From assembly GCA_024743175.1 (NCBI GenBank), contig JANSXA010000002.1:558001-622000 (forward strand): DNA of 64,000 nucleotides. Reading direction: 5' to 3'. Below are positions 1 through 64,000 of the stretch, one piece after another. Within the stretch, counting starts at the first letter, position 1, and the number at the start of each line of letters is the position of its first letter. The stretch is from Pseudomonadaceae bacterium (lineage in GTDB: Bacteria > Pseudomonadota > Gammaproteobacteria > Pseudomonadales > Azotimanducaceae). The position numbers and the translations under genes were made by a program. Under the pieces are notes generated by a model, which made no database searches, was not told where the DNA came from, and saw nothing but the letters and a program-made list of their open reading frames with translations.

Positions 1-832
1 GCGCGGCCAGGTACCGCACCACATCTTTATTCGCCGCGACGACACGCTGGGCACTTGTGTCTAGCTGAGTTTGCCATTTCAGGTCCGGACGGATTTCTGA
101 TTGTTTCACCGCATCTGCATGAGCGGTCTTGGTTGTGCCGAAGGTGTTACCTTCGCCAAAGCGCAGCTGTTTGGGTTCGAATTCGAGACCCAGACGAGGC
201 ATCAGTTTCTGCAGCGTGGCCTGGGTGTCAAACACCACATCACGATAGGTGACGACAGCATGGGCAACTTTGCTCTGGGTCATATAATCACTGATCTGAC
301 GATTTTCGCGCAGCCACTTGTAGATGAAGACATCCACCCAGCTGCCGGTGAGAATCTGTGCAGCTCGAGCAGGCACGCGCCTGGCTACCCGCAAGCGTTG
401 AGTGCGCCGACGTTTTTCCGAGTCATAGGTATTCAACCAACGCAACACCAGAGCGCGTGGATCGCGAATCAGGTGCACCAGACGCAAATCCATCTGTGCA
501 CCGCCAGTGACGCGTTTCACCCACTTCACTTTTTTCGAGTTATCGACAATCACCGGTGCCACGATACCCTGGTCAGCGCTGAACCGCTGAGCGAGGGTTG
601 CATACCATTGCTCTACCGGCTGCTCACTCAAATTGTGAAACAGCGGCGACGCGTTGTACTGCGACACTACGGGTGCCTGGTTTGAGGTATCCACAAGTTG
701 CTCGTAACGATGTAATTCCCCTACTCCGAAACACTGTGAGTGCGCGCTGACCAGGTGGGACAACAGATGTGAACCTGAATAATTTGTGCCCAGAAGAATG
801 ACGACACGGTGTTTGGATTGAGACGATTGCAT
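1..832 (-). CDS. sulfotransferase family protein (3' end outside window)
   Basis: Reading the minus strand from the ATG at 832 gives 277 uninterrupted codons that run off the left edge, so the C-terminus is missing. The protein opens with VVILLGTNYSGSHLL (about residues 9-23), which fits the 5'-phosphosulfate (PAPS) binding loop of sulfotransferases. It later carries a DNSKK segment and LIRDPRALV, the usual 3'-phosphate binding motif with Arg-Asp-Pro-Arg. The family moves sulfate from PAPS to a hydroxyl or amine acceptor; nothing here identifies the acceptor. It is divergent from the YceI gene with about 115 bases between them. Family assignment is fairly safe because both PAPS motifs are in the expected order; the substrate is unknown. 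Confidence 0.8.
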   Translation of the reverse strand, partial: MQSSQSKHRVVILLGTNYSGSHLLSHLVSAHSQCFGVGELHRYEQLVDTSNQAPVVSQYNASPLFHNLSEQPVEQWYATLAQRFSADQGIVAPVIVDNSKKVKWVKRVTGGAQMDLRLVHLIRDPRALVLRWLNTYDSEKRRRTQRLRVARRVPARAAQILTGSWVDVFIYKWLRENRQISDYMTQSKVAHAVVTYRDVVFDTQATLQKLMPRLGLEFEPKQLRFGEGNTFGTTKTAHADAVKQSEIRPDLKWQTQLDTSAQRVVAANKDVVRYLAA

Positions 833-947
833 GACACTATTGTCGCCTACATCGACAGAGCCTGCCACAGCTGCAAATCTGTCTGACCAGCGCTGCAAAC
901 CGGTATCAAGGCTGCGTATACTGCAAACAAACCGACCAAGGATCGAC

Positions 948-1535
948 ATGCTTATCTCACCACTGAGCCGACTCTTCACCATTGTGCTGCTATGTGCATC
1001 AGCTCCCGCAGCGCTTGCCAACTGGACCGTTAACAGTGATCTATCGCGCTTGAGTTTTGTCTCCATGAAAGCCACGCACATTGCAGAGGTGCACAAATTC
1101 AGCACATTCTCGGGTGGATTGGCTGACAGCGGCGCCATTGACGTGGAAATAAACCTGGCCAGTCTGGACACGCTGATTCCGATACGAAACGAACGCATGC
1201 TGGAATTTCTGTTTGAAGCGGCAACCTATCCCACCGCAACAATCAGCGGCCAGGTTGATCCTGCAGCCATCAAAGCGCTGCAATCAGGCGAAGTTGCCAT
1301 CCTTGCCATTGAAGCGATGGTGACCATCAAAGACAGCCAGACACCGGTCACTACCGAGGTACTGGTCAGCAGGCATGATAATCGCGTTGTTGTGACCAGC
1401 CTGCAGCCTGTTGTGCTCAACACTGCTTCATTAGGCTTAAGTGCAGGTGTTGAGAAGCTGCGTGAACTGGCTGGCCTACCCAGCATCAGCCAGTCTGTAC
1501 CGGTTTCCCTGGTCATGACGTTTGATGCGGACTAG
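948..1535 (+). CDS. YceI family periplasmic lipid-binding-like protein
   Basis: A 195-residue protein with a clear signal peptide (MLISPLSRLFTIVLLCASAP, cleavage near ALA-NW) followed by the YceI beta-barrel pattern: NWTVNSDLSRLSFVSMK, then a segment with ATISGQV. YceI proteins are lipocalin-like periplasmic barrels that bind isoprenoid lipids; the function of most members is not established. The open frame extends upstream to 831, but the ATG at 948 is preferred because AGGA lies 6 bases ahead of it and because it starts directly on the signal peptide. It stands alone between a divergent sulfotransferase and a convergent SirB2-like gene. Confidence 0.85.
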   Translation: MLISPLSRLFTIVLLCASAPAALANWTVNSDLSRLSFVSMKATHIAEVHKFSTFSGGLADSGAIDVEINLASLDTLIPIRNERMLEFLFEAATYPTATISGQVDPAAIKALQSGEVAILAIEAMVTIKDSQTPVTTEVLVSRHDNRVVVTSLQPVVLNTASLGLSAGVEKLRELAGLPSISQSVPVSLVMTFDAD

Positions 1536-1556
1536 TTTTTCCAGTCGGCAAGTCTG

Positions 1557-1913
1557 TTAAAAAGGCAACGGGTTGCGACTGTAAGCCACCAGAAAAATGT
1601 AACTCACGCTGAGCAGCGCACCGATCAGGCCGATATGTTTACTCATACCCTCACCGCGCAGAGTCATCACGCCGAAACCAATATAAGCCAGCAACGCGAT
1701 CAACTTCACCAGCAGCCAGCCCTGCCAGGGCCCGCCAGGCAGGCTGAAAGCTAACACCACTCCCAGCGTCAGCAGCAGCGTATCCACCACATGTGGGGCA
1801 ATTTTCACCCATTTTTCCTGCAGCAGATCTGATCCCCCGTAGGACCACCCGGCCCGGATAACAAAACCTGCAACGGATAGAAAAGCCAGACTGAAGTGTA
1901 ATGTTTTCAACAT
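1557..1913 (-). CDS. SirB2-like small integral membrane protein
   Basis: 118 residues, almost wholly hydrophobic, with four predicted membrane segments (about 1-20, 40-60, 66-84, 94-112). The opening MLKTLHFSLAFLSVAGFVIR, the WVKIAPHVVDTLLL segment and the size match the SirB family, named after a Salmonella invasion-gene regulator; how these proteins act biochemically is not settled. In many gammaproteobacteria sirB genes sit near prfA/hemK, which is not the case here. It is divergent from the AGCS symporter with 39 bases between starts. Confidence 0.75.
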   Translation of the reverse strand: MLKTLHFSLAFLSVAGFVIRAGWSYGGSDLLQEKWVKIAPHVVDTLLLTLGVVLAFSLPGGPWQGWLLVKLIALLAYIGFGVMTLRGEGMSKHIGLIGALLSVSYIFLVAYSRNPLPF

Positions 1914-1952
1914 ATGTGTATTTTGATGCCAAAAATCTGATTATACCTTTAT

Positions 1953-3407
1953 ATGCAGAACCAGTCTGACCCCGGCACCCAGAGCATTGACACCCTTATC
2001 GACTCCGCGATGCGTCCGCTGGCGGATGGTGCGTCCAACTTCATTTTCTTTTCCGTCGACATTTTCGGCACCCCGGTACCCTTAATCGTTTTATGGTTAG
2101 TGGCCGGCGGTGTGTTTTTCACCGTCTATCTGCGCTTCATCAACTTCCGTGGATTTCGACATGCGCTTGAACTGGTGTCGGGAAAACATGTTGAGGATGA
2201 CGACCCTGGGCAGATCAGCCAGTTCCAGGCACTCACAACCGCCGTTTCCGGCACCGTGGGTATTGGCAATATCGCCGGTGTTGCGGTAGCTATTTCCATC
2301 GGTGGACCTGGCGCAACCTTCTGGCTGATCGTCGCGGGACTACTGGGCATGTCAACCAAACTTGCCGAATGCACCCTGGGTGTGATGTTCAGGCGCTATG
2401 AAAACGGCGTGGTGTCCGGTGGCCCCATGTACTATCTGGAAAGGGGGCTGGCAGAACACAACTGGCCCAGACTGGGGCGGGGGTTGGGCATTTTTTACGC
2501 TGCCAGCATGGTCATAGGCTGCCTGGGTATCGGCAATATGTTCCAGTCTAATCAGGCCGCTGCAATTTTTGTCAACGTTACCGGCGGTGCCGACAGCTGG
2601 TTTGCTGACCAGAGCTGGCTGCTGGGTTGCATTCTGGCACTGGGTGTCGGCGTTGTGATTATTGGCGGCATCCGCTCTATTGCAGCCACCACCGCAAGAC
2701 TGGTGCCGGGCATGGCGCTGCTTTATGTTGTCACCGCGCTGATTGTCATCGCCATGAACTACGATGCCCTGCCTGGCGCCTTTGCCGCCATCTGGAACGG
2801 CGCTTTTGACCCCCAGGGCATCAGTGGAGGCATTATCGGCGTCATGATTATCGGCTTCAGGCGCGCGGTGTTTTCCAATGAGGCGGGCCTGGGCTCTGCT
2901 GCCATTGCACACTCCACAGCGCGTACCAAGGAGCCCGTCAGTGAAGGTTTTGTTGCCCTGCTGGAGCCCTTTATTGATACGGTGGTTATCTGCACCATTA
3001 CCGCGCTGGTGATTATTACAACGGTCTACGATCCCGCTCTGGGCAGCGAAAATATGGCGGGTATTGAGCTCACCACCCAGGCTTTTGCCAGCACCTTATC
3101 CTGGAGCCCGATACCGTTATCTATTGCGGCCATTCTGTTTGCCTACTCGACCATGATCGCCTGGTCTTATTATGGCCTTAAAGCGTTCACCTACCTGGTC
3201 GGCAACCATCGTATTGCAGACATATCGTTTAAGTTGTTTTTCCTGGCCTTCGTAGTGCTGGGTGCGAGCATCGAATTGTCTTCGTTGATTGATTTATCTG
3301 ATGCCATGGTATTCATCGTGGCGATTCCCAACCTGCTGGGCCTGTATCTGCTGGCTCCGCTAATCAAGACTGAGCTGTTAAAGTATGAAGCCAAACATCT
3401 GGACTAA
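1953..3407 (+). CDS. AGCS family sodium:amino acid symporter
   Basis: 484 residues with about eleven membrane segments. It carries the family signature near residues 90-115 (TTAVSGTVGIGNIAGVAVA then GGPGA), a GGPMYYLERGL segment after transmembrane helix 4 and an FSNEAGLGSA motif near residue 310, all diagnostic of alanine/glycine:cation symporters. These couple sodium entry to uptake of alanine, glycine or related amino acids. The 3' end overlaps the next gene by 23 bases, so the symporter and the secreted amidohydrolase are probably co-transcribed; this would fit import of an amino acid released by that enzyme, which is an inference. Only 39 bases separate it from the divergent SirB2 gene, too little for a glycine riboswitch. 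Confidence 0.9.
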   Translation: MQNQSDPGTQSIDTLIDSAMRPLADGASNFIFFSVDIFGTPVPLIVLWLVAGGVFFTVYLRFINFRGFRHALELVSGKHVEDDDPGQISQFQALTTAVSGTVGIGNIAGVAVAISIGGPGATFWLIVAGLLGMSTKLAECTLGVMFRRYENGVVSGGPMYYLERGLAEHNWPRLGRGLGIFYAASMVIGCLGIGNMFQSNQAAAIFVNVTGGADSWFADQSWLLGCILALGVGVVIIGGIRSIAATTARLVPGMALLYVVTALIVIAMNYDALPGAFAAIWNGAFDPQGISGGIIGVMIIGFRRAVFSNEAGLGSAAIAHSTARTKEPVSEGFVALLEPFIDTVVICTITALVIITTVYDPALGSENMAGIELTTQAFASTLSWSPIPLSIAAILFAYSTMIAWSYYGLKAFTYLVGNHRIADISFKLFFLAFVVLGASIELSSLIDLSDAMVFIVAIPNLLGLYLLAPLIKTELLKYEAKHLD

Positions 3408-5079
3408 ATTTTTTTACCTCATCACCCTCGGCACAGCGCAGCTGCCACTGCACGCGGCAGACCCATACGCTGACACGATTCTGATATCCAATCATGTGGT
3501 CACCATGGCCAGCCGTGCGCCAACACCCGGCGAGCCTATGGCGATCGCGATCAAAGGTGAGCGTATTGTCGGCCTGACAACGCACGCTGATGCGCAGCGC
3601 TGGATGGGGCCAGACACGACACGGGTTGAACTTGAAGACCAGGCCATTCTGCCCGGCTTTATCGATGCCCATGGACACGTGTCTTTTTCTGCCCTTGCCA
3701 CCAATCTGGCCAACGTTGCCTCCCCACCGGTTGGGCCTGTCACCAACATAAACGATCTTCAGGAAACACTGAGGGCATTCATTTCCCAGAAAGATATAGC
3801 TGAGGGTGAGTGGGTAGTCGGCATGGGCTATGACGACTCACTGATCGCTGAACAGCGTCACCCAAACCGCGACGATCTTGACCAGGTTTCGACCCAACAT
3901 CCAATTCTCCTGATCCATGTCTCCGGGCATCTTGTTGCAGGCAACAGCCGCGCGCTGGCACGTGGTGGCATCACCGCTGAAACGCCAGATCCGGCCGGTG
4001 GCGTCATCCGCAGGCGCGCAAACAGCAGCGAACCTGATGGCGTACTGGAAGAAACCGCAACCTACGCACTGCGCAAATACATGACCGCACCCAACACCGA
4101 TCCTGTTGGCAGCCTGACCCGGGCGCTGCAGGACTACGCCAGTTACGGCATCACAACAGCCCAGGATGGCGCCGCCGGACCAGATGTGATGGCTCTGCTG
4201 GAACAGGCCAATGCAACTGACAGTTTACCGCTGGATGTGATTGCCTACCCGGTGGGACAGGCGGATGCACTGAGCATGGTTGATCGCTACAACTGGGGCA
4301 CCTATGACAAACGCCTGAAAGTGGCTGGTGTAAAGCTGATTCTGGACGGCTCACCTCAGGGTAAAACCGCCTATCTGAGCAAGCCCTACCATGTGCCGCC
4401 GCCCGGCGCCGGGCAGGACTACGCGGGTTATCCAACCATCACACCCGTTCGCACAAACGATTTGGTGGGCATCTATCTGCAGCATGAGATCCCGATTATT
4501 GCCCACGCCAACGGTGATGCTGCTGCACAGATGTTGATTGACGCAGTTGCACAGGCCAGACCCGAACATGATCACCGTACCGTTATGATCCACGCCCAGA
4601 CTGTACGCGAAGATCAGATTACCCAGATGAAAACGCTGGCCATGATTCCGTCGTATTTCAGTGCGCATACTTTTTACTGGGGAGACTGGCACCGGGATTC
4701 GGTGCTGGGAGAAACCCGCGGTGCCAACATCAGTCCAACGGCTTCAACCGTGCAGCGTGGCATGCTGTTTACCGTGCACAACGACGCCCCCATTGTGCCA
4801 CCCGACATGCTGCGCCTGTTGTGGGCCACAACAAATCGCCGCACGCGCTCAGGACAGGTCCTGGGCCCAGCGCAGCGCATTTCCATCTACGACGGCCTGC
4901 GCGCGATGACTATCTTTGCCGCCTATCAGCAGTTTGAAGAACAGGACAAAGGCACCATTGAGGTCGGTAAGCTGGCCGATCTGGTGGTGTTGTCTGCCGA
5001 TCCTATGAAAACCGAGGCTGCTGACCTGATGTCCCTTGAGGTTAAGGCAACTTACGCCAGAGGCCGCAAGGTTTTCTGA
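3385..5079 (+). CDS. secreted amidohydrolase (YtcJ-like, amidohydrolase family 3)
   Basis: 564 residues starting with a signal peptide (MKPNIWTKFFYLITLGTAQL, cleavage near HAA-DP). The HxH metal ligand pair sits at about residues 96-98 (IDAHGHVSF), followed by a typical YtcJ layout: a HVSGH segment, KLILDGSPQGKTA, AHANGD with a further metal His, and HNDAP, which supplies the catalytic Asp region. A short beta domain closes the protein (GKLADLVVLSADP). Members are metal-dependent hydrolases of amides, carbamates or cyclic amides; the substrate cannot be told. The ATG lies inside the end of the upstream symporter (23-base overlap), which suggests translational coupling and a joint role in scavenging. 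Confidence 0.87.
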   Translation: MKPNIWTKFFYLITLGTAQLPLHAADPYADTILISNHVVTMASRAPTPGEPMAIAIKGERIVGLTTHADAQRWMGPDTTRVELEDQAILPGFIDAHGHVSFSALATNLANVASPPVGPVTNINDLQETLRAFISQKDIAEGEWVVGMGYDDSLIAEQRHPNRDDLDQVSTQHPILLIHVSGHLVAGNSRALARGGITAETPDPAGGVIRRRANSSEPDGVLEETATYALRKYMTAPNTDPVGSLTRALQDYASYGITTAQDGAAGPDVMALLEQANATDSLPLDVIAYPVGQADALSMVDRYNWGTYDKRLKVAGVKLILDGSPQGKTAYLSKPYHVPPPGAGQDYAGYPTITPVRTNDLVGIYLQHEIPIIAHANGDAAAQMLIDAVAQARPEHDHRTVMIHAQTVREDQITQMKTLAMIPSYFSAHTFYWGDWHRDSVLGETRGANISPTASTVQRGMLFTVHNDAPIVPPDMLRLLWATTNRRTRSGQVLGPAQRISIYDGLRAMTIFAAYQQFEEQDKGTIEVGKLADLVVLSADPMKTEAADLMSLEVKATYARGRKVF

Positions 5080-5123
5080 GCGCTTGCGGTATACTCGATG
5101 TTTTCACAGGGAACCCTAAGCCC

Positions 5124-5996
5124 ATGTTAGGACCAACATCACACAGCTATTTTTCCCAGCGTCTGCGTCTGCACTACGTGGATTGGGGTAACCCGGATGC
5201 GCCACCGATGATTCTCATCCACGGTGGTCGGGACCACTGCCGCAACTGGGATTGGGTTGCTGAGCAGTTCCGCAACGACTATCACATTATTGCCCCTGAT
5301 CTGCGCGGTCATGGTGACAGCGAATGGATGCGTGGCGGCTCGTACAATCAGGTGGATTACGTCTACGACATTGCGCAGCTGCTGGACCAGAAAGGCATGG
5401 CGCCGGTTACTGTGATCGGGCACTCCCTGGGCGGCTCAATCTCTCTTCTATATACCGCCCTGTTTCCACAGAATGTGAAAAAGCTGGTATCCATCGAGGG
5501 TATGGGGCCACCTCCAGCGATGGTGGAAGAGCGCATTAACCAACCGATGAACAAACGGCTGCACGACTGGATGGGCGATCTGCGCAAACTGTCCGGCCGG
5601 CTGGTACGCCGCTACGATACGCTGGAAGAAGCCTTTCAACGGATGCAGACGGAAAATCCACACCTGTCAGAAGCCCAGGCCAGGCATCTGACCATTCACG
5701 GCAGCAATCAGAATGAAGATGGCACCTATTCCTGGAAGTTCGATAACTACGTGCGCACATTTTCACCCATCGGCGTACCTATTGAGGAAACCTGGCAGAT
5801 GTATGGCAATATCACCTGCCCAACGCTTCTAGTACGCGGCCTGGAATCCTGGGCAAGCGACCCGGTTGCTGACGGACGGGCCAAGCATTTCACCTGTCCT
5901 TTGGAAGTTGAAGCGTTTGGTAAAGCCGGGCATTGGGTACACCATGACCAGCTTGACCCCTTTGTCGAACGGGTGCGCACGTTCCTGGCAGACTGA
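5124..5996 (+). CDS. alpha/beta hydrolase
   Basis: 290 residues of a classic alpha/beta hydrolase. An oxyanion-side HGGRD motif lies near residue 33, DLRGHGDS near residue 59, and the nucleophile elbow GHSLGG places the catalytic Ser at 101. The late acid is probably near the LVRGLES segment and the catalytic His near GHWVHHD (about residue 274). There is no signal peptide, so it is likely cytoplasmic. The next gene starts two bases after its stop, so the two are very likely one operon. Substrate unknown; epoxide hydrolase, esterase and C-C hydrolase all remain possible. Confidence 0.87.
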   Translation: MLGPTSHSYFSQRLRLHYVDWGNPDAPPMILIHGGRDHCRNWDWVAEQFRNDYHIIAPDLRGHGDSEWMRGGSYNQVDYVYDIAQLLDQKGMAPVTVIGHSLGGSISLLYTALFPQNVKKLVSIEGMGPPPAMVEERINQPMNKRLHDWMGDLRKLSGRLVRRYDTLEEAFQRMQTENPHLSEAQARHLTIHGSNQNEDGTYSWKFDNYVRTFSPIGVPIEETWQMYGNITCPTLLVRGLESWASDPVADGRAKHFTCPLEVEAFGKAGHWVHHDQLDPFVERVRTFLAD

Positions 5997-5997
5997 C

Positions 5998-7092
5998 ATG
6001 AGCGAACGTGCCACCGCCTTACACAGCAGCCCCTGGTTAGGGACATTCTACGTCACCGGCGGTGGAGCCAGCTTTCTGGCAGAAACCTTGAACACCGCTG
6101 GCGCGTCGGCAACCGTGTTGGAAGTTGTTGTGCCTTACGCCAGCGCAGCTATGACAGAGTTACTGGGGCGCGCACCTGAGCAGGCGGCATCCGCCACCAC
6201 CGCGCGGCAGCTTGCGATCACCGCTTATGAGCGCAGTGAAGCTCTCACCCGCCAAGACCCGCAAAAAGCAGACCCAAATAAACTGTTTGGCTTCGGCTGC
6301 ACCGCTTCACTGGCCACCAACCGGGTTAAGCGAGGCGCACATAGAGCCCACTGGGCGATTCAAACCGCTGTCGACACCTATACCTTCAGCGCGGATTACG
6401 ATGGTGATCGTGACAGTGAAGAAGCGCTGCTGCGCGAGCAGATCTGGCAGACCATTGCCCACTGCCTGCTTGATCACAACACTGAATTTGACGACAACCT
6501 GGTTGAACTGCACGCTCGTGCAAACCCGCCATTGCGCCCGCTCCTGGACGAGTCACCGTATAAACATGTCATTGGCGATTCAGACGGCAGGTTGCTGCTA
6601 CCCGGATCATTCAACCCGCTACACGATGGTCATAAACAGATGTTGTCCATCGCCGAGGACCTCACTGGCCTCGAGGGTGCTTTTGAACTGGCGGTAAAAA
6701 ATGCTGACAAACCCAGCCTTGATTATCTGACCATGGAAGAGCGCATCGAGGGCATGGGCGATACACCCGTCTGGTTGACCAATACACCCAATTTCGAAGG
6801 TAAAGCCAGGCTGTTTAAAGGCACAACGTTTATTGTTGGCGTGGATACCCTGGCACGCATTGGGGAGTTACGCTTTTACCGCAACCATGTCGATCTGCTG
6901 GATAAAGCCATGAACACATTTGTGGAGCAGGACATTGGCTTTGTGGTGTTCGGGCGATTGATCGGCGGCACATTTGTGACTCTGGAGCAACTCGACATCC
7001 CGGATATTCTGAGACAGCACTGTACCGGCGTTGCACAGGAGACCTACCGCAACGATACGTCGTCTACAGCAATCAGAAACGGCCACAGCTGA
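5998..7092 (+). CDS. CinA-like domain fused to nicotinamide-nucleotide-adenylyltransferase-like domain
   Basis: 364 residues, two modules. Residues about 10-140 resemble the C-terminal domain of CinA (NMN deamidase type): GTFYVTGGGASF, a VVPYASAAM segment, and FGFGCTASLAT. Residues about 195-360 look like a nucleotidyltransferase: LLLPGSFNPLHDGHKQML carries the HxGH signature at H209-H212, and DTSSTAIRNG near the end matches the ISSTxIR motif of NMN/NaMN adenylyltransferases. Similar fusions are annotated only as cytidyltransferase-like proteins. A role in NAD recycling or repair of damaged nucleotides is inferred from the two domains. The start at 5998 is preferred to the open upstream frame because it sits right after the hydrolase stop. 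Confidence 0.78.
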   Translation: MSERATALHSSPWLGTFYVTGGGASFLAETLNTAGASATVLEVVVPYASAAMTELLGRAPEQAASATTARQLAITAYERSEALTRQDPQKADPNKLFGFGCTASLATNRVKRGAHRAHWAIQTAVDTYTFSADYDGDRDSEEALLREQIWQTIAHCLLDHNTEFDDNLVELHARANPPLRPLLDESPYKHVIGDSDGRLLLPGSFNPLHDGHKQMLSIAEDLTGLEGAFELAVKNADKPSLDYLTMEERIEGMGDTPVWLTNTPNFEGKARLFKGTTFIVGVDTLARIGELRFYRNHVDLLDKAMNTFVEQDIGFVVFGRLIGGTFVTLEQLDIPDILRQHCTGVAQETYRNDTSSTAIRNGHS

Positions 7093-7106
7093 TACTTGTG
7101 CATCGC

Positions 7107-8501
7107 TCAGGTTTCGCTGTGAGCAAGCGCAGTATTCGGCACAATGGTTTTCCACTTACCGCGTCGGAAGCGCCAGATCAGCATGGCACCTTTGACTACA
7201 TAATCTCCAATCAGCGCTGCATAGACATACACCACCGGCAGCTTCAGATACGTCGCAATCAGTGCCAGACCACAGCGCATAACCAGCAGGCCGATAATGG
7301 TTGCCATCAGAGGGAAACGTGTGTCACCGGCCCCGCGCAGCGCGCCACCGATAGAAAACTCGATGGCCATAAGCGGCATCATGGCGCCGAGGATATAAAT
7401 AAACTGTACGGTCAATTCCACCGTACGCGGTGCGTCACCAATAAAATAAATTGCCAGATCTTCAGCGATGGTAATGATGATGACGCCTAACGTACCCATG
7501 GACAGAATGGCAAACAGACAGGCTCGCCAACCGCTGCGTGCGGCCCCTTCATGGTCATTTGCGCCGAGGTTCTGACCCACCAGCGTTGAACCAGCAATAG
7601 AAAATCCAAAACCAACGGTCATACAGACGGCGAGCAGACTGACTCCGATGTTGTATGCGGCAAACGCTTCGGTGCCGTAGTAGTTACCGATCAGCATCAG
7701 AAAAATGAAAAACCCGATCTGGAACACACCCTGTTCCAATGCCGCTGGATAACCAATATCCAACAACCGTTTTAACCGGTCTTTACGCCACCAGCCACCG
7801 GCAACGTGTTTGACCCTGAAGCGTTGTTTGATCCACATGGTCATCAACACCGCAACCCCTATGGAGAAGGATATACCCGCCGCGATTGCCGCCCCCGCCA
7901 CACCCATTTCAGGCATCCCCCAGCGACCGTACACAAACGCATACAGCAAAGGAATGTTCATGAGGTTAACCCCCACACTCATCCATAAAGGTGTCCACGC
8001 ATCACCGGAAGCCCGCAATGCCGCGCTCAGTACAAACATGGCTGCAAACACAACATTAAAAGCAGACAGCCAACGAATATTGAGACTGGCCATTTCCAGG
8101 GTTGCAGGATCCAGTCCAAACACGCTCGCTACAGGTGTGGCAAACGCAATGCCAAGCACCGCCATGCCCAACGCCAGCACACCACCTAACACCAGTGACG
8201 CCATTGTTACCCGACTGGCTTCTCGATAGTCGCCCGCACCCCAGGCCCGCGCGACCAATGCGGTGGTACCCGCACTGACAGCCATCAGAATTGCCTGCAT
8301 GGCAAAAAATATTCTCTGACCAGCACCTACCGCGGCCAACCCCTCTGCACCGAGAGTGGCAATAAATTTAACCTGCACCATACCGACGATGGTGTACGAC
8401 AGGTTGCCTAGAATTGAAGGCAGGGCAAGTTCCCAGATACCTGGTCGCTGGGTTTCTTCAACGTTAAGCGCCGCATCATCGATGTCTTTTGAATCGTCCA
8501 C
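7107..8501 (-). CDS. MATE family efflux transporter
   Basis: 464 residues with about twelve membrane segments arranged as two similar halves. The first helix region contains ALPSILGNLSYTIVGMVQ, and the pattern GQRIFFAMQAILMAVSAGTT is typical of MATE proteins; the second half repeats it (FSIAGSTLVGQNLGAND). Members export drugs or metabolites in exchange for sodium or protons. The start is a GTG. Its 5' end faces the enoyl-CoA hydratase gene, whose open frame also reaches into this region from a TTG at 8489. Substrate unknown. Confidence 0.88.
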   Translation of the reverse strand: MDDSKDIDDAALNVEETQRPGIWELALPSILGNLSYTIVGMVQVKFIATLGAEGLAAVGAGQRIFFAMQAILMAVSAGTTALVARAWGAGDYREASRVTMASLVLGGVLALGMAVLGIAFATPVASVFGLDPATLEMASLNIRWLSAFNVVFAAMFVLSAALRASGDAWTPLWMSVGVNLMNIPLLYAFVYGRWGMPEMGVAGAAIAAGISFSIGVAVLMTMWIKQRFRVKHVAGGWWRKDRLKRLLDIGYPAALEQGVFQIGFFIFLMLIGNYYGTEAFAAYNIGVSLLAVCMTVGFGFSIAGSTLVGQNLGANDHEGAARSGWRACLFAILSMGTLGVIIITIAEDLAIYFIGDAPRTVELTVQFIYILGAMMPLMAIEFSIGGALRGAGDTRFPLMATIIGLLVMRCGLALIATYLKLPVVYVYAALIGDYVVKGAMLIWRFRRGKWKTIVPNTALAHSET

Positions 8502-8566
8502 TTAGGTGTGTTTTCCCCTGCCCCGCTGTTAGTATTCTGCCCCTCACAACCCGCTACACCACCACC

Positions 8567-9373
8567 TTGAGCATCGACAACTACACAGATATCGAAGTTA
8601 CCCTCGACAATCATGTCGCTACGGTGGAGATACAGCGTCCGCCGCTTAATTTTTTTGATCATAGCCTGATCAAACAACTTGCAGACGCATTTGACGCCCT
8701 GGATGCTGAGCCTGACTGTCGAGCCATCGTGCTGGCATCAACGGGCAAAGCATTCTGCGCAGGTGCAAACTTTGGCACCGGGCAAGCAGATGGAACCGGA
8801 AGTGCTGATTTTACAGAGGAAGGCTTCCAAAACACCACCGGAAAACTCTATCAGGAAGCCACAAGGTTGTTTGCGAGCAAAAAAGTGGTCATCGGCGCTA
8901 TTCAAGGCGCGGCTATCGGTGGTGGTCTTGGTCTGGCACTGGTGCCGGATTTCCGTGTTGCCAGCCCTGCGGCTCGCTTTGGCGCTAATTTTGTCAAACT
9001 TGGGCTACATCAGGGGTTTGGCATCAGCGTCACGCTACCACGTCTGATTGGACAACGGGCCGCTGCGCATATGCTGTTGACCGGCAAACGTATCAGCGGC
9101 GTGGAGGCTGCTGATATCGGCCTTGTGGACCAGCTTGTCGACGCGGAGGACCTGCGTCCTGCAGCCTTGTCCCTGGCCAGGGAAATTGCCGAAAATGCGC
9201 CACTGGCGGTGATGTCGGTCCGCGCCACTCTGCGAACCGGGCTGGCCGAGGCGGTTGCCGAAGCAACCCAACACGAGCTGAAAGAACAACAATGGTTGCG
9301 TGCAACAGACGATGCTTACGAAGGTATTCGCGCAGTTGCGCAACGGCGACCGGGTGTGTTTACAGGCACCTGA
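8567..9373 (+). CDS. enoyl-CoA hydratase/isomerase family protein
   Basis: About 268 residues of the crotonase fold: VEIQRPPLNFFDHSL early, AIVLASTGKAFCAGANF (oxyanion hole one), AIQGAAIGGGLGLAL (oxyanion hole two), then FGANFVKLGLHQGFG at the usual catalytic Glu region. Here the position usually held by the first catalytic Glu looks occupied by other residues, so hydratase activity should not be assumed; isomerase or thioesterase-like activity is possible. No ATG is available: TTG at 8567 fits family length, while a TTG at 8489 would add 26 residues and overlap the divergent MATE start. It likely acts on acyl-CoA intermediates together with the neighbouring flavin enzymes. Confidence 0.82.
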   Translation: MSIDNYTDIEVTLDNHVATVEIQRPPLNFFDHSLIKQLADAFDALDAEPDCRAIVLASTGKAFCAGANFGTGQADGTGSADFTEEGFQNTTGKLYQEATRLFASKKVVIGAIQGAAIGGGLGLALVPDFRVASPAARFGANFVKLGLHQGFGISVTLPRLIGQRAAAHMLLTGKRISGVEAADIGLVDQLVDAEDLRPAALSLAREIAENAPLAVMSVRATLRTGLAEAVAEATQHELKEQQWLRATDDAYEGIRAVAQRRPGVFTGT

Positions 9374-9425
9374 AACAAACAACAGACTTATTAATCACCA
9401 GTTTTTACAACAAGCGAGGCAGTAG

Positions 9426-10295
9426 ATGGATACAGGTAAATTAGGCGTTTGGTACTTTTTCGACGGCATGTCGTCCGCTGACGCGGCAGCGGCTGCAAAA
9501 CGCATCGAAGCAATGGGCTACGGCACCCTCTGGATACCAGAAACCGTGGGCAAAAACCCAACCGTTCTGGCGTCATGGCTGCTCGCGAACACCGAAACGT
9601 TGAATCTGGCCACCGGCATCATCAACATTTATCACCGTGAACCCGGGGTGACCATGTCTGCACAGAAATCCCTGGCTGAGCAATCTGGTGGACGCTTCCT
9701 GCTCGGCATGGGTGTTTCACACAAACCGTTGGTTGAAGGCGTACGTGGTCTCGAATACGGCCCGCCGGTTAAAACCATGCGTGCTTATCTTGAAGCTATG
9801 AAAGCCGCGCCGTACAACGGTTTCCCACCCGCTGAAGAGCCACCAACAGTTATTGCTGCACTGGGCCCCAAGATGCTTGAGCTGGCGGCACAGGCCTGCC
9901 AGGGTGCTCACCCCTATTTCAGCTCTCCGGACCATACGCGTATGGCGCGCGAGATCATGGGGCCAGACGCCATGCTTTGCGTAGAGCAGAAAGTCATTTT
10001 AGAAAGTAATGCTGACAAGGCCCGTGAGCTGGCACGACCTGTTGCGCAGATTTATTCAGGCCTGCCCAACTACCGCAACAACTGGTTGCGCATGGGCTTG
10101 AGCGAGGATGACATCAACAATCTGAGTGACAGGTTTATCGACACCACGTTTGCCTGGGGTGATGTGGATGCCATTAAAGGCCGCATAGCAGAACATATGG
10201 ACGCTGGCGCAACCCACGTCTGCATCCAGCCGGTAAACACAAACGGTCAGTTTGGCGATCTCGACTGGGAATGTCTGGAAGCCCTGTCTGCCTGA
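9426..10295 (+). CDS. LLM class flavin-dependent oxidoreductase (F420-type subfamily)
   Basis: 289 residues of the luciferase-like TIM barrel. Typical segments are LGVWYFFDGMS, AMGYGTLWIPE, LATGIINIYHREP and GGRFLLGMGVSH. The pattern resembles the small subfamily labelled probable F420-dependent oxidoreductase in mycobacteria; in a gammaproteobacterium FMN or F420 could be used and the sequence does not decide. AGGCAG lies just ahead of the ATG. It follows the enoyl-CoA hydratase gene by 52 bases and could share its promoter. Confidence 0.82.
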   Translation: MDTGKLGVWYFFDGMSSADAAAAAKRIEAMGYGTLWIPETVGKNPTVLASWLLANTETLNLATGIINIYHREPGVTMSAQKSLAEQSGGRFLLGMGVSHKPLVEGVRGLEYGPPVKTMRAYLEAMKAAPYNGFPPAEEPPTVIAALGPKMLELAAQACQGAHPYFSSPDHTRMAREIMGPDAMLCVEQKVILESNADKARELARPVAQIYSGLPNYRNNWLRMGLSEDDINNLSDRFIDTTFAWGDVDAIKGRIAEHMDAGATHVCIQPVNTNGQFGDLDWECLEALSA

Positions 10296-10308
10296 ACCTG
10301 AGTAGCGC

Positions 10309-11427
10309 TCAGCCCCAGCTTTTTGCCTGGGCTAGCGCAGCTTCAGTACCGTAGACCAGATCATCAAAGATATCTTTGGCAGGCCTGACCGCTTTGATCA
10401 TGCCGATACCCTGGCCGGCAAAGCCAGGATTGATGTCACCACGACCCGCACGGGTTGCTGCGGCCATCACCGGACCGGATACCGCGCCCTGATAAGGCAT
10501 CGGTAACGGCTCTACACCTTCTTTCACCCAGTAGTCTGTCCACTTGCTGCGGATGATACGTGCCGGTTTACCGGTGACAGACCGAGAGATCGCCGTGCCT
10601 TCTTCGGTGGCATCGATAATCGCCTGCTTCTGGAAGGGGAAAATATTGGCTTCTTCAGAGGCCAGAAAAGCTGATCCAATCCATACGCCCTGAGCACCCA
10701 GCATCATAGCCGCAGCAATACCGCGGCCATCAACGATACCACCTGCGCCTAACACCGGCGTATCACCGACCGCGTCGACCACCTGTGGAATCAGCGCCAT
10801 GGTGCCAATAGGGGAATTATGTCCACCGCCGTCATGACCCTGGGCCACAATCACATCTAGCCCGGAAGACTTCACCTGTACCGCGTGGCGCACCGCCCCG
10901 ATCACGGCCATGACCTTGGTGCCATTTGCACGCAGATCAGCCATCCAGGGCCCTGGATTTCCCAACCCCGACGCATACACGGGTACCCGCTCCTCAATCA
11001 CCACCTGCATTTGAGCTTCAAAAAATTCTTTGGTGAAAATCGCAGGCTCTCCGGGCACTGATCGCTCTTCGAGGTCCTTGGCTGTGACGGGCTCCAGCCC
11101 CTCTTTGCGCATGAACGCCTGGGCAAATTCGAGCCGCTCAGGCAGCAGATCTGCAGGGGTCGGGCCATCTGCTGCATCGTAACTGGCGCGTCGCACAGAA
11201 GCCGGCAGCAGCGTATCGACACCAAAGGGCTTGTCCGTCAGCTCCCGGGTTTCTCGTATCCACTGGCGCAGCTGAGTTGGTCCGCACGCTGCGGCGCCAA
11301 GAATACCCAGACCGCCGGCGTTGGATACCGCAGCCGCCAGAGCAGGACCACTCGCTCCACCCATACCTGCAAGCACAATAGGTTTTTCAATACCAAAAAT
11401 GTCACAGATCGATGTGTGTAAAGTCAT
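10309..11427 (-). CDS. nitronate monooxygenase family protein (2-nitropropane dioxygenase-like)
   Basis: 372 residues of an FMN TIM barrel. The start IEKPIVLAGMGGASGPALAAAVSNAGGLG is characteristic of the family (split here around residues 13-41), and AQGHDGGGHNS holds the His usually treated as the catalytic base. GGIVDGRGIAAAMMLGA and GVWIGSAFLAS form the phosphate-binding end of the barrel. The family covers nitronate monooxygenases and FMN enoyl reductases, so the exact reaction is open. Its ATG overlaps the stop of the upstream flavin reductase by four bases, strong evidence for a two-gene operon in which the reductase could supply reduced flavin. Confidence 0.87.
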   Translation of the reverse strand: MTLHTSICDIFGIEKPIVLAGMGGASGPALAAAVSNAGGLGILGAAACGPTQLRQWIRETRELTDKPFGVDTLLPASVRRASYDAADGPTPADLLPERLEFAQAFMRKEGLEPVTAKDLEERSVPGEPAIFTKEFFEAQMQVVIEERVPVYASGLGNPGPWMADLRANGTKVMAVIGAVRHAVQVKSSGLDVIVAQGHDGGGHNSPIGTMALIPQVVDAVGDTPVLGAGGIVDGRGIAAAMMLGAQGVWIGSAFLASEEANIFPFQKQAIIDATEEGTAISRSVTGKPARIIRSKWTDYWVKEGVEPLPMPYQGAVSGPVMAAATRAGRGDINPGFAGQGIGMIKAVRPAKDIFDDLVYGTEAALAQAKSWG

Positions 11428-11912
11428 GTTAAGTCTCCAAATTCCCCATAACCACCGCGAAAGAACAACAGTGGTGCTTTGCCGGTATCCGCCATTTTAA
11501 AATCCTGCACCTGGCCAACCGCTATAGTGTGATCACCGGCATCGTGCTCAGCCACCAGCGTACACTCCACATAACCAAGCGTGCCATCAATGATAGGTGC
11601 GCCGGTTACACCTGCCTGCCAGGGTACCTGCGTAAATTTATCACCACCTGATTGCGCCATGGCATCACAGACGTGTTTCTGATCTGCGGCAAGCAGGTTG
11701 ATGCAGTAACTGCCGGCCTCCCGCAGTTTTGGCCAGCTGGACGATGATTTCCCAGGGCAGATGGCCACCAGTGGCGGCTCGAGTGACAGCGAAACAAACG
11801 ACTGCGCAGCAAATCCGACAGGCTTATCCTCAAAAATACTTGTGGCCACCACGATGCCGGTGCAGAAGTTCCCCATCGCATTACGTAATGCGCGCCCATC
11901 AAACTCAGTCAT
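11424..11912 (-). CDS. flavin reductase family protein
   Basis: 162 residues matching the HpaC/RutF type of NAD(P)H:flavin reductase: RNAMGNFCTGIVVATS near the N-terminus, GFAAQSFVSLSLEPPLVAIC in the flavin-binding split barrel, YCINLLAADQKHVC, and GDHTIAVGQVQDF near the end. Such proteins provide reduced FMN or FAD to a partner oxygenase. It is the first gene of a minus-strand pair with the nitronate monooxygenase-like gene, the two overlapping by ATGA. About 147 bases separate it from the divergent acyl-CoA dehydrogenase. Confidence 0.87.
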   Translation of the reverse strand: MTEFDGRALRNAMGNFCTGIVVATSIFEDKPVGFAAQSFVSLSLEPPLVAICPGKSSSSWPKLREAGSYCINLLAADQKHVCDAMAQSGGDKFTQVPWQAGVTGAPIIDGTLGYVECTLVAEHDAGDHTIAVGQVQDFKMADTGKAPLLFFRGGYGEFGDLT

Positions 11913-12059
11913 TTAAAACCCTGCCAGCTACTTCTATATTTTTTGTGCGTGTTGGACTATACCGCAAGCAACTTGGTTTGCTCAGCCCGGTTTGTTTAAG
12001 ATGTGTGCCTTTTTAAACAGGACCTAAGGGTCTTAAGCTAGAGCTGAGAGGCAGATGAG

Positions 12060-13253
12060 ATGAGTGATTTAGACGTATTCCGCCAGCAAACCCGAGCATG
12101 GCTGGAAGAGAATTGCCCCGCTTCCATGCGCACACCGACGCCGGAGGAGGAAGTGGTCTGGGGTGGACGCAACCAGACCTGGGTGAATCCTGATTCAAAA
12201 ATCTGGCTGGAGCGCATGGCAGAACGTGGCTGGACCGTGCCGCGCTGGCCGGAAGCCTACGGTGGCGGTGGTCTAAGTGCTGATGAAGATAAGATTCTGC
12301 AGCAGGAAATGCGTCGCATAAATGCGCGCCTTCCAGTGCAGAGTTTCGGCATCTGGATGCTGGGGCCTGCGCTGCTGGAATTCGCCAGCGAGGAACAGAA
12401 GAAAAAATATCTGCCTGAAATCGCCCGCGGCGAGATCCGCTGGTGTCAGGGTTATTCGGAACCCGGCTACGGATCCGATCTGGCTGGCTTGCAGACCAAG
12501 GCTGAAGACAAAGGTGACTACTACCTTGTTAACGGCGCCAAAATCTGGACGTCTTACGCGGATCAGGCCGATTGGATTTTCTGCCTGGTGCGCACCGATA
12601 TGGATGCCCCCAAACATGAAGGCATCAGCTTTCTGCTGTTTGATATGGCCAGTGAAGGGGTCACAACGACCCCCATTCCGCTGATCTCCGGTGCTTCACC
12701 CTTCTGTCAGACTTTCTTTGATGATGTGAAAGTACCCAAAACACAGCTGGTGGGTGAGCTCAACAAAGGTTGGACCATCGCCAAACGACTGCTGCAGCAC
12801 GAACGCCAGATGATATCCGGCATTGGCGGCAATTCCGCCCTGGGTGGCAGCGGCAGCCAGCTGGAAGATGTTGCCAAGAGATATGTCGGCGAGGCCAACG
12901 GTCAGATTGCGGACCCCGCAATCCGCACCAGCGTCACAGAACACCGCATGAACGACAGCGCCTTCCAACTGACCATGGCCCGCAGTGGTGAGGAAGCTAA
13001 AGCCGGAAACCTTGATGCGAACCTGGCTTCAATTTTCAAGTATTACGGTACTGAGCAGAATAAGCGCAAGTACGAGCGCATGCTGGAGCTGATGGGCACC
13101 CAGATGCTCGGTTGGGAAGGTGACTCTTTCGAAGATCGGGAGTTGAACGCTACGCGCCAGTGGCTGCGTTCAAAAGCCAACTCCATCGAAGGCGGCACCA
13201 GCGAGGTGCAACTCAACGTGATCGCAAAGCGCGTTCTGGGACTACCAGACTAG
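12060..13253 (+). CDS. acyl-CoA dehydrogenase family protein
   Basis: 397 residues with the standard three-domain acyl-CoA dehydrogenase plan. The N-terminal helical domain includes AERGWTVPRWPEAYGG; the middle beta domain has CQGYSEPGYGSDLAGLQT and NGAKIWTSYADQADWIF; the C-terminal helical domain ends with SIEGGTSEVQLNVIAKRVLG, the FAD-binding tail. It oxidises an acyl-CoA to the 2-enoyl-CoA and passes electrons to ETF. Chain length or branched/steroid specificity cannot be read. An alternative role with the flavin genes next to it in degradation of an unusual acid is plausible. Confidence 0.9.
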   Translation: MSDLDVFRQQTRAWLEENCPASMRTPTPEEEVVWGGRNQTWVNPDSKIWLERMAERGWTVPRWPEAYGGGGLSADEDKILQQEMRRINARLPVQSFGIWMLGPALLEFASEEQKKKYLPEIARGEIRWCQGYSEPGYGSDLAGLQTKAEDKGDYYLVNGAKIWTSYADQADWIFCLVRTDMDAPKHEGISFLLFDMASEGVTTTPIPLISGASPFCQTFFDDVKVPKTQLVGELNKGWTIAKRLLQHERQMISGIGGNSALGGSGSQLEDVAKRYVGEANGQIADPAIRTSVTEHRMNDSAFQLTMARSGEEAKAGNLDANLASIFKYYGTEQNKRKYERMLELMGTQMLGWEGDSFEDRELNATRQWLRSKANSIEGGTSEVQLNVIAKRVLGLPD

Positions 13254-13269
13254 CTCTACCGCGCATCCT

Positions 13270-13281
13270 CACCTGCAGGTG
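13270..13281. repeat. perfect 12-bp palindrome after acyl-CoA dehydrogenase
   Basis: CACCTGCAGGTG is a perfect palindrome 17 bases past the dehydrogenase stop, flanked by CCGC and GCGG on either side that could lengthen a stem imperfectly. There is no run of T after it, so it is not a canonical intrinsic terminator. It may still end or stabilise the upstream transcript before the LemA gene. Confidence 0.35.
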
Positions 13282-13367
13282 GGTGCGGCCAGCTGCAGGT
13301 TCCGGTTTGAAATTGGCGGCTATTGGCCCAATATAAGCAGTGCCCTTTCAGCCAATTGGAAATCTAT

Positions 13368-13961
13368 ATGGAACTGATCATTTTACTTGTCATTATCGCC
13401 GCTCTGGCCTTCTGGGTGGTGGCCATATACAACAAGCTGGTGGCGCTGAAAAACCGCTTTGAGAACGGTTTTGCACAGATAGAAGTACAGCTTAAACGTC
13501 GCTACGACCTGATTCCCAATCTGGTTGAAACGGCCAAAGCCTACATGAGCCATGAACGCGAGACGCTGGAGGCGGTTATCAATGCACGTAACCAGGCGAT
13601 GGCCGGTTTACAGGCCGCCGCTGCCGACCCGGGCAACGCTAACGCCATGAAAGAGCTGGGCAGCGCAGAAGGTATGTTAGGCAGTGCTTTAGGCAGGCTC
13701 AATGTCGTCATGGAGGCTTATCCCGATCTGAAAGCCAACCAGAATATGATGCAGCTGAGTGAAGAACTCACCACGACCGAAAACAAAGTCGCTTTTTCCC
13801 GTCAGGCTTACAATGACCAGGTCACTGAGTACAATTCTTATCGCCAGTCGTTTCCACCCGTTGTGTTTGCTGGCATGTTTGGACACAGTAAAGATGCAGA
13901 GCTGCTTGAATTTGCTGACTCAGAAGCCATACAGGCAGCGCCTTCAGTATCATTCAACTGA
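13368..13961 (+). CDS. LemA family protein
   Basis: 197 residues: one N-terminal membrane segment (MELIILLVIIAALAFWVVAI) followed by a long helical cytoplasmic or periplasmic domain with the family markers RFENGFAQIEVQLKRRYDLI and PNLVETAKAY. LemA proteins are widespread membrane-anchored helical proteins of uncertain biochemical role. The frame is open from 13323, but the ATG at 13368 begins directly on the membrane helix. The next gene, a membrane M48 peptidase, follows after 38 bases; LemA and M48/HtpX-type peptidases are often neighbours, suggesting membrane protein quality control. Confidence 0.87.
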   Translation: MELIILLVIIAALAFWVVAIYNKLVALKNRFENGFAQIEVQLKRRYDLIPNLVETAKAYMSHERETLEAVINARNQAMAGLQAAAADPGNANAMKELGSAEGMLGSALGRLNVVMEAYPDLKANQNMMQLSEELTTTENKVAFSRQAYNDQVTEYNSYRQSFPPVVFAGMFGHSKDAELLEFADSEAIQAAPSVSFN

Positions 13962-13999
13962 TTCAGCCGCGCTCTGCCCGCTGACACGCAAGACCGCCA

Positions 14000-15922
14000 A
14001 TGAACTTTTTTCAGGCGCAGGATAACGCACGCAGAAAAACCTGGATGCTGGCACTGCTGTTCGGCGCGGCGGTAATTACTCTGCTGCTGCTGACCAATGT
14101 ATTTGTTGCTATCGCTTTTGGCTGGGCAGGCATGCAGACCGGCATGACCTTCAGCCAGACGCTTGCCCAGGTACCCGTAGACAGCTGGATCTGGATCAGC
14201 CTGGGCGTCATAGGTGTCATTGGCGTTGCAAGCCTGTATAAGTTTCTGAGCATTTCCGGCGGTGGAAAGACCATAGCGGAAGCGTTGGGAGGTTCACTGA
14301 TCCACCAGAACACCCGTGATCAGAAACAACGCCGGCTGCTCAACGTGGTTGAAGAAATGGCATTAGCGGCAGGGATGCCGGTGCCCCCGGTCTATCTGAT
14401 CCCCGAACCCAGCATCAATGCGTTTGCAGCAGGCTTCAGCACTGATGATGCAGTTATTGGCATTAATCAGGGCACCCTGGAGCAACTCTCCCGCTCAGAA
14501 TTACAAGGTGTTGTGGCCCACGAATTCAGCCATATTCTCAATGGTGACACTCACATTAATCTGCGCCTGATTGCTATTCTGCATGGCATATTGTTTGTTG
14601 GCATGATCGGTTATGGCCTGCTTCGCGCCGGCGGATACAGCCGGCGCAATGGTTTACCCATTGTTGTGGCAGGCATTGGCCTGTTGATTATTGGGTATGG
14701 TGGCACTTTTTTTGGCAACCTGATTAAAGCTGCAGTGAGCCGCCAGCGCGAATACCTGGCGGACGCGTCTGCTGTTCAATTCACACGTGACCCCAGCAGC
14801 ATCGCAGATGCTTTAAAGAAAATAGGCGGGTTCAGCATGAGCTCACACATGACCAACCCTGCCGCAGAACAGGCCAGTCACATGTTCTTCGGCGCCGCGG
14901 CGCAGAAGTTTGCAACCAGCCTGTTAGCTACACACCCACCCCTGGATAAACGTATTCTTGCCATCGACCCGGGTTGGGACGGTAAGTTTCTGCACAACAG
15001 TCCAGCAGCCGCGGCAGATGACCAGGCCCGTCAGACTGAACGGTCAAACCGCGCGGACACCGCAGGCGTCAGTCAGCTGGCTGGCGGCGCACAGAGCGGC
15101 GCACAGAGCGGCGCACAAAACATTGTCGACCAGGTGGGCACGCTGAGTGCGGCAGGGCTGGCCGCTGCACAGAACATGATCTCGGATAATCCCGAGCAGC
15201 TAAGCCAGGCAGCCCATGACCCGTTCGAGGCCCGCGCATTAATTTACGCCATGTTGATTAATCCGCAGCACGACCAGGTCAGTGAACGGCAGTTGGCGCT
15301 GATCGGTGAGCAGGCAGAGACAGGCGTTGCACCACACGTGACACGCCTGCTGCCCGCGGTTCGCAACAGCACAAGCGGGCATCTCCTGATGCTTGTGGAA
15401 ATGTCTGTGCCTGCACTCAAGGAACTGAGCTTTTCTCAATACAAGACCTTTACGAAAAACACCGCTGCCTTGATCACTGCAGACAAACGCGTCGAGATAT
15501 TTGAGTGGGTCATCCACAGGGTGTTGACCAAACACCTGCACGCACACTTCGAAGGCCCGCAGAATGTGCATGGGCGGATTGGCAATATCAACAAACTGGC
15601 TGACGATGCGGCCAAACTGCTGTCGATACTGGCGAGTCACAGCCATGAAGACACCAACGAACAATTGCGCGCCTACAATGCCGGTGCCGCAGAACTGGAT
15701 ATCGACAAGCCCTATTCAAAACAGGATAGCTTCGACTATCAGCGGTTAAACGACACGCTGGTGAAACTGCGTAAGCTGAAACCGCTGGCAAAGCCTGCAC
15801 TCCTTAAAGCTTGTGCAACCTGTGTGCTGGCAGATAACCATGTGAACGCAGCTGAAGGCGCCCTGTTGCAGGGTATTGCAGCAACCCTCGACTGCCCGAT
15901 TCCACCGTCTATCTACTCCTGA
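14000..15922 (+). CDS. M48 family membrane metallopeptidase with C-terminal extension
   Basis: 640 residues. Two membrane helices (about 16-40 and 60-82) precede an HtpX/M48 catalytic domain: HEFSH at residues 174-178 gives the zinc-binding HExxH motif and E251 in QREYLADAS is the likely third ligand. Two further membrane helices fall between these motifs. After residue 330 there is a low-complexity linker with repeated GAQS units and then about 250 residues of helical sequence unlike HtpX; HtpX alone is under 300 residues. The extension is characteristic of the M48 proteins encoded beside LemA. A role in membrane protein proteolysis is inferred. Confidence 0.87.
   Translation: MNFFQAQDNARRKTWMLALLFGAAVITLLLLTNVFVAIAFGWAGMQTGMTFSQTLAQVPVDSWIWISLGVIGVIGVASLYKFLSISGGGKTIAEALGGSLIHQNTRDQKQRRLLNVVEEMALAAGMPVPPVYLIPEPSINAFAAGFSTDDAVIGINQGTLEQLSRSELQGVVAHEFSHILNGDTHINLRLIAILHGILFVGMIGYGLLRAGGYSRRNGLPIVVAGIGLLIIGYGGTFFGNLIKAAVSRQREYLADASAVQFTRDPSSIADALKKIGGFSMSSHMTNPAAEQASHMFFGAAAQKFATSLLATHPPLDKRILAIDPGWDGKFLHNSPAAAADDQARQTERSNRADTAGVSQLAGGAQSGAQSGAQNIVDQVGTLSAAGLAAAQNMISDNPEQLSQAAHDPFEARALIYAMLINPQHDQVSERQLALIGEQAETGVAPHVTRLLPAVRNSTSGHLLMLVEMSVPALKELSFSQYKTFTKNTAALITADKRVEIFEWVIHRVLTKHLHAHFEGPQNVHGRIGNINKLADDAAKLLSILASHSHEDTNEQLRAYNAGAAELDIDKPYSKQDSFDYQRLNDTLVKLRKLKPLAKPALLKACATCVLADNHVNAAEGALLQGIAATLDCPIPPSIYS
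15086..15117 (+). repeat. 12-nt tandem repeat inside M48 peptidase gene
   Basis: The unit GGCGCACAGAGC occurs twice in full and a third time in part, encoding Gly-Ala-Gln-Ser steps in the linker between the peptidase domain and the C-terminal extension. It is in frame, so gain or loss of units would only change linker length. Confidence 0.7.
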
Positions 15923-15998
15923 GCTCGTGTTTGAAAAAGTCACTGCAAGCGCGTGCCAGGCATACTAGAATGCGGCAAGTTTCCGGATCGACATCAGT

Positions 15999-17516
15999 TT
16001 GACGCAGCCCGACACCAGCAGCCCGGTGATACCCCTTTCCAGTCGCAGCAAACAGCTTGGCGCCCTGGATCTGGGCTCCAACAGTTTCCATTTGCTGATC
16101 GCCCAGGAATCCCATGGCCGTGTGCAGGTACTGGATAAACACAAAGAAATGGTGCGCCTGGCGGAAGGCTTAAGGAACGGCAAAAACCTTGATGCAGCTG
16201 TGGTCAGCCGCGCCCTGGAATGTCTGGAGCGATTTGCCCAGCGGCTGCGACCACTGGACCCCGGCAACGTCCGCATCGTCGGCACCAACACGTTGCGTAA
16301 AGCCAAAGACAGCCAGTTCATTACCCAGGCTGAGCAGATTCTGGGTCACAAAATCGACATCATCTCTGGCCGAGAGGAAGCCCGTCTGATTTTCATGGGG
16401 GTCTGTCACGATCTTGGCGGTGAAGACACGCGCCGACTGGTTGTCGATATCGGTGGCGGCAGCACCGAACTCATCCTCGGCAGGAAAGCCTCTCCCGAGC
16501 AACTGGAAAGCCTGTACATGGGTTGTGTCTCCATGTCGCTGAAGTATTTTGCGGATGGCGTCATCACCAAACAAGGCATGCAGAAGGCGATAAATCACGC
16601 GCTGGTGGAGCTCGAACCGGTCACCCACGACTTCATCGAGCAGGGTTGGGAAAGCTCGGTTGGCGCATCTGGCACGATCAACGCGGTGCGTGAAGTAAGC
16701 GCACACCTTGGCGGTGAAGATCTGATCAGCAGCGAAGGGCTTGCCGAGATCCGCAGCAGGCTTATCAGCGCTGGCAGTCTCAGTGAATTGAGCCTCGCCG
16801 GCCTGGCCGACGAACGCAAAGCGGTTTTCCCAGGCGGCGTAGCCATACTGTCCGCAATATTCGAAGCCCTGCGAATTGAAACCATGATGGCCGCACAAAG
16901 CGCGCTGCGTGAAGGTCTGATTTACGATCTGTTGGGCCGACAGCAGGCAGACGACACCCGCGAACACACGGTTAATAATCTGACCCGACGCTATCGTATT
17001 GACGAGGCCCATGCCCGACAGGTTCGTGAAACCGCCCTGAGCCTGATGTCACAGGTGGCGATGGTCTGGGAGCTCACCGACCCTGAACTCAAACTCATTC
17101 TCGGCTGGGCGGCCAGTCTGCACGAGATAGGCATGGACATTTCCCACTCGGGCTACCACAAACACGGTGGCTATCTCCTGGAAAACATGGATCTACCTGG
17201 GTTTTCACGCGCAGAACAGAAGTTACTGGCGCTAATGGTCCGTGCGCATCGACGCAAAATGCCAACCGACCTGTTCCCCTCAGATGCGCCGGAACAAACG
17301 CGGCTGAGTGTCCTCCTGCGCATCGCCGCTGTCCTGCATCGTGGCCGCAGCCATACCCCCCTGCCTCACGTTGATGTACAGGCGAAGAATAAGCAGCTGA
17401 CCTTGTCGCTGCCACAGGACTACCTCGATACACATCCACTAACCGCCGAAGACCTGGCTAACGAAGCCCGCTATATCAAAGCGGCAGGCATCGAATTGAA
17501 GTTAGCCAGCCACTGA
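15999..17516 (+). CDS. ppx: Ppx/GppA family exopolyphosphatase
   Basis: 505 residues. The N-terminal actin-like ATPase fold has LGALDLGSNSFHLLIAQ (phosphate 1), VGTNTLRKAKDS, ISGREEARLIF and VVDIGGGSTELI (phosphate 2), all standard for Ppx/GppA. The C-terminal half resembles the HD-type helical domain (LILGWAASLHEIGMDISHSG). The enzyme removes phosphate from polyphosphate or from pppGpp. No ATG fits; a TTG at 15999 gives a normal N-terminus. It converges on ppk1 with only 22 bases between the stops, so the synthesis and breakdown genes are adjacent but not in one operon as in E. coli. Confidence 0.87.
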   Translation: MTQPDTSSPVIPLSSRSKQLGALDLGSNSFHLLIAQESHGRVQVLDKHKEMVRLAEGLRNGKNLDAAVVSRALECLERFAQRLRPLDPGNVRIVGTNTLRKAKDSQFITQAEQILGHKIDIISGREEARLIFMGVCHDLGGEDTRRLVVDIGGGSTELILGRKASPEQLESLYMGCVSMSLKYFADGVITKQGMQKAINHALVELEPVTHDFIEQGWESSVGASGTINAVREVSAHLGGEDLISSEGLAEIRSRLISAGSLSELSLAGLADERKAVFPGGVAILSAIFEALRIETMMAAQSALREGLIYDLLGRQQADDTREHTVNNLTRRYRIDEAHARQVRETALSLMSQVAMVWELTDPELKLILGWAASLHEIGMDISHSGYHKHGGYLLENMDLPGFSRAEQKLLALMVRAHRRKMPTDLFPSDAPEQTRLSVLLRIAAVLHRGRSHTPLPHVDVQAKNKQLTLSLPQDYLDTHPLTAEDLANEARYIKAAGIELKLASH

Positions 17517-17538
17517 TCTGCCGACGGTTCAGCAAACT

Positions 17539-19614
17539 CTAATCCGCTAGTTGCGCGAGCAGCATCTCCTGAGCAGCACGACGATTCTGCTTTGATTTTT
17601 TCTGCGTATACGAGCCATCAGCATTCAGATCCCAGCTTTGCGCATTGTCGTTCAGATAGTTTTCAATGGTCTCGCGAAACACACGGTCTTTGAGTTTTTT
17701 GTCTTCTATGGGGAAACAGGTTTCCACACGAGAGAAGAAATTTCGGCCCATCCAGTCGGCACTGGACAGGTAGACCAGCCTGTTGCCGCCGTTGTCGAAA
17801 CAGAAAACCCGCGTATGTTCCAGAAAACGTCCGATAATCGAACGCACCCTGATATTTTCCGAGACGCCCGGGATGCCAGGCCGCAGCGCACAAAGGCCCC
17901 GCACCAGCAGTTCTATTTTTACACCCGCCTGGGAGGCTTCATACAACGCCTGGATCACCTGAGGTTCTACCAACGAGTTCATTTTGGCGTAGATACCCGC
18001 AGGTTTACCCGCCTTGGCATTTTTGATTTCGGCGTGGATCAGTTCGATCATTCTTGAGTGCAGGGTGAACGGCGCCTGCAGAATTTTTTTCAGTTTGCCC
18101 GCCTTACCCATCGCAGTCAGCTGCGCAAAGACCTTCTGTACGTCTTCACCCAGTTCAGCATCGCAGGAGAACAGGCCGTAGTCTGTGTACAGTCGCGTTG
18201 TGCGGATATGGTAGTTACCGGTGCCCAGGTGCACATAACGCATCAGCGATTTACCTTCGCGACGGATCACCATACACATCTTCGCGTGGGTCTTGTGCCC
18301 AACCACACCATAAACAACCTGCGCGCCAACCGACTGCAGCTTGTTAGCCAGTTCGATGTTGGCTTCCTCGTCAAACCGTGCGCGCAGTTCAATCACAACC
18401 AGCACTTCTTTACCACGGGTTGCGGCATCCACCAGGGCTTCAACAACTGCCGAATCGGTACCTGTGCGATACAACGTTTGACGGATAGACAGCACTTTCG
18501 GATCGCGCGCGGCCTGGCGCAGAAAGTCTACAAACGGAGCAAACGACTCAAACGGATGGTGCAGCAATATCTCACCCGCTCGAATCGCGTCAAACATGGC
18601 ATCTGCATTGCGGATACGATCGGGAATAGACGGAGTAAAACCAGGGTATTTCAGATCAGGCCGGTCTACCAGATCAGGCAACGCAGCCAGCCGCATGAGG
18701 TTAACCGGTCCCTCACATCGATAAACCAGATCACGATCAAGATTAAACTGTGCCGCGAGAAAAGCGGTCAGCTCCTCCGGGCAGTGTTCTGACACTTCCA
18801 GACGCACGGCATCACCATATCGGCGTGAAGACAGCTCACCCTCAAGTGCGCGCAGCAGGTCGTCAATTTCTTCTTCATCAACAAACAGATCGCTGTTGCG
18901 GGTGACCCTGAATGCATAACATCCTGTTGCACGCATGCCTGGGAACAGCTGCGAGATGTGCGCATCCACGATAGACGACAACAGTACAAATTCGTTGCCG
19001 GAGGTGGCTGATGCTTCGTCAAGCCGCACAATTCGCGGCAGGGACCTTGGCGCCTGGACAATCGCTTTGCCGCTGTTACGCCCGAAGGCATCTTTGCCTT
19101 CCAGCGTGACAATAAACGCAAGGCTCTTGTTCAGCGGTTCCGGGAAAGGGTGCGAAGGATCCAATCCTACCGGAGAAATGATTGGCGCCAGCTCCCGTGA
19201 AAAATAGCGTTTCAGCCAGGCCTGCTGTTTAGAATTCCAGTCATCCCGCTTGAGAATGCGGATACCCTGCATGTCCAGCTTCGGCAGCAGCACGTCATTG
19301 AGCACCGCATACTGATGGCTGAGCAGTTCCTCCACCACCGGGCCGATCAGTCGCAGCTGGTCAGCGGCAGAGAGGTTGTCTGGCCCACGCTGGGTGCTGC
19401 CATAAGCTTCCTGCTGCTTCAGTCCCGCAATGCGGATTTCAAAAAACTCGTCAAGCACGGTACTTGCAATACAGACAAAACGTAAACGTTCCAGCAGCGG
19501 TACGCTTTCATCTTCAGCCTGCGCCACTACCCGACGCATGAATTCGAGCTGGGACAGTTCGCGGTTGATATACAGATCTGGATTGGTGAGGTTTACGGTA
19601 TTCACTGTGTTCAC
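17539..19614 (-). CDS. ppk1: polyphosphate kinase 1
   Basis: 691 residues, normal length for PPK1. The N-terminal domain has YINRELSQLEFMRRV; the head domain includes HPFPEPLNKSLAF; the catalytic core shows DPKVLSIRQTLYRTG, GHKTHAKM with H443 as the likely autophosphorylated His, RYVHLGTGNYH, and LVRGLCALRPGIPG. It makes polyphosphate from ATP. The gene starts about 108 bases from the divergent cmoA and its 3' end faces ppx. No truncation or missing motif was seen. Confidence 0.95.
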   Translation of the reverse strand: MNTVNTVNLTNPDLYINRELSQLEFMRRVVAQAEDESVPLLERLRFVCIASTVLDEFFEIRIAGLKQQEAYGSTQRGPDNLSAADQLRLIGPVVEELLSHQYAVLNDVLLPKLDMQGIRILKRDDWNSKQQAWLKRYFSRELAPIISPVGLDPSHPFPEPLNKSLAFIVTLEGKDAFGRNSGKAIVQAPRSLPRIVRLDEASATSGNEFVLLSSIVDAHISQLFPGMRATGCYAFRVTRNSDLFVDEEEIDDLLRALEGELSSRRYGDAVRLEVSEHCPEELTAFLAAQFNLDRDLVYRCEGPVNLMRLAALPDLVDRPDLKYPGFTPSIPDRIRNADAMFDAIRAGEILLHHPFESFAPFVDFLRQAARDPKVLSIRQTLYRTGTDSAVVEALVDAATRGKEVLVVIELRARFDEEANIELANKLQSVGAQVVYGVVGHKTHAKMCMVIRREGKSLMRYVHLGTGNYHIRTTRLYTDYGLFSCDAELGEDVQKVFAQLTAMGKAGKLKKILQAPFTLHSRMIELIHAEIKNAKAGKPAGIYAKMNSLVEPQVIQALYEASQAGVKIELLVRGLCALRPGIPGVSENIRVRSIIGRFLEHTRVFCFDNGGNRLVYLSSADWMGRNFFSRVETCFPIEDKKLKDRVFRETIENYLNDNAQSWDLNADGSYTQKKSKQNRRAAQEMLLAQLAD

Positions 19615-19722
19615 TATTTTGCTTCAGACAAATGTTAGCATGCGCGCCAGAACAATTTGTGACAGGTGCATGACAGCGGTATCGAGCCGATCATTTTGCG
19701 CCTGCGACTTAAGGACTACTGC

Positions 19723-20433
19723 GTGCGTGATGAAGTGTTCCGCCATAACCAGGCACAAATCGTTGATTTTGCATTTACCGAAGAGGTGACTGCAGTATTT
19801 CCAGACATGATCCGTCGCTCGGTGATGGGTTACGAAACCATGGTGCCCGTGACCGGACTCGCAGCTGCCCGCCACCTGGGTAAGAGTGGCCTGGCATTTG
19901 ATCTTGGCTGCTCGCTGGGCGCCACTACCCTTGCCATTCTGCAACAGAATAGAAGTGCTGACATTCACATCTGCGGCATCGACAGCTCCGCGCCGATGAT
20001 CGAAGGCGCAAAACAGGCGATTACCGACCCCAGAGCTGAGTTTCGCCTGCAGGACATCCGCGATACCGACGTCAGCGGCGCAGACGTTGTGGTCCTGAAT
20101 CTGGTGCTGCAGTTCCTTGAACCCACCGAAAGGCTACCTCTGTTACGCAGCCTGCAAACACAGATGCAGAAAACCGGTCTGTTGATTGTCTCAGAAAAAG
20201 TTTGCCATTCTGACCCCGAAGAACACGCTTACTACGACGAGCTGCACCTTGCCTGGAAAAAGGCCAACGGCTACTCAGAACTGGAGGTGGCGCAGAAAAG
20301 ATCCGCTCTGGAAAACGTCATGCAGATTGATACTGAAGCAGCTCACGAGGAACGCTTTCGCGAAGCCGGGTTTACCCGGGTACGACAGTGGTATCGCTGC
20401 ATGAACTGGGCGTCGTTTCTTGTCCAGCCTTGA
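19723..20433 (+). CDS. cmoA: carboxy-S-adenosyl-L-methionine synthase CmoA
   Basis: 236 residues, close to the E. coli protein. FPDMIRRSVMGYETM, FDLGCSLGATTLAIL (SAM pocket), VVLNLVLQFLEP and ANGYSELEVAQKRSALENVM match CmoA throughout. It makes carboxy-SAM from SAM and prephenate, used by CmoB to modify U34 of certain tRNAs. The frame is open from a GTG at 19666, but the GTG at 19723 is preferred: AAGGA lies 7 bases ahead and the protein then starts at RDEVF, where CmoA homologues start. cmoB follows after 19 bases. Confidence 0.9.
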   Translation: MRDEVFRHNQAQIVDFAFTEEVTAVFPDMIRRSVMGYETMVPVTGLAAARHLGKSGLAFDLGCSLGATTLAILQQNRSADIHICGIDSSAPMIEGAKQAITDPRAEFRLQDIRDTDVSGADVVVLNLVLQFLEPTERLPLLRSLQTQMQKTGLLIVSEKVCHSDPEEHAYYDELHLAWKKANGYSELEVAQKRSALENVMQIDTEAAHEERFREAGFTRVRQWYRCMNWASFLVQP

Positions 20434-20452
20434 TTCAGCGACGAATCAGATA

Positions 20453-21388
20453 ATGGATATTTTGCACAATCTACGTGAAAACCTTCCCGCAGATCTACCT
20501 GACTGGCCCCTGAAACGAGCACTTGCCCGCTTCAGCCGCGATCACCATGGTGATTTTGACAAGTGGTCAAACGCACTGGAAAACCTGCCGGACCTGCTTA
20601 ATCGGGAAGTGGATCTGCACGACGCAGTAAGCGTTGAAGGCGATGTGGATACTCAGAAACTAACCGATGCGCTAAAGCTGTTTCATCCCTGGCGCAAAGG
20701 ACCTTTCTCGATTGCAGAGGTTCTTATCGATACTGAGTGGCGCTCGGATTTTAAATGGCAACGCCTTGAAAATGCTCTGGGCGACTTGTCAGGACAGCGT
20801 ATTTTAGATATCGGCTGCGGCAACGGATATTTCGGCTGGCGCATGCTCGGGCGCGGCGCTCGCGAGGTTGTCGGTATCGACCCAACGCTGTTGTTCTGCA
20901 TGCAGCATCTGGCGATAGAAAAGTATGTACAGAAACCTGGTAACTGGGTGTTGCCGCTTGGCATCGAAGAAATTCCAAACACAACCCAATTCGACTGGGT
21001 ACTGAGCATGGGTGTGATTTATCACCGCCGTGATCCCCAGGCCCACATTGAACAGCTCGCTGCACTTACTCGATCCGGCGGCCATAGCATTGTCGAATCC
21101 ATTGTGGTTGAAGGGTCGGAATCTCTGATACCACCCGGTCGATATGCGCGCATGCGTAACGTCTGGTGCGTACCGAGTATCGACGACTTATGTAAGTGGC
21201 TGCAGCGGGCAGGCTTTACAGATGTCCGGGTTCTGGATGTCAGCGTGACGACCATGGAAGAACAGCGCTCTACTCAATGGATGTCTTTCGATTCCCTCAT
21301 CGACACTCTAGATCCGCAAAACCCGCAGCGCACTATCGAAGGGCATCCAGCACCTGTCCGGGCAATCGTAGTTGGTGAGAAGCCTTGA
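20453..21388 (+). CDS. cmoB: tRNA U34 carboxymethyltransferase CmoB
   Basis: 311 residues, with long matches to CmoB: WRKGPFSIAEVLIDTEWRSD, ILDIGCGNGYFGWRMLG (SAM-type pocket), VGIDPTLLFCMQH, SMGVIYHRRDPQAH and TTMEEQRSTQWM. It transfers the carboxymethyl group from carboxy-SAM to 5-hydroxyuridine at position 34 of tRNA, completing cmo5U. The ATG at 20453 is chosen; an in-frame TTG at 20420 would overlap the end of cmoA. The two genes form an obvious operon. Confidence 0.93.
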   Translation: MDILHNLRENLPADLPDWPLKRALARFSRDHHGDFDKWSNALENLPDLLNREVDLHDAVSVEGDVDTQKLTDALKLFHPWRKGPFSIAEVLIDTEWRSDFKWQRLENALGDLSGQRILDIGCGNGYFGWRMLGRGAREVVGIDPTLLFCMQHLAIEKYVQKPGNWVLPLGIEEIPNTTQFDWVLSMGVIYHRRDPQAHIEQLAALTRSGGHSIVESIVVEGSESLIPPGRYARMRNVWCVPSIDDLCKWLQRAGFTDVRVLDVSVTTMEEQRSTQWMSFDSLIDTLDPQNPQRTIEGHPAPVRAIVVGEKP

Positions 21389-21418
21389 CCCGGAACCAGA
21401 GATTTCCAAGTCGCTGCA

Positions 21419-21892
21419 TTAATCCCGATACTGAGCGGCGGAAATGAATTCACCAAACGCCTCACACCAGATAACTACTGTGTTAAATCGCGTCAGGTCT
21501 ACACCTTCAGCCAGCTCTAAAATAAACCCGTCAAAAGTTTTCACATCGCCAACGAGTTGAGCCTCATTTTTTCTCTGCAGAAACTCATTTTCATGTTCGA
21601 CAAAGCCGTCAACCAGGTACGCTTTGTAATCAGGACCAGGGGCAAGGCGTCCCTCATGCACAATTTGCGAGTCTGTGAGGCTCACCTCTCCTTCTCCCCA
21701 ATGCAGAAAATCACTGCCTCTGAGCTCCCGGGTGAATTCAGCTTTGAACAACGCACCCTGAGCTTGCGCGCTCAGCATTGCAGATGGCGGTGTTGGGGGA
21801 GCGGTAAGTACAGGCAGAAAGTAGGTGCCCAATGCAAACCCGATCGCAAGTACAACGCCATGGGAGATCACTAACACTATAAATCGAGCCAT
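21419..21892 (-). CDS. DM13 domain protein, membrane-anchored
   Basis: 157 residues: an N-terminal membrane helix (MARFIVLVISHGVVLAIGFA) and a DM13-like beta domain (FKAEFTRELRGSDFLHWGEG, GPDYKAYLVDGF, LVGDVKTFDGF, TVVIWCEAFGEFISAAQY). The Cys-Glu near the end sits where DM13 domains keep a conserved Cys. DM13 has been proposed to act in redox or electron transfer outside the cytoplasm; this is not proven. The ATG at 21892 is preferred over an upstream start at 21940 because GAGG precedes it by four bases. Confidence 0.72.
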   Translation of the reverse strand: MARFIVLVISHGVVLAIGFALGTYFLPVLTAPPTPPSAMLSAQAQGALFKAEFTRELRGSDFLHWGEGEVSLTDSQIVHEGRLAPGPDYKAYLVDGFVEHENEFLQRKNEAQLVGDVKTFDGFILELAEGVDLTRFNTVVIWCEAFGEFISAAQYRD

Positions 21893-21990
21893 TTTTCCTC
21901 TTACACCACTCAGACCCTGCAAACAGGACACACTATGCATCTGATGCCAGAAGCGTTAGCGTACTCACATCAGTACTCAAGTTCACAATT

Positions 21991-22362
21991 ATGTTTGGCA
22001 TCATTCCATTTAACTTCAGATTCCGCGGCAAGGTGCGTCGTATCCTGGATATCTATTACTGTTTCATAGAGGAAGGCAACGTCGCCCTGCACCCTACCCA
22101 GATTGCACGCAAAACCGGCATCAGTTTTGCTGAAGTTGCGCGACGCCTGGACGCGACGCCAGAATTGTTCGTGAAACTGCCAAAACGCGACGGCATCACC
22201 CGCTACCGTATCACCACCAGCGCATCAACCCGCACCGAAGAAGAAACCGAGAAGCTGCTGAACAAATATGCCCAGCGTGAATCCTGGCTGTTTTATGCTT
22301 TTGGTCTGATGGTGCTCGCCATGCTGGTCATCATTGTGCTGACCATCATCCCCAACGTCTGA
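21991..22362 (+). CDS. small protein with helix-turn-helix-like N-terminus and C-terminal membrane anchor
   Basis: I do not recognise the family. The 123-residue protein has a basic start (FNFRFRGKVRRILDIYY), a central stretch HPTQIARKTGISFAEVARRL that reads like a helix-turn-helix followed by a short wing-like strand pair (FVKLPKRDGITRYRIT), a charged helix, and a single hydrophobic C-terminal helix (about residues 98-119). It would be tail-anchored with the DNA-binding-like part in the cytoplasm. It precedes an acyl-CoA dehydrogenase by 26 bases and is probably co-transcribed with it. Function unknown. Confidence 0.65.
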   Translation: MFGIIPFNFRFRGKVRRILDIYYCFIEEGNVALHPTQIARKTGISFAEVARRLDATPELFVKLPKRDGITRYRITTSASTRTEEETEKLLNKYAQRESWLFYAFGLMVLAMLVIIVLTIIPNV

Positions 22363-22388
22363 ACACCACCCTGCACGAAGGAATCAAT

Positions 22389-23498
22389 GTGCCTGAATCT
22401 CTAAACGCAGAACATCAGCAGCTGGCCGCCACCTGTGCGGAGTTCGCTCAGCAGGTGCTGTTATGCGCCAGCAGCGATAATCCTGCTGCCACTCGAGCAG
22501 ACGTACGTTCTGCAGCTAAAGCTGCAGGTCTGTTTGCCATGACGCAACCCGAATCCTTTGGTGGCACAGCAGCCGGGCAGCTGGCGCTGTGTGTTGCACG
22601 GGAGACGCTCGCAAGTTTTAACCCACCCTATATGGACGCCGTGTTTGGACCCAGTCCGGGGGTTTTAGCTCAGGTGGAAGAACCGCTGCGCAGTACCCAT
22701 CTGACGCCGTTACTGGCGGGAGAAAAACGGGGCAGCTTTGGTTTTACCGAAGCAGACGATGCACCCGCACCCACCAGCGGCGTGATTGAAGGCTCAAACC
22801 TGCGCGTCAACGGGCAGAAATCCTATGTGACCGGCGGCGCAGAGGCTGACTTCATCAATACTCTGGTGCACATCGAAGGACGCGGACCTTCCATGGTGGT
22901 GATCGATACAGCCTCCGAAGGGGTCATCATAGAGAAAAAATTTGTCTCCCTGGATGGCTCCCACCACGCAATCATCACATTCAAAGACGTCAGCGTGCCG
23001 GTGGCACACATCATCGGTGAAGCCGGCAAAGGCATGCCCCGAGCGATGCGGCAGATTGGCGATACCCGCCTGCTGTTTGCAGCGCAGGCCTGCGGTTACA
23101 TGATCTGGGTTGTCAACCTGCTAAACCAACACCTGCTCGCACCAGACAAGAGCGGCAACCCGAGAGGCAACCTGGACGTCATTCGACTGCGTTATGCTGA
23201 CCTGCGCATCAAAACTTACGCCGCGCGCAGCATGCTCTATCGAACGGCGCGTCTGGCAGATCAGGGCGAAAATATTGTCAACGAGGCTATGGCCTGCAAA
23301 GTTTTTGCAACTGAAGCGATTGGTGAACTTGTCGACACCGCTATCCAGCTTGTCGGTGGAAGCGCCCTGGTGGAGGATCATCCACTGGCAGTTCTCTACC
23401 GTCAGGTGCGCGCATGGCGATTGGCGGAAGGTGCCAGTGATGTTTTACGCTTAAACATTGGCAGAGGTATTCTGGAGCTCGGTAAAGGACGCCTGTAA
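22389..23498 (+). CDS. acyl-CoA dehydrogenase-like protein
   Basis: 369 residues with the acyl-CoA dehydrogenase plan: a shortened N-terminal helical part, GSFGFTEADDAPAPTSG and NGQKSYVTGGAEADF in the middle domain, and LVGGSALVEDHPLAVLYRQ with RLAEGASDVLRLNIGRGIL in the C-terminal FAD region. It is distinct from the gene at 12060 and belongs to a more divergent branch. The start is a GTG preceded by GAAGGA. It probably feeds electrons to ETF; substrate unknown. Confidence 0.82.
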   Translation: MPESLNAEHQQLAATCAEFAQQVLLCASSDNPAATRADVRSAAKAAGLFAMTQPESFGGTAAGQLALCVARETLASFNPPYMDAVFGPSPGVLAQVEEPLRSTHLTPLLAGEKRGSFGFTEADDAPAPTSGVIEGSNLRVNGQKSYVTGGAEADFINTLVHIEGRGPSMVVIDTASEGVIIEKKFVSLDGSHHAIITFKDVSVPVAHIIGEAGKGMPRAMRQIGDTRLLFAAQACGYMIWVVNLLNQHLLAPDKSGNPRGNLDVIRLRYADLRIKTYAARSMLYRTARLADQGENIVNEAMACKVFATEAIGELVDTAIQLVGGSALVEDHPLAVLYRQVRAWRLAEGASDVLRLNIGRGILELGKGRL

Positions 23499-23573
23499 GG
23501 TAAGGTACTCCAAGGAAATGCTTTTTAAGCAGACGTTGCCTGACAATTTTTTCTTCTTTGAGGATATCGGAAC

Positions 23574-23876
23574 ATGCGAACTTCTTTTCTGATAAGCATC
23601 CTGCTCCTGGCAGGTTGCACGTTTGTGCAACTCAGCGATGCTGGCGCAGGCGTTGCACAACTGGGCAGCGGTGACGTTGCAAACTGTGAATCAAAAGGCG
23701 TTGTCAGTACCCAGACCCGCGCTAAAGTGGTTGTCTCCCGCAGCGAGGAAGCCGTGCGCGAAGAACTCACGGTTATGGCGCGCAATGAGGCTGCAAAGCT
23801 GGGGGCCAATGCAATTGTACCGATCGCCAGACCCGAAGATGGGGCTCAGAGCTTTCGCGCCTTTCTGTGTAAATGA
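23574..23876 (+). CDS. DUF4156 family lipoprotein
   Basis: 100 residues. A lipoprotein signal with LLLAGC places the lipidated Cys at residue 15, and the rest matches the small DUF4156 domain: CESKGVVSTQTRAKV, ELTVMARNEAAKLGANAIVP and a final Cys near the end. Such proteins are outer-membrane or periplasmic lipoproteins of unknown function. It has its own leader of about 75 bases after the acyl-CoA dehydrogenase. Confidence 0.75.
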   Translation: MRTSFLISILLLAGCTFVQLSDAGAGVAQLGSGDVANCESKGVVSTQTRAKVVVSRSEEAVREELTVMARNEAAKLGANAIVPIARPEDGAQSFRAFLCK

Positions 23877-23908
23877 CCGAGCTATGTGATCGATCGAGCA
23901 GGTCTGAG

Positions 23909-24514
23909 TTACGGGCCTTCATCACTTTTGAAGCCATGCTGTTCGCGGGTCATCTCACGGCTGGCCGGTGACTTGCGCACCATGACATAGACCGCGCCAA
24001 CGCCACCGTGGCGGCGAGTGGCCGAGCTGAAGGCAATCACTTCGGGATGGTGCTGGAGCCAATGGTTCACGTAGCTTTTTAATCTGCCCGGTGTCTTACT
24101 CAGCTCGCCTTTGCCTGGCGAAATCAGCAGATTGCGCCAGTCTTTGGCCTGCGCCAGGCGTAAGAAGTTAAACACCAGCGTGCGCGCTTCTTTAACCGTT
24201 TTTCGGTGCAGATCAAGTTGACCCTGATGCTCATAGCCACCGCGTTTGAGACGATCAAAGACCGCGTTCTGCACACCTACCTGCTTCCATTGCAGCACAG
24301 CCTGGGGATCAACGGGTTCAACATCCGCAAGCGTCAGAAAATTGGGATCGGCGAGATCACTGTTCAAGCCTAAGGCAGCCTCGCGTCGTTGCAGCTGGGC
24401 AGGTGTCACCTGGGGGTCAGGCTTTAATGTCTGCACACGCCCTTTTTCAATACGCTCAACGTCAGACATCGCCTGGGCAAACAGATCATTGTCATCATCA
24501 GCATCGTCGTCCAC
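23909..24514 (-). CDS. Smr domain endonuclease-like protein
   Basis: 201 residues. An acidic, probably disordered start (MDDDADDDNDLF) and a linker precede an Smr domain of about 80 residues: LDLHRKTVKEARTLVFNFL, a LLISPGKGELS glycine-rich loop and the HHPEVIAFSSATRRHGGVGAVYV ending. Stand-alone Smr proteins of the SmrA/YdaL type are nicking endonucleases related to the MutS2 C-terminus, and more recent work links Smr domains to cutting mRNA at stalled ribosomes. Which role applies here is unknown. Confidence 0.85.
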   Translation of the reverse strand: MDDDADDDNDLFAQAMSDVERIEKGRVQTLKPDPQVTPAQLQRREAALGLNSDLADPNFLTLADVEPVDPQAVLQWKQVGVQNAVFDRLKRGGYEHQGQLDLHRKTVKEARTLVFNFLRLAQAKDWRNLLISPGKGELSKTPGRLKSYVNHWLQHHPEVIAFSSATRRHGGVGAVYVMVRKSPASREMTREQHGFKSDEGP

Positions 24515-24539
24515 AGCAACCTACCTTCAGCGTCTGATT

Positions 24540-25325
24540 TTAAGTGTCGATGTCCGTTTCCAACGGGACGCGGATACTTGGGAACTCAGCGGAGCGGGTG
24601 CCGGGAATCGGCAGGTTTTCCTGCCGATGATAAGTAAACACGGGAGACAATTTCACGTGGTTCAGATTGTTACGACCGGCCGCATGAAACAATCGACAGT
24701 GAAACAACAGAACATCTCCCGGAGCGAGAACCACACTCTGAGCGGCTTCAATCAATGCCGCATTTTCAGGTATCTCAGGTCGCAGGAACAGTGCACGATC
24801 AAGCCTGCCACGATCGAAGGACATGGTGTGCGTACCTGGAATAACCTGCAGCGCACCGTTTTCCTGAGTCTCATCACCCAGGGCAAACCAGGCGGAAATC
24901 AGTTCAGGTCGATCAAATGACCAGTAGCGGATGTCCTGATGCCACAAAGTAGCACTGCTGTAGCCCGGGTGTTTGGTCATGACGCAGTTGTGGTGGCATT
25001 GGGACAGCATGGCAGGCCCTGCCAGCAGTTTGTTAAGCTCTACAGCCACCGCCGGATGACAGGCCAGCTCGCGGAACCGTGCGTGTCGCGCATAAGCGTG
25101 TAACAGGCGTCGTGGGGTACGGCCGCCCTCATCATCCAGACTGGCTGGCGCACCGGGGTAGCCTACCTGCGCTTCGAACTCAGCAGGCCCAACCAGTGGG
25201 TTAAGTGATTCAAGCACCAGCTGAGTAACCGCTTCAACCAGAGTCTTATCGATGACATCATGCAGGACCACAAAGCCCTGGCGCGCAAAGGCGGCAGGGC
25301 CGTATTCAAGATTGTGGGATTCCAT
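24540..25325 (-). CDS. phytanoyl-CoA dioxygenase family protein
   Basis: 261 residues of the PhyH-type 2-oxoglutarate/Fe(II) oxygenase fold. The iron-binding HxD is in TLWHQDIRYW, the distal His in HCRLFHAAGRN, and the Arg that binds 2-oxoglutarate is likely nearby. Characteristic segments are FARQGFVVLHDVID and NGALQVIPGTH. Substrate is unknown; members hydroxylate acyl-CoAs, ectoine-like compounds and many secondary metabolites. The ATG at 25325 is used, with an in-frame GTG nine bases upstream. It follows the aldehyde dehydrogenase gene closely on the same strand, so the pair may be co-transcribed. Confidence 0.83.
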   Translation of the reverse strand: MESHNLEYGPAAFARQGFVVLHDVIDKTLVEAVTQLVLESLNPLVGPAEFEAQVGYPGAPASLDDEGGRTPRRLLHAYARHARFRELACHPAVAVELNKLLAGPAMLSQCHHNCVMTKHPGYSSATLWHQDIRYWSFDRPELISAWFALGDETQENGALQVIPGTHTMSFDRGRLDRALFLRPEIPENAALIEAAQSVVLAPGDVLLFHCRLFHAAGRNNLNHVKLSPVFTYHRQENLPIPGTRSAEFPSIRVPLETDIDT

Positions 25326-25355
25326 ACTGCTCACCCGCTGTTAATCTTCTGTGTT

Positions 25356-26789
25356 TCAGCGCATCTGCTGACGAATAGTCTTCAACAGTTTTTCACCATA
25401 CGGTGGTCGCAGGCCGGCAAATTCAGCAACGTTCACCTTGGTCTGTTTAAATATCGATTTGGCATGGCTGAAGGTTTTGAAGCCGTCAAAGCCATGGTAG
25501 GACCCCATGCCGGAGGGGCCCACCCCACCAAACGGCAGGTCTTCCTGGGCAACATGCATAATCACGTCGTTCACCGTCACGCCACCGGAGGTTGTGCGGG
25601 TCAGCACTTCACGCTCTTCGCTGTCATCATCGCCAAAGTAGTACAGACCCAGGGGTCGAGGGTGATGATTGATATACGAAATGGTGCTGTCCACGGAGTC
25701 ATAAGATTTGATCGGCATGAGCGGACCAAAAATCTCTTCGTTCATGACATCCAGCGATTCGTCAGGATCAATGATCAGAGTTGGCGGTATCTTATGATGC
25801 GGTTGCTGACGGAAATCCTCACCGGCCGGGTTGATTTCAACAATTTCCGCACCTTGCTCCCTGGCCTGGTCAATATAGCCGTTTAAACGATCAAAATGCC
25901 GCTCGTTCACAACCGAGGTATAGTCCGGATTATCCAGCAGCGTGGGAAACATTTTCGCCACCGCTTTCTCGCTTGCGGCAACAAAGTCGCGCATCCGCTC
26001 AGTCGGCACAAACACATAGTCTGGTGCCAGACAAATCTGCCCCGCATTAAGCATTTTGCCTGCCATGATAGCGTCTGCAGTTTTATCCATATCTGCACTG
26101 CGGCTGACCACCACCGGAGACTTTCCGCCCAGCTCCAGGGTGACCGGCACGAGGTTTTCTGACGCCGCCCGCATAACATGCTTGGCTACGCTGGTGGCAC
26201 CAGTAAACAACAGGTGATCAAACGGCAAAGAAGAAAAATCAGCGCCGGTTTGAGGTCCGCCGTTGATCACACAGATTTCTTCTTCAGCAAATTCCGAGGC
26301 AAAAGCCTGCGCCATGACTTCTGAGGTTGCGGGTGTGTACTCACTCGGCTTGATCATGCAGCGGTTGCCTGCACTCAGAATACCTGCCAACGGCGTGAAG
26401 GTCAGATTAACCGGAAAGTTCCAGGGGCTGATCACGCCGACCACCCCCAGGGGTTGGTACTCTATGAGCGCTTTTGCGCCCAGCAGATTAAGCGGGAAGG
26501 GTCCGGCTTTGCGCTTTTCAGGCTGGCTCCACTTCGCAACGTGGGCAATGGCGTGCTTCAGTGGTCCGACAGAACTTGCGATATCGGTAAAAAGCGACTG
26601 ATGCTCGCTGCGATGGCCAAAGTCTGCGGACATGGCTTCAACAAATTGCGTCTCGTAATTCTTCAGCACCGCGATGGCGCGCTGTAGCCGATCAATTCGA
26701 GTCGCTTGGCTGACGACACCTTCTGCCAGATACGCCTCGCGTTGGCGCTCGAGTAGATTTCTCATCTCGCTTTGACTGGTTTCCTGCAT
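25356..26789 (-). CDS. aldehyde dehydrogenase (coniferyl aldehyde dehydrogenase-like)
   Basis: 477 residues. Typical motifs are GVVGVISPWNFPVNL, LLFTGATSVAKHVM, VTLELGGKSPVVV (general base Glu), NAGQICLAPDYVFVP with the catalytic Cys, and EEIFGPLMPI. The short length and LERQREAYLAEG start match the coniferyl aldehyde dehydrogenase subfamily that oxidises aromatic and medium-chain aldehydes with NAD(P)+. The ATG at 26789 is preferred to the frame start at 26849 because AAGGA lies 8 bases ahead. It is divergent from the sensor kinase gene. Confidence 0.88.
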   Translation of the reverse strand: MQETSQSEMRNLLERQREAYLAEGVVSQATRIDRLQRAIAVLKNYETQFVEAMSADFGHRSEHQSLFTDIASSVGPLKHAIAHVAKWSQPEKRKAGPFPLNLLGAKALIEYQPLGVVGVISPWNFPVNLTFTPLAGILSAGNRCMIKPSEYTPATSEVMAQAFASEFAEEEICVINGGPQTGADFSSLPFDHLLFTGATSVAKHVMRAASENLVPVTLELGGKSPVVVSRSADMDKTADAIMAGKMLNAGQICLAPDYVFVPTERMRDFVAASEKAVAKMFPTLLDNPDYTSVVNERHFDRLNGYIDQAREQGAEIVEINPAGEDFRQQPHHKIPPTLIIDPDESLDVMNEEIFGPLMPIKSYDSVDSTISYINHHPRPLGLYYFGDDDSEEREVLTRTTSGGVTVNDVIMHVAQEDLPFGGVGPSGMGSYHGFDGFKTFSHAKSIFKQTKVNVAEFAGLRPPYGEKLLKTIRQQMR

Positions 26790-26904
26790 GGTAGACGTCC
26801 TTGGTGCACAGTGACTGGAAGCTCTATTTTCCCGCTTGTAGGCCGGCAAAGTCTAGCGCCGTGAAAACTCAGGCAGAAACCCCCACGCCGCCTAAACTTC
26901 AGGC

Positions 26905-29598
26905 ATGCCTGTGATACCCCCTGACATCCCTACACGCACTCTATGTGTGCTGTTACTGCTGCTTAGCACCAGCAGCTATGGGCGGGTTGTGATGGACGAG
27001 TCTTTCGATCAGATAGACCTGTCCCAGGCCTGGCAGTATCAGCCGAGTCAAAATCTTGACACAGGCTCTCCACCGCGACACGGATACCTGCCTGTAGACC
27101 CCCGACCTGAGGCGTTCAATCAGTACAATCGCGCCTACTGGCTGCATCTTGAACTGACAAACTCATCTCCGCAGGCATTGAACCGGTGGCTGGAGATCGA
27201 GAATCACCGGATCAGGCATGCGCGGCTGCTGATTTTCGAAAACGACGTGTTCATCAGACAGCAGGATGCCGGCCTGAGTATCCCACGCACAGGTTCCAGC
27301 GCATCAACCAACCACCCGCTTTTCAGGATCCATCTGCCACCCGACAAGCGTATTGACCTTTATCTTCACATCAGCAGCCGAGACACGCTGGTCTGGAAGA
27401 GCACGCTGTGGGAACCGCTCGCATTCACAAGCCACATGACTGATCGCCGAGCGCTGCTGACCCTGCTTCTGGGTATCATCGCCGCGCTTGCAATCTACAA
27501 CCTGGTCTTCGCGGTGGTGACCAGACAACTGTTATATCTGCATCTCAGCGCGTTTCTAAGCACTTTACTGCTCCTTCAAATAACGTTGCAGGGCTTGGGA
27601 TCCGTTTATATCTGGGCACAGCACCCAGGCTTCGACATCTACATCTTCGGACCTGCCCTGATGCTGTTTGGTTTGATTCTGGTCATATTCAGCCAGGCGT
27701 TCCTGCGCATACAGGACGAACCTTTTCAACGTCGCGTCCGCCAGGCTACCCTCGCATACACACTGTTTTTCATCATTCCGGTCACGCTGGCCCAGGACGG
27801 CCGGATCATTGTGGCTGCGGGATTCCTGTACGCAATACCGCTGGCACTCATTGGTGGCCGGGCCGTACGACAGGCCCTGCAGGGTGTGCAGATTGCACGG
27901 GACTATGTGCTGGCATTCAGCCCGCTGATTCTGCTGATTGGGGCGCTGCTCACCAACTGGGTATTCGGCTTTGGCTGGAACGGTGATTTCACATCACTGT
28001 TACTGTTGCTCTGCAGCGTACTGGTGGCGATGAGTCTGGCAGTAGCCCTGGCTTCCCACATCCGCAAACTGACAGATGACCAGCACAAAGCCGAGCAGGC
28101 TGCGGTGCTGGCGCAGATTGAAGCCGCTCAGTCCTCTCTGAAAGCGAAAACAGCAGAGTCCGCAGCAGCAGCCAAAACCGCTTTTCTTGCCACGATGAGC
28201 CATGAAATCCGCACCCCCATGAACGGCGTGCTGGGTATGGCAGACCTGCTGGAAAATACGTCGTTGAACAGCCAACAATCTACCTATGTTGATACCTTAC
28301 GGCGCTGTGGCCAGACGCTGATGAACATCCTCAACGATATTCTGGATTTCTCCAAGGTTGAAGCTGGACACATGACTCTGGAAACTATTGAGGTCGACCT
28401 GGTTGCTCTACTGGATGATTTAGTGCTCCTGCATCGAGACCAGGTCAATCGCCGAGGCCTGTCTCTCTATGTGTGGATCGCACCTGATGTACCCATGCGG
28501 GTTTCAGCAGATCCGACCCGGTTGCAGCAGGTGTTATCGAATCTGCTTAACAACGCGATAAAGTTTACCGACGCTGGCAGGATCCAGATCAGGCTGGACA
28601 GGGTCAATGCGCCTGACATGCTGACGCCGCAGCTGAGATTTCAGATCATCGATGAAGGCATCGGTATTGACAGCGCGGCTCTGGACAATCTTTTCAGTGC
28701 CTTTGCTCAAGCGGATTCCTCCATTTCCAGGCGATTTGGGGGGACCGGCCTGGGCCTGGCCATCAGCAAGCGCCTGGTTGAACTGATGGGCGGGCATATC
28801 AGCGCGCACAGTCAACCCGGCAAGGGCACCAACATGTCGTTTACCATTGACGCGCCGGCAGATGACACTGGCAATGTTGCAACCAGGTCCGTACACCTGG
28901 GATACGTTGGCCAGGACCATCATCTTGCCGAGTCCCTGCGCCTGTTTGCTGCGCATGGACAGATAACCTTCACGCGTTACGAGCGGCATCAGCTTGAGCA
29001 GGTCAGTCCAGATCTGCCATTGCTCCTGGATGCCGGCCAGAGTCTGTTAGAAATTCCAAACAGGCAGCTGATTGTTGGCAAGGACCTGCAGTTGCCGTTG
29101 GTGTTTGCAGAATTGTTAAACCTGCTGGGAGACAAGCCTGCCCAAACACCATTGTTCCCGGCAGATTTACAGCCACTGAAAAACATGCAGGTGTTGCTGG
29201 CAGAAGACAACAAGATCAACCGACTGGTCGCGGGCAAGCTCCTCGAGCGCCTTGGCTCAACTGTCCACTATGCAAACGACGGGCAGGAGGCGGTTGCTCT
29301 TTTTGACACTCTGCAGAGCAAACTCGATATTGTTCTGATGGATTGCGAAATGCCGGTGATGGACGGCTACACAGCCACAAAGACCATTCGCAGCCGCGAA
29401 ATTGAACAAAGTGTAATCCCAATTATCGCGCTGACCGCCCACGCCCTGGATGAGTATCGAAAGAAAGCGGCAGAGGCCGGCATGGACGACTACGTGACCA
29501 AACCCATAGACCCACAGGTGCTGGTGGATGCAATTAAACGCTGTTGCCCTGCACTGAATCATGATTCACCACCTGACTCATCAGTGGCTCCCCGTTGA
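26905..29598 (+). CDS. hybrid sensor histidine kinase with 7TMR-DISM sensor
   Basis: 897 residues. A signal peptide is followed by an extracytoplasmic beta domain of the 7TMR-DISM type (about 30-175), seven membrane helices (about 185-390), a coiled linker, a HisKA domain with the phosphoacceptor H433 in FLATMSHEIRTPMNGVLGM, a HATPase domain (LLNNAIKFTD, DEGIGID, FGGTGLGLAISKRL), and a C-terminal receiver with D813 in VLMDCEMPVMDGY. No Hpt domain is present, so the signal must pass to a separate phosphotransfer protein or response regulator; none is encoded next to it. DISM domains are thought to sense carbohydrates or small ligands. Confidence 0.92.
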   Translation: MPVIPPDIPTRTLCVLLLLLSTSSYGRVVMDESFDQIDLSQAWQYQPSQNLDTGSPPRHGYLPVDPRPEAFNQYNRAYWLHLELTNSSPQALNRWLEIENHRIRHARLLIFENDVFIRQQDAGLSIPRTGSSASTNHPLFRIHLPPDKRIDLYLHISSRDTLVWKSTLWEPLAFTSHMTDRRALLTLLLGIIAALAIYNLVFAVVTRQLLYLHLSAFLSTLLLLQITLQGLGSVYIWAQHPGFDIYIFGPALMLFGLILVIFSQAFLRIQDEPFQRRVRQATLAYTLFFIIPVTLAQDGRIIVAAGFLYAIPLALIGGRAVRQALQGVQIARDYVLAFSPLILLIGALLTNWVFGFGWNGDFTSLLLLLCSVLVAMSLAVALASHIRKLTDDQHKAEQAAVLAQIEAAQSSLKAKTAESAAAAKTAFLATMSHEIRTPMNGVLGMADLLENTSLNSQQSTYVDTLRRCGQTLMNILNDILDFSKVEAGHMTLETIEVDLVALLDDLVLLHRDQVNRRGLSLYVWIAPDVPMRVSADPTRLQQVLSNLLNNAIKFTDAGRIQIRLDRVNAPDMLTPQLRFQIIDEGIGIDSAALDNLFSAFAQADSSISRRFGGTGLGLAISKRLVELMGGHISAHSQPGKGTNMSFTIDAPADDTGNVATRSVHLGYVGQDHHLAESLRLFAAHGQITFTRYERHQLEQVSPDLPLLLDAGQSLLEIPNRQLIVGKDLQLPLVFAELLNLLGDKPAQTPLFPADLQPLKNMQVLLAEDNKINRLVAGKLLERLGSTVHYANDGQEAVALFDTLQSKLDIVLMDCEMPVMDGYTATKTIRSREIEQSVIPIIALTAHALDEYRKKAAEAGMDDYVTKPIDPQVLVDAIKRCCPALNHDSPPDSSVAPR

Positions 29599-29821
29599 CG
29601 GTCACTTCAAGTGCACCCGTGCTGCGCCAGAAACGCGCCTCGATATAGTGGTGTTCTTCCCACTCCAGCTCAACATTTGTCCACACATACTGCGGCTCTT
29701 TGCCGGTCCATTCCCGACGTTTACGCAGACAGTCGTCCAGGTAAAGCTCAAGGCCACCATCCTGCGTTAACTGTATCGCCAGAGATTTGTGTCGATGTTT
29801 AAAAGGTATGACGTGAGGCAC
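29534..29821 (-). CDS. small conserved-type hypothetical protein
   Basis: 95 residues beginning at a GTG. The sequence is well structured for its size: HKSLAIQLTQDGGLELYLDD, RKRREWTGKEPQYVWTNVEL, EWEEHHYIEARFW and a VTVNGEPL strand, with a probable all-beta fold. The last 65 bases run antisense to the end of the histidine kinase gene. The amino acid composition is that of a real protein rather than a shadow frame, but function is unknown. Confidence 0.65.
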   Translation of the reverse strand: MPHVIPFKHRHKSLAIQLTQDGGLELYLDDCLRKRREWTGKEPQYVWTNVELEWEEHHYIEARFWRSTGALEVTVNGEPLMSQVVNHDSVQGNSV

Positions 29822-29923
29822 AGGCGCTCCAACTCAGGTAGGCCCACATTCTAGCAGCCATTTACCGTTCGAAAAGCATCCTCAGGTTACGGTAAGCTGG
29901 CCCAAATCAGATGCGGACGCACA

Positions 29924-31273
29924 ATGAAAGACAACGCTGACTTCGCCAAAGTACTGCGCAGCAGAGACGTGCTGGCTTTGTCCTTTGGCGCCATGATCGG
30001 CTGGAGCTGGGTTCTGCTGACCGGCGTCTGGCTTACCAATGCTGGCACTCTGGGCACACTGATTGCTTTTGCCGTGGGCGGCCTGGCCATCACGTTAATC
30101 GGCCTCACCTACAGCGAACTTGCCGCGGCAATGCCCAAGGCGGGCGGAGAACACGTTTACACACATCGCGCGCTGGGACCGAAGTGGAGCTTCGTCTGCA
30201 CCTGGGCACTGCTGTTTTCTTACCTCAATGTGTGCATGTATGAATCTGTAGCCCTGCCCACCGCGGTTGAGTATCTGTTGCCGCAGATCCGCGTTGGCAC
30301 TCTCTGGAATGTATTGGGTGCTGACGTTGACCTGGGTTTTGTATTGATAGGCAGCGTGGGTGCCTTTGTGATGTCGTTGGTCAATTACTTTGGTATTCGA
30401 ACAGCCGCATTTCTACAGAGTATGGTCACCGGTCTGATTCTGTTCGCGGGTGTATTGCTGATCAGCGGTGCAGCATTCAACGGTGATGCAGGCAACGCCA
30501 CACCGTGGATAGCAACGCCAACAACCGGCATTCTTGCGGTACTGATTATGGTACCGGCAATGCTTGTTGGCTTTGATGTGATCCCCCAGTCTGCAGAAGA
30601 GATTGACCTGCCACCCAACAGAATCGGCCGTCTGCTGGTGATCTCTGTCTGCCTGGCGGTAGCCTGGTACGTTCTGATCACCGCTGCAGTGGGCTTCGCA
30701 ATTCCCGCAGATGCTCTGGGCACCAGCCAGATGGCCACAGCTGACGCGGCCACACGACTATGGGATACACCGGTTGCAGGCACCATTTTAGTCCTCGGCG
30801 GCATTGGCGGCATTCTGACCAGCTGGAATGCGTTTATTGTTGGTGCTTCTCGCGTACTTTATGCGCTGGCCAGATCAGGATTCATTCCCGCCGCGTTTGC
30901 GCGTCTGCACCCCAAATACAAAACCCCCTACGTGGGTATTATCGCTATCGGCGTCGTTTCGATGATTGCACCTTTGTTTGGCAGAACCATTCTTGTCTGG
31001 CTGGTAAACAGCGGCAGCTTTGCTGTCACCATCGCATTTCTGTTTGTGGCGTTGTCTTTTCTGGTACTGCGCCGTACCGAACCGGATATGATCAGGCCGT
31101 TTCGCATCAGTCACCCTAACCTGGTTGGTTATGGTGCAATCATCCTGACTCTGGGCCTGCTCAGCGCTTTCCTGCCCTGGAGCGATAGTGCGCTGGCGTG
31201 GCCAAACGAATGGCTCACAATTATTGTCTGGACGGTGTTAGGTGCTTTGATTCTCTGGCGCAGCAAACAGTAG
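29924..31273 (+). CDS. APC family amino acid/polyamine permease
   Basis: 449 residues with about twelve membrane segments. The N-terminal LSFGAMIGWSWVLLTGVWL is the glycine-containing unwound helix of APC transporters, followed by LTYSELAAAMPKAGGEHVYT, a classic family segment. WNAFIVGASRVLYALARSGF lies at the middle of the second half. It imports an amino acid, amine or related compound in symport with protons or sodium; the substrate is not readable. It has its own leader of about 100 bases and converges on the sodium:solute symporter gene. Confidence 0.87.
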   Translation: MKDNADFAKVLRSRDVLALSFGAMIGWSWVLLTGVWLTNAGTLGTLIAFAVGGLAITLIGLTYSELAAAMPKAGGEHVYTHRALGPKWSFVCTWALLFSYLNVCMYESVALPTAVEYLLPQIRVGTLWNVLGADVDLGFVLIGSVGAFVMSLVNYFGIRTAAFLQSMVTGLILFAGVLLISGAAFNGDAGNATPWIATPTTGILAVLIMVPAMLVGFDVIPQSAEEIDLPPNRIGRLLVISVCLAVAWYVLITAAVGFAIPADALGTSQMATADAATRLWDTPVAGTILVLGGIGGILTSWNAFIVGASRVLYALARSGFIPAAFARLHPKYKTPYVGIIAIGVVSMIAPLFGRTILVWLVNSGSFAVTIAFLFVALSFLVLRRTEPDMIRPFRISHPNLVGYGAIILTLGLLSAFLPWSDSALAWPNEWLTIIVWTVLGALILWRSKQ

Positions 31274-31287
31274 GGTTTCACCGGCAC

Positions 31288-32829
31288 TCAGGCCGGGAAC
31301 AACCTGCGCAGGTGCGCCTGAGGCAAAGGCTGTGTCAGTTTGGATACAACCACGGTCACCAGCACCGAAACCACCTCTCCCATGGCTGCACACGACCAGG
31401 GGTTAGGTGCCTCTATACGTAACCAGATGGCCATATTCTGTAAGGTGCCGGGTTCAAACCATTCCGGTTTGATCATGGCATTGAAGGTGATGATAAACAC
31501 CAGACCCCCGGCTAACAAACCGGCAAACGCACCCGATTTCGTAACCCCTTTCCACACTGCACCCAGAATCAGCGGTCCGGCAAACGCCGCCATCATGCAG
31601 CCCGTGCCCACCCAGACAATGATGGTCACGTTCATATCAAGCATTGACCAGGCAAGAGCCGTACACAGCACCATGACGACCACTGTACTGATCCGACTGA
31701 TCTTCAATACACGCGCTTCCAGCTCTGCTTCACTCAAATGCGCACGAAAGCGTGGCACAAACGTCAGACGATAAAGATCATTGGCAATGATCTGCGAGGA
31801 AGACACCACCAGGCCATCAGCGGTGGACATGACCGCTGCAAGAATACCTACACCCAGCAGGGCCGCCAGCCAGCTCGGAAACAACTCGATAAACAGCAGC
31901 GCCAGGGCCTGATTGCCGTTGACACCTTCGCCCAGAATGACGCGCGCCATGATACCGCCCAGGCCCAGCATGCCGAGGATCAGGCCAAAGGTAAAAGCCA
32001 GGCGAATGAACGTTTTCCGTTGTTCGGGCGCTTTTAACGCCCACAGTTTATTGCCGATGTGAGGCAGCATACCCAGCGGAATATGGGCCAATAGAACTGC
32101 CAGAACTGACCACCAGGAATGGTAGAGCACGTCATTTTTGTTGAGCCAGCTCACCAGGTTCTCATCTTTGGCACGCAGCTGATCCAACATGCCGGTAAAG
32201 CCGCCCTCAATACCATAGCCAAGCAGAAACAGGACCATTACCAGCAGGCCGACAAGGACCATTATAAAACCCTGCACGCCGTCGGTGAGGATATCCGCAT
32301 GCGCCCCGCCCAGCACTACGTAAGCCATCAGTACCAGGGCTGTGACCCCCAGCGCAACCGACGGCGGCAGACCTAACATGATTTCAAACATGACAATGCC
32401 GGAAACAAGCTGTCCAGCCAGGTAGAAAAACAGGGACAGCGAAAACAGCGAGACCAGAATCCGGATCAGATCAGACTGATAACGAATACCCAGATACTCG
32501 GGTATTGAACGACTGCCAAATTCATGTCCGCTGCTGCTGACCAGACGCAAACACAACAGCACACCAAGATAGACCCCTATGGGATAAAGAAAAACCGACC
32601 AGATCACCGCCATGCCTGCGTTGTAACCTATACCGGGGAAGCCGACGAAGGTGGCGCCACTGGCAGTGGTGGCAGCAAAGGCAAAAGCGAGAAAAACCGG
32701 TCCATAAGCATTTCGCGCCGTAGCGAAATCGTCAGCATTGCTGACTTTACGCTGTCCCAGCAATCCAAACGCCAGCATCATGGCAATATAAACTGCCAGA
32801 AAAATCCAAGACCAAACTGTAAGATCCAC
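31288..32829 (-). CDS. sodium:solute symporter family protein
   Basis: 513 residues with about thirteen membrane segments. It has the SSS family patterns: FAFAATTASGATFVGFPGIGY (sodium site region), YVVLGGAHADILTDGVQGFI, and AAVMSTADGLVVSSSQIIANDLYR. These couple sodium influx to uptake of organic acids, sugars, proline or similar. The gene converges on the APC permease with 14 bases between stops. Substrate unknown. Confidence 0.87.
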   Translation of the reverse strand: MDLTVWSWIFLAVYIAMMLAFGLLGQRKVSNADDFATARNAYGPVFLAFAFAATTASGATFVGFPGIGYNAGMAVIWSVFLYPIGVYLGVLLCLRLVSSSGHEFGSRSIPEYLGIRYQSDLIRILVSLFSLSLFFYLAGQLVSGIVMFEIMLGLPPSVALGVTALVLMAYVVLGGAHADILTDGVQGFIMVLVGLLVMVLFLLGYGIEGGFTGMLDQLRAKDENLVSWLNKNDVLYHSWWSVLAVLLAHIPLGMLPHIGNKLWALKAPEQRKTFIRLAFTFGLILGMLGLGGIMARVILGEGVNGNQALALLFIELFPSWLAALLGVGILAAVMSTADGLVVSSSQIIANDLYRLTFVPRFRAHLSEAELEARVLKISRISTVVVMVLCTALAWSMLDMNVTIIVWVGTGCMMAAFAGPLILGAVWKGVTKSGAFAGLLAGGLVFIITFNAMIKPEWFEPGTLQNMAIWLRIEAPNPWSCAAMGEVVSVLVTVVVSKLTQPLPQAHLRRLFPA

Positions 32830-32903
32830 TCTAAACCCTCACCCCTGAGTCGGGACAGCTTAACAGTTTCTTTTTCAGTTGCTATTTCTGTTATTGAAAT
32901 GCG

Positions 32904-32920
32904 CCAGGGAGGCTCCCTGG
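32904..32920 (-). terminator. hairpin just after radical SAM gene
   Basis: A 7-bp perfect stem (CCAGGGA/TCCCTGG) with a 3-base loop begins three bases past the stop of the minus-strand radical SAM gene. On that strand it is followed by a short T-containing stretch (CGCATTTC), so termination would be weak or assisted. It is the only clear inverted repeat in the 90-base gap to the symporter gene. Confidence 0.45.
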
Positions 32921-32922
32921 AG

Positions 32923-34029
32923 TCAGAACAAGGGCATTTGCGCATTACCGGGCTGCAGTGGCGGCACAAACAGATCTGTCCTTAGCCGAGGCAGGCCTGC
33001 ATCTGACAGACCATTGCGCTTGAGCGCAATATTGAACCGTTGAGCAATCAACTCCGCTACCGGCCCGGAGCCAGTCATGCGCTGGTACCACTGCGCTGAG
33101 TAAGCTTTGCCACCGCGTGTATCTCTGATGGTCTGCATCACCCGCTTCGCTTTCAGCGGGTAATGGTGGGACAGCCACTGTTCAAACAAGGGGGCTACTT
33201 CATGTGGCAGACGGATCAGAATGTATTGCACGGTTCCGGCGCCAGCTTGTGCACAGCGACCGACCATGGGTTCCAGTTCGTGATCGTTCAGGAAAGGGAT
33301 CACCGGCGCTATCATCGCGCCTGTTGGCACCTTTGCCTCAGCCAGCGCTGACAATACGCGTAGACGTGCGGCCGGGCTTGCGGTCCGCGGCTCAAGCTTT
33401 GTCTTCAGCTTATTGTCCAGCGTTGTCACACTTAAATACACATGCACAAGATCCTGTTCTGCCAGCGCCTGCAAGATATCCAGATCACGCAGAATCAAAG
33501 CGCTTTTGGTAACGATGGTGACCGGATGATGACACTCCAGCAGCACCTGTAGAATCTCACGCATGATCTTCCGCTCGCGCTCCAGCGGTTGATATGGGTC
33601 GGTATTGGTGCCAATTGCAATCGGCCGACAGGTGTATCGTCGATGGCCCAGCTCCTCCTGCAGATGCGCACGCACATCGGTTTTGTAGAACAGCCTGGTT
33701 TCAAAATCTAACCCGGGAGACAGGTCGAGGTAGGCGTGTGTAGGCCGCGCAAAACAGTACACACAGCCATGCTCGCAACCTTTGTACGGGTTGATAGACT
33801 GATCGAAACCGATATCCGGTGAACTGTTTTTTGTGATCAGATGTACGGTGCGATCGGGCAGCACCTCGGTGGCTAATCGCGTTGGCACCTCTTGCGCAAA
33901 CCAGCCATCAGCCACCGCAACTGTCTGCAGCGGCAGAAAGCGGCTATCGGCGTTGCCCGCCGCGCCTCTGCCTTTTAACGGTGTATCTGGTATTGGTGCA
34001 TCTGGTATCGAGACGTCTGGTATTGGCAC
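32923..34029 (-). CDS. PA0069-type radical SAM protein (SplB-like)
   Basis: 368 residues. The radical SAM cluster ligands are C85, C89 and C92 in GCEHGCVYCFARP, followed by ETRLFYKTDV, AIGTNTDPYQPLER and VTIVTKSALILRD, all typical of the group related to spore photoproduct lyase (COG1533, often labelled DNA repair photolyase). The LKGRG and DGWF segments before the cluster match PA0069-type proteins. No substrate is proven for this group. The start is a GTG. The N-terminus carries an unusual IPD-type repeat. A LexA box lies in the promoter immediately upstream, suggesting SOS induction and a role in DNA damage. Confidence 0.87.
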   Translation of the reverse strand: MPIPDVSIPDAPIPDTPLKGRGAAGNADSRFLPLQTVAVADGWFAQEVPTRLATEVLPDRTVHLITKNSSPDIGFDQSINPYKGCEHGCVYCFARPTHAYLDLSPGLDFETRLFYKTDVRAHLQEELGHRRYTCRPIAIGTNTDPYQPLERERKIMREILQVLLECHHPVTIVTKSALILRDLDILQALAEQDLVHVYLSVTTLDNKLKTKLEPRTASPAARLRVLSALAEAKVPTGAMIAPVIPFLNDHELEPMVGRCAQAGAGTVQYILIRLPHEVAPLFEQWLSHHYPLKAKRVMQTIRDTRGGKAYSAQWYQRMTGSGPVAELIAQRFNIALKRNGLSDAGLPRLRTDLFVPPLQPGNAQMPLF

Positions 34030-34059
34030 TGCTTTTTCACAAAGTTTCTGGGGATACTC

Positions 34060-34088
34060 TTTATAACTGTATGTATATACAGTATCAA
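34060..34088 (-). promoter_or_regulatory. sigma70-type promoter of the radical SAM gene
   Basis: Read on the minus strand, TTGATA (34088-34083) and TATAAA (34065-34060) are separated by exactly 17 bases, an almost consensus housekeeping promoter. Transcription would start near 34053, giving a leader of about 24 bases before the GTG at 34029. I see no strong ribosome binding site in that leader. The 17-base spacer is filled by the LexA box described separately. Confidence 0.75.
34067..34082. promoter_or_regulatory. LexA (SOS) box
   Basis: CTGTATGTATATACAG matches the gammaproteobacterial LexA consensus CTGTATATATATACAG at 15 of 16 positions, with both CTGT and ACAG ends intact. It lies precisely between the -35 and -10 elements of the minus-strand promoter, where bound LexA would block RNA polymerase. 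It is 38 bases from the radical SAM start and 52 bases from the start of the divergent retropepsin-like gene, so control of the latter is possible but less directly supported. Confidence 0.88.
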
Positions 34089-34133
34089 GCTCAGCAACCC
34101 ATTAGTAGACTTAACCGCTCGGGAGTCACAATA

Positions 34134-34907
34134 ATGAAAATATCCATGCGCCTAAGTTGCGTTGCCCTGCTTGTCCTGTTCTCCGGTTGCGCGCAGGTGG
34201 CGCAGCAATCAACAGTAGACCAGCTGCGTCTGGAACTGGCTCAGATCCAGCACAGCCTGGACGATTCTGGCACCCAGGCCACCGCTCTGTTCAGCGAACA
34301 GTCCCTGAACACAAAAAATCTCAGTGATCAGCTGACTACCCTTGAAGAGTCTGTTGCGCAACTGGATAAGACTGTCAGCACTGCATGTCCTGAAAAAGCT
34401 GAGCGGGTTGTCGTGCAGCGCTGCGATCCAGTTAACACCACATCCGTGGTGGTGGCCGCTGAAGGAAAAATGATGCTGGGCGAAGTGGAACGTGTATGGG
34501 TCGATCCACCCGGACTGCAGATGATCGCGCGCATCGACACCGGCGCCAGCACCAGTTCATTACACGCTGACAATATCACCGCGTTCGAGCGAGACGGCGA
34601 TGACTGGGTCCGATTTGATATCAACAATTCTGATAAAGAAAGCGTCACTATCGAGCAGCAGGTGACCAAATATGTGCGGGTCTTTCAACAGGCTGATAAA
34701 AGCGGGTCGCGACGACCGGTGGTTGACCTGCGCCTGGTGCTCGGTGACGTGCGTGACACTTTCAGCTTCACCCTTGCTGATCGCAGCCATCTGGAACAGG
34801 ACATGATCCTGGGTCGCAACTTCCTCACAGACATGGCGCTTGTCGACGTCAGCAAACAGTACGTGCAACCACCCTTCAAACCCGTTGCCGCAGCAGCGCA
34901 GCAGTAA
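34134..34907 (+). CDS. lipoprotein with retropepsin-like (ATP-dependent zinc protease-labelled) domain
   Basis: 257 residues. A lipoprotein signal puts the lipidated Cys at residue 19 (LFSGC), then about 60 residues of coiled coil (DQLRLELAQIQHSL onward), then a domain with ARIDTGASTSSLHADNI (D135) and LGRNFLTDMALVDV. Databases call this family a putative ATP-dependent zinc protease, but the DTGAS motif and beta pattern fit a retropepsin-like aspartic protease, and no HExxH is seen. It starts a three-gene operon: the next gene follows after 3 bases. The ATG at 34134, with GGAG ahead, is preferred over earlier in-frame codons because the signal peptide starts there. Confidence 0.8.
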   Translation: MKISMRLSCVALLVLFSGCAQVAQQSTVDQLRLELAQIQHSLDDSGTQATALFSEQSLNTKNLSDQLTTLEESVAQLDKTVSTACPEKAERVVVQRCDPVNTTSVVVAAEGKMMLGEVERVWVDPPGLQMIARIDTGASTSSLHADNITAFERDGDDWVRFDINNSDKESVTIEQQVTKYVRVFQQADKSGSRRPVVDLRLVLGDVRDTFSFTLADRSHLEQDMILGRNFLTDMALVDVSKQYVQPPFKPVAAAAQQ

Positions 34908-34910
34908 GCT

Positions 34911-36404
34911 ATGAACAAAATCGGCCCGTTTCTGGCGCTTGTTGTGGCATTGGTAGTGATTGGTCTTGGTGCCGCACAATTTCGCCATACCACCTATAAC
35001 ATTCCCTGGCTGCCGGGCAGCGAAACTGAGATATGGCAGGTTGAAGCCCGCATCGAATTTGATGCCCGGGGCAGTGCTGCCCAGGTTTATCTGACGCTAC
35101 CGCCTGACCAGCAGGGGTTTGCCATGGTCAGTGAAGCGACTGCTTCTTCCGGCTGGGGGTTTGCAATTGAAGGCGATCAGATTCAACGCCGCGCACATTG
35201 GACCCAGCGCGCTCCACAGGGCCGGCAGGTACTGTTTTACAAACTTGATCTGGCGGTCAGCGACGCTGACACCTGGGAACTGCCGCCACCCGCACCAACC
35301 GGTACAATCATCTGGGATGAGCCCTATCAGACTGCAGTAAGCCATGTACTGGACAACATCCTGCCTATCACGGCAGATCCGCACACCATGGCGCTGCAGC
35401 TGATTCAAACCCTCAACCGCCAACCGCCAGACCAGAACGTCTCCCTGCTGACCTCGGCCTATACCGGTGCTGATCTCATGCAACGTGTGCTGCAGACCGC
35501 CGGACTCAGTGCGCGGGCGGTACAGGTACTTGAACTGGAAGATGGCAGACGCCGCCAGGCACTCGCTGACTATCTGCAGGTGTGGGATGGGCAGCAATGG
35601 CGCCTGTACGACCCCGCTGTTGGTGAGGTGACCAAATCAACTGAACTTCTGCTCTGGCAAACCGGCACACCGGGTGTTTTAGAAGTGTTGGGCGGAACCA
35701 ACAGCCGGGTATCTTTCTCTATGATCAGCCAGTCCCGTTCATCTCTGCTGCTGGCCCAGGAGCAGGCAGACGATTTCGCGTTATCGCTGTATAACCTGCC
35801 AATTGCCGAACAGAGCATGTTTAAACTGATCATGCTGCTGCCTGTTGGTGCGTTTGTTGTTGTGCTGCTGCGTGTTCTGGTAGGCATCCGCACCTCCGGC
35901 ACCTTCATGCCTGTTCTGATTGCCCTGGCATTTCTGCAGACAGAGCTGATTCCCGGGCTGACCAGTTTCATTATTGTTGTTGGCATTGGTTTATCTATTC
36001 GATCCTACCTTTCCACCCTCAACCTTTTGTTAGTGGCACGTATCGCCACCCTGGTGGTGCTGGTCATAGGCATTATTTCGCTGTTCAGTATCGTCAGCTA
36101 TCGACTTGGCTTGATTCAGGGTCTGACCATCACGTTTTTTCCGATGATCATTCTGGCATGGACTATTGAACGCATGTCGATTACCTGGGAAGAGGAAGGT
36201 CCAAAAGAAGTCCTGCTGCAGGGTGGCGGTAGCTTGTTTGTTGCCGTGCTGGCCTTCCTGTTAATGGATATGGCTGTCATTGAACACCTGGCTTTCAACT
36301 TTCCGGAACTGCATCTTGCCCTGCTGGGTCTGATTCTGCTTGCCGGACGTTATACCGGTTATCGCCTGCTGGAACTCAAACGCTTCAGTGCATTCAACTC
36401 ATGA
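34911..36404 (+). CDS. 7TM protein with inactive transglutaminase-like domain
   Basis: 497 residues. One N-terminal membrane helix (about 8-23), an extracytoplasmic domain of about 270 residues resembling the transglutaminase fold but without a clear catalytic Cys-His-Asp triad (AGLSARAVQVLEL, DYLQVWDGQQWRLYDP), and seven C-terminal membrane helices (about 305-485; VGIRTSGTFMPVLIALAF is typical). This matches the inactive transglutaminase/7TM family found with RimK-like ligases. It probably binds a peptide or glycan substrate at the membrane. It overlaps the following ATP-grasp gene by four bases. Confidence 0.85.
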   Translation: MNKIGPFLALVVALVVIGLGAAQFRHTTYNIPWLPGSETEIWQVEARIEFDARGSAAQVYLTLPPDQQGFAMVSEATASSGWGFAIEGDQIQRRAHWTQRAPQGRQVLFYKLDLAVSDADTWELPPPAPTGTIIWDEPYQTAVSHVLDNILPITADPHTMALQLIQTLNRQPPDQNVSLLTSAYTGADLMQRVLQTAGLSARAVQVLELEDGRRRQALADYLQVWDGQQWRLYDPAVGEVTKSTELLLWQTGTPGVLEVLGGTNSRVSFSMISQSRSSLLLAQEQADDFALSLYNLPIAEQSMFKLIMLLPVGAFVVVLLRVLVGIRTSGTFMPVLIALAFLQTELIPGLTSFIIVVGIGLSIRSYLSTLNLLLVARIATLVVLVIGIISLFSIVSYRLGLIQGLTITFFPMIILAWTIERMSITWEEEGPKEVLLQGGGSLFVAVLAFLLMDMAVIEHLAFNFPELHLALLGLILLAGRYTGYRLLELKRFSAFNS

Positions 36405-37378
36405 AAAACTGGATCAGTCCGTTTGAACTCAAGCGCCGCGGCATCCTTGGCATGAACCGGCGCAATGTTTCCTATATCAGCCGTTACAACAATCGACGTC
36501 AGTTTCCCCTTGTCGACAACAAGCTGAAAACCAAGCTGGTTGCTGAAGAAGCAGGGCTGGCAGTACCAAAGCTCATCGACATCGTTGCGACTCAACATGA
36601 GGTTGAAAGCGTTGAACAGAATCTGAAAGACCTGGATTCATTTGTTGCTAAACCCGCTCAGGGCAGCGGTGGCAAAGGCATTCTGGTTGTTGTCGGCCAG
36701 GAAGATGGGCTGTACAGGAAAGCCAGCGGTGATCTGATCACGCTGGCTGCGGTGAAAAGACACCTGACCAACACTTTAAGTGGTCTGCACTCTCTGGGCG
36801 GCAGAAACGATGTAGCCTTTCTGGAGACACTTGTGCGTGTGGACCCGGTTTTTTCGTCGTTCAGTCATGAAGGTGTACCGGACATCCGTCTGATCGTTTT
36901 CCAGGGCATACCCGTTATGGGCATGTTACGCCTGGCGACCCGTGCCTCAGATGGCAAAGCCAATCTGCACCAGGGGGCTATCGGGGTTGGTCTGGATATT
37001 GCCACCGGGCGCGGCATTCAAGCTGTGTTACACAATAAACTGGTTACCCATCATCCGGATACCGGTGCCGACCTGTCTACTCTGACCGTGCCGAACTGGC
37101 CTTCCCTGCTGAGACTTGCGGCGGAATGTTACGAAGTCACGGAACTTGGCTACCTGGGTTGTGACATTGTTATCGACCGCGACAGAGGGCCTTTGATACT
37201 TGAACTGAACGCCCGCCCGGGCCTGTCAATTCAGCTGGCCAACAACAGTGGTCTGCTGCCACGCCTGCAACGTGTAGAGGCGACAAAAACAAAAAAGATG
37301 CGCATTGCCGATCGCCTGCAGTTTGCCATGGAAAACTTCAAACACGACGATACCTGGGAAACCCTGCCTGCTTTCTAG
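36401..37378 (+). CDS. RimK-related alpha-L-glutamate ligase-like ATP-grasp protein
   Basis: 325 residues of ATP-grasp fold. FVAKPAQGSGGKGILVV gives the ATP-binding loop, PDIRLIVFQGIPVMGMLRL the central strand region, and GPLILELNARPGLSIQ the metal-binding Glu-Asn motif. The family resembles RimK, which adds glutamate to a protein C-terminus, so this enzyme likely forms an amide bond between an amino acid and a peptide, protein or small molecule. The ATG overlaps the stop of the transglutaminase-like gene (ATGA), and together with the retropepsin-like gene it forms a recurrent amidoligase cassette. Confidence 0.85.
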   Translation: MKNWISPFELKRRGILGMNRRNVSYISRYNNRRQFPLVDNKLKTKLVAEEAGLAVPKLIDIVATQHEVESVEQNLKDLDSFVAKPAQGSGGKGILVVVGQEDGLYRKASGDLITLAAVKRHLTNTLSGLHSLGGRNDVAFLETLVRVDPVFSSFSHEGVPDIRLIVFQGIPVMGMLRLATRASDGKANLHQGAIGVGLDIATGRGIQAVLHNKLVTHHPDTGADLSTLTVPNWPSLLRLAAECYEVTELGYLGCDIVIDRDRGPLILELNARPGLSIQLANNSGLLPRLQRVEATKTKKMRIADRLQFAMENFKHDDTWETLPAF

Positions 37379-37396
37379 CGACTGGCTCTGAACCCG

Positions 37397-38479
37397 TCAG
37401 CTTGTCAGCCAATCCAGAATGCGCGGGTTTTCTTCCACCGGGTAGGTGTGGGACAGATCATCTATTTCCCGATACTCAACCACAGCGCCAGCGCCGCTGA
37501 GCGCCTGTCGTGCAGTACGTGCAACGTCAACCGGGAACATCCAGTCCAGCGCTCCATGCATCAGATAGATCGGCAGCCCCTGCAGGCGCTGGGCGTCCGC
37601 CACTTCCACCAGCATGGGATGAAACGAGGCAGAACTGGGGGCCAGATGCGTGAAGGGTGATGTGCTCTGCAATCCGCTGACATAACTGAATGTACCGCCA
37701 TCAGACATACCACTTAACAACACCCTGGTTGGGTCAATAGACCAGTGCTCCTGCACATAGGTCAACATGGCTGCAAGATTTTCAGAATCCGCGTCGGGTC
37801 CCATCAATGACCAGGTACCCTCTTTTGAAGTTGGGCTGACAACAATCACATTTCTGCTGCGCGCGACCTTGATCCAGGACCATAAAAAACTGCGTCCATG
37901 GCCGCTGCCGCCATGCAGCGCAAACACGACGGGCACAGTTTCTCCAGCGTAATACTCGGGCACGTAAAGTGAGAACCCGCCACGCTCATCAGCCGCATTG
38001 GAGATATGCATGACACCAACATTGGGTTGCGCAGGATCAACCTTAGCCAGACGCGCCAGCAGCTTTTCATCATCACGAGACTCCGGCAGCAGGAAGAAAC
38101 GACTCACCGGCGGTAACATCGCGCTGAGTGGGTAGATGGATTCTGTAGCCTTGGTGTTGAACCCAACAGCACGATAGGCTGCCATGGCCGCATTACTCTG
38201 GTTCTGGGCACTGAGAAACTCGTCGAAACTACGCATCAGCAGCTCAGCGCTGGTTGTCGCTTGTTGGACAAAACCCGCGAGATGTTCCGGCCAGGCAGCG
38301 GCGCTGAATTGTGCCAGCCCTTGTTTTACGGGCTCGCGATAAGGCAGTATTTCCTCTGCGAGTTGGGCCAGGTTCGGCGGATGCAGATGTCTGGCCGCAT
38401 GCCCCATAACCTCAATTCCCGTGAGCAACGGTGGTATCAGAGCAGTGGTTGCTTCAAGCAGCTCGTCTGTATTGTCCAT
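37397..38479 (-). CDS. alpha/beta hydrolase, PHB-depolymerase/phospholipase-like
   Basis: 360 residues. A helical N-terminal part of about 150 residues with no recognised domain precedes an alpha/beta hydrolase: VVFALHGGSGHGRSFLW (oxyanion region), LLSGMSDGGTFSYVSG with the nucleophile Ser in GMSDGG, YLMHGALDWMFPV with the acid, and DLSHTYP with the catalytic His. The catalytic part resembles poly(3-hydroxybutyrate) depolymerase-like and carboxylesterase enzymes. No signal peptide is seen. The frame reaches a TTG at 38521, but the ATG at 38479 avoids overlap with the divergent gene. Confidence 0.8.
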   Translation of the reverse strand: MDNTDELLEATTALIPPLLTGIEVMGHAARHLHPPNLAQLAEEILPYREPVKQGLAQFSAAAWPEHLAGFVQQATTSAELLMRSFDEFLSAQNQSNAAMAAYRAVGFNTKATESIYPLSAMLPPVSRFFLLPESRDDEKLLARLAKVDPAQPNVGVMHISNAADERGGFSLYVPEYYAGETVPVVFALHGGSGHGRSFLWSWIKVARSRNVIVVSPTSKEGTWSLMGPDADSENLAAMLTYVQEHWSIDPTRVLLSGMSDGGTFSYVSGLQSTSPFTHLAPSSASFHPMLVEVADAQRLQGLPIYLMHGALDWMFPVDVARTARQALSGAGAVVEYREIDDLSHTYPVEENPRILDWLTS

Positions 38480-38547
38480 CAGGCCACTATAACCAGAATC
38501 TTGTATAGTGTGTGGCAGCAATTTCTGCCAACCAGGAGAGGCGCGCA

Positions 38548-39411
38548 GTGGAGCGAGTGAAAAACAACTTTGACCGCAGCCTGGAAGACGTCGGCAACGT
38601 TCAACTTCTCGAGCACGTCAACTTAACGGTTCCTGATCAATCAGTTGCCGGTATGTTCTATGTGACAGGCCTGGGATTCACCCGCGACCCTTACATCGAA
38701 TTCGGCACCCTCAACATGTGGATTAACCTGGGTGAGCAGCAGTTTCACATGCCCACCAATGAGGCCCAGGTATTGCGCGGCCATATTGCGGTTGTGGTTC
38801 CAGATCTCGACGATTTAGGTGCACGTCTGAAATTCGCCGCGCGCGGATTGGGCGACACCGCCTTCAAAAGCATTGAGAGTGACAACTGTCTCGACCTCAC
38901 CTGCCCATTTGGCAACCACATCAAAGCCTTTGCACCGGCAAGCTTTCCAGACATAGATCTGGGCATGCCCTACGTTCAGTTCGATGTGCCTCCCAACACC
39001 AGCGCAGGTATTGCCAGATTTTATACCCAGGTGCTGGGTTGTCCCTGCCAGCATGATAACGACACCACACGAGTAGCCATGGGCCACAACCAGCATCTGA
39101 TTTTCAAAGAAACCGATGCGCCGCTCGCTGCTTATGATGGCCACCACATTGCCATCTACGTGGCGGACTTTTCCGGCCCGCATGGCTGGCTGTCCCAACG
39201 TGGCCTGATCAGCGAAGAGTCTGACCAGTTTCAATATCGATTTGTTGATATTGTTGACCCGGACAGCGGCGAGGTGCTTTATCAGGTAGAACATGAGGTG
39301 CGCGCACTAAGCCATGCGATGTATCGCCGCCCTCTGGTGAATCGCAACCCCAGCACAAATTTTTTCACTTACCGGAAAGGCAACGAGCAGTTTTCACCTG
39401 CGCCCAGATAA
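38548..39411 (+). CDS. VOC (glyoxalase/extradiol dioxygenase-like) superfamily protein
   Basis: 287 residues with two vicinal-oxygen-chelate-like halves. The first begins [20 protein letters not shown] and includes LGEQQFHMP; the second includes [20 protein letters not shown] and [10 protein letters not shown]. The spacing fits a tandem VOC protein such as an extradiol dioxygenase, although metal ligands are not fully clear. The GTG at 38548 is favoured: AGGAG lies 9 bases ahead. It is the first gene of a tightly packed plus-strand series; the MoxR-type ATPase starts one base after its stop. Confidence 0.75.
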
Positions 39412-39412
39412 T

Positions 39413-40243
39413 ATGACCCAAGCCGTAGATTTTTTCACCGCAGATTCTGAACCCTACTACCTGCCTCTGGCAGATGAAGTAGAAATATTCCGTGCCGCCT
39501 ACAGCGCCAGATTGCCCATTTTGCTGAAAGGCCCAACGGGCTGTGGCAAAACACGTTTTGTCGAACACATGACCTGGCGTCTGTATCGCGAAACCGCCAA
39601 CCAGCTCGAAGTGCCGTTGGTGACCGTCTCGTGTCACGAAGACCTCACCGCAACCGACATGGTGGGCCGCTATCTGCTCAAAGGTGACGAAACTGTCTGG
39701 GCCGACGGTCCTTTGACACGTGCTGTACGTACCGGCGCAATCTGCTACCTTGACGAAATTGTTGAGGCGCGCAAAGACACCACAGTGCTGATCCATTCAT
39801 TAACGGATCATCGACGCATCTTACCGATCGATAAGACCGGGGAACTGGTCGCCGCACACCCTGAGTTTCTGCTTGTCATCTCATACAACCCGGGTTATCA
39901 GAGCGTTTTAAAAGATCTGAAGCCGAGTACACGGCAGCGTTTTGTCAGTCTGGAGTTTGATTACCCGGAAGTTGAGCTGGAAGCCAAAATCATTGCCCAC
40001 GAAGCCGGTATTGACGAAGACATTGCCGGCCGCCTCGCCGTCATCGGCGAACGCGTGCGCAACCTCAAGCAACACGGCTTTGAAGAGGGTGTAAGCACGC
40101 GCTTGTTGATCTATACCGGGGACCTCATTTCCGCCGGCATTGATCCCCGCCGAGCGGCTCAGGTCGCCATTGTCACTGCTATTTCAGACGACCGCACTGT
40201 CCAGCAGGCGGTAGCAGATATCGTTGATGTGATTCTGCCCTGA
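39413..40243 (+). CDS. MoxR-type AAA+ ATPase, NorQ/CbbQ family
   Basis: 276 residues. Walker A is GPTGCGKT (40-47), Walker B ends in D114-E115 ([11 protein letters not shown]), and the sensor-like SYNPGYQS and [11 protein letters not shown] segments match NorQ/NirQ/CbbQ ATPases. These work with a von Willebrand A protein (NorD/CbbO) to activate or insert metal into a target enzyme: nitric oxide reductase for NorQ, Rubisco for CbbQ. No NO reductase or Rubisco gene is in the window, so the client is unknown. The VWA gene follows after one base. Confidence 0.9.
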
Positions 40244-40244
40244 T

Positions 40245-42221
40245 ATGGTCAACCTCGCTGCCTGCGAAGACACTCTGGCACTGTTCACAGAGGGCATAGC
40301 TGGACGTTATCTGCACATCAAAGCCACAGATGAGTTTGCCAACAATCGTCAGCTTGCTTATCACAATGATCGTGCAGGTCAGGGTTCGGATGCCCTGTTT
40401 CTGCCTGAAGAAATTGATGCGCCAGATCATCACTGTTATCGCGTTCTGGTGCTTGAGCAGATCGGGCTGCGTGAGTGCGGCACGTTCTCCTTCCGCATGC
40501 AGCGCGGCCTGGCGGAGATCAGCGAACTGGCGTCGCGTTACGAGGTACCCAAGGGCGCAACACCTCGCACCGGCGACTTTTTTCTGTTATTCAGCGCGTT
40601 TGCACAACCCTCGTTAGCGTCAGAGCTTTTTAACCTGTTTGAAAAAGCGCGGGTACAGGCACATCTGCTGCGTACCTACCCCGGCATCAACCGGCACATG
40701 CAGCGATATCACCAACACCTGCTGGCCACGGCGGAATTACACTACGATCCGCTCAGCTTTGGTCATCGCAGCCTGTGGGGAGACGACGAAATACCGCCAG
40801 AGTGGCGCTCGTTAGGTGATGCTCTGCAGCAGCTGCAGGGTCCTGATCAAAGCGTCTACGACAGCGTGCGCGCCTTGTGCCAGCTGTATGATCAGGTCGC
40901 TGAGGCTTATGTTTTCGACAACTTGACCGCTTACCCCAGCCCCGAAGAATCGATTCCCGACTGGCTGAATCGAGAACAGCGCATCGACGAGTGGGATGAA
41001 AAACTGGAAGAGCTGGACGACCAGGTCATGATGGCTGACATGATTCATGCGGAAGATCTCGAGGCAGAACGCGGTGAGACCAGTGAAGCAGCCGTTCGTG
41101 ATGCAGAAGTTGACATCAAGATGTTGATGGATGAACGTGACACTCTGAAGCGTCGTATCGACATGGAAAAATCATCCGTACAACATGCCCTTGGCGCTGA
41201 TCGCTCCGCTGCTCGGAGTTATCGGTATGACGAATGGGATTATCTGCAGCGTCGTTATCTGACGCACTGGTGTCGTGTCTACGAAGAATCACTGTCAGGT
41301 ACTGACGAAGAAGATATAGAGGGGCTGAACAACGCCATCCGCCATTTTCAGGGCATTGTGCAGAAACAGCTGGAGCAGATACGCCCAACGGGCTTGCAGC
41401 GCATCTCCCGTGTGCAGGACGGCGACGAACTGGACCTGAACGCCATTATCGAAGCGCGCCAGGACATCCGCGCCGGCCAGAGCCCCAGCGAGCGCTTCTA
41501 CTCGCGCAAGGAGCGCATGCATCGCGATGTATGCGCCATATTTCTGGTGGATTTAAGTGCATCCACCGATGACCCGGTAGAACCGCCGGAACCGAAAGAC
41601 TGGTCCGACTATGACGAGGATGCCGCGGACAATATGCGTGACCCATGGTACGCCTCGCTGAGCAGCGACGAAGAAGAACCTGTTGTTGAACGCAAAATCA
41701 TCGACATCCAACGCGAAGCCATGGTGGTTATGGCCTCGGCGCTGGATGCCCTGGGTGACAGTTACGGCATCTACGGTTTTTCCGGTTACGGCAAAGACTG
41801 TGTGGAGGTGTTTGTTGCTAAAGAACCCCAGGAAGGTTTTTCCCAACGCACCCTGCAATCCATCGCCGCAATGAAGCCGAAGCGATCCACTCGTATGGGT
41901 CCTGCCATCCGACACAGCACGCATAAGCTGATGCAGTCCGGCCACGCGATGAAGGTGTTAATGATCATCAGTGATGGCTTTCCTCAGGACAGCGACTATG
42001 GGCCCGAACGTGGTAATCACACTTACGGGGTCGAAGATACCGCCAAAGCCATCAAAGAAGCCCAGCAGAAAGGTGTGGAAACATTCTGTATCACTGTCGA
42101 TCGATCCGGGCAGGATTATCTCAAGCAGATGTGCCCTGATTCCCGTTATCTGGTGATTGAAGAGATGGAAGATCTGCCCGATCAGCTTACCAAAGTGTAC
42201 GCTGCGCTGACCGGACGCTGA
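40245..42221 (+). CDS. von Willebrand A domain protein, NorD/CbbO-like
   Basis: 658 residues. An N-terminal alpha-helical region of about 250 residues, a long charged coiled stretch (about 250-330), and a C-terminal VWA domain from about residue 430. The metal-ion-dependent adhesion site is VDLSAST with D436, supported by RSTRMGPAIRHS and ISDGFPQD. This is the standard partner of the NorQ-type ATPase. An insert of acidic residues after the MIDAS (DDPVEPPEPKDWSDYDEDA) is notable. The gene is one base downstream of the ATPase and followed closely by a rhomboid protease gene. Confidence 0.88.
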   Translation: MVNLAACEDTLALFTEGIAGRYLHIKATDEFANNRQLAYHNDRAGQGSDALFLPEEIDAPDHHCYRVLVLEQIGLRECGTFSFRMQRGLAEISELASRYEVPKGATPRTGDFFLLFSAFAQPSLASELFNLFEKARVQAHLLRTYPGINRHMQRYHQHLLATAELHYDPLSFGHRSLWGDDEIPPEWRSLGDALQQLQGPDQSVYDSVRALCQLYDQVAEAYVFDNLTAYPSPEESIPDWLNREQRIDEWDEKLEELDDQVMMADMIHAEDLEAERGETSEAAVRDAEVDIKMLMDERDTLKRRIDMEKSSVQHALGADRSAARSYRYDEWDYLQRRYLTHWCRVYEESLSGTDEEDIEGLNNAIRHFQGIVQKQLEQIRPTGLQRISRVQDGDELDLNAIIEARQDIRAGQSPSERFYSRKERMHRDVCAIFLVDLSASTDDPVEPPEPKDWSDYDEDAADNMRDPWYASLSSDEEEPVVERKIIDIQREAMVVMASALDALGDSYGIYGFSGYGKDCVEVFVAKEPQEGFSQRTLQSIAAMKPKRSTRMGPAIRHSTHKLMQSGHAMKVLMIISDGFPQDSDYGPERGNHTYGVEDTAKAIKEAQQKGVETFCITVDRSGQDYLKQMCPDSRYLVIEEMEDLPDQLTKVYAALTGR

Positions 42222-42250
42222 TCCTGACTGAGCCTGACACACCCTGGGTA

Positions 42251-43102
42251 GTGGTCTTTGCTGCGGACCAGGCCAAAGTTGTAAAAGAAGCTGCACTGGT
42301 ACTGAACGCCGTCGGCATCAAAAACACCACTGCGCGTCAGGGACATGACTGGGTCATCTGGGTTGCGCATACCGACCAGGCTGAGGCCCATCAGCAGCTG
42401 CAGTCTTACTGGGAAGAAAACCAACCTGATCCTGAGCAACCGGTAACCGCCACAGTTGTTGATAGCGGCTGGGCCGGCGTTGTCGGCTACCTGTTTGTGA
42501 TCTGGCTGATACCTGCCTTATCTACGTACAGCAGCCTGGATTTTCGCGATCTCGGTCGTCTTGATGCGGGTGCCGTCATGGCGGGTCAGTGGTGGCGCAC
42601 TGCGACGGCGTTAACCCTGCATGCGGATATCGCCCACATAGCTTCTAATTCTCTGTTCGGCTGCGTGTTCGGACTGTTTGTCGGGCGTTACCTTGGTTCA
42701 GGGCTGGGTTGGCTGCTGGTGTTAGTCTGCGGTATCGCGGCAAACCTTCTGAATGCCATCGTGCAACCTGCAGAATTTCTTGCCATCGGCGCATCAACGG
42801 CAACATTTGCTGCACTGGGAATCGTTCCAGCCTTCGGCTGGCGCCGCGGATTCTTCCGCGGCCGCGGGTTTAAACGTGGTTTTGCACCTATATTTGGCGC
42901 CATCGCTTTGCTGGCATTCACCGGATTCGGCGCGGAGAACGTCGACGTGTTGGGTCACTTGTTTGGATTCGCGGCAGGAATCGGTATGGGATTAGCTGTT
43001 GCCCACATCAAACTTGATAGCATCAGTCTGGCAGACCAGCAGCGTGCAGGCGTTGCGGTTTTCCTGATCCTTGGCGCTGCATGGATATTCGCGTTGCGTT
43101 AG
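42251..43102 (+). CDS. rhomboid family intramembrane serine protease
   Basis: 283 residues with an N-terminal cytoplasmic domain of about 75 residues and six membrane helices. The catalytic dyad is S182 in AIGASTATFAALG and H236 in DVLGHLFGFAAG; LTLHADIAHIASNSLFG matches helix 2. Rhomboids cut membrane proteins within the bilayer. The start is uncertain: GTG at 42251 is the first canonical codon, but the same frame is open upstream with codons for Thr-Glu-Pro-Asp-Thr-Pro-Trp, which look like the missing N-terminus, and only non-canonical CTG codons (42218 or 42224) could begin it. Confidence 0.85.
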   Translation: MVFAADQAKVVKEAALVLNAVGIKNTTARQGHDWVIWVAHTDQAEAHQQLQSYWEENQPDPEQPVTATVVDSGWAGVVGYLFVIWLIPALSTYSSLDFRDLGRLDAGAVMAGQWWRTATALTLHADIAHIASNSLFGCVFGLFVGRYLGSGLGWLLVLVCGIAANLLNAIVQPAEFLAIGASTATFAALGIVPAFGWRRGFFRGRGFKRGFAPIFGAIALLAFTGFGAENVDVLGHLFGFAAGIGMGLAVAHIKLDSISLADQQRAGVAVFLILGAAWIFALR

Positions 43103-43139
43103 AGTGAGGCGATCAACCAGCAAGGGGCATTACCTCAAC

Positions 43140-44153
43140 GTGTCCAACAGCAAGAGCATCCGTATTCCCGTTGCCGACTTTTCTGCCATACGAGCCAGCA
43201 ATACGGACTCAGCAGCAGCAATAGAGTTCCTCGAAACCTGGGACCACGCATTTCGAAACTTCGGTTTTATCACGTTGATCAATCACGGTCTGGAAGAGAA
43301 ATACCAACACCTGCAACCGCTGCTCGAAGCTTTTTTTGAGCTGCCGGAAACGGAGAAACTCAAATTCAGAGTTGCCCAGAACTACGGACACGGCGGTTTC
43401 ATACCACAGGGGCAGGAAAGTGTGTCAAGAACACACCTCGGCAGGGAACAGGCCCGACCGCCGGATGCGGTCGAAAGTCTGGCTACGTCGAATTCCGACC
43501 TCGGCACATTCCCCAATAAAACAAATGGCTACGCTACAGATGACCTGTTGATTGGCTGCAGGGCCCTGAAAGAGGGCCTTGACGATCTGGTCATCAAAGT
43601 GATGCAGATCATGGCCAGGTGTCTTGGATTACCGCTGGATCACTTTCAACACTTTTACCAGAACGGACGCGCTAACAACGATCTGCGTATAGCCAGGTAC
43701 CTGCCCGTAACACAAGCTCAGGCTGGACGGCAGATGCGCTACGGCGAGCATACCGACTATACCGGGTTTACCTTCCTGTGGCGCAGTGCAGATAATGGCC
43801 TGCAATGCCAGCATCCAGATATCAGCACCAACAACTGGATAGATATTCCCATTCCGAGCACGCACAAAGATGCGCTCATCGTGAATGCCGGTGATCTGAT
43901 TCAGCGTTGGACAAATGACTACTGGGTCAGCAATGTGCACAGAGTAATAAACCATGAAAGCAAGATTGATGCAGAGGACGCCAAAGGACCGCTGTCAATC
44001 GTTTACTTCACCGGCCCGCATGAGGAAACAAACATTCACGTCTTAACGGATTCAGAAAAAGTTCTGCAGCAGGGACCCGTCAAAGCGCCTTACGCGGAAG
44101 CAATCACAGCCGGGGAACATCTGTGGCGCAAGATCAACGCATCAAACCAGTGA
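43140..44153 (+). CDS. 2-oxoglutarate/Fe(II) oxygenase, isopenicillin N synthase-like
   Basis: 337 residues. The N-terminal DIOX_N-type part includes FRNFGFITLINHGLE, and the catalytic part has the iron ligands H204 and D206 in YGEHTDYTGFTFL and H267 in NVHRVINH, with a PLSIVYF strand for 2-oxoglutarate binding. AGDLIQRWTNDYW between them is typical. Members hydroxylate, desaturate or cyclise small molecules. The GTG at 43140 is the best start; the frame is open upstream into the rhomboid gene. The following MFS gene begins 31 bases before this gene ends, so they are co-translated. Confidence 0.85.
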   Translation: MSNSKSIRIPVADFSAIRASNTDSAAAIEFLETWDHAFRNFGFITLINHGLEEKYQHLQPLLEAFFELPETEKLKFRVAQNYGHGGFIPQGQESVSRTHLGREQARPPDAVESLATSNSDLGTFPNKTNGYATDDLLIGCRALKEGLDDLVIKVMQIMARCLGLPLDHFQHFYQNGRANNDLRIARYLPVTQAQAGRQMRYGEHTDYTGFTFLWRSADNGLQCQHPDISTNNWIDIPIPSTHKDALIVNAGDLIQRWTNDYWVSNVHRVINHESKIDAEDAKGPLSIVYFTGPHEETNIHVLTDSEKVLQQGPVKAPYAEAITAGEHLWRKINASNQ

Positions 44154-45346
44154 ACCCAGGAACTGGCAGCCAATTGAACCAGATCAAAATCGTTGTCATC
44201 TGCGTGCTGGCATCTTTCATCATGTCGGGGTTCCTTAACCCGATAGGGTTAATCAGCGGTCCGGTTGCAGAATCATTTGATATTCCTTTGACCGTCGCTG
44301 TTGCCCGCTTCGGCTATTTCACCTTCGGTGTTTTTGCAGGATACCTTCTATCTTTCCATATCTTTGACTATGTTCGATTAAAAACTGTCCTTATTGTCGG
44401 TTACCTGCTGATTGCTCTTTCAGTGGGCGGGCTTTATACCTTTCCATCACCCACAGCGCTGGCTTTTTTCCTTTTTAACATCGGCCTGTTCGCAAGTGTG
44501 CAGGTGTGTGGCGCAAGCACCCTGGTCAGTCAGATATGGAGCGGCAAGCCGCGTCAGACCGTGCTGATTGCGCAGGATGCAATGTTCAACGGCGGCGGTA
44601 TCGTCTTCACCGCAATGACCACCTGGTTTCTCACCGCGCAGTATCACTGGGCATCAGTCTACGTGGTTGTCGCTCTGCTCACGCTGCTGATCTCCTCAAT
44701 CGCTGCAACAACAGATATACAGACATACAAGAACGCAGAAGCGGATACTGACATCAGGACCGAGTGGAATGTCCGTATCCTCGCCGTTGGCGTCAGCATT
44801 CTGCTTTTTATGACAGCCAAGATTTCGATATTTATCTGGGCACCACAATTCGTAGAACAAGCCTTCAACGCCTCGGTAGAGCAGTCAGGTCGCCTGCTGA
44901 CAAATATATTCATAGGCGCATTCTGCGGGTCGCTGATCGGGACCTATGTCGTCTCTCGCATAAAGATCGAGTACTTCCTGATCGCCATGTTGACGCTGGG
45001 TGGCGCTGGATTGTCACTCGCCCTTATCGTTACAGAGTTGGATTCAGTGCTCATCGCCGGCTATCTGATAGGTGGATCAATCGGCGCAACCTTCAACGCC
45101 TATACTGCTTTCGGATTGAGCTGCGTGCGCTCGCCAACCCACAAACATGTCGCCTACATTCTTTTTGCGGGTGGCATCGGGTCCGCAATTGCACCCTGGT
45201 TCAGCAGCCAGATTGTCAACACCACCGGCAATGTGCAGGACGCACTGTCAGCGTGTCTGGCCATCCAGGCTATTGTCCTGGTCAGCGTCATTTTACTGGC
45301 CGTCTCACAGCGAGCTAGTCTACGAGTTCCGCCAGCGCCTGCATAA
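44123..45346 (+). CDS. MFS transporter, TsgA-like
   Basis: 407 residues with about twelve membrane segments in two halves. Family-like segments are FIMSGFLNPIGLISGPVAE near the first helix and GYLIGGSIGATFNAYTAFG in the second half. The layout, and the position of a short cytoplasmic loop (about 195-215), resembles TsgA and related sugar/polyol-type MFS carriers. The GTG start lies 31 bases inside the oxygenase gene, so export or import of the oxygenase's substrate or product is a reasonable guess. Its last 32 bases are antisense to the end of the ceramidase-like gene. Confidence 0.8.
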   Translation: MAQDQRIKPVNPGTGSQLNQIKIVVICVLASFIMSGFLNPIGLISGPVAESFDIPLTVAVARFGYFTFGVFAGYLLSFHIFDYVRLKTVLIVGYLLIALSVGGLYTFPSPTALAFFLFNIGLFASVQVCGASTLVSQIWSGKPRQTVLIAQDAMFNGGGIVFTAMTTWFLTAQYHWASVYVVVALLTLLISSIAATTDIQTYKNAEADTDIRTEWNVRILAVGVSILLFMTAKISIFIWAPQFVEQAFNASVEQSGRLLTNIFIGAFCGSLIGTYVVSRIKIEYFLIAMLTLGGAGLSLALIVTELDSVLIAGYLIGGSIGATFNAYTAFGLSCVRSPTHKHVAYILFAGGIGSAIAPWFSSQIVNTTGNVQDALSACLAIQAIVLVSVILLAVSQRASLRVPPAPA

Positions 45347-46541
45347 TCAGTGGCCCTGCTGAAGCACCTACTGAAACAGACGTCAGATACTCTGCATGTG
45401 GGTAGCTCACATCCTCTGCAAAATACTCAGGCTTGAGAATATAGCCCATTGCATCCTGGGAGAGACCTAAAACAAAACTGTGGCGCGTGTTCATCAGTTT
45501 GCGTGACTCCAGCGAATAAGCCGGGGAAGTTTCGCCCGGGTGGGTAACAAACTCAGCTTCACCCACATTAAACCAGGCCACGCTGGTACGCATCGCTCCG
45601 TCATAGGTTTGCCGATCTAAAACACCCAGCCAAATCAACAGACGAAAACCCCAGTTATCCAGCGGAACGTCAACCTGTTGGCGACGAAACACAAGCGGCG
45701 CGTAGGCGTTATTCTGCGCATCAGCCAGCAGATCGATGACTGCCCCAGCGAGAGACTCCCCGTGGGCAAGCGCGAGCGCGTGAGATCGGTCACCCTGCAA
45801 AGGCTGCACCCAGCCGCCAATCGCACCTTGAAAAAAAAGATTCTCACCACCGATCTCGCTTGTCAGTTTTTGATAAAACCCCGCCAGATAGTCTGCGGAT
45901 ACCAGGGTATTTTCTGGTCCGAGCACAGTAGGATGACAGGCATAGTTAACCAGCGTCAGCAAACTGAGACCTCCATCATCAACAAATTGAATAACACTCA
46001 GGCGACGATCAAGCAGCTCTGGCTCACTGACATTCTCTACCCAGGCCAGAGGCAGGTCTGCGCTGGCGACTCTGCTGGTTGCGGGTTGCAGCCGGGAAGC
46101 GGTAGTGGTGACCAAAGCAACAGCCCTGGTTATCAGCTGCGCAATGTATGCTTCATCACGGCCACTGCGCCAGAACGCCGGGCCCCAGATGCCGACGACG
46201 TCGGGTCCGGCATGGGTATGCGTGGAAGACACCACAATTTTTGCATTGGGCAGCAACTGCGCTACGCCTGCCTCAATCGCCAGAATGTCAGGACGGGTTA
46301 AGCCGATGCAATCTATGGTGAGTAGAGCCAACAGATCGGAACCGGTTTCAATGAGCGCAGCTTTCAGGTGAATCGCATCCGCTGTGCTCGTGGATTTTCG
46401 ATCAGGTCCATAGCCAGCAAGAAAAGCACCTTCACCAGGCGTTATATCAACCGAACCAGCGGCTACTCGAAAGGTTTCCGCATAACAAGAAAGCGCAAAC
46501 ACCTGCAAACCCAACAGCAGAACAACAACAATCAGCTTCAC
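45315..46541 (-). CDS. neutral/alkaline ceramidase-like hydrolase, single domain
   Basis: 408 residues with a signal peptide (VVKLIVVVLLLGLQVFALSC). The ceramidase N-terminal domain is clear: AAGSVDITPGEGAFLAGYG, LLALLTIDCIGL, IVVSSTHTHAGPD with the zinc His residues, and a later NYACHPTVLGPEN. Full bacterial ceramidases are about 650 residues; this protein stops after the catalytic-type domain, so true ceramidase activity is uncertain. The GTG at 46541, with AGGAGGGGG ahead, is better than the frame start at 46622. Confidence 0.82.
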   Translation of the reverse strand: MKLIVVVLLLGLQVFALSCYAETFRVAAGSVDITPGEGAFLAGYGPDRKSTSTADAIHLKAALIETGSDLLALLTIDCIGLTRPDILAIEAGVAQLLPNAKIVVSSTHTHAGPDVVGIWGPAFWRSGRDEAYIAQLITRAVALVTTTASRLQPATSRVASADLPLAWVENVSEPELLDRRLSVIQFVDDGGLSLLTLVNYACHPTVLGPENTLVSADYLAGFYQKLTSEIGGENLFFQGAIGGWVQPLQGDRSHALALAHGESLAGAVIDLLADAQNNAYAPLVFRRQQVDVPLDNWGFRLLIWLGVLDRQTYDGAMRTSVAWFNVGEAEFVTHPGETSPAYSLESRKLMNTRHSFVLGLSQDAMGYILKPEYFAEDVSYPHAEYLTSVSVGASAGPLIMQALAELVD

Positions 46542-46643
46542 AACACCCCCTCCTGCGTCTCCTTCAGCCAGGATCAGTTTAGCGCATTGCAACAATAGAT
46601 TAATTGTTTTATACAGGAACAAAGCGCGTAACAGGATAAACGT

Positions 46644-48149
46644 ATGGCAACCTCCAAACCCACCTGGCTTTCCGGCAGGCTGGTTCTCGTCATCTGGCTA
46701 CTCGCCCTCATTGCGGGCTTCATAGGCCTTGGCGGTTACATACAGGAACGCGTCGAAGGTATCGATCCTGCACAGATACCCATGATCCCAACACTGATCT
46801 TTGTCTTTCTACTGCTTGATGCCGTTGTGCTGACCATCTGGTGGGCTGCGACGTTGACGAGGTCAGCTGTTACCGCCACGGAACAAGCGCAGATCGAACC
46901 GGCATCAGGACGCCGCAAGTTTTTAACCGGCAGCGCCGCCATCACCGGCGGCGTTATTGGTGTGGCTGGTGCTACTGCAGCTAGAGTATCTGGTTGGGGC
47001 ACCGTTACCGGTGCCGCCATCGGCGGTCAAACCGAGCAGACTTCTCCTGTCGCCAAACAGGCCTGGCGTGGCGCGCAAATTCAAGCCTATCGCCCGCTCG
47101 GCAATACCGGCCTGATGGTCTCCGATATATCCGCAGGTTCAACTCGTCTGCATCAGAACCCTGACCCTGTTGGATTTCTAAACGCCATGCTTGATCGCGG
47201 CGTCAATTACATTGATGCCTCACCCGATTACGCTCCGGAAAGCGAGGACATCATCAAACAGGCCATCACCGGGCGCGATCGCAGCAAACTGGTGCTTGCG
47301 ACAAAGTTCTGTACGTCCAGCGGTCATCTGCGGCAGGGCAGCAGTGTTGAGACCTATATGAAGACCATGGAATCAGCATTACAGCGCATGGGTACCGACT
47401 ATGTTGATGTGGCACACATCCACTCCTGCGACAGCATCGACCGGCTGCTGGACGAAAATGTCCACGAAGCTGTTGACCGGTTACGCGAACAAGGCAAGGT
47501 CCGGTTCATGGGCGTGTCTACACACACCCCTAACCTTGAAGCGGTGGCCAACGCTGCCATCGACAGTGGACGCTTCCAGGTCATGATGCTCGCCTATCAC
47601 CATGGTGCCTGGCCAACGCAACAGCAGATCATTCAACGGGCAGCGCAGCAGGGAATCGGCATTGTTGCCATGAAGACACTGAAGGGTGCTAAACACAACG
47701 GTTTAGCAGACTTCGCTGTAGAAAAAGACAGCTACACACAGGCGGCTTTCAAATGGGTGTTAAGCAACCCTGACGTCTCTAATCTGGTGATTTCATTCCA
47801 CAATAATCAACATCTCGACGAATATCTCTATGCGTCGGGTCAGAAGCTGCAAAGCAATGACATCGCCGTGCTGGAGAAATATGACCAGCTGATTGCGGGC
47901 ACCCACTGTTTTCAGCACTGCGGTGCGTGCCTGGATACCTGCCCGGCAAACGTACCTATTCATGACGTTCTGCGGCATCGCATGTATTTCGAAGATTATG
48001 GGGATCAGAAACAGGCCATGGGTCTGTACGCTCAGCTCGAACAGAACGCGTCAGCCTGTTTATCTTGTGATGCGCCTTGCGCGGGTGGTTGTCCTGCTGA
48101 TATCCCGATTCGAGAACGCATGCTGGGTGCACACCAGATGTTGACGTAA
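46644..48149 (+). CDS. membrane-anchored aldo/keto reductase with C-terminal ferredoxin domain
   Basis: 501 residues. Two membrane helices (about 12-30 and 47-68) are followed by a short basic segment with RRKFLTGSAAITGGVIGVAG, which resembles a twin-arginine signal placed internally. From about residue 145 comes an aldo/keto reductase barrel: YRPLGNTGLMVSDISAG, NYIDASPDYAPESE (Asp/Tyr pair), LVLATKF (Lys) and DYVDVAHIHS. The C-terminus has two four-Cys clusters, CFQHCGACLDTCP and CLSCDAPCAGGCP, each fit to bind a 4Fe-4S centre. It is likely an electron-linked oxidoreductase at the membrane; substrate unknown. Confidence 0.85.
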   Translation: MATSKPTWLSGRLVLVIWLLALIAGFIGLGGYIQERVEGIDPAQIPMIPTLIFVFLLLDAVVLTIWWAATLTRSAVTATEQAQIEPASGRRKFLTGSAAITGGVIGVAGATAARVSGWGTVTGAAIGGQTEQTSPVAKQAWRGAQIQAYRPLGNTGLMVSDISAGSTRLHQNPDPVGFLNAMLDRGVNYIDASPDYAPESEDIIKQAITGRDRSKLVLATKFCTSSGHLRQGSSVETYMKTMESALQRMGTDYVDVAHIHSCDSIDRLLDENVHEAVDRLREQGKVRFMGVSTHTPNLEAVANAAIDSGRFQVMMLAYHHGAWPTQQQIIQRAAQQGIGIVAMKTLKGAKHNGLADFAVEKDSYTQAAFKWVLSNPDVSNLVISFHNNQHLDEYLYASGQKLQSNDIAVLEKYDQLIAGTHCFQHCGACLDTCPANVPIHDVLRHRMYFEDYGDQKQAMGLYAQLEQNASACLSCDAPCAGGCPADIPIRERMLGAHQMLT

Positions 48150-48234
48150 CCTGCGGGTATTACCTAAACGGCGAAAGGTGCTTAACGGTAATCACGTATA
48201 GGGTCAAAAGGGGTTAAACACCCAGAATCAAGGC

Positions 48235-48255
48235 CAGGTTGTTGAACGCAACCTG
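48235..48255 (+). other. stem-loop in leader of 36-residue peptide
   Basis: CAGGTTG and CAACCTG form a 7-bp perfect stem around a 7-base loop, ending about 29 bases before the ATG of the small membrane peptide and ahead of its ribosome binding site. There is no T-run, so it is not a standard terminator for the upstream reductase gene; a transcript-stabilising or regulatory hairpin is possible. Confidence 0.45.
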
Positions 48256-48283
48256 ACCCACTGATCACCCTGGAGATACAACC

Positions 48284-48394
48284 ATGAATTTAGAAGATCC
48301 TAAAACCACCCTGACTACCGCTGTTGTGGCTGTCGCCGTAGGTCTGGCAATTATTGCCGTTGGCGTCAGCACGTTGCATGGTATTCTGGGCTAA
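48284..48394 (+). CDS. 36-residue single-helix membrane peptide
   Basis: A short open frame: MNLEDPKTTLTTAVVAVAVG then GLAIIAVGVSTLHGILG. It has a charged N-terminus and one hydrophobic helix (about residues 12-34), with GGAG 9 bases ahead of the ATG. It sits 24 bases before the universal stress protein gene, so both are probably on one transcript. I do not recognise a family. The good ribosome binding site, helix-like composition and position make it a likely real small protein. Confidence 0.68.
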   Translation: MNLEDPKTTLTTAVVAVAVGLAIIAVGVSTLHGILG

Positions 48395-48418
48395 ATTAGT
48401 TCAACCGGAGTCGGCCCC

Positions 48419-49306
48419 ATGACAAAGCAAGTGCTGTGTGCAATAGAACTCAATGACGAAGCTCGTGACGTCACTAAAATTGCGGCACATATCGCCGAGC
48501 AGCACGGTGCAGAACTCACTCTGATGCACGTCGTGCCGCCCATGTGGCAACCTTATGCAGATCTGAACTTTACACCTGTCGTAGAGGCCCAGGTTGCACT
48601 GGAGGAGGACCTGCTTGCCAGTACCAGGGACAGCCTGGAGAAACTGGCAGAGAAAGCTGGGGTAAAAGCTACTAACACCCTTATAACCAAGGGCGATCCG
48701 GTACACACTATTGCTGCACAAGCCGCGGACCTGGACGACGTGCTGATTGTTATGGGCGTGCACAATCGTTCCGGCCTTCAGCGACTGTTAGGTTCTACCG
48801 CCCATGGCGTGCTGAACAACACCGAGTGTCCTATCCTGCTTGTACATGCAGACGAACACGCTGCTGCGGCCTACAACAATGTTGTGGTTGCTGTGGATAC
48901 GTCAAAGTCGTTACCCATCGTTTTAAAGTCGGCAGGCCCGTTTGTGAAAGCGGCCAAGAAGCACCAGGTAATCAGTGTTGTGCAGTCACTGGCAGCTACT
49001 ATGGGCGGTCTGCAGACTTCAGCTTTTGCTACCAGTTGGCCAATGACCGACATGCAGGAAGACCTTGTTAAAGCAGTTAAAGCAACCGTTGGTGAAGAAC
49101 TGCAGAAAGCAGACATAAATGATGCCAACTTTCTTGTTATTGAAGGCGATCCGGCCCACGAAATCTGTGCCTGCGCAAAAGAGGCCGGCTCAGACCTTAT
49201 CATCATGGGTTCCGGCCAACGCAATATAATTGATCGCGTGCTGCTGGGTTCCACCGCGCACGGTGTCCTGAATCACACGCCCTGTGATGTCCTTATCGCC
49301 CGATAG
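48419..49306 (+). CDS. tandem universal stress protein (two Usp domains)
   Basis: 295 residues with two Usp folds, about 1-145 and 150-295. Each ends with the nucleotide-binding loop pattern: GVHNRSGLQRLLGSTAHGVL in the first and GSGQRNIIDRVLLGSTAHGV in the second, consistent with ATP binding. The two repeats resemble each other in their final 30 residues more than elsewhere. Usp proteins respond to starvation or low oxygen and help survival; the mechanism is unclear. GGAG precedes the ATG. The small membrane peptide just upstream is probably co-expressed. Confidence 0.9.
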   Translation: MTKQVLCAIELNDEARDVTKIAAHIAEQHGAELTLMHVVPPMWQPYADLNFTPVVEAQVALEEDLLASTRDSLEKLAEKAGVKATNTLITKGDPVHTIAAQAADLDDVLIVMGVHNRSGLQRLLGSTAHGVLNNTECPILLVHADEHAAAAYNNVVVAVDTSKSLPIVLKSAGPFVKAAKKHQVISVVQSLAATMGGLQTSAFATSWPMTDMQEDLVKAVKATVGEELQKADINDANFLVIEGDPAHEICACAKEAGSDLIIMGSGQRNIIDRVLLGSTAHGVLNHTPCDVLIAR

Positions 49307-49486
49307 TTGTGTTTAAACACATTCGGGTCAGCGAAGACCGGGTACTTCTGGCTCTGCTCGCGATGGTGTGCGAGCTGCCGGCAGACCACCCAACAGGTTG
49401 CCACAGAAAGCCGTCCAGCAAGATCTGAAACCTTTTTCCGTTCTGCAGCATCTAATCCACAACATACGCGAAGAAGTGGCTGACTG
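49307..49486 (+). other. 180-base gap with remnants of two short frames
   Basis: A GTG at 49309 gives 39 codons (MFKHIRVSEDRVLLALLAMV then 19 more) to a stop at 49428. A second frame, offset by one base, continues with VQQDLKPFSVLQHLIHNIRE and ends in TGATG overlapping the next gene's ATG. Joined by one frameshift these would make a protein of about 60 residues. It could be a decayed gene or coincidence; I see no other feature here. Confidence 0.3.
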
Positions 49487-50080
49487 ATGACTCGAATACC
49501 CCTTTATCTTTTTTGCTGCCTTGCAGCACTGATCTCAGTATCGGCCACACAGCACGCCGAAGCCGTTGAGTGTGATTCCAGCAACGCACCCGAAACCCTC
49601 ACAGATTTCAGCTTCCTGATTGGCCGGCATGAGGTATCTCTGCATGCCTGGACCGGTGAAGCCTGGACACCACCCAGACCAACCATTGCCGAATGGCGCG
49701 GCTGGTACGGCCTGGACGACATGGCGATCTACGACGAATGGAAAGATCCGGGCGCTGAACCTTCTAATATTGGTATCAACGTGAGGTTTTATGACGATCA
49801 GGAGAACCTCTGGAAAATGATGTGGATCAGCAGCAGTGGACGGCAAGTCCAGGACCTGCGGGCAGAATTCGTACAGGGAAAGTTGACCATGTGGCAGGTA
49901 TACCCCCCCAGAGAAGGCTGGAAGGCTGAGTTTGACGTGATCGATAGTGGCAGCTGGTCCAGGACATCTTTCGTACAAGACGACACCGGTGAGTGGCAAC
50001 CTCAGTTTAAGTTAGTTGCCAGACGAACTCATTGTGAGGATCGTCGGTTACAGGAGCTTGTTGATGAAACACGAATCTAA
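49487..50080 (+). CDS. secreted DUF1579-like protein
   Basis: 197 residues with a signal peptide (MTRIPLYLFCCLAALISVSA, cleavage near AEA-VE). The mature part is a beta-rich lipocalin-like domain: LTDFSFLIGRHEVSLHAWTG, EWRGWYGLDDMAIYDEWKD, NIGINVRFYDDQENLWKMMW and WKAEFDVI. This repeats the pattern of DUF1579 proteins, which are extracytoplasmic and of unknown function. The RDD gene begins 17 bases before its stop, so the two are coupled. Confidence 0.7.
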   Translation: MTRIPLYLFCCLAALISVSATQHAEAVECDSSNAPETLTDFSFLIGRHEVSLHAWTGEAWTPPRPTIAEWRGWYGLDDMAIYDEWKDPGAEPSNIGINVRFYDDQENLWKMMWISSSGRQVQDLRAEFVQGKLTMWQVYPPREGWKAEFDVIDSGSWSRTSFVQDDTGEWQPQFKLVARRTHCEDRRLQELVDETRI

Positions 50081-50495
50081 ATACGCTGGATTCTGGATCA
50101 GAACCGCCGCATCCACAATTGATACGCTGCTGATCCTGGCAATTATCGCTCCGATATTGACAGCAATATATGGAACAGATTATTGGTTGAGTGAATCTGC
50201 TTCTCAAGGCGTCTGGGATCTACTCATCAGCTATTTCTTCCCGGCCGCTGCCGTTATCGTTTTCTGGGTCTACAAATCTGCAACGCCAGGCAAAATGCTG
50301 CTTAAACTTGAGGTGGTAGATGCAAACACGGGTGGAAAACCCAGCACGGCAAAGTTCATCGGACGTTACCTTGGCTACTATCTGGCCGCGATTCCGCTCA
50401 TGCTGGGGATCTTCTGGGTGGGGTTCGACAAACGTAAGCAGGGTTGGCATGACAAGCTGGCTGGAACGCTTGTTGTGAAAAACTCAGACGCTTAG
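50064..50495 (+). CDS. RDD family membrane protein
   Basis: 143 residues. AGFWIRTAASTIDTLLIL carries the defining Arg-Asp pair of the RDD domain, and FFPAAAVIVFWVYKSATPGKMLL with KRKQGWHDKLAGT finishes it. Three membrane helices are predicted. Some RDD proteins move sodium or protons across the membrane, but most are uncharacterised. The ATG at 50064 is used because AGGAG lies 7 bases ahead; the open frame begins at 50016. The start overlaps the end of the upstream secreted protein gene. Confidence 0.87.
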   Translation: MKHESKYAGFWIRTAASTIDTLLILAIIAPILTAIYGTDYWLSESASQGVWDLLISYFFPAAAVIVFWVYKSATPGKMLLKLEVVDANTGGKPSTAKFIGRYLGYYLAAIPLMLGIFWVGFDKRKQGWHDKLAGTLVVKNSDA

Positions 50496-50504
50496 GGCGC
50501 TGTA

Positions 50505-50741
50505 ATGACTGACACCGACCCACTTGCTGAACAACCCTTTTCATTTCGCGCGAACAAATCCGGCCTGGTACACATCACCTATCTCGGTACTCACGTCACG
50601 ACGCTATCCGGTAAGGTTGCACAACGCTTTCTGTCCAGGGTTGAAGGCGCAGATGACCATGCCGCTCAACTGGCAATGGCAAAAGCCACGGGCAATTTTA
50701 AAAGGGGTAACGAAAAACGCGCAAAAAACCGCCGCAGCTGA
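50505..50741 (+). CDS. small conserved-type protein (about 78 residues)
   Basis: 78 residues: PFSFRANKSGLVHITYLGTH, TLSGKVAQRFLSRV, and AAQLAMAKATGNFKRGNEKR. This arrangement, a short beta hairpin then helices ending in a basic tail, recurs in many proteobacterial hypothetical proteins. Function unknown. It starts 9 bases after the RDD gene and is the likely last gene of that operon. Confidence 0.72.
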   Translation: MTDTDPLAEQPFSFRANKSGLVHITYLGTHVTTLSGKVAQRFLSRVEGADDHAAQLAMAKATGNFKRGNEKRAKNRRS

Positions 50742-50762
50742 GAGCATGAGGTCAGGAATACG

Positions 50763-51200
50763 TTATATTTCCAATGGCTGAGCCTGTGCCACCTTCTGGG
50801 GGTCATCCTGCCAGGAGCTTGAAACATCAACATATACTTCAACCGTGTTGCCATCAGGGTCATCAAAGTAAAGTGACTTGGTCACCTCATGATCAACAGG
50901 CGTAAGCTCAAGGCCCTGCGCCAGCAGGTGATTCTTCGCTTCAACCAGCTGTTTCATTTCTGTACCGATGCGGAACGCAACATGATTCAACCCGGAAGAC
51001 TGGCCGCCCGCAATGCCCTCATCTGACACCTCCGATAAAGCCAGATCATGATGATCACCAAGACTGAAAAAGATCATATTCATACCTTGCTCATTAAACC
51101 GTGCACATACGGACATACCTAAAACGTCTGTATAAAACCGTTCTGCACGCTGCAGGTCAGACACATTCAGAACGACATGCCCTAAAGATTCAATTTTCAT
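50763..51200 (-). CDS. VOC family protein (catechol dioxygenase/glyoxalase-like)
   Basis: 145 residues, one VOC unit repeated as two beta-alpha-beta-beta-beta motifs. ESLGHVVLNVSDLQRAERFY holds the first metal-ligand His; GLNHVAFRIGTEMKQL the second His; YFDDPDGNTVEVYVD carries the Glu ligand. This is the pattern of glyoxalase/fosfomycin-resistance/bleomycin-resistance proteins as well as small extradiol dioxygenases. Substrate unknown. The ATG at 51200 is chosen over a TTG at 51212. Confidence 0.85.
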   Translation of the reverse strand: MKIESLGHVVLNVSDLQRAERFYTDVLGMSVCARFNEQGMNMIFFSLGDHHDLALSEVSDEGIAGGQSSGLNHVAFRIGTEMKQLVEAKNHLLAQGLELTPVDHEVTKSLYFDDPDGNTVEVYVDVSSSWQDDPQKVAQAQPLEI

Positions 51201-51359
51201 TTCCTGCCCCAAGTCAAAGAATAAAAAAACAAAAGAATACTGCCTGCTTTATCTGAGTTTACATAGCCGCAGATGACAAACAAGGATAATGTGCCTTGGG
51301 CTCAGGCAGTATTCCCCTTAAACTCAAGTGCTATACGAATGCCAGAATTGCAGGCCGAT

Positions 51360-51830
51360 ATGCACAGCACAGCTGACCCGACAGTACTCTCACCCTTCCA
51401 GCAGGCTGTGCAGATTGCGGGTATTCTTATCTTCCTGTGCGGCCTGGCTTCAACCCAGGGCTGCAGCACCACATCAGTTACCACCGAACAGACCATCGAT
51501 GCGCAAAGCACGGTGATCGAGTGGCTTAGGCTGTTGGATCAAAAAAATTATCAGGCAACCTACGTTTCAACAGCTGCGTTTTTTAAAGAGCGCGTGAGCC
51601 CCGCTCAGTGGCAGGCGCAGATTTCGCAAGCCAGGTCCGCACTTGGTGAAACATTGTCCCGCCAGACTATAAACGCAAACTACACTAACAAGTTGACAGA
51701 CGCTCCAACGGGAGACTATGTCATCTTTCAATTTCAGACTGAATTTTCCGGCCAGTCTCGCGCAGTGGAAACGGTAACTGTGGCACTCGACGACAACACC
51801 TGGCGTACCGTTGGTTACTTTGTGCGATGA
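51360..51830 (+). CDS. DUF4019 domain lipoprotein
   Basis: About 156 residues. A hydrophobic signal (IAGILIFLCGLASTQGC) ends in a plausible lipobox Cys. The mature part carries the DUF4019 pattern: AQSTVIEWLRLLDQKNYQAT, FFKERVSPAQWQAQIS and DAPTGDYVIFQFQTEF. DUF4019 proteins have unknown function and are often envelope-associated. The ATG at 51360, with AGG a few bases ahead, puts the signal near the start; other in-frame ATG codons at 51273 and 51339 cannot be excluded. The lipase-like gene overlaps its stop by four bases. Confidence 0.72.
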   Translation: MHSTADPTVLSPFQQAVQIAGILIFLCGLASTQGCSTTSVTTEQTIDAQSTVIEWLRLLDQKNYQATYVSTAAFFKERVSPAQWQAQISQARSALGETLSRQTINANYTNKLTDAPTGDYVIFQFQTEFSGQSRAVETVTVALDDNTWRTVGYFVR

Positions 51831-52750
51831 GGAAGTACATGGCATGCATTTGTTTCTCAGTGCTGGTCAGCGCTTGCGCCGATCAAATGACCAACGAAGC
51901 AGAGGCAACGGAGGTCAGCTGCACGCAACAGTGGTTTAAATCCATAGAAAACGCTGTATCCACCGGGGATGGGCGAGGCCATGGCCCTGATCTCGGGTCA
52001 GAAGAATGGCATTCTGTAGTTGAGTTCAAGCTCGGCGTCAGAAACAAAACGGCAACACCTGAACGAAATACTGCGGCATGGTGCGAGTATGTCGATCATA
52101 TTGTGTTCGCGGATAAGAGTGAATGCGTTGTACTCCTTCACGGCCTGGCGCGAACCGCAGATTCCATGAATATGGTGCAAAGCCACCTTGAAAAAAGCGG
52201 CTATGACGTTGCCAATCTTGATTACCCTTCTCGACACAAGCCCATTGAGGAACTGGCCGAACCCACCATAAAAGAAGGTCTCGAAGCGTGCTCGGACGCT
52301 TCAAAGGTTCATTTTGTAACTCACTCACTGGGTGGCATCCTGATTCGCTACTACCTTGAACAACACAATATCCAACAGCTCGGCCATGTAGTGATGCTGG
52401 CGCCACCCAATCAAGGCAGTGAAGTTGTTGATAAATGGCAGAATGTGCCTGGCTACAAGACGTTGAATGGACCGGCCGGACTACAGCTCGGCACCCACAA
52501 CGGGAGTATTCCAAAGCAGTTAGGGTCAGTTGATTATCCGCTGGGCATTATCGCCGGTACTAGAACAATCAACCCCATTCTCTCTCTCAGTCTGCCCAAT
52601 CCGGACGACGGTAAAGTCAGCGTGCAAAGCACTAAAGTAGAGGGCATGGCAGACTTCATCGAGGTGCCACACACCCACACATTTATCATGCGATCCGAAC
52701 AGGTTATTCAACAGGTCATCTACTTTCTGCAGCATGGCCATTTCCGTTAA
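51827..52750 (+). CDS. lipoprotein alpha/beta hydrolase (lipase/acyltransferase-like)
   Basis: 307 residues. MRKYMACICFSVLVSAC ends in a lipobox Cys. The hydrolase core has ECVVLLHGLARTADSMNMV (oxyanion), a nucleophile elbow THSLGG, VVMLAPPNQGSEVVD, and a late HTHTFIMRSEQV with the catalytic His. This resembles small secreted lipases of the PGAP1/LipA type. About 100 residues between the signal and the core have no recognisable domain. The ATG overlaps the stop of the DUF4019 gene (ATGA), so the two act in one operon, probably on envelope lipid. Confidence 0.8.
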   Translation: MRKYMACICFSVLVSACADQMTNEAEATEVSCTQQWFKSIENAVSTGDGRGHGPDLGSEEWHSVVEFKLGVRNKTATPERNTAAWCEYVDHIVFADKSECVVLLHGLARTADSMNMVQSHLEKSGYDVANLDYPSRHKPIEELAEPTIKEGLEACSDASKVHFVTHSLGGILIRYYLEQHNIQQLGHVVMLAPPNQGSEVVDKWQNVPGYKTLNGPAGLQLGTHNGSIPKQLGSVDYPLGIIAGTRTINPILSLSLPNPDDGKVSVQSTKVEGMADFIEVPHTHTFIMRSEQVIQQVIYFLQHGHFR

Positions 52751-52823
52751 GTTTCTGCAACCCACATCACAACGATAACGCCCGCACATTGTCAGGAGCG
52801 ACAGGAAGTGGCATTTTGCCTTC

Positions 52824-53057
52824 ATGTCTGAGGAAATCGAAATAACGCTTTCACCCCTGTGCCGGTCCTACACAGAAGGGGACATGACGGTTGAGGTAGA
52901 AATCTACAGTGGCAATCAAACAGATTGGGTACTCGAACTCATCAGCGACGAAAAAACCATCATTCTGGAAAATACTTTTCCCAGCGAAGCTGCTGCCTAT
53001 GGCGCCTTCGAAGCACTGGTTGAACAATGCGGGCTCAAGGGGCTGGTGCAATCTTAG
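52824..53057 (+). CDS. small acidic hypothetical protein
   Basis: 77 residues, strongly acidic: VEVEIYSGNQTDWVLELISD, then AAYGAFEALVEQCG. The predicted fold is a beta sheet followed by one helix, similar in outline to several short proteobacterial hypothetical proteins. No function can be given. It is separated from the lipase gene by about 73 bases and from the divergent minus-strand VOC gene by 15. Confidence 0.6.
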   Translation: MSEEIEITLSPLCRSYTEGDMTVEVEIYSGNQTDWVLELISDEKTIILENTFPSEAAAYGAFEALVEQCGLKGLVQS

Positions 53058-53072
53058 TCTGGTAAAGACCAC

Positions 53073-53585
53073 TCAAAGTTTCGGAAGATCATCTGTCTTA
53101 CTGCCCAACTGATCGCCAAAATATTCAATCAGCTCCACAATATGCCCATCAGGGTCTTCAAAACAGACCACTCCCTGCACGCCGATCACGGGATCAGGGT
53201 CGCGCAAGGGCTGGGTAGGTTTCAATCCCTGCCGCATCAGATCCTCATAAGCGCCTCGAATATTTTTTGTCAGCAAAGCCATGACGCGTGGAATATTTTT
53301 TTCAGGAGGTCTGCCTGCATTCTCATTTTGCCAAACGGGTGCAACCCACTCGATCAGATCGATGCGTGTTTGCAAATCATCGTCTTGAGGCAGAATGAGC
53401 TGTACGGCGCGACCCTGCGCGCCCGACATCATATTGAAATTCTCACCAACGTAAGCCGGCCACTTAACTTCCCTGTTGTCCTTTATGACCTCGAACCCGA
53501 ATCGCGCATAAAACGCCATTGAAGCTTCCACGTTGGTACAGGGTAGAATAAAGTGAAAAATCGATCGGACCTGCCAATCGCTCAT
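53073..53585 (-). CDS. VOC family protein downstream of TonB receptor
   Basis: 170 residues with the glyoxalase-like pattern: SIFHFILPCTNVEASMAFYA, VKWPAYVGENFNM, VVCFEDPDGHIVELIEY. It may process a product of the substrate imported by the receptor. The ATG lies one base after the receptor gene's stop and has a strong AGGAGG site inside the receptor's last codons, so translation is tightly coupled. It is the last gene of the minus-strand cluster. Confidence 0.83.
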   Translation of the reverse strand: MSDWQVRSIFHFILPCTNVEASMAFYARFGFEVIKDNREVKWPAYVGENFNMMSGAQGRAVQLILPQDDDLQTRIDLIEWVAPVWQNENAGRPPEKNIPRVMALLTKNIRGAYEDLMRQGLKPTQPLRDPDPVIGVQGVVCFEDPDGHIVELIEYFGDQLGSKTDDLPKL

Positions 53586-53586
53586 A

Positions 53587-55722
53587 TCAGCCTCCTAGTC
53601 GCATACCTACCCGCAAACCGTATGTGCGAGGAGGATAGTAAGTGATAAAACTGTTATTACCGGTGGACAATCCATCCGATACGGTTAACCCGCGCTGGTT
53701 ATCCTCGTTAGTCACATTCTTGGCAAAGATATCCACCTCAAAGCGATCGTCAACACTAGTCCATACCAGACGTAAGTCCGTAGTGGAGAAACCATCTTCT
53801 TTATGACGATCAATATTCTGCACCCGGTAATAAACCTCATCCTGCCAATAATAATCTGCTCGCGCGAGCATCGAGCCTGAATCGCCCAGCGACCATTCAT
53901 ATTGCGCAGACAATGCAACGGTAAACTCCGGCGCCCGGTTTAAAGTGTCTCCGGAGAGATCCTGGGTTGGAGTAAACTGATACTGATCAAATTCAGCGTC
54001 CAGCCAGGTGAAATTGGCGTTCAAAATAAGGTTATCTACAGGTATAAACGTACTTTCAACTTCTATGCCTTGAATCGTCGCCTCAGCAGCGTTGTCTGTC
54101 GTAAATGATGTGAACAGCAGAAAGTTAACTTGAAGATCTTCATAGTCATTGTGAAACGCAGCCACATTTACCTGGGCGCGCTGGTCCCAGAACTGCGATT
54201 TGATGCCTAACTCGATGGTGTTGACCGTTTCTGGATCGTATGCATCAAACTGGCCCATCGAAAATCCGCCGCCCTTATAACCCCTTGAAAAAGTGGCATA
54301 GGTCATCAAATCATCATTCAGGAACCAGTCCACGCCGAGCTTACCGCTGAACTCATCCCACTGCTCATCCATTCGACCACTTAAATCCACTGCAAATTCT
54401 GGGATCTGCTGATACTCGTCTATTTCTTTTTCGTCTTCGGTCCAGCGCAGACCTGCGGTAAGGCGCAAGGGTGTACCCTGATTGCGCAGGTCGTAAGACA
54501 CCTGGCCATAAACGGCCTGGGATGATGTTTCTAATTCACCACCATTTCTGAACGTGAAACCAGCGATTGACGCATCAGCAAAGAGGTAGTTTGTGTCAAG
54601 TTCTTCATCGAAATAGAACCAACCCAATATCCATTGGAATGGCCCATCACCCGCGGAGACCAACTGAAACTCCTGGGTAAACTGTTCTGTATCCATGTTC
54701 CAGGTTTGAAACTGCACCGGGTTATTGGACATATCGATATCCGCGCTCTGATTCCATTCGTTCTTTATCTGACTGGTAATCGAAATCAGCGAGAAACTCT
54801 CCCAGTCGAGGTTTAAGCGCGCCGAATAGAAATCGTTCTTAAGATCGAGTGATTCAGGGTAATCCTTTGCGACTTTGCGCGGATCATCAGGATTAGGTAG
54901 CGCACCGTTGTACACATCCAGAATGAATCCTGGTGCGAGCTCAACTGGCGCAAATGGCTCCCGGCGTTTCTGCGACTGTCGGCCTTTGTTTTCAAATCGC
55001 TGCGCCGTTACAGTCAGGTCTCCCCGGTCTCCAAGCCTGAAGTAAAATTTACCACGCACTGAATGGTGGTTTGTCTGATCCCCGTCTTTGCCAACCAGGT
55101 TTTCCTGGTAGCCATCATCCAGATCTCGCACGTAAGTCACGCGAGCGGCTGCAGCTTCACCACCTGCATTAACGACCGCGCGCAGTCGCCTGCGATCATA
55201 GTTGCCTAAAGTGATGTCTCCAAAAGCTTCGAAACCTGGCTCGGGCTGTTTGGTAATAATATTAATCGAGCCACCGGTTGTATTGCGGCCATACAACGTG
55301 CTCTGTGGCCCACGCAGAACCTCCACCCGCTGCATGTCCCACATATCACCTGGCAGCGATGACGGCTGCCCGACATAAACGCCATCAACATGATAAGCCA
55401 CACCCGGATCAAAACCTGCGACCAGCTGATCTGAACCGATGCCTCTGATATAGGCATAAGTAACCGGTGACTGTGAATTCGGGGAAATGACCAGGTTAGG
55501 CGCGGAAAACTGAAGATCCTCAATATCATCAATGCCTCTTAGATTAAGCATCTCATCAGTGTAAGCAGTTACGGCGATGGCTGTTTCTTGAAGATTTGTG
55601 TCTCGCTTTTCTGCGGTAACAATGATTTCTTCAATTGCACCACCACTGGCAGCCAATACAACCGGGCTGAATATCGGGATTGACGCCAGACAAAGTAACT
55701 TACAGGCTTTCTTCAAACACAT
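53587..55722 (-). CDS. TonB-dependent outer membrane receptor
   Basis: 711 residues. A signal peptide precedes the plug domain, which starts with EEIIVTAEKRDTNLQETA (TonB-box-like), VEVLRGPQSTLYGRNTTGG and NIITKQPEPGF. The rest is a beta-barrel of about 500 residues ending in YPPRTYGLRVGMRLGG, with a typical terminal aromatic pattern. It resembles receptors for aromatic, steroid or terpenoid compounds rather than siderophores, but the substrate is not determined. The ATG at 55722 is preferred to 55758 because GGAGAG precedes it and the signal peptide starts there. An ATAAC-N4-GTTAT operator lies 30 bases upstream. Confidence 0.92.
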   Translation of the reverse strand: MCLKKACKLLCLASIPIFSPVVLAASGGAIEEIIVTAEKRDTNLQETAIAVTAYTDEMLNLRGIDDIEDLQFSAPNLVISPNSQSPVTYAYIRGIGSDQLVAGFDPGVAYHVDGVYVGQPSSLPGDMWDMQRVEVLRGPQSTLYGRNTTGGSINIITKQPEPGFEAFGDITLGNYDRRRLRAVVNAGGEAAAARVTYVRDLDDGYQENLVGKDGDQTNHHSVRGKFYFRLGDRGDLTVTAQRFENKGRQSQKRREPFAPVELAPGFILDVYNGALPNPDDPRKVAKDYPESLDLKNDFYSARLNLDWESFSLISITSQIKNEWNQSADIDMSNNPVQFQTWNMDTEQFTQEFQLVSAGDGPFQWILGWFYFDEELDTNYLFADASIAGFTFRNGGELETSSQAVYGQVSYDLRNQGTPLRLTAGLRWTEDEKEIDEYQQIPEFAVDLSGRMDEQWDEFSGKLGVDWFLNDDLMTYATFSRGYKGGGFSMGQFDAYDPETVNTIELGIKSQFWDQRAQVNVAAFHNDYEDLQVNFLLFTSFTTDNAAEATIQGIEVESTFIPVDNLILNANFTWLDAEFDQYQFTPTQDLSGDTLNRAPEFTVALSAQYEWSLGDSGSMLARADYYWQDEVYYRVQNIDRHKEDGFSTTDLRLVWTSVDDRFEVDIFAKNVTNEDNQRGLTVSDGLSTGNNSFITYYPPRTYGLRVGMRLGG

Positions 55723-55745
55723 GATCCACTCTCCCATAGAACGTG

Positions 55746-55765
55746 TGTTATATAACATACGTTAT
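55746..55765. promoter_or_regulatory. putative TetR operator upstream of TonB receptor gene
   Basis: Within this stretch 55752-55765 reads ATAAC-ATAC-GTTAT, an inverted repeat with 5-bp arms, and it overlaps a perfect 12-bp palindrome TGTTATATAACA at 55746-55757. It lies 24-43 bases before the receptor start, over the likely promoter. The same ATAAC-N4-GTTAT repeat is found ahead of the luciferase-like gene. Confidence 0.68.
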
Positions 55766-55802
55766 GCAAAGAGTGGAATGCAACAATAATTACTTAATGT
55801 AA

Positions 55803-56399
55803 TTAGTCTCCGACATACAGGCGCGATAAATACTTGTCTAACATGGCTTCTAACTGTTGCGAGCTGGTGCGGCCGTTAGCCATCAAATATTGCACTCCCA
55901 GTCCGTCCAGAAAAGCGACCAGCATTTTTGCCTCGGCTTTAACATCAGTGCTCTTTGGCAACTCTCCCAAATCAACGGATTGATTCAATATTTCACCCAA
56001 GCGACCCAACCATTCCTTATAGCGACGCCGCTCTTCTTGACGCATTGATGTGCTTTCTTCTGAGTGATACCAGAGTGCCAGCCAGATACGCCAGCTAGCT
56101 CCTGACACCTTATCGGTTGGCAAGGCCTCTAACAGGACACCACGAAGTGCGGCAAAACCCTGTTGACTATGTTGAGCCGACTGCATGCGCAGGCGGACGC
56201 GCTTGCCATTTTCCTCCAGCACCTGCTTGATCAATTCGTCTTTATCCACAAAATAGTGCACCAGCGCACCCGTGGTATAGCCAGCTCGTTTCGCAACTGA
56301 TCGAATTGTAGTTTTGGCCAGGCCTTCTTCGAGGATGCTGTCGTGGGCAGCCGCTATAAAGTCTTTACGACGCGCGTCATGATCAACTTGCTTTGGCAA
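55803..56399 (-). CDS. TetR family transcriptional regulator
   Basis: 198 residues. The N-terminal helix-turn-helix is TTIRSVAKRAGYTTGALVHY, preceded by the standard ARRKDFIAAAHDSILEEG helix; the C-terminal ligand-binding part resembles BetI-type regulators (WRIWLALWYHSEES). It sits between the cyclase gene and the receptor gene on the same strand and most likely represses the cluster by binding the ATAAC-N4-GTTAT sites. Effector is probably the cluster's substrate. Confidence 0.88.
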   Translation of the reverse strand: MPKQVDHDARRKDFIAAAHDSILEEGLAKTTIRSVAKRAGYTTGALVHYFVDKDELIKQVLEENGKRVRLRMQSAQHSQQGFAALRGVLLEALPTDKVSGASWRIWLALWYHSEESTSMRQEERRRYKEWLGRLGEILNQSVDLGELPKSTDVKAEAKMLVAFLDGLGVQYLMANGRTSSQQLEAMLDKYLSRLYVGD

Positions 56400-56428
56400 C
56401 GCACTTTCCTCTCGATAGAAACCATCTA

Positions 56429-57376
56429 TTAGAACATTGCTATCGGATTAACGGGAGACCCGGTTGCACCAGCAATCTTTAACGGTGCAATTGTCAACAG
56501 AAAGTGCCAGCGCTGCAGCGCGCTACACTGATCAGCCAGTTTCTGTGTATCCAAATTGTGTAACAACGTCATTCCCATGCCACAGATTCCAAGATAATGA
56601 ATCGGAATGGGCCACTTACTGCACGTCCAGTTAGGCTGGGGGTCATTCATATAGTCGCTGCCAAGCAGTGAGATTCCCCTTTCATGCAGTAGCTCCGCGC
56701 ATTCAGGGTGTAGGCCAGGCATACCCGCGGATTCCGGATCAAACAGCCCCTCTTGTGCCACTCGGGCCTGTCTTCCTTTATGGACAAGCAATATGTCACC
56801 GCTGGACAGCTCCAGGTTCTGTCGCGCAGCTGCGGCTTCAAGCAGGTTTTTTGAGATCCGCATATCGCCCGGCAGGTAAGGCAGATCGAGCAGAGCTGGC
56901 AGATCAAGCAGTACGCCGCGGCCAACAATACCCTCATTCATAGGCCGCACGTCATTTTTCAATGCACCCGTGCTTTTGACATCACTGGCTGGAAATCCGT
57001 TGTACATCTTGTGATCAACAAACACATGGCATAGCGCATCAATATGCGAACATGCGATACCGTGCTGCTGAACCCCGATATAATCCATTGAAACCGACAA
57101 TCCATCTATGCCCGGGTAGTCGCAATCATCTCCGGCTCGGATCATGTAGTGTTCAGCCGGCCACATGTTGTGGGGACCAGGCGCTACCGGCCATGGATTA
57201 CCGCATCCAATCGAGATGCCCTCTGTCACCGAACCTGCAGCTGAAGCACGGATTGCTGGCGTTATAAGATTCAGAGCGCCAAGCTCATCCGTCACACCCC
57301 AGCGCCCCCAGTTGCAGACGCTCTGCCAGAGGCCCTGGCAGTAATCATCAGTTACTTCTGCAAGCTCATCAGTCAT
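56429..57376 (-). CDS. cyclase family protein (kynurenine formamidase-like)
   Basis: 315 residues. The metal-binding signature of the cyclase family appears as QHGIACSHIDALCHVFV, a variant of the usual HxGTHxDxPxH, followed by RGVLLDLPALLDLP and GDILLVHKGR. It hydrolyses a lactone, amide or ring in this family. The motif lacks one of the usual residues, so activity may be modified. The ATG at 57376 follows the LLM gene's stop by one base, which fixes the start and indicates one operon. Confidence 0.84.
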   Translation of the reverse strand: MTDELAEVTDDYCQGLWQSVCNWGRWGVTDELGALNLITPAIRASAAGSVTEGISIGCGNPWPVAPGPHNMWPAEHYMIRAGDDCDYPGIDGLSVSMDYIGVQQHGIACSHIDALCHVFVDHKMYNGFPASDVKSTGALKNDVRPMNEGIVGRGVLLDLPALLDLPYLPGDMRISKNLLEAAAARQNLELSSGDILLVHKGRQARVAQEGLFDPESAGMPGLHPECAELLHERGISLLGSDYMNDPQPNWTCSKWPIPIHYLGICGMGMTLLHNLDTQKLADQCSALQRWHFLLTIAPLKIAGATGSPVNPIAMF

Positions 57377-57377
57377 T

Positions 57378-58559
57378 TTATTTTCCCGCAAACTCAGGTA
57401 ACAGTTCGTCACCGATAATCCGAATACTTTCCAAGACTTGTTCGTGCGGCACTTCACCCATCTGCATCAGGCACATTAATCTGTCCAGACCAATATCAGC
57501 AAACTGACGCATCTTTGTCCGACAGGTTTCTACATCGCCGATGATGACCGAATCCAGGTGACGAATGGTTTCAAAAACCTCTTCATTTGAAATATCTTCG
57601 CCGGCAAACTCGCGCTTCATCAGCTCTACTACCGGATTTTCGTCTTTGACATCTACACCATTCGGCTTTTCAGCCTCTTTTAAGCCTGCTGTAGAGGGCC
57701 TGGAGCGTGGATCAACCTGCCCACGAATCGCCTGATAAAAAATCTCCCGCGGCACATTAAAAACGCGTGGGGCAGAGCTCACATACCACAGCGCTGCTCT
57801 GGGTGCGCCAGAGTTAACGGCTTGTTTTGTAGACTTGCGGGCGTGCACAAACGTGAATATACCCGCCTGATTATTCACTGTGTGACCAGATTCTGCGCGA
57901 TCATTCGATGCGTCTCTGTAACTTTGAAGCATCTGTGATACTGCGCTGATGGGCGCAAACAGCGTAGTACCCAGTACACCTACACCAAGTTCACCTGCGC
58001 GTTGAAAAGAGCTCGGACTGGAACAGGTATGCCACAACGGCGGGTGAGGTAGCTGCACCGGTTTCGGTTGCACACTACGTTCTGGAATGCAGATTCTGTC
58101 TGAATTCCAACTGAATTCCGCTTGTGTCCACGCCGCGGGAAAGAGGCTGGTAGCTTCAACCAGATCAGCATTAGCCTGCTCTTCCGAAATGCCGAAAGTC
58201 TGCCACTCCTTGCCACCGGATTTTGCCAGGCCTGCTTCAACGCGCCCGCCACTGATCTGATCAAGCATAGCCACTCTCTCCGCAGCTCGCAGAGGGTGGT
58301 TGATTCCAAAAGGCGCTAAGATACCTGCATGCCCGACTCTTAAACGGCTCGTTTGCATCGCTATCGCCAGCAATATCATTTCGGGGCAGGAGCTGTAACT
58401 GAAATCGGGAGTACAATGATGTTCAACTTGCCACCAGCAGTTGAATCCTGCTTTCTCAGCCACTTGTGCCTGTTCTGCAGATTCTTTCAACAGCTGCGGG
58501 AACCCACCATTAGCGTCACAATCTTTTTTCTGAATCTCGGAAAAAACGTCCAGTTTCAT
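57378..58559 (-). CDS. LLM class flavin-dependent monooxygenase
   Basis: 393 residues of the luciferase-like barrel: MKLDVFSEIQKK, GFNCWWQVEHHCTPDFSYSS, VGHAGILAPFGINHPLRAAE, MLDQISGGRVEAGLAKSGG. The second segment fits the FMN/luciferase core of bacterial monooxygenases acting on hydrocarbons, terpenoids or ketones. No dedicated flavin reductase lies in the cluster; the one at 11424 might serve, which is speculation. It is the first gene of the minus-strand series and has an ATAAC-N4-GTTAT site 25 bases upstream. Confidence 0.86.
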   Translation of the reverse strand: MKLDVFSEIQKKDCDANGGFPQLLKESAEQAQVAEKAGFNCWWQVEHHCTPDFSYSSCPEMILLAIAMQTSRLRVGHAGILAPFGINHPLRAAERVAMLDQISGGRVEAGLAKSGGKEWQTFGISEEQANADLVEATSLFPAAWTQAEFSWNSDRICIPERSVQPKPVQLPHPPLWHTCSSPSSFQRAGELGVGVLGTTLFAPISAVSQMLQSYRDASNDRAESGHTVNNQAGIFTFVHARKSTKQAVNSGAPRAALWYVSSAPRVFNVPREIFYQAIRGQVDPRSRPSTAGLKEAEKPNGVDVKDENPVVELMKREFAGEDISNEEVFETIRHLDSVIIGDVETCRTKMRQFADIGLDRLMCLMQMGEVPHEQVLESIRIIGDELLPEFAGK

Positions 58560-58584
58560 GCTTTCTTAACCCGCAATCTTTTAT

Positions 58585-58598
58585 ATAACACTTGTTAT
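58585..58598. promoter_or_regulatory. putative TetR operator upstream of LLM monooxygenase gene
   Basis: ATAAC-ACTT-GTTAT, an inverted repeat with 5-bp arms that extends to TATAACA/TGTTATA (7 bp) with a 2-base centre. It lies 26-39 bases before the monooxygenase start and overlaps the AT-rich stretch expected to hold the -10 element. Arms and spacing are the same as at the receptor gene, which argues for one shared repressor. Confidence 0.7.
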
Positions 58599-58728
58599 AA
58601 TACAGAAAAAGAAAAATTGAAAGCCTGATTGAGCCAAAGCCTTGTCGAAAGTGGGTAACTTCGAGCCGAGACTTTCTAAGACATTCTATGGGATGATCTG
58701 GCCCTAAACTGGCCAAAGGGTAACCTTT

Positions 58729-59193
58729 ATGAAGCTTATCGTGCTGTGCCGCCGACTTCCGGTGTTAGTCCTTCTTGCACTCCTGCCTGTTAACACCTCA
58801 GGCGAGCAATCGGATAAGACCGCTGCCATTCACCGCCTGCTCGAAGTGACCGGTGCAATTGCGATGGGCTCACAGATGGTTGATCAACTGCTGACCATTC
58901 AGGCTCAGGCGCAACCCGGCGTGCCCGCAGAGGTCTGGGCGGATATTCGAGAAGAAATCGATTTCAGCGAATTTGAACCCGCTATGGTGCACATCTACGA
59001 CAAACACTTCTCAGCCGCCGAAATAGAGGGGTTGCTGGCATTCTATGAGTCCGACATTGGTCGTCGTTTCATCGAAAAGCAGCCGGCCATCGTGGAGGAC
59101 TCAATGGCAGCCGGGCAAGCGTGGGCGTTAGGCATACAGGAAAAATTGCGCGCCAAACTGGAAAAACGCGGATTTAAACCGACTCGACTTTAA
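58729..59193 (+). CDS. DUF2059 family secreted protein
   Basis: 154 residues: a signal peptide (MKLIVLCRRLPVLVLLALLP) and a DUF2059 domain with MVDQLLTIQAQ, MVHIYDKHFSAAEIEGLLAFYESDIGRRF (split here) and a helical end. Such proteins are periplasmic and uncharacterised. A 5-bp hairpin with a GTAA loop (58715-58728) covers the AAGG ribosome binding site right before the ATG. Confidence 0.82.
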   Translation: MKLIVLCRRLPVLVLLALLPVNTSGEQSDKTAAIHRLLEVTGAIAMGSQMVDQLLTIQAQAQPGVPAEVWADIREEIDFSEFEPAMVHIYDKHFSAAEIEGLLAFYESDIGRRFIEKQPAIVEDSMAAGQAWALGIQEKLRAKLEKRGFKPTRL

Positions 59194-59286
59194 GCAGGCT
59201 TTCGACGTTAAGGTTAAGTTCAGGTAACTTGACCTATTCTGAATGCTCGTCAAACAGTGCCTGCAGTTAAGGCATCGAGGTGCAAG

Positions 59287-60933
59287 GTGAACACGTCCAG
59301 AATCTATATCGTCGGATTACTCATGGCCTGCATGGTGCTGCCAGGGATTACGGTACAGGCCGCTTCTGAAGATAACGCCATCAGCGTCGAACCTGCGGAA
59401 TTGCTTACTCCGGCGGAGCTCAACGAGCTGGTCGGGCCTGTTGCATTATATCCAGATGATCTACTTGCCATTGTTCTACCCGCCTCCACCTACCCGCTGC
59501 AGATTGTTGCCGCCGCACGTTACCGTGAAGATGCCGCCACCAATGCTGATCTTGAACCCGCAGAGGATTGGGACGAGTCCGTAGTTGCACTGCTCAACTA
59601 TCCTGAAGCGCTGACGTTTCTGAATGATGATATTGATTGGACCTGGCAGCTTGGGCAGGCGGTACTGGACCAGCAGGAAGACGTGCTGGCGGCTGTGCAG
59701 ACCTTCCGAGATGAAGCTTATGCTGCGGGTAATTTAGACAGCGATGATCGCCAGGTTGTGGCGGTTGAAGAAGATGTGGTCACGATTAAGTCCACAGACC
59801 CTGAAGTCATTCATGTGCCCTACTACGAACCGGAAGAAGTCACCGTTTATCAGACAGAACGGGTGTACCACTATTACCCGAGCGCCTACCCGGTTTATTA
59901 CTACCCTTACAGCTATAGTCATCGGTTTTATAACTATCCAACTTTCTGGGGTGTGAGTTCGGTGTTTGCTTTGTCCTGGAGCAGTTATCACCTGAACCAC
60001 CACTACCATAGCCATCGCTACCACCCCTACTATGGCCGCACCTATCACGGCAATCATTTTCGCCGCACGTTTCGCTATCACGCGCCGCGCGCACATCAGC
60101 GCCGCCACTATAAAAAAGATCGCAACCATGACGGAAAATGGCAGCCCCGGCGTAAATACGCAGGTGCCAGACCAGACTACCGCGATCAACGATATCGCAA
60201 CCAGCGACCCGCACGTGAACATCGCCGCGAGCGCCACCTGCAGCACAATCCCCGTGTTACCCATCGGGCAAACCGGGAACAGCGAATTGCGCGCAACTCA
60301 AGCATCCACCGCGATCTACGACGCGAACAGAACAGTGTGCACCGCGGTTCAAACCGCTCTGATGTTCATCGCCAACAACGGGGCAGCCGCATCGACCGGC
60401 AGTTCCGCCCTAACACGCAGAATGAGTCTTTACGCAAACGCCAGCAGCGCGAGATTCGTGAACGTCGTCAGGCTGCGGTAAACAGGGTCAATCATAACAA
60501 TCGCGTGCTGCGCAGTCGCAGTGACAACAATACCGCAGCTGCTCGGCCACAGCGTCAGCAGCATACAGAACGGCAGTCACAACAACGCGTAGAACGTCGA
60601 CAACCACAGCGTGTAGAACAGGCGCAACGGTCACAGCGCGCGCAACGTGCCCAACGGCCTCAGCGGGCGGAAAGACCGCAGCGCATGGATAGACAGCAGC
60701 GGGTGCAGCGCTCGCAGCGTGTTGAACGCGCACAGCGTGCGGAGCGCCCGCAGCGAGCTGCTAGAAATCAACAACAGAGTTCACAACGAAAAATTGCTCA
60801 AGCCAGTCCTAAACGCCAGGCGGCACCCAAGCGCAGTGCAAAAATTCGACAGAACCAGCATCGCGCTAAATCTGCATCACGTCAGCGTGCGCAAATCGCC
60901 CAGCGTAACAGCGGACCACGTCAACAACATTAA
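59287..60933 (+). CDS. DUF3300 protein with basic, Gln/Arg-rich C-terminal region
   Basis: 548 residues. A signal peptide (MNTSRIYIVGLLMACMVLPG) is followed by the DUF3300 domain (about 35-180): LTPAELNELVGPVALYPDDL, IVLPASTYPLQIV, WTWQLGQAVLDQQEDVLAAV. A His/Tyr-rich stretch (about 190-280) precedes roughly 260 residues of low-complexity Gln/Arg-rich sequence with repeats such as RAQRAQRPQRAERPQR. This tail is probably disordered and nucleic-acid- or polyanion-binding, which is an inference. The GTG at 59287 has GAGG 6 bases ahead; the frame opens at 59257. It ends in a 4-base overlap with the convergent symporter gene. Confidence 0.8.
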   Translation: MNTSRIYIVGLLMACMVLPGITVQAASEDNAISVEPAELLTPAELNELVGPVALYPDDLLAIVLPASTYPLQIVAAARYREDAATNADLEPAEDWDESVVALLNYPEALTFLNDDIDWTWQLGQAVLDQQEDVLAAVQTFRDEAYAAGNLDSDDRQVVAVEEDVVTIKSTDPEVIHVPYYEPEEVTVYQTERVYHYYPSAYPVYYYPYSYSHRFYNYPTFWGVSSVFALSWSSYHLNHHYHSHRYHPYYGRTYHGNHFRRTFRYHAPRAHQRRHYKKDRNHDGKWQPRRKYAGARPDYRDQRYRNQRPAREHRRERHLQHNPRVTHRANREQRIARNSSIHRDLRREQNSVHRGSNRSDVHRQQRGSRIDRQFRPNTQNESLRKRQQREIRERRQAAVNRVNHNNRVLRSRSDNNTAAARPQRQQHTERQSQQRVERRQPQRVEQAQRSQRAQRAQRPQRAERPQRMDRQQRVQRSQRVERAQRAERPQRAARNQQQSSQRKIAQASPKRQAAPKRSAKIRQNQHRAKSASRQRAQIAQRNSGPRQQH

Positions 60934-62402
60934 GAGGCAGCCGGTACTGGCTTAGGCCAACGCTTATCCAGCAGCCAGACCAGCAAAACCATCAAGGTGC
61001 CCGCAACCGGGCACCAGTAAAAGAACGCAATGCCTTGCTGGCTCATCCAGACCACCGTCAAAGTGGCCACTATCCCACCCGCAATAACCGTACTGAGGCG
61101 ACCGATCCCGAATCTGGCCAGAACAATGGCGCCAAAGATAGCGCCGTAGACATAATTCGGTAACTTGAAGGTCAGATCCAGCAGCCCTTCACCTGAATAG
61201 CGGGCAAAGAACAGCGACACCGCCAGAAAGATAACACCCCAGAACAACATCAGTACTCGGGAGATCGTCACATAATGGGCTTCGCTTGCGTCTGTTCGAA
61301 AAAATTTTGCATAGAAGTGAGTGATGCTCAGATCCGACGTTTCTGCCAGAGCTGAATCAAGCGTAGAAATCGCAGCCGCAAATATTGCAGCAATAAAAAG
61401 CCCGGATAACCCAACTGGAATTTCTGACAAAATGAAGTAGGGGAATATACGATCAGGCGAAGTAACCAGCTGTTTTGCCATCTCCTCAGGTAAACCACGT
61501 TCGCTATAAAAAACAACCAGTGCCAGCCCCAGAGCCAGAATAACCAGGTGCATGACGTAAAACAGCGCCGCAAAGTTATACGCCTTCTGCGCTTCATTCA
61601 CGCTTCGGCAGGCACGCACACGCTGCCAGGTGCCCTGAGTGCTGCCCTGAGCGATATTCAACGCAATGCCGCCTATCACGCCTGCCCAGATCGTGTAGCG
61701 GCGCTCCGGATCAGTTGAGAAATCAAACAGCACCAGCTTAGCCTGGGCATCAAGACTCAACAGCGCTTCGGACAGCGACATATCGATATTGAACGCCAGA
61801 AAAATCAGCGCAAATACAGCCCCAAGACTGAACAGCACAAACAGCAGAAAGTCTGTCCAGATGACGGTTTTAATGCCTGCTAACGCACTCCAGATGATAC
61901 TCACGATAACAACAAAGCCCGCACATGCCGGCAATCCCCAGCCGGTGATCACATCCAGTACCAGACTGGCCGTGAGAAGCTTGACTCCGGAATTGATGAT
62001 GGTCAGCAGCAAGCCAAGGTACATGGACAGTTCACCCGTGGCTGGATCAATGCGCTGGCCAATATATTCGTAGCTGCTGCTGGCTTGTTTGGCCTCATAA
62101 AATGGTTTAGCCAGCAACATGCCTACAGCGATTTTACCCAGCGCCAGCCCCACAATGACCTGAAAATAGGTCAGGTCGCCGCCAGGCGCAAATACCGCTG
62201 CCGGCACAGAGATAAAGGTGACCGCACTCACCAGGGTTGCCAGAATACTTGCTGATACGGCCCACCAGGGCAGCGAACCATCTGCCTGAAAGAACGCCCG
62301 ACGCGAAGCAATTGAGCCACTTAATCGATGCCCCATATAGGTGACCAGAAGCATCACCCCAATGATCACGACAACATCAATAATGTGCAGGCCGGTAGCC
62401 AT
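60930..62402 (-). CDS. sodium:solute symporter family protein
   Basis: 490 residues with about thirteen membrane segments. Family patterns are ASILATLVSAVTFISVPAAV, YEYIGQRIDPATGELSMYLG, SALAGIKTVIWTDFLLFVLF, and AAIFAAAISTLDSALAETSD. A different branch from the symporter at 31288. It lies directly upstream of nothing on its strand but follows the reductase gene by about 14 bases, so it may be co-transcribed with the reductase and methyltransferase. Substrate unknown. Confidence 0.87.
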   Translation of the reverse strand: MATGLHIIDVVVIIGVMLLVTYMGHRLSGSIASRRAFFQADGSLPWWAVSASILATLVSAVTFISVPAAVFAPGGDLTYFQVIVGLALGKIAVGMLLAKPFYEAKQASSSYEYIGQRIDPATGELSMYLGLLLTIINSGVKLLTASLVLDVITGWGLPACAGFVVIVSIIWSALAGIKTVIWTDFLLFVLFSLGAVFALIFLAFNIDMSLSEALLSLDAQAKLVLFDFSTDPERRYTIWAGVIGGIALNIAQGSTQGTWQRVRACRSVNEAQKAYNFAALFYVMHLVILALGLALVVFYSERGLPEEMAKQLVTSPDRIFPYFILSEIPVGLSGLFIAAIFAAAISTLDSALAETSDLSITHFYAKFFRTDASEAHYVTISRVLMLFWGVIFLAVSLFFARYSGEGLLDLTFKLPNYVYGAIFGAIVLARFGIGRLSTVIAGGIVATLTVVWMSQQGIAFFYWCPVAGTLMVLLVWLLDKRWPKPVPAAS

Positions 62403-62416
62403 GTTCAGATAGCTGA

Positions 62417-63418
62417 CTAAGCTAATCGCACAATACGAGTTCCTATATTGCCACCGCTTAACAAATCAACAAACGCATCCGGCGCCGCAGCAAGACCCGA
62501 GACTTCATCGGTCAGGCTTTTTAAAGATCCATCTTTCAGCCAGCCATGCAACTCCTCTCGAGCAGCGGCATAGTGGTCTGCAAAATCGAAGACCAGGAAA
62601 CCACGCATGTTGATGCGTTTATTCACCAGCAGCCCCGGGATACCTCGCGGCCCTGGTTCAGGCTTATCTGTATCGTACTGCGACACCACACCACAACAGG
62701 CAATACGACCAAAGGTATTCATGCGAAACAGCGCCGAGCCGAGGATCAATCCACCGGTGTTGTCAAAATAGACGTCTACACCTGCCGGGGTAGCCGCCTT
62801 CAAAGCATCGCGAAAACTCTGTTCTTTGTAATTTACTGATGCATCAAAGCCAAGCTGATCAACAAGAACGGCACCTTTCTCTTCGCTGCCACAAACACCC
62901 ACCACTGTGGTCTGTTTGATTTTTGCGATCTGTCCAACAAGGTGCCCAACGGACCCGGCCGCAGCGGACACCAGCACAGTTTCACCTGCCTTGGGCTGTC
63001 CAACTTCCAGCAAGCCAAAATAGGCCGTCAGACCATTGATGCCTAACGGTCCCAGATAGGCGATGGGATCATGTGCTGCAGGTATGACTTCAACAGCCTT
63101 GGCATCATGCACGGAGTACGTCTGCCAACCTGTCGGCGCGCTGACCATTGTGCCGACAGCAATGTCTGCTGCACGGCTTTCGACCACCTCTCCAACCCCG
63201 GTGGCATTCATGACAACACCGCTAGTCGGCGCACCTGCATAACTGGCGCTTCCCTGTAAGCCTGCACGGGTACCTGCAGTAATTGCAAAAGCCGTTGTGC
63301 GCACCAGCACCTGGCCTTCGCCTGCTTCGGGTACCGGTGACTGACTGAGCCGGTAGTGGCCCGCCTGCAATTTGCCCTGGGGTATTTCAGCAATCAAAAC
63401 CTGCTGGTTCATTTCCAT
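62417..63418 (-). CDS. medium-chain NADP-dependent oxidoreductase (CurA/leukotriene B4 dehydrogenase-like)
   Basis: 333 residues of the zinc-free MDR fold. SPVPEAGEGQVLVRTTAFAI starts the catalytic domain; GPLGINGLTAYFGLLEVGQP, ETVLVSAAAGSVGHLVGQIA (NADP-binding AxxGxxG) and DVYFDNTGGLI follow, as in prostaglandin reductases and CurA. The family reduces alpha,beta-unsaturated ketones or aldehydes with NADPH. It lies 12 bases after the truncated methyltransferase gene on the same strand. Confidence 0.87.
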   Translation of the reverse strand: MEMNQQVLIAEIPQGKLQAGHYRLSQSPVPEAGEGQVLVRTTAFAITAGTRAGLQGSASYAGAPTSGVVMNATGVGEVVESRAADIAVGTMVSAPTGWQTYSVHDAKAVEVIPAAHDPIAYLGPLGINGLTAYFGLLEVGQPKAGETVLVSAAAGSVGHLVGQIAKIKQTTVVGVCGSEEKGAVLVDQLGFDASVNYKEQSFRDALKAATPAGVDVYFDNTGGLILGSALFRMNTFGRIACCGVVSQYDTDKPEPGPRGIPGLLVNKRINMRGFLVFDFADHYAAAREELHGWLKDGSLKSLTDEVSGLAAAPDAFVDLLSGGNIGTRIVRLA

Positions 63419-63430
63419 GTTTGTATCCTT

Positions 63431-64000
63431 CTACTGGCTGCGGGCACTAACCAGCCAGGTTGCGCCTTCAAGATCTAATCCGGACTCTGTGATGAGCGGT
63501 GCAAAAGCCTCGCGTACTGCCTGCAACGCGGCTTCTTTTGTTTCCCCTGACAATTCGGCCAGAGCGCGTGCAACAGGGCCTACCTCGCCTTGAGAGTGCA
63601 TAGCGGCCTCCAGATCATCACCCACATGCAGAATGGTGGACACAGGGTCTATCTCAACGTGTGCAAACCCCGCGTCGATCAGCAGCCCCCGCAGATAATC
63701 TTTATCCGCAAAAGCAAAAGGACCCGGCGCTTTGGGATCAACTGGTTCTGCGGGGGGCAGAAACGGTTGAATCGCACGCCCCGCAATCGTAATCCAGGGA
63801 TTGACCTGGGCAGCCTGCCAGCACATGAACACCATGCGCCCATCAGCTGTTAAACCGCTGTGCAGGTTCTTAAAGGCGGCCAGCGGGTCCGCAAAAAACA
63901 TCACCCCAAAACGGGAAAAAATCAGCTGATGATCCGGGGTCAGATCAACCACTGCCGCATCAGCTTCGCTGAAAACAACGTTATCCAAACCCGCGGCACG
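63431..64000 (-). CDS. class I SAM-dependent methyltransferase (5' end outside window)
   Basis: The frame enters from the right edge and runs 190 codons to a stop at 63431. The visible part, starting RAAGLDNVVFSEADA, includes FSRFGVMFFADPLAAFKNLH and GRMVFMCWQAAQVNPW, typical of the strand 4 to strand 5 region of class I methyltransferases; the SAM-binding glycine loop must lie outside. A TTG at 63988 can be read as a start, but the sequence before it continues the fold, so the gene is truncated rather than short. Confidence 0.8.
   Translation of the reverse strand, partial: RAAGLDNVVFSEADAAVVDLTPDHQLIFSRFGVMFFADPLAAFKNLHSGLTADGRMVFMCWQAAQVNPWITIAGRAIQPFLPPAEPVDPKAPGPFAFADKDYLRGLLIDAGFAHVEIDPVSTILHVGDDLEAAMHSQGEVGPVARALAELSGETKEAALQAVREAFAPLITESGLDLEGATWLVSARSQ

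Follow-up and report, generated by a model that had tools for sequence, protein, structure and literature searches.

A near-consensus LexA box in the probable promoter of a PA0069-family radical SAM gene, and the boxes found upstream of its proteobacterial relatives

The DNA analysed here is a single stretch of 64 kb, which is referred to as the window. On its minus strand, it carries a gene for a radical SAM protein which is flanked downstream by a sodium:solute symporter gene and upstream by a divergently oriented gene cluster. In this cluster, a retropepsin-like gene is accompanied by genes for a 7TM/inactive transglutaminase protein and a RimK-related ATP-grasp protein. The coordinates of the relevant features are listed in Table 1. 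The preliminary description, which was made from the sequence alone, had called the radical SAM gene PA0069-type. This is borne out by a score of 470.7 bits against the NCBIfam model NF033668 (a hypothetical equivalog with a curated cut-off of 360), the match extending over positions 1-348 of 348 and thus being full-length. The runner-up model is NF038135 (Rv2578c family radical SAM protein) with 224 bits, which is under that model's cut-off of 430 bits. The protein from the window differs from the PA0069 family at its N-terminus, where IPD repeats extend it ahead of the conserved core.

Table 1. Features of the radical SAM locus (positions refer to the window)
Feature	Position	Strand	Remarks
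Sodium:solute symporter gene	31288..32829	-	Downstream of the radical SAM gene and on the same strand; 93-base gap
PA0069-family radical SAM protein	32923..34029	-	368 aa, GTG start; NF033668, PF04055
15-base tandem repeat, 3.1 copies	33980..34026	-	Codes for N-terminal IPD repeats ahead of the family's conserved KGRG start
Probable -10 hexamer TATAAA (5/6)	34060..34065	-	17-base spacer; identical in L270, TAGTGT in L061
LexA (SOS) box CTGTATATACATACAG	34067..34082	-	15/16 to palindromic consensus; kept upstream of relatives
Probable -35 hexamer TTGATA (5/6)	34083..34088	-	Identical in L270, TTGAAC in L061
Divergent gene with lipoprotein-like start (by eye) and retropepsin-like domain	34134..34907	+	PF05618; RloA-type models below their cut-offs

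The intergenic region between the radical SAM gene and the divergent gene carries the 16-mer CTGTATATACATACAG, read on the minus strand. Its claimed agreement with the SOS consensus CTGTATATATATACAG was confirmed by re-reading that strand. No other 16-mer in the 64-kb window has 13 or more matches to this consensus. When 200 windows were simulated with a first-order Markov model, a mean of 0.085 sites per window was obtained at a level of at least 13 matches and none at a level of at least 14. With a loose IUPAC pattern, allowing for one mismatch, 20 sites were found in the window compared to 13.9 expected, and 11 of 100 shuffles reached 20, which is not significant on its own. Because chance yields almost as many sites, this loose-pattern search was dropped as uninformative, and the weight of the site thus rests on its near-perfect match.

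The genome from which the window originates uses the same motif elsewhere. When the 4.72-Mb assembly was scanned for CTGTNTN6ACAG, 33 forward and 33 reverse matches were obtained, as compared to 15 and 17 for a backwards control. Boxes with 13/16 matches each were found before lexA (two boxes, 20 bases apart), recA, and imuA, so that the site in the window fits the motif found before the genome's own members of the LexA regulon. Among the matches listed from the scan are four places scoring 15/16, the site in the window included.

Some of the other boxes in this assembly have features of their own. The imuA box (L034; G000 C7:152000-155000) ends 7 bases ahead of the imuA start; another sequence resembling a box, CTGG-N8-ACAG, is located about 30 bases farther upstream. 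Two contig-end repeats (L024 and L025; G000 C7:1-227 and C15:1-226), which are 95.6% identical, each have a 15/16 LexA-type box at position 205, apparently upstream of a frame that leaves the contig (read by hand). A search of the genome against itself retrieved these two copies only, and they perhaps represent a repeated SOS-boxed element. A 15/16 LexA-type box is also found at G000 C14:345460 (L030), where it is flanked by a divergent frame of 78 aa and by a gene that, by eye, resembles pdxA.

The box in the window is embedded in a probable promoter. On the minus strand, the hexamer TTGATA is followed by the box, a single T, and the hexamer TATAAA, the promoter consensus hexamers being TTGACA (-35) and TATAAT (-10). 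The spacer of 17 bases is filled by the box, the edge of which is 38 positions from the GTG start codon, in full accordance with the preliminary description. A promoter scan missed the predicted promoter because it requires a T at the last position of the -10 hexamer. As to the conservation of this arrangement, which had also been raised, the result is mixed. It is retained exactly (TTGATA - box - T - TATAAA) in L270, the protein of which is 61% identical, and in a partial version in L061. It is not a general feature of the 73 boxed loci, over which the -10 match averages 1.75/6 at the offset seen in the window, the two adjacent offsets having 2.48 and 1.82. The corresponding mean for the -35 hexamer is 1.97, slightly above most neighbours. 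A general rule that the box fills the promoter spacer finds no support in these loci, as there is no -10 peak, and in the order to which the genome belongs, the box is often closer to the start codon than in the window. To judge from these alignments, the spacer-filling arrangement looks local.

The upstream regions of related genes were searched for LexA boxes in several sets of genomes. Family members above the cut-off were found in 36 of 145 genomes from the order, in 89 of 274 from the class, and in 111 of 299 from the phylum; named genomes were represented by the best 80 of 588 candidates. The same criteria were applied to all sets, covering some 300 bases on the upstream side of the conserved core. 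As a gamma-type box, we accepted a 16-mer that starts with CTG, ends with CAG, and has 11/16 or more matches, the threshold having been fixed after the site lists had been inspected. An alpha-type box had to be an exact GTTC-N7-GTTC, whatever its orientation. Some species may be present in both the unnamed and the named sets. Mononucleotide shuffles gave means between 0.02 and 0.74 per set.

In the order, a gamma-type box was found in 32 of 36 loci including that from the window, and thus in 31 of 35 relatives. Shuffles of this set gave a mean of 0.12, and other windows of the same loci had a box in 1/360 cases. Matches below the family cut-off were dropped from this set, so that L080, with a 14/16 box, is outside the count. 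In three of the four loci missed, near-boxes were recognized by eye: L061 and L068 have 12/16 matches with one end base changed, and L079 has a CTGT-ACAG palindrome with 10/16 matches. None was seen in L060.

Other classes of the phylum have the alpha-type box in 57 of 64 loci and the gamma-type box in none (shuffle mean 0.59; 0/402 in other windows), 64 of 74 genomes being covered. Further loci from the same class have a gamma-type box in 6 of 10 cases, 10 of 13 new genomes being covered. The gamma-type site of L347 (11/16 at -272) is probably due to chance. Within the named set (best 80 of 588), 26 loci have a gamma-type and 43 an alpha-type box (one of them has both), and 12 have neither. 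All 11 loci titled Pseudomonas in this set, none of them from P. aeruginosa, have the box; other named loci with a gamma-type box are from Marinobacter, Marinomonas, and Microbulbifer. The named loci with an alpha-type box include Rhizobium, Bradyrhizobium, Azospirillum, and Yoonia. Neither type was found in the loci from Stenotrophomonas, Lysobacter, Luteimonas, and Methylomonas. An alpha-type box is also found on pSymB of S. meliloti, the record of which assigns the gene to the PA0069 family. A box in the promoters of homologues, which the preliminary description had proposed to look for, is thus present within the order and in other classes alike, in the type of the respective lineage.

A broad sample of the class gave a different picture. 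It comprised 85 of 91 loci; G205, G316, and G151 were dropped for being fragments or lying at a contig edge, whereas G000, G020, and G036 had been counted with the order. A gamma-type box was found in 11 of these loci, an alpha-type box in one, and neither in 73. Locus L104 has what we take to be a perfect xanthomonad-type box. A lexA match was obtained in 65 of the 80 genomes tested (80 of 85), 60 of them above the model's cut-off. The absence of lexA would account for only part of the boxless loci. Of 30 lexA promoters that were read, 9 have the CTGT motif, and in 4 of these 9 genomes the radical SAM gene has it too; in four others, the motif precedes the radical SAM gene and is missing from the lexA stretch that was read. 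A quick protein tree with 144 rows requires the box state to change no fewer than 18 times, and L231, a member of the class with a gamma-type box, is placed in the alpha-box clade with modest support. Overall, judged by the boxes, SOS control looks near-universal in this order and patchy in the rest of the class, while it is common in those other classes that were sampled. Within the order, the mutasome gene imuA was detected in 26 of 36 genomes with the family and in 51 of 109 without it (Fisher p 0.012; E up to 3e-29); this was counted by hand and is uncorrected for kinship, so that we give it little weight.

The neighbours of the radical SAM gene vary by lineage (carbonic anhydrase, rnhB, rloAB plus symporter), and the box remains with the radical SAM gene. 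Among 117 loci searched, a homologue of the symporter was found only in the window's own locus, L270, and L272. In L272 and L274, too, homologues of rloA-rloB occupy the divergent upstream position. Of the 11 Pseudomonas loci, 9 have a carbonic anhydrase gene downstream, 8 a DUF2387 gene upstream, and 8 another upstream gene which we take to be prlC-like. In 28 of the 80 named loci (best 80 of 588; e.g., L309 and L337), rnhB (RNase HII, PF01351) is located downstream; in 21 of these loci, the rnhB match starts less than 400 bases from that of the radical SAM protein. A gene for a CcrM-type DNA methylase is found in 9 of the 28 rnhB loci. It is possible that rnhB and the methylase gene represent a DNA-maintenance neighbourhood in the named alphaproteobacterial loci.

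The protein family itself is well conserved. An alignment was made from 79 proteins, chosen at less than 62% identity out of 191, all of which match NF033668. The three cysteines of the cluster motif Cx3Cx2C (C85-x3-C89-x2-C92) are invariant in 79/79 proteins, as are 34 further positions. A search of solved structures with the single sequence gave two chance matches only (E 0.44 and 0.99); with a profile, stretches of SkfB (1.9e-5) and NifB were matched. No match was obtained in a defence-system library, and a PHROGs search gave one family of unknown function. Phage records gave 8 partial matches with 25-33% identity. Matches were found in 30 plasmid records; 15 alphaproteobacterial replicons are listed, and the tally also includes one record each from Legionella, Aeromonas, and Streptomyces.

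The preliminary description had placed the protein in a group related to spore photoproduct lyase (SPL). Distant homology was indeed detected: hhalign gave 88.8% (E 2.5e-6, 108 columns) against a proteobacterial SPL and 95.5% (E 1.6e-8) against two SPL-type sequences, both being rough single-pair E-values. According to passages of PMC3742179, SPL requires a fourth cysteine, C141 in B. subtilis, along with Y99 and Y97. No fourth conserved cysteine was found in the 79 aligned sequences, the next best cysteine column having 37/79. The position following the third cluster cysteine, which is Tyr (Y99) in SPL, is Phe in 48/79 and Tyr in 31/79. By eye, GTNTDPYQP aligns with CYTDPLG from SPL, with T/A/I at the place of C141, an assignment to which the profile alignment gives no firm support. 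The protein from the window is unmatched by the SPL model PF20903 at E 0.001, its only hit being PF04055; a proteobacterial SPL scores 272 bits with PF20903. Another SPL model, TIGR04070, matches 10/79 members, and a MoaA model more than twice as many (23/79). Nor does SPL appear, up to E 10, among the solved chains matched by the profile. One of 120 genomes searched (G436, proteobacterial) carries two PF20903 SPL-type genes (L350, L351) in addition to a PA0069-family gene. The relationship to SPL thus stands as a distant one, and taken together with the missing fourth cysteine and the more frequent MoaA matches, SOS control hints at a damage-related role and not at SPL chemistry. Elsewhere in the genome from which the window originates, an FAD photolyase domain gave two clear matches and a marginal one.

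The radical SAM gene is very likely induced by DNA damage, since its LexA site is near-perfect and its relatives carry the box of their own lineage. SOS control as initially proposed is further supported by the motif at lexA, recA, and imuA, and based on these sequence comparisons, we are highly confident of it. Sitting on the box between the two promoter hexamers, LexA would block RNA polymerase. DNA damage would activate RecA, leading to self-cleavage of LexA and synthesis of the radical SAM enzyme. With the help of a [4Fe-4S] cluster, the enzyme most likely generates a 5'-deoxyadenosyl radical from SAM, and this radical would act on a nucleic-acid or nucleotide substrate related to damage. 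A cysteine-tyrosine radical relay of the SPL type is not expected because the required cysteine has no conserved counterpart. We assign a probability of roughly 0.7 to this reading as a whole, that of a predicted LexA-repressed SOS gene whose enzyme would act on damage-related nucleic acid or nucleotides without the radical relay of SPL.

We consider it extremely improbable that the box is a chance AT-rich palindrome or the site of another regulator. The loose pattern is indeed common in the window, and most loci of the class sample lack both box types, but the match is near-perfect and lineage-matched boxes occur in far more relatives than shuffles yield. The start of the divergent gene at 34134 is 51 bases from the box, so that shared control is possible, and since LexA boxes are palindromic, the box might even chiefly control this RloA-type gene, the radical SAM gene being merely on its other side. 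The divergent rloA-rloB homologues in L272 and L274 fit this. However, rloA was found only in these two loci and in the window (117 loci, flanks of 1.5 to 3 kb), whereas the box is present in most loci of the order and in all Pseudomonas loci of the named set, which makes this explanation most unlikely. A true SPL-type enzyme repairing thymine dimers is suggested by the published name splB and the photolyase or repair label (passages of PMC3323433 and PMC8565304) and is in line with the hhalign results. It is nevertheless improbable in view of the failure of PF20903, the lack of a conserved counterpart of C141, the preponderance of MoaA over TIGR04070 matches, the solved-chain search, and the coexistence of both gene types in G436. 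For the PA0069 family, both splB as a gene name and the designation 'photolyase' may be incorrect.

The alternative that we take most seriously accepts SOS regulation and assigns the enzyme an RNA, peptide, or metabolite substrate, such as a stress-time change of tRNA or a cofactor, instead of DNA lesions. Radical SAM enzymes act mostly on substrates of these kinds, SOS regulons also contain non-repair genes, and some family members have weak model similarity to MoaA and peptide maturases. Against this, SOS boxes of different types are found in different classes, and rnhB and the DNA methylase gene are frequent neighbours in named alphaproteobacteria. We regard a substrate other than DNA lesions as a realistic prospect, though short of even odds. 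For DNA damage itself as the substrate, which is deduced from regulation and gene neighbourhood alone, we see the odds as about even. Only tentatively do we suggest a more specific scenario, which we consider doubtful: the PA0069 family would represent widespread SOS-induced proteobacterial enzymes that reverse or process a DNA lesion by non-SPL chemistry, a light-independent direct repair held by LexA via lineage-specific boxes. A literature search retrieved no such route of light-independent direct repair. As to the preferred reading, that of an SOS enzyme acting on damage-related nucleic acid or nucleotides, the conservation of SOS control across differing LexA motifs gives a strong clue to what this widespread family of radical SAM enzymes does, and suggests damaged nucleic acid as its substrate. 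At the same time, caution against presuming SPL chemistry is in order.

PA0069 has reportedly been listed as a LexA target in P. aeruginosa (by Cirz and coworkers in 2006), and we take it to belong to COG1533. Literature searches for PA0069 together with LexA, and for Rv2578c together with DNA damage, retrieved no paper. About 15 LexA genes of P. aeruginosa are described in PMC13114513, PA0069 being unnamed in the passages covered. The relevant part of PMC6546240 has PA0069 in a microarray group that also contains PA0669 and PA0670, which is weak evidence. Passages of PMC3765255 describe SplB-like genes in operons with genes for ImuB-C domain proteins.

The PA0069 family shares with SPL (PF20903 / TIGR04070) the Cx3Cx2C motif and a distant profile similarity and differs in that the fourth cysteine of SPL has no conserved counterpart. 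The closest parallel in regulation is with the SOS-regulated genes named splB, which are treated as photolyase or repair genes in the passages covered of PMC3323433 (alpha- and betaproteobacteria) and PMC8565304 (COG1533 in Bacteroidetes). In both cases, a SplB-like radical SAM gene is under a LexA box, as for the PA0069 family here. In our samples, the PA0069-family genes from other classes and from named alphaproteobacteria have GTTC-N7-GTTC. The parallel applies provided that the splB genes of PMC3323433 belong to the same subfamily. As far as these passages go, LexA sites before splB were not observed in the gammaproteobacteria of that study, whereas the box of the PA0069 family is found here throughout most of a gammaproteobacterial order. 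The link between this radical SAM family and the SOS response thus extends published work to gammaproteobacteria and is not of a new kind.
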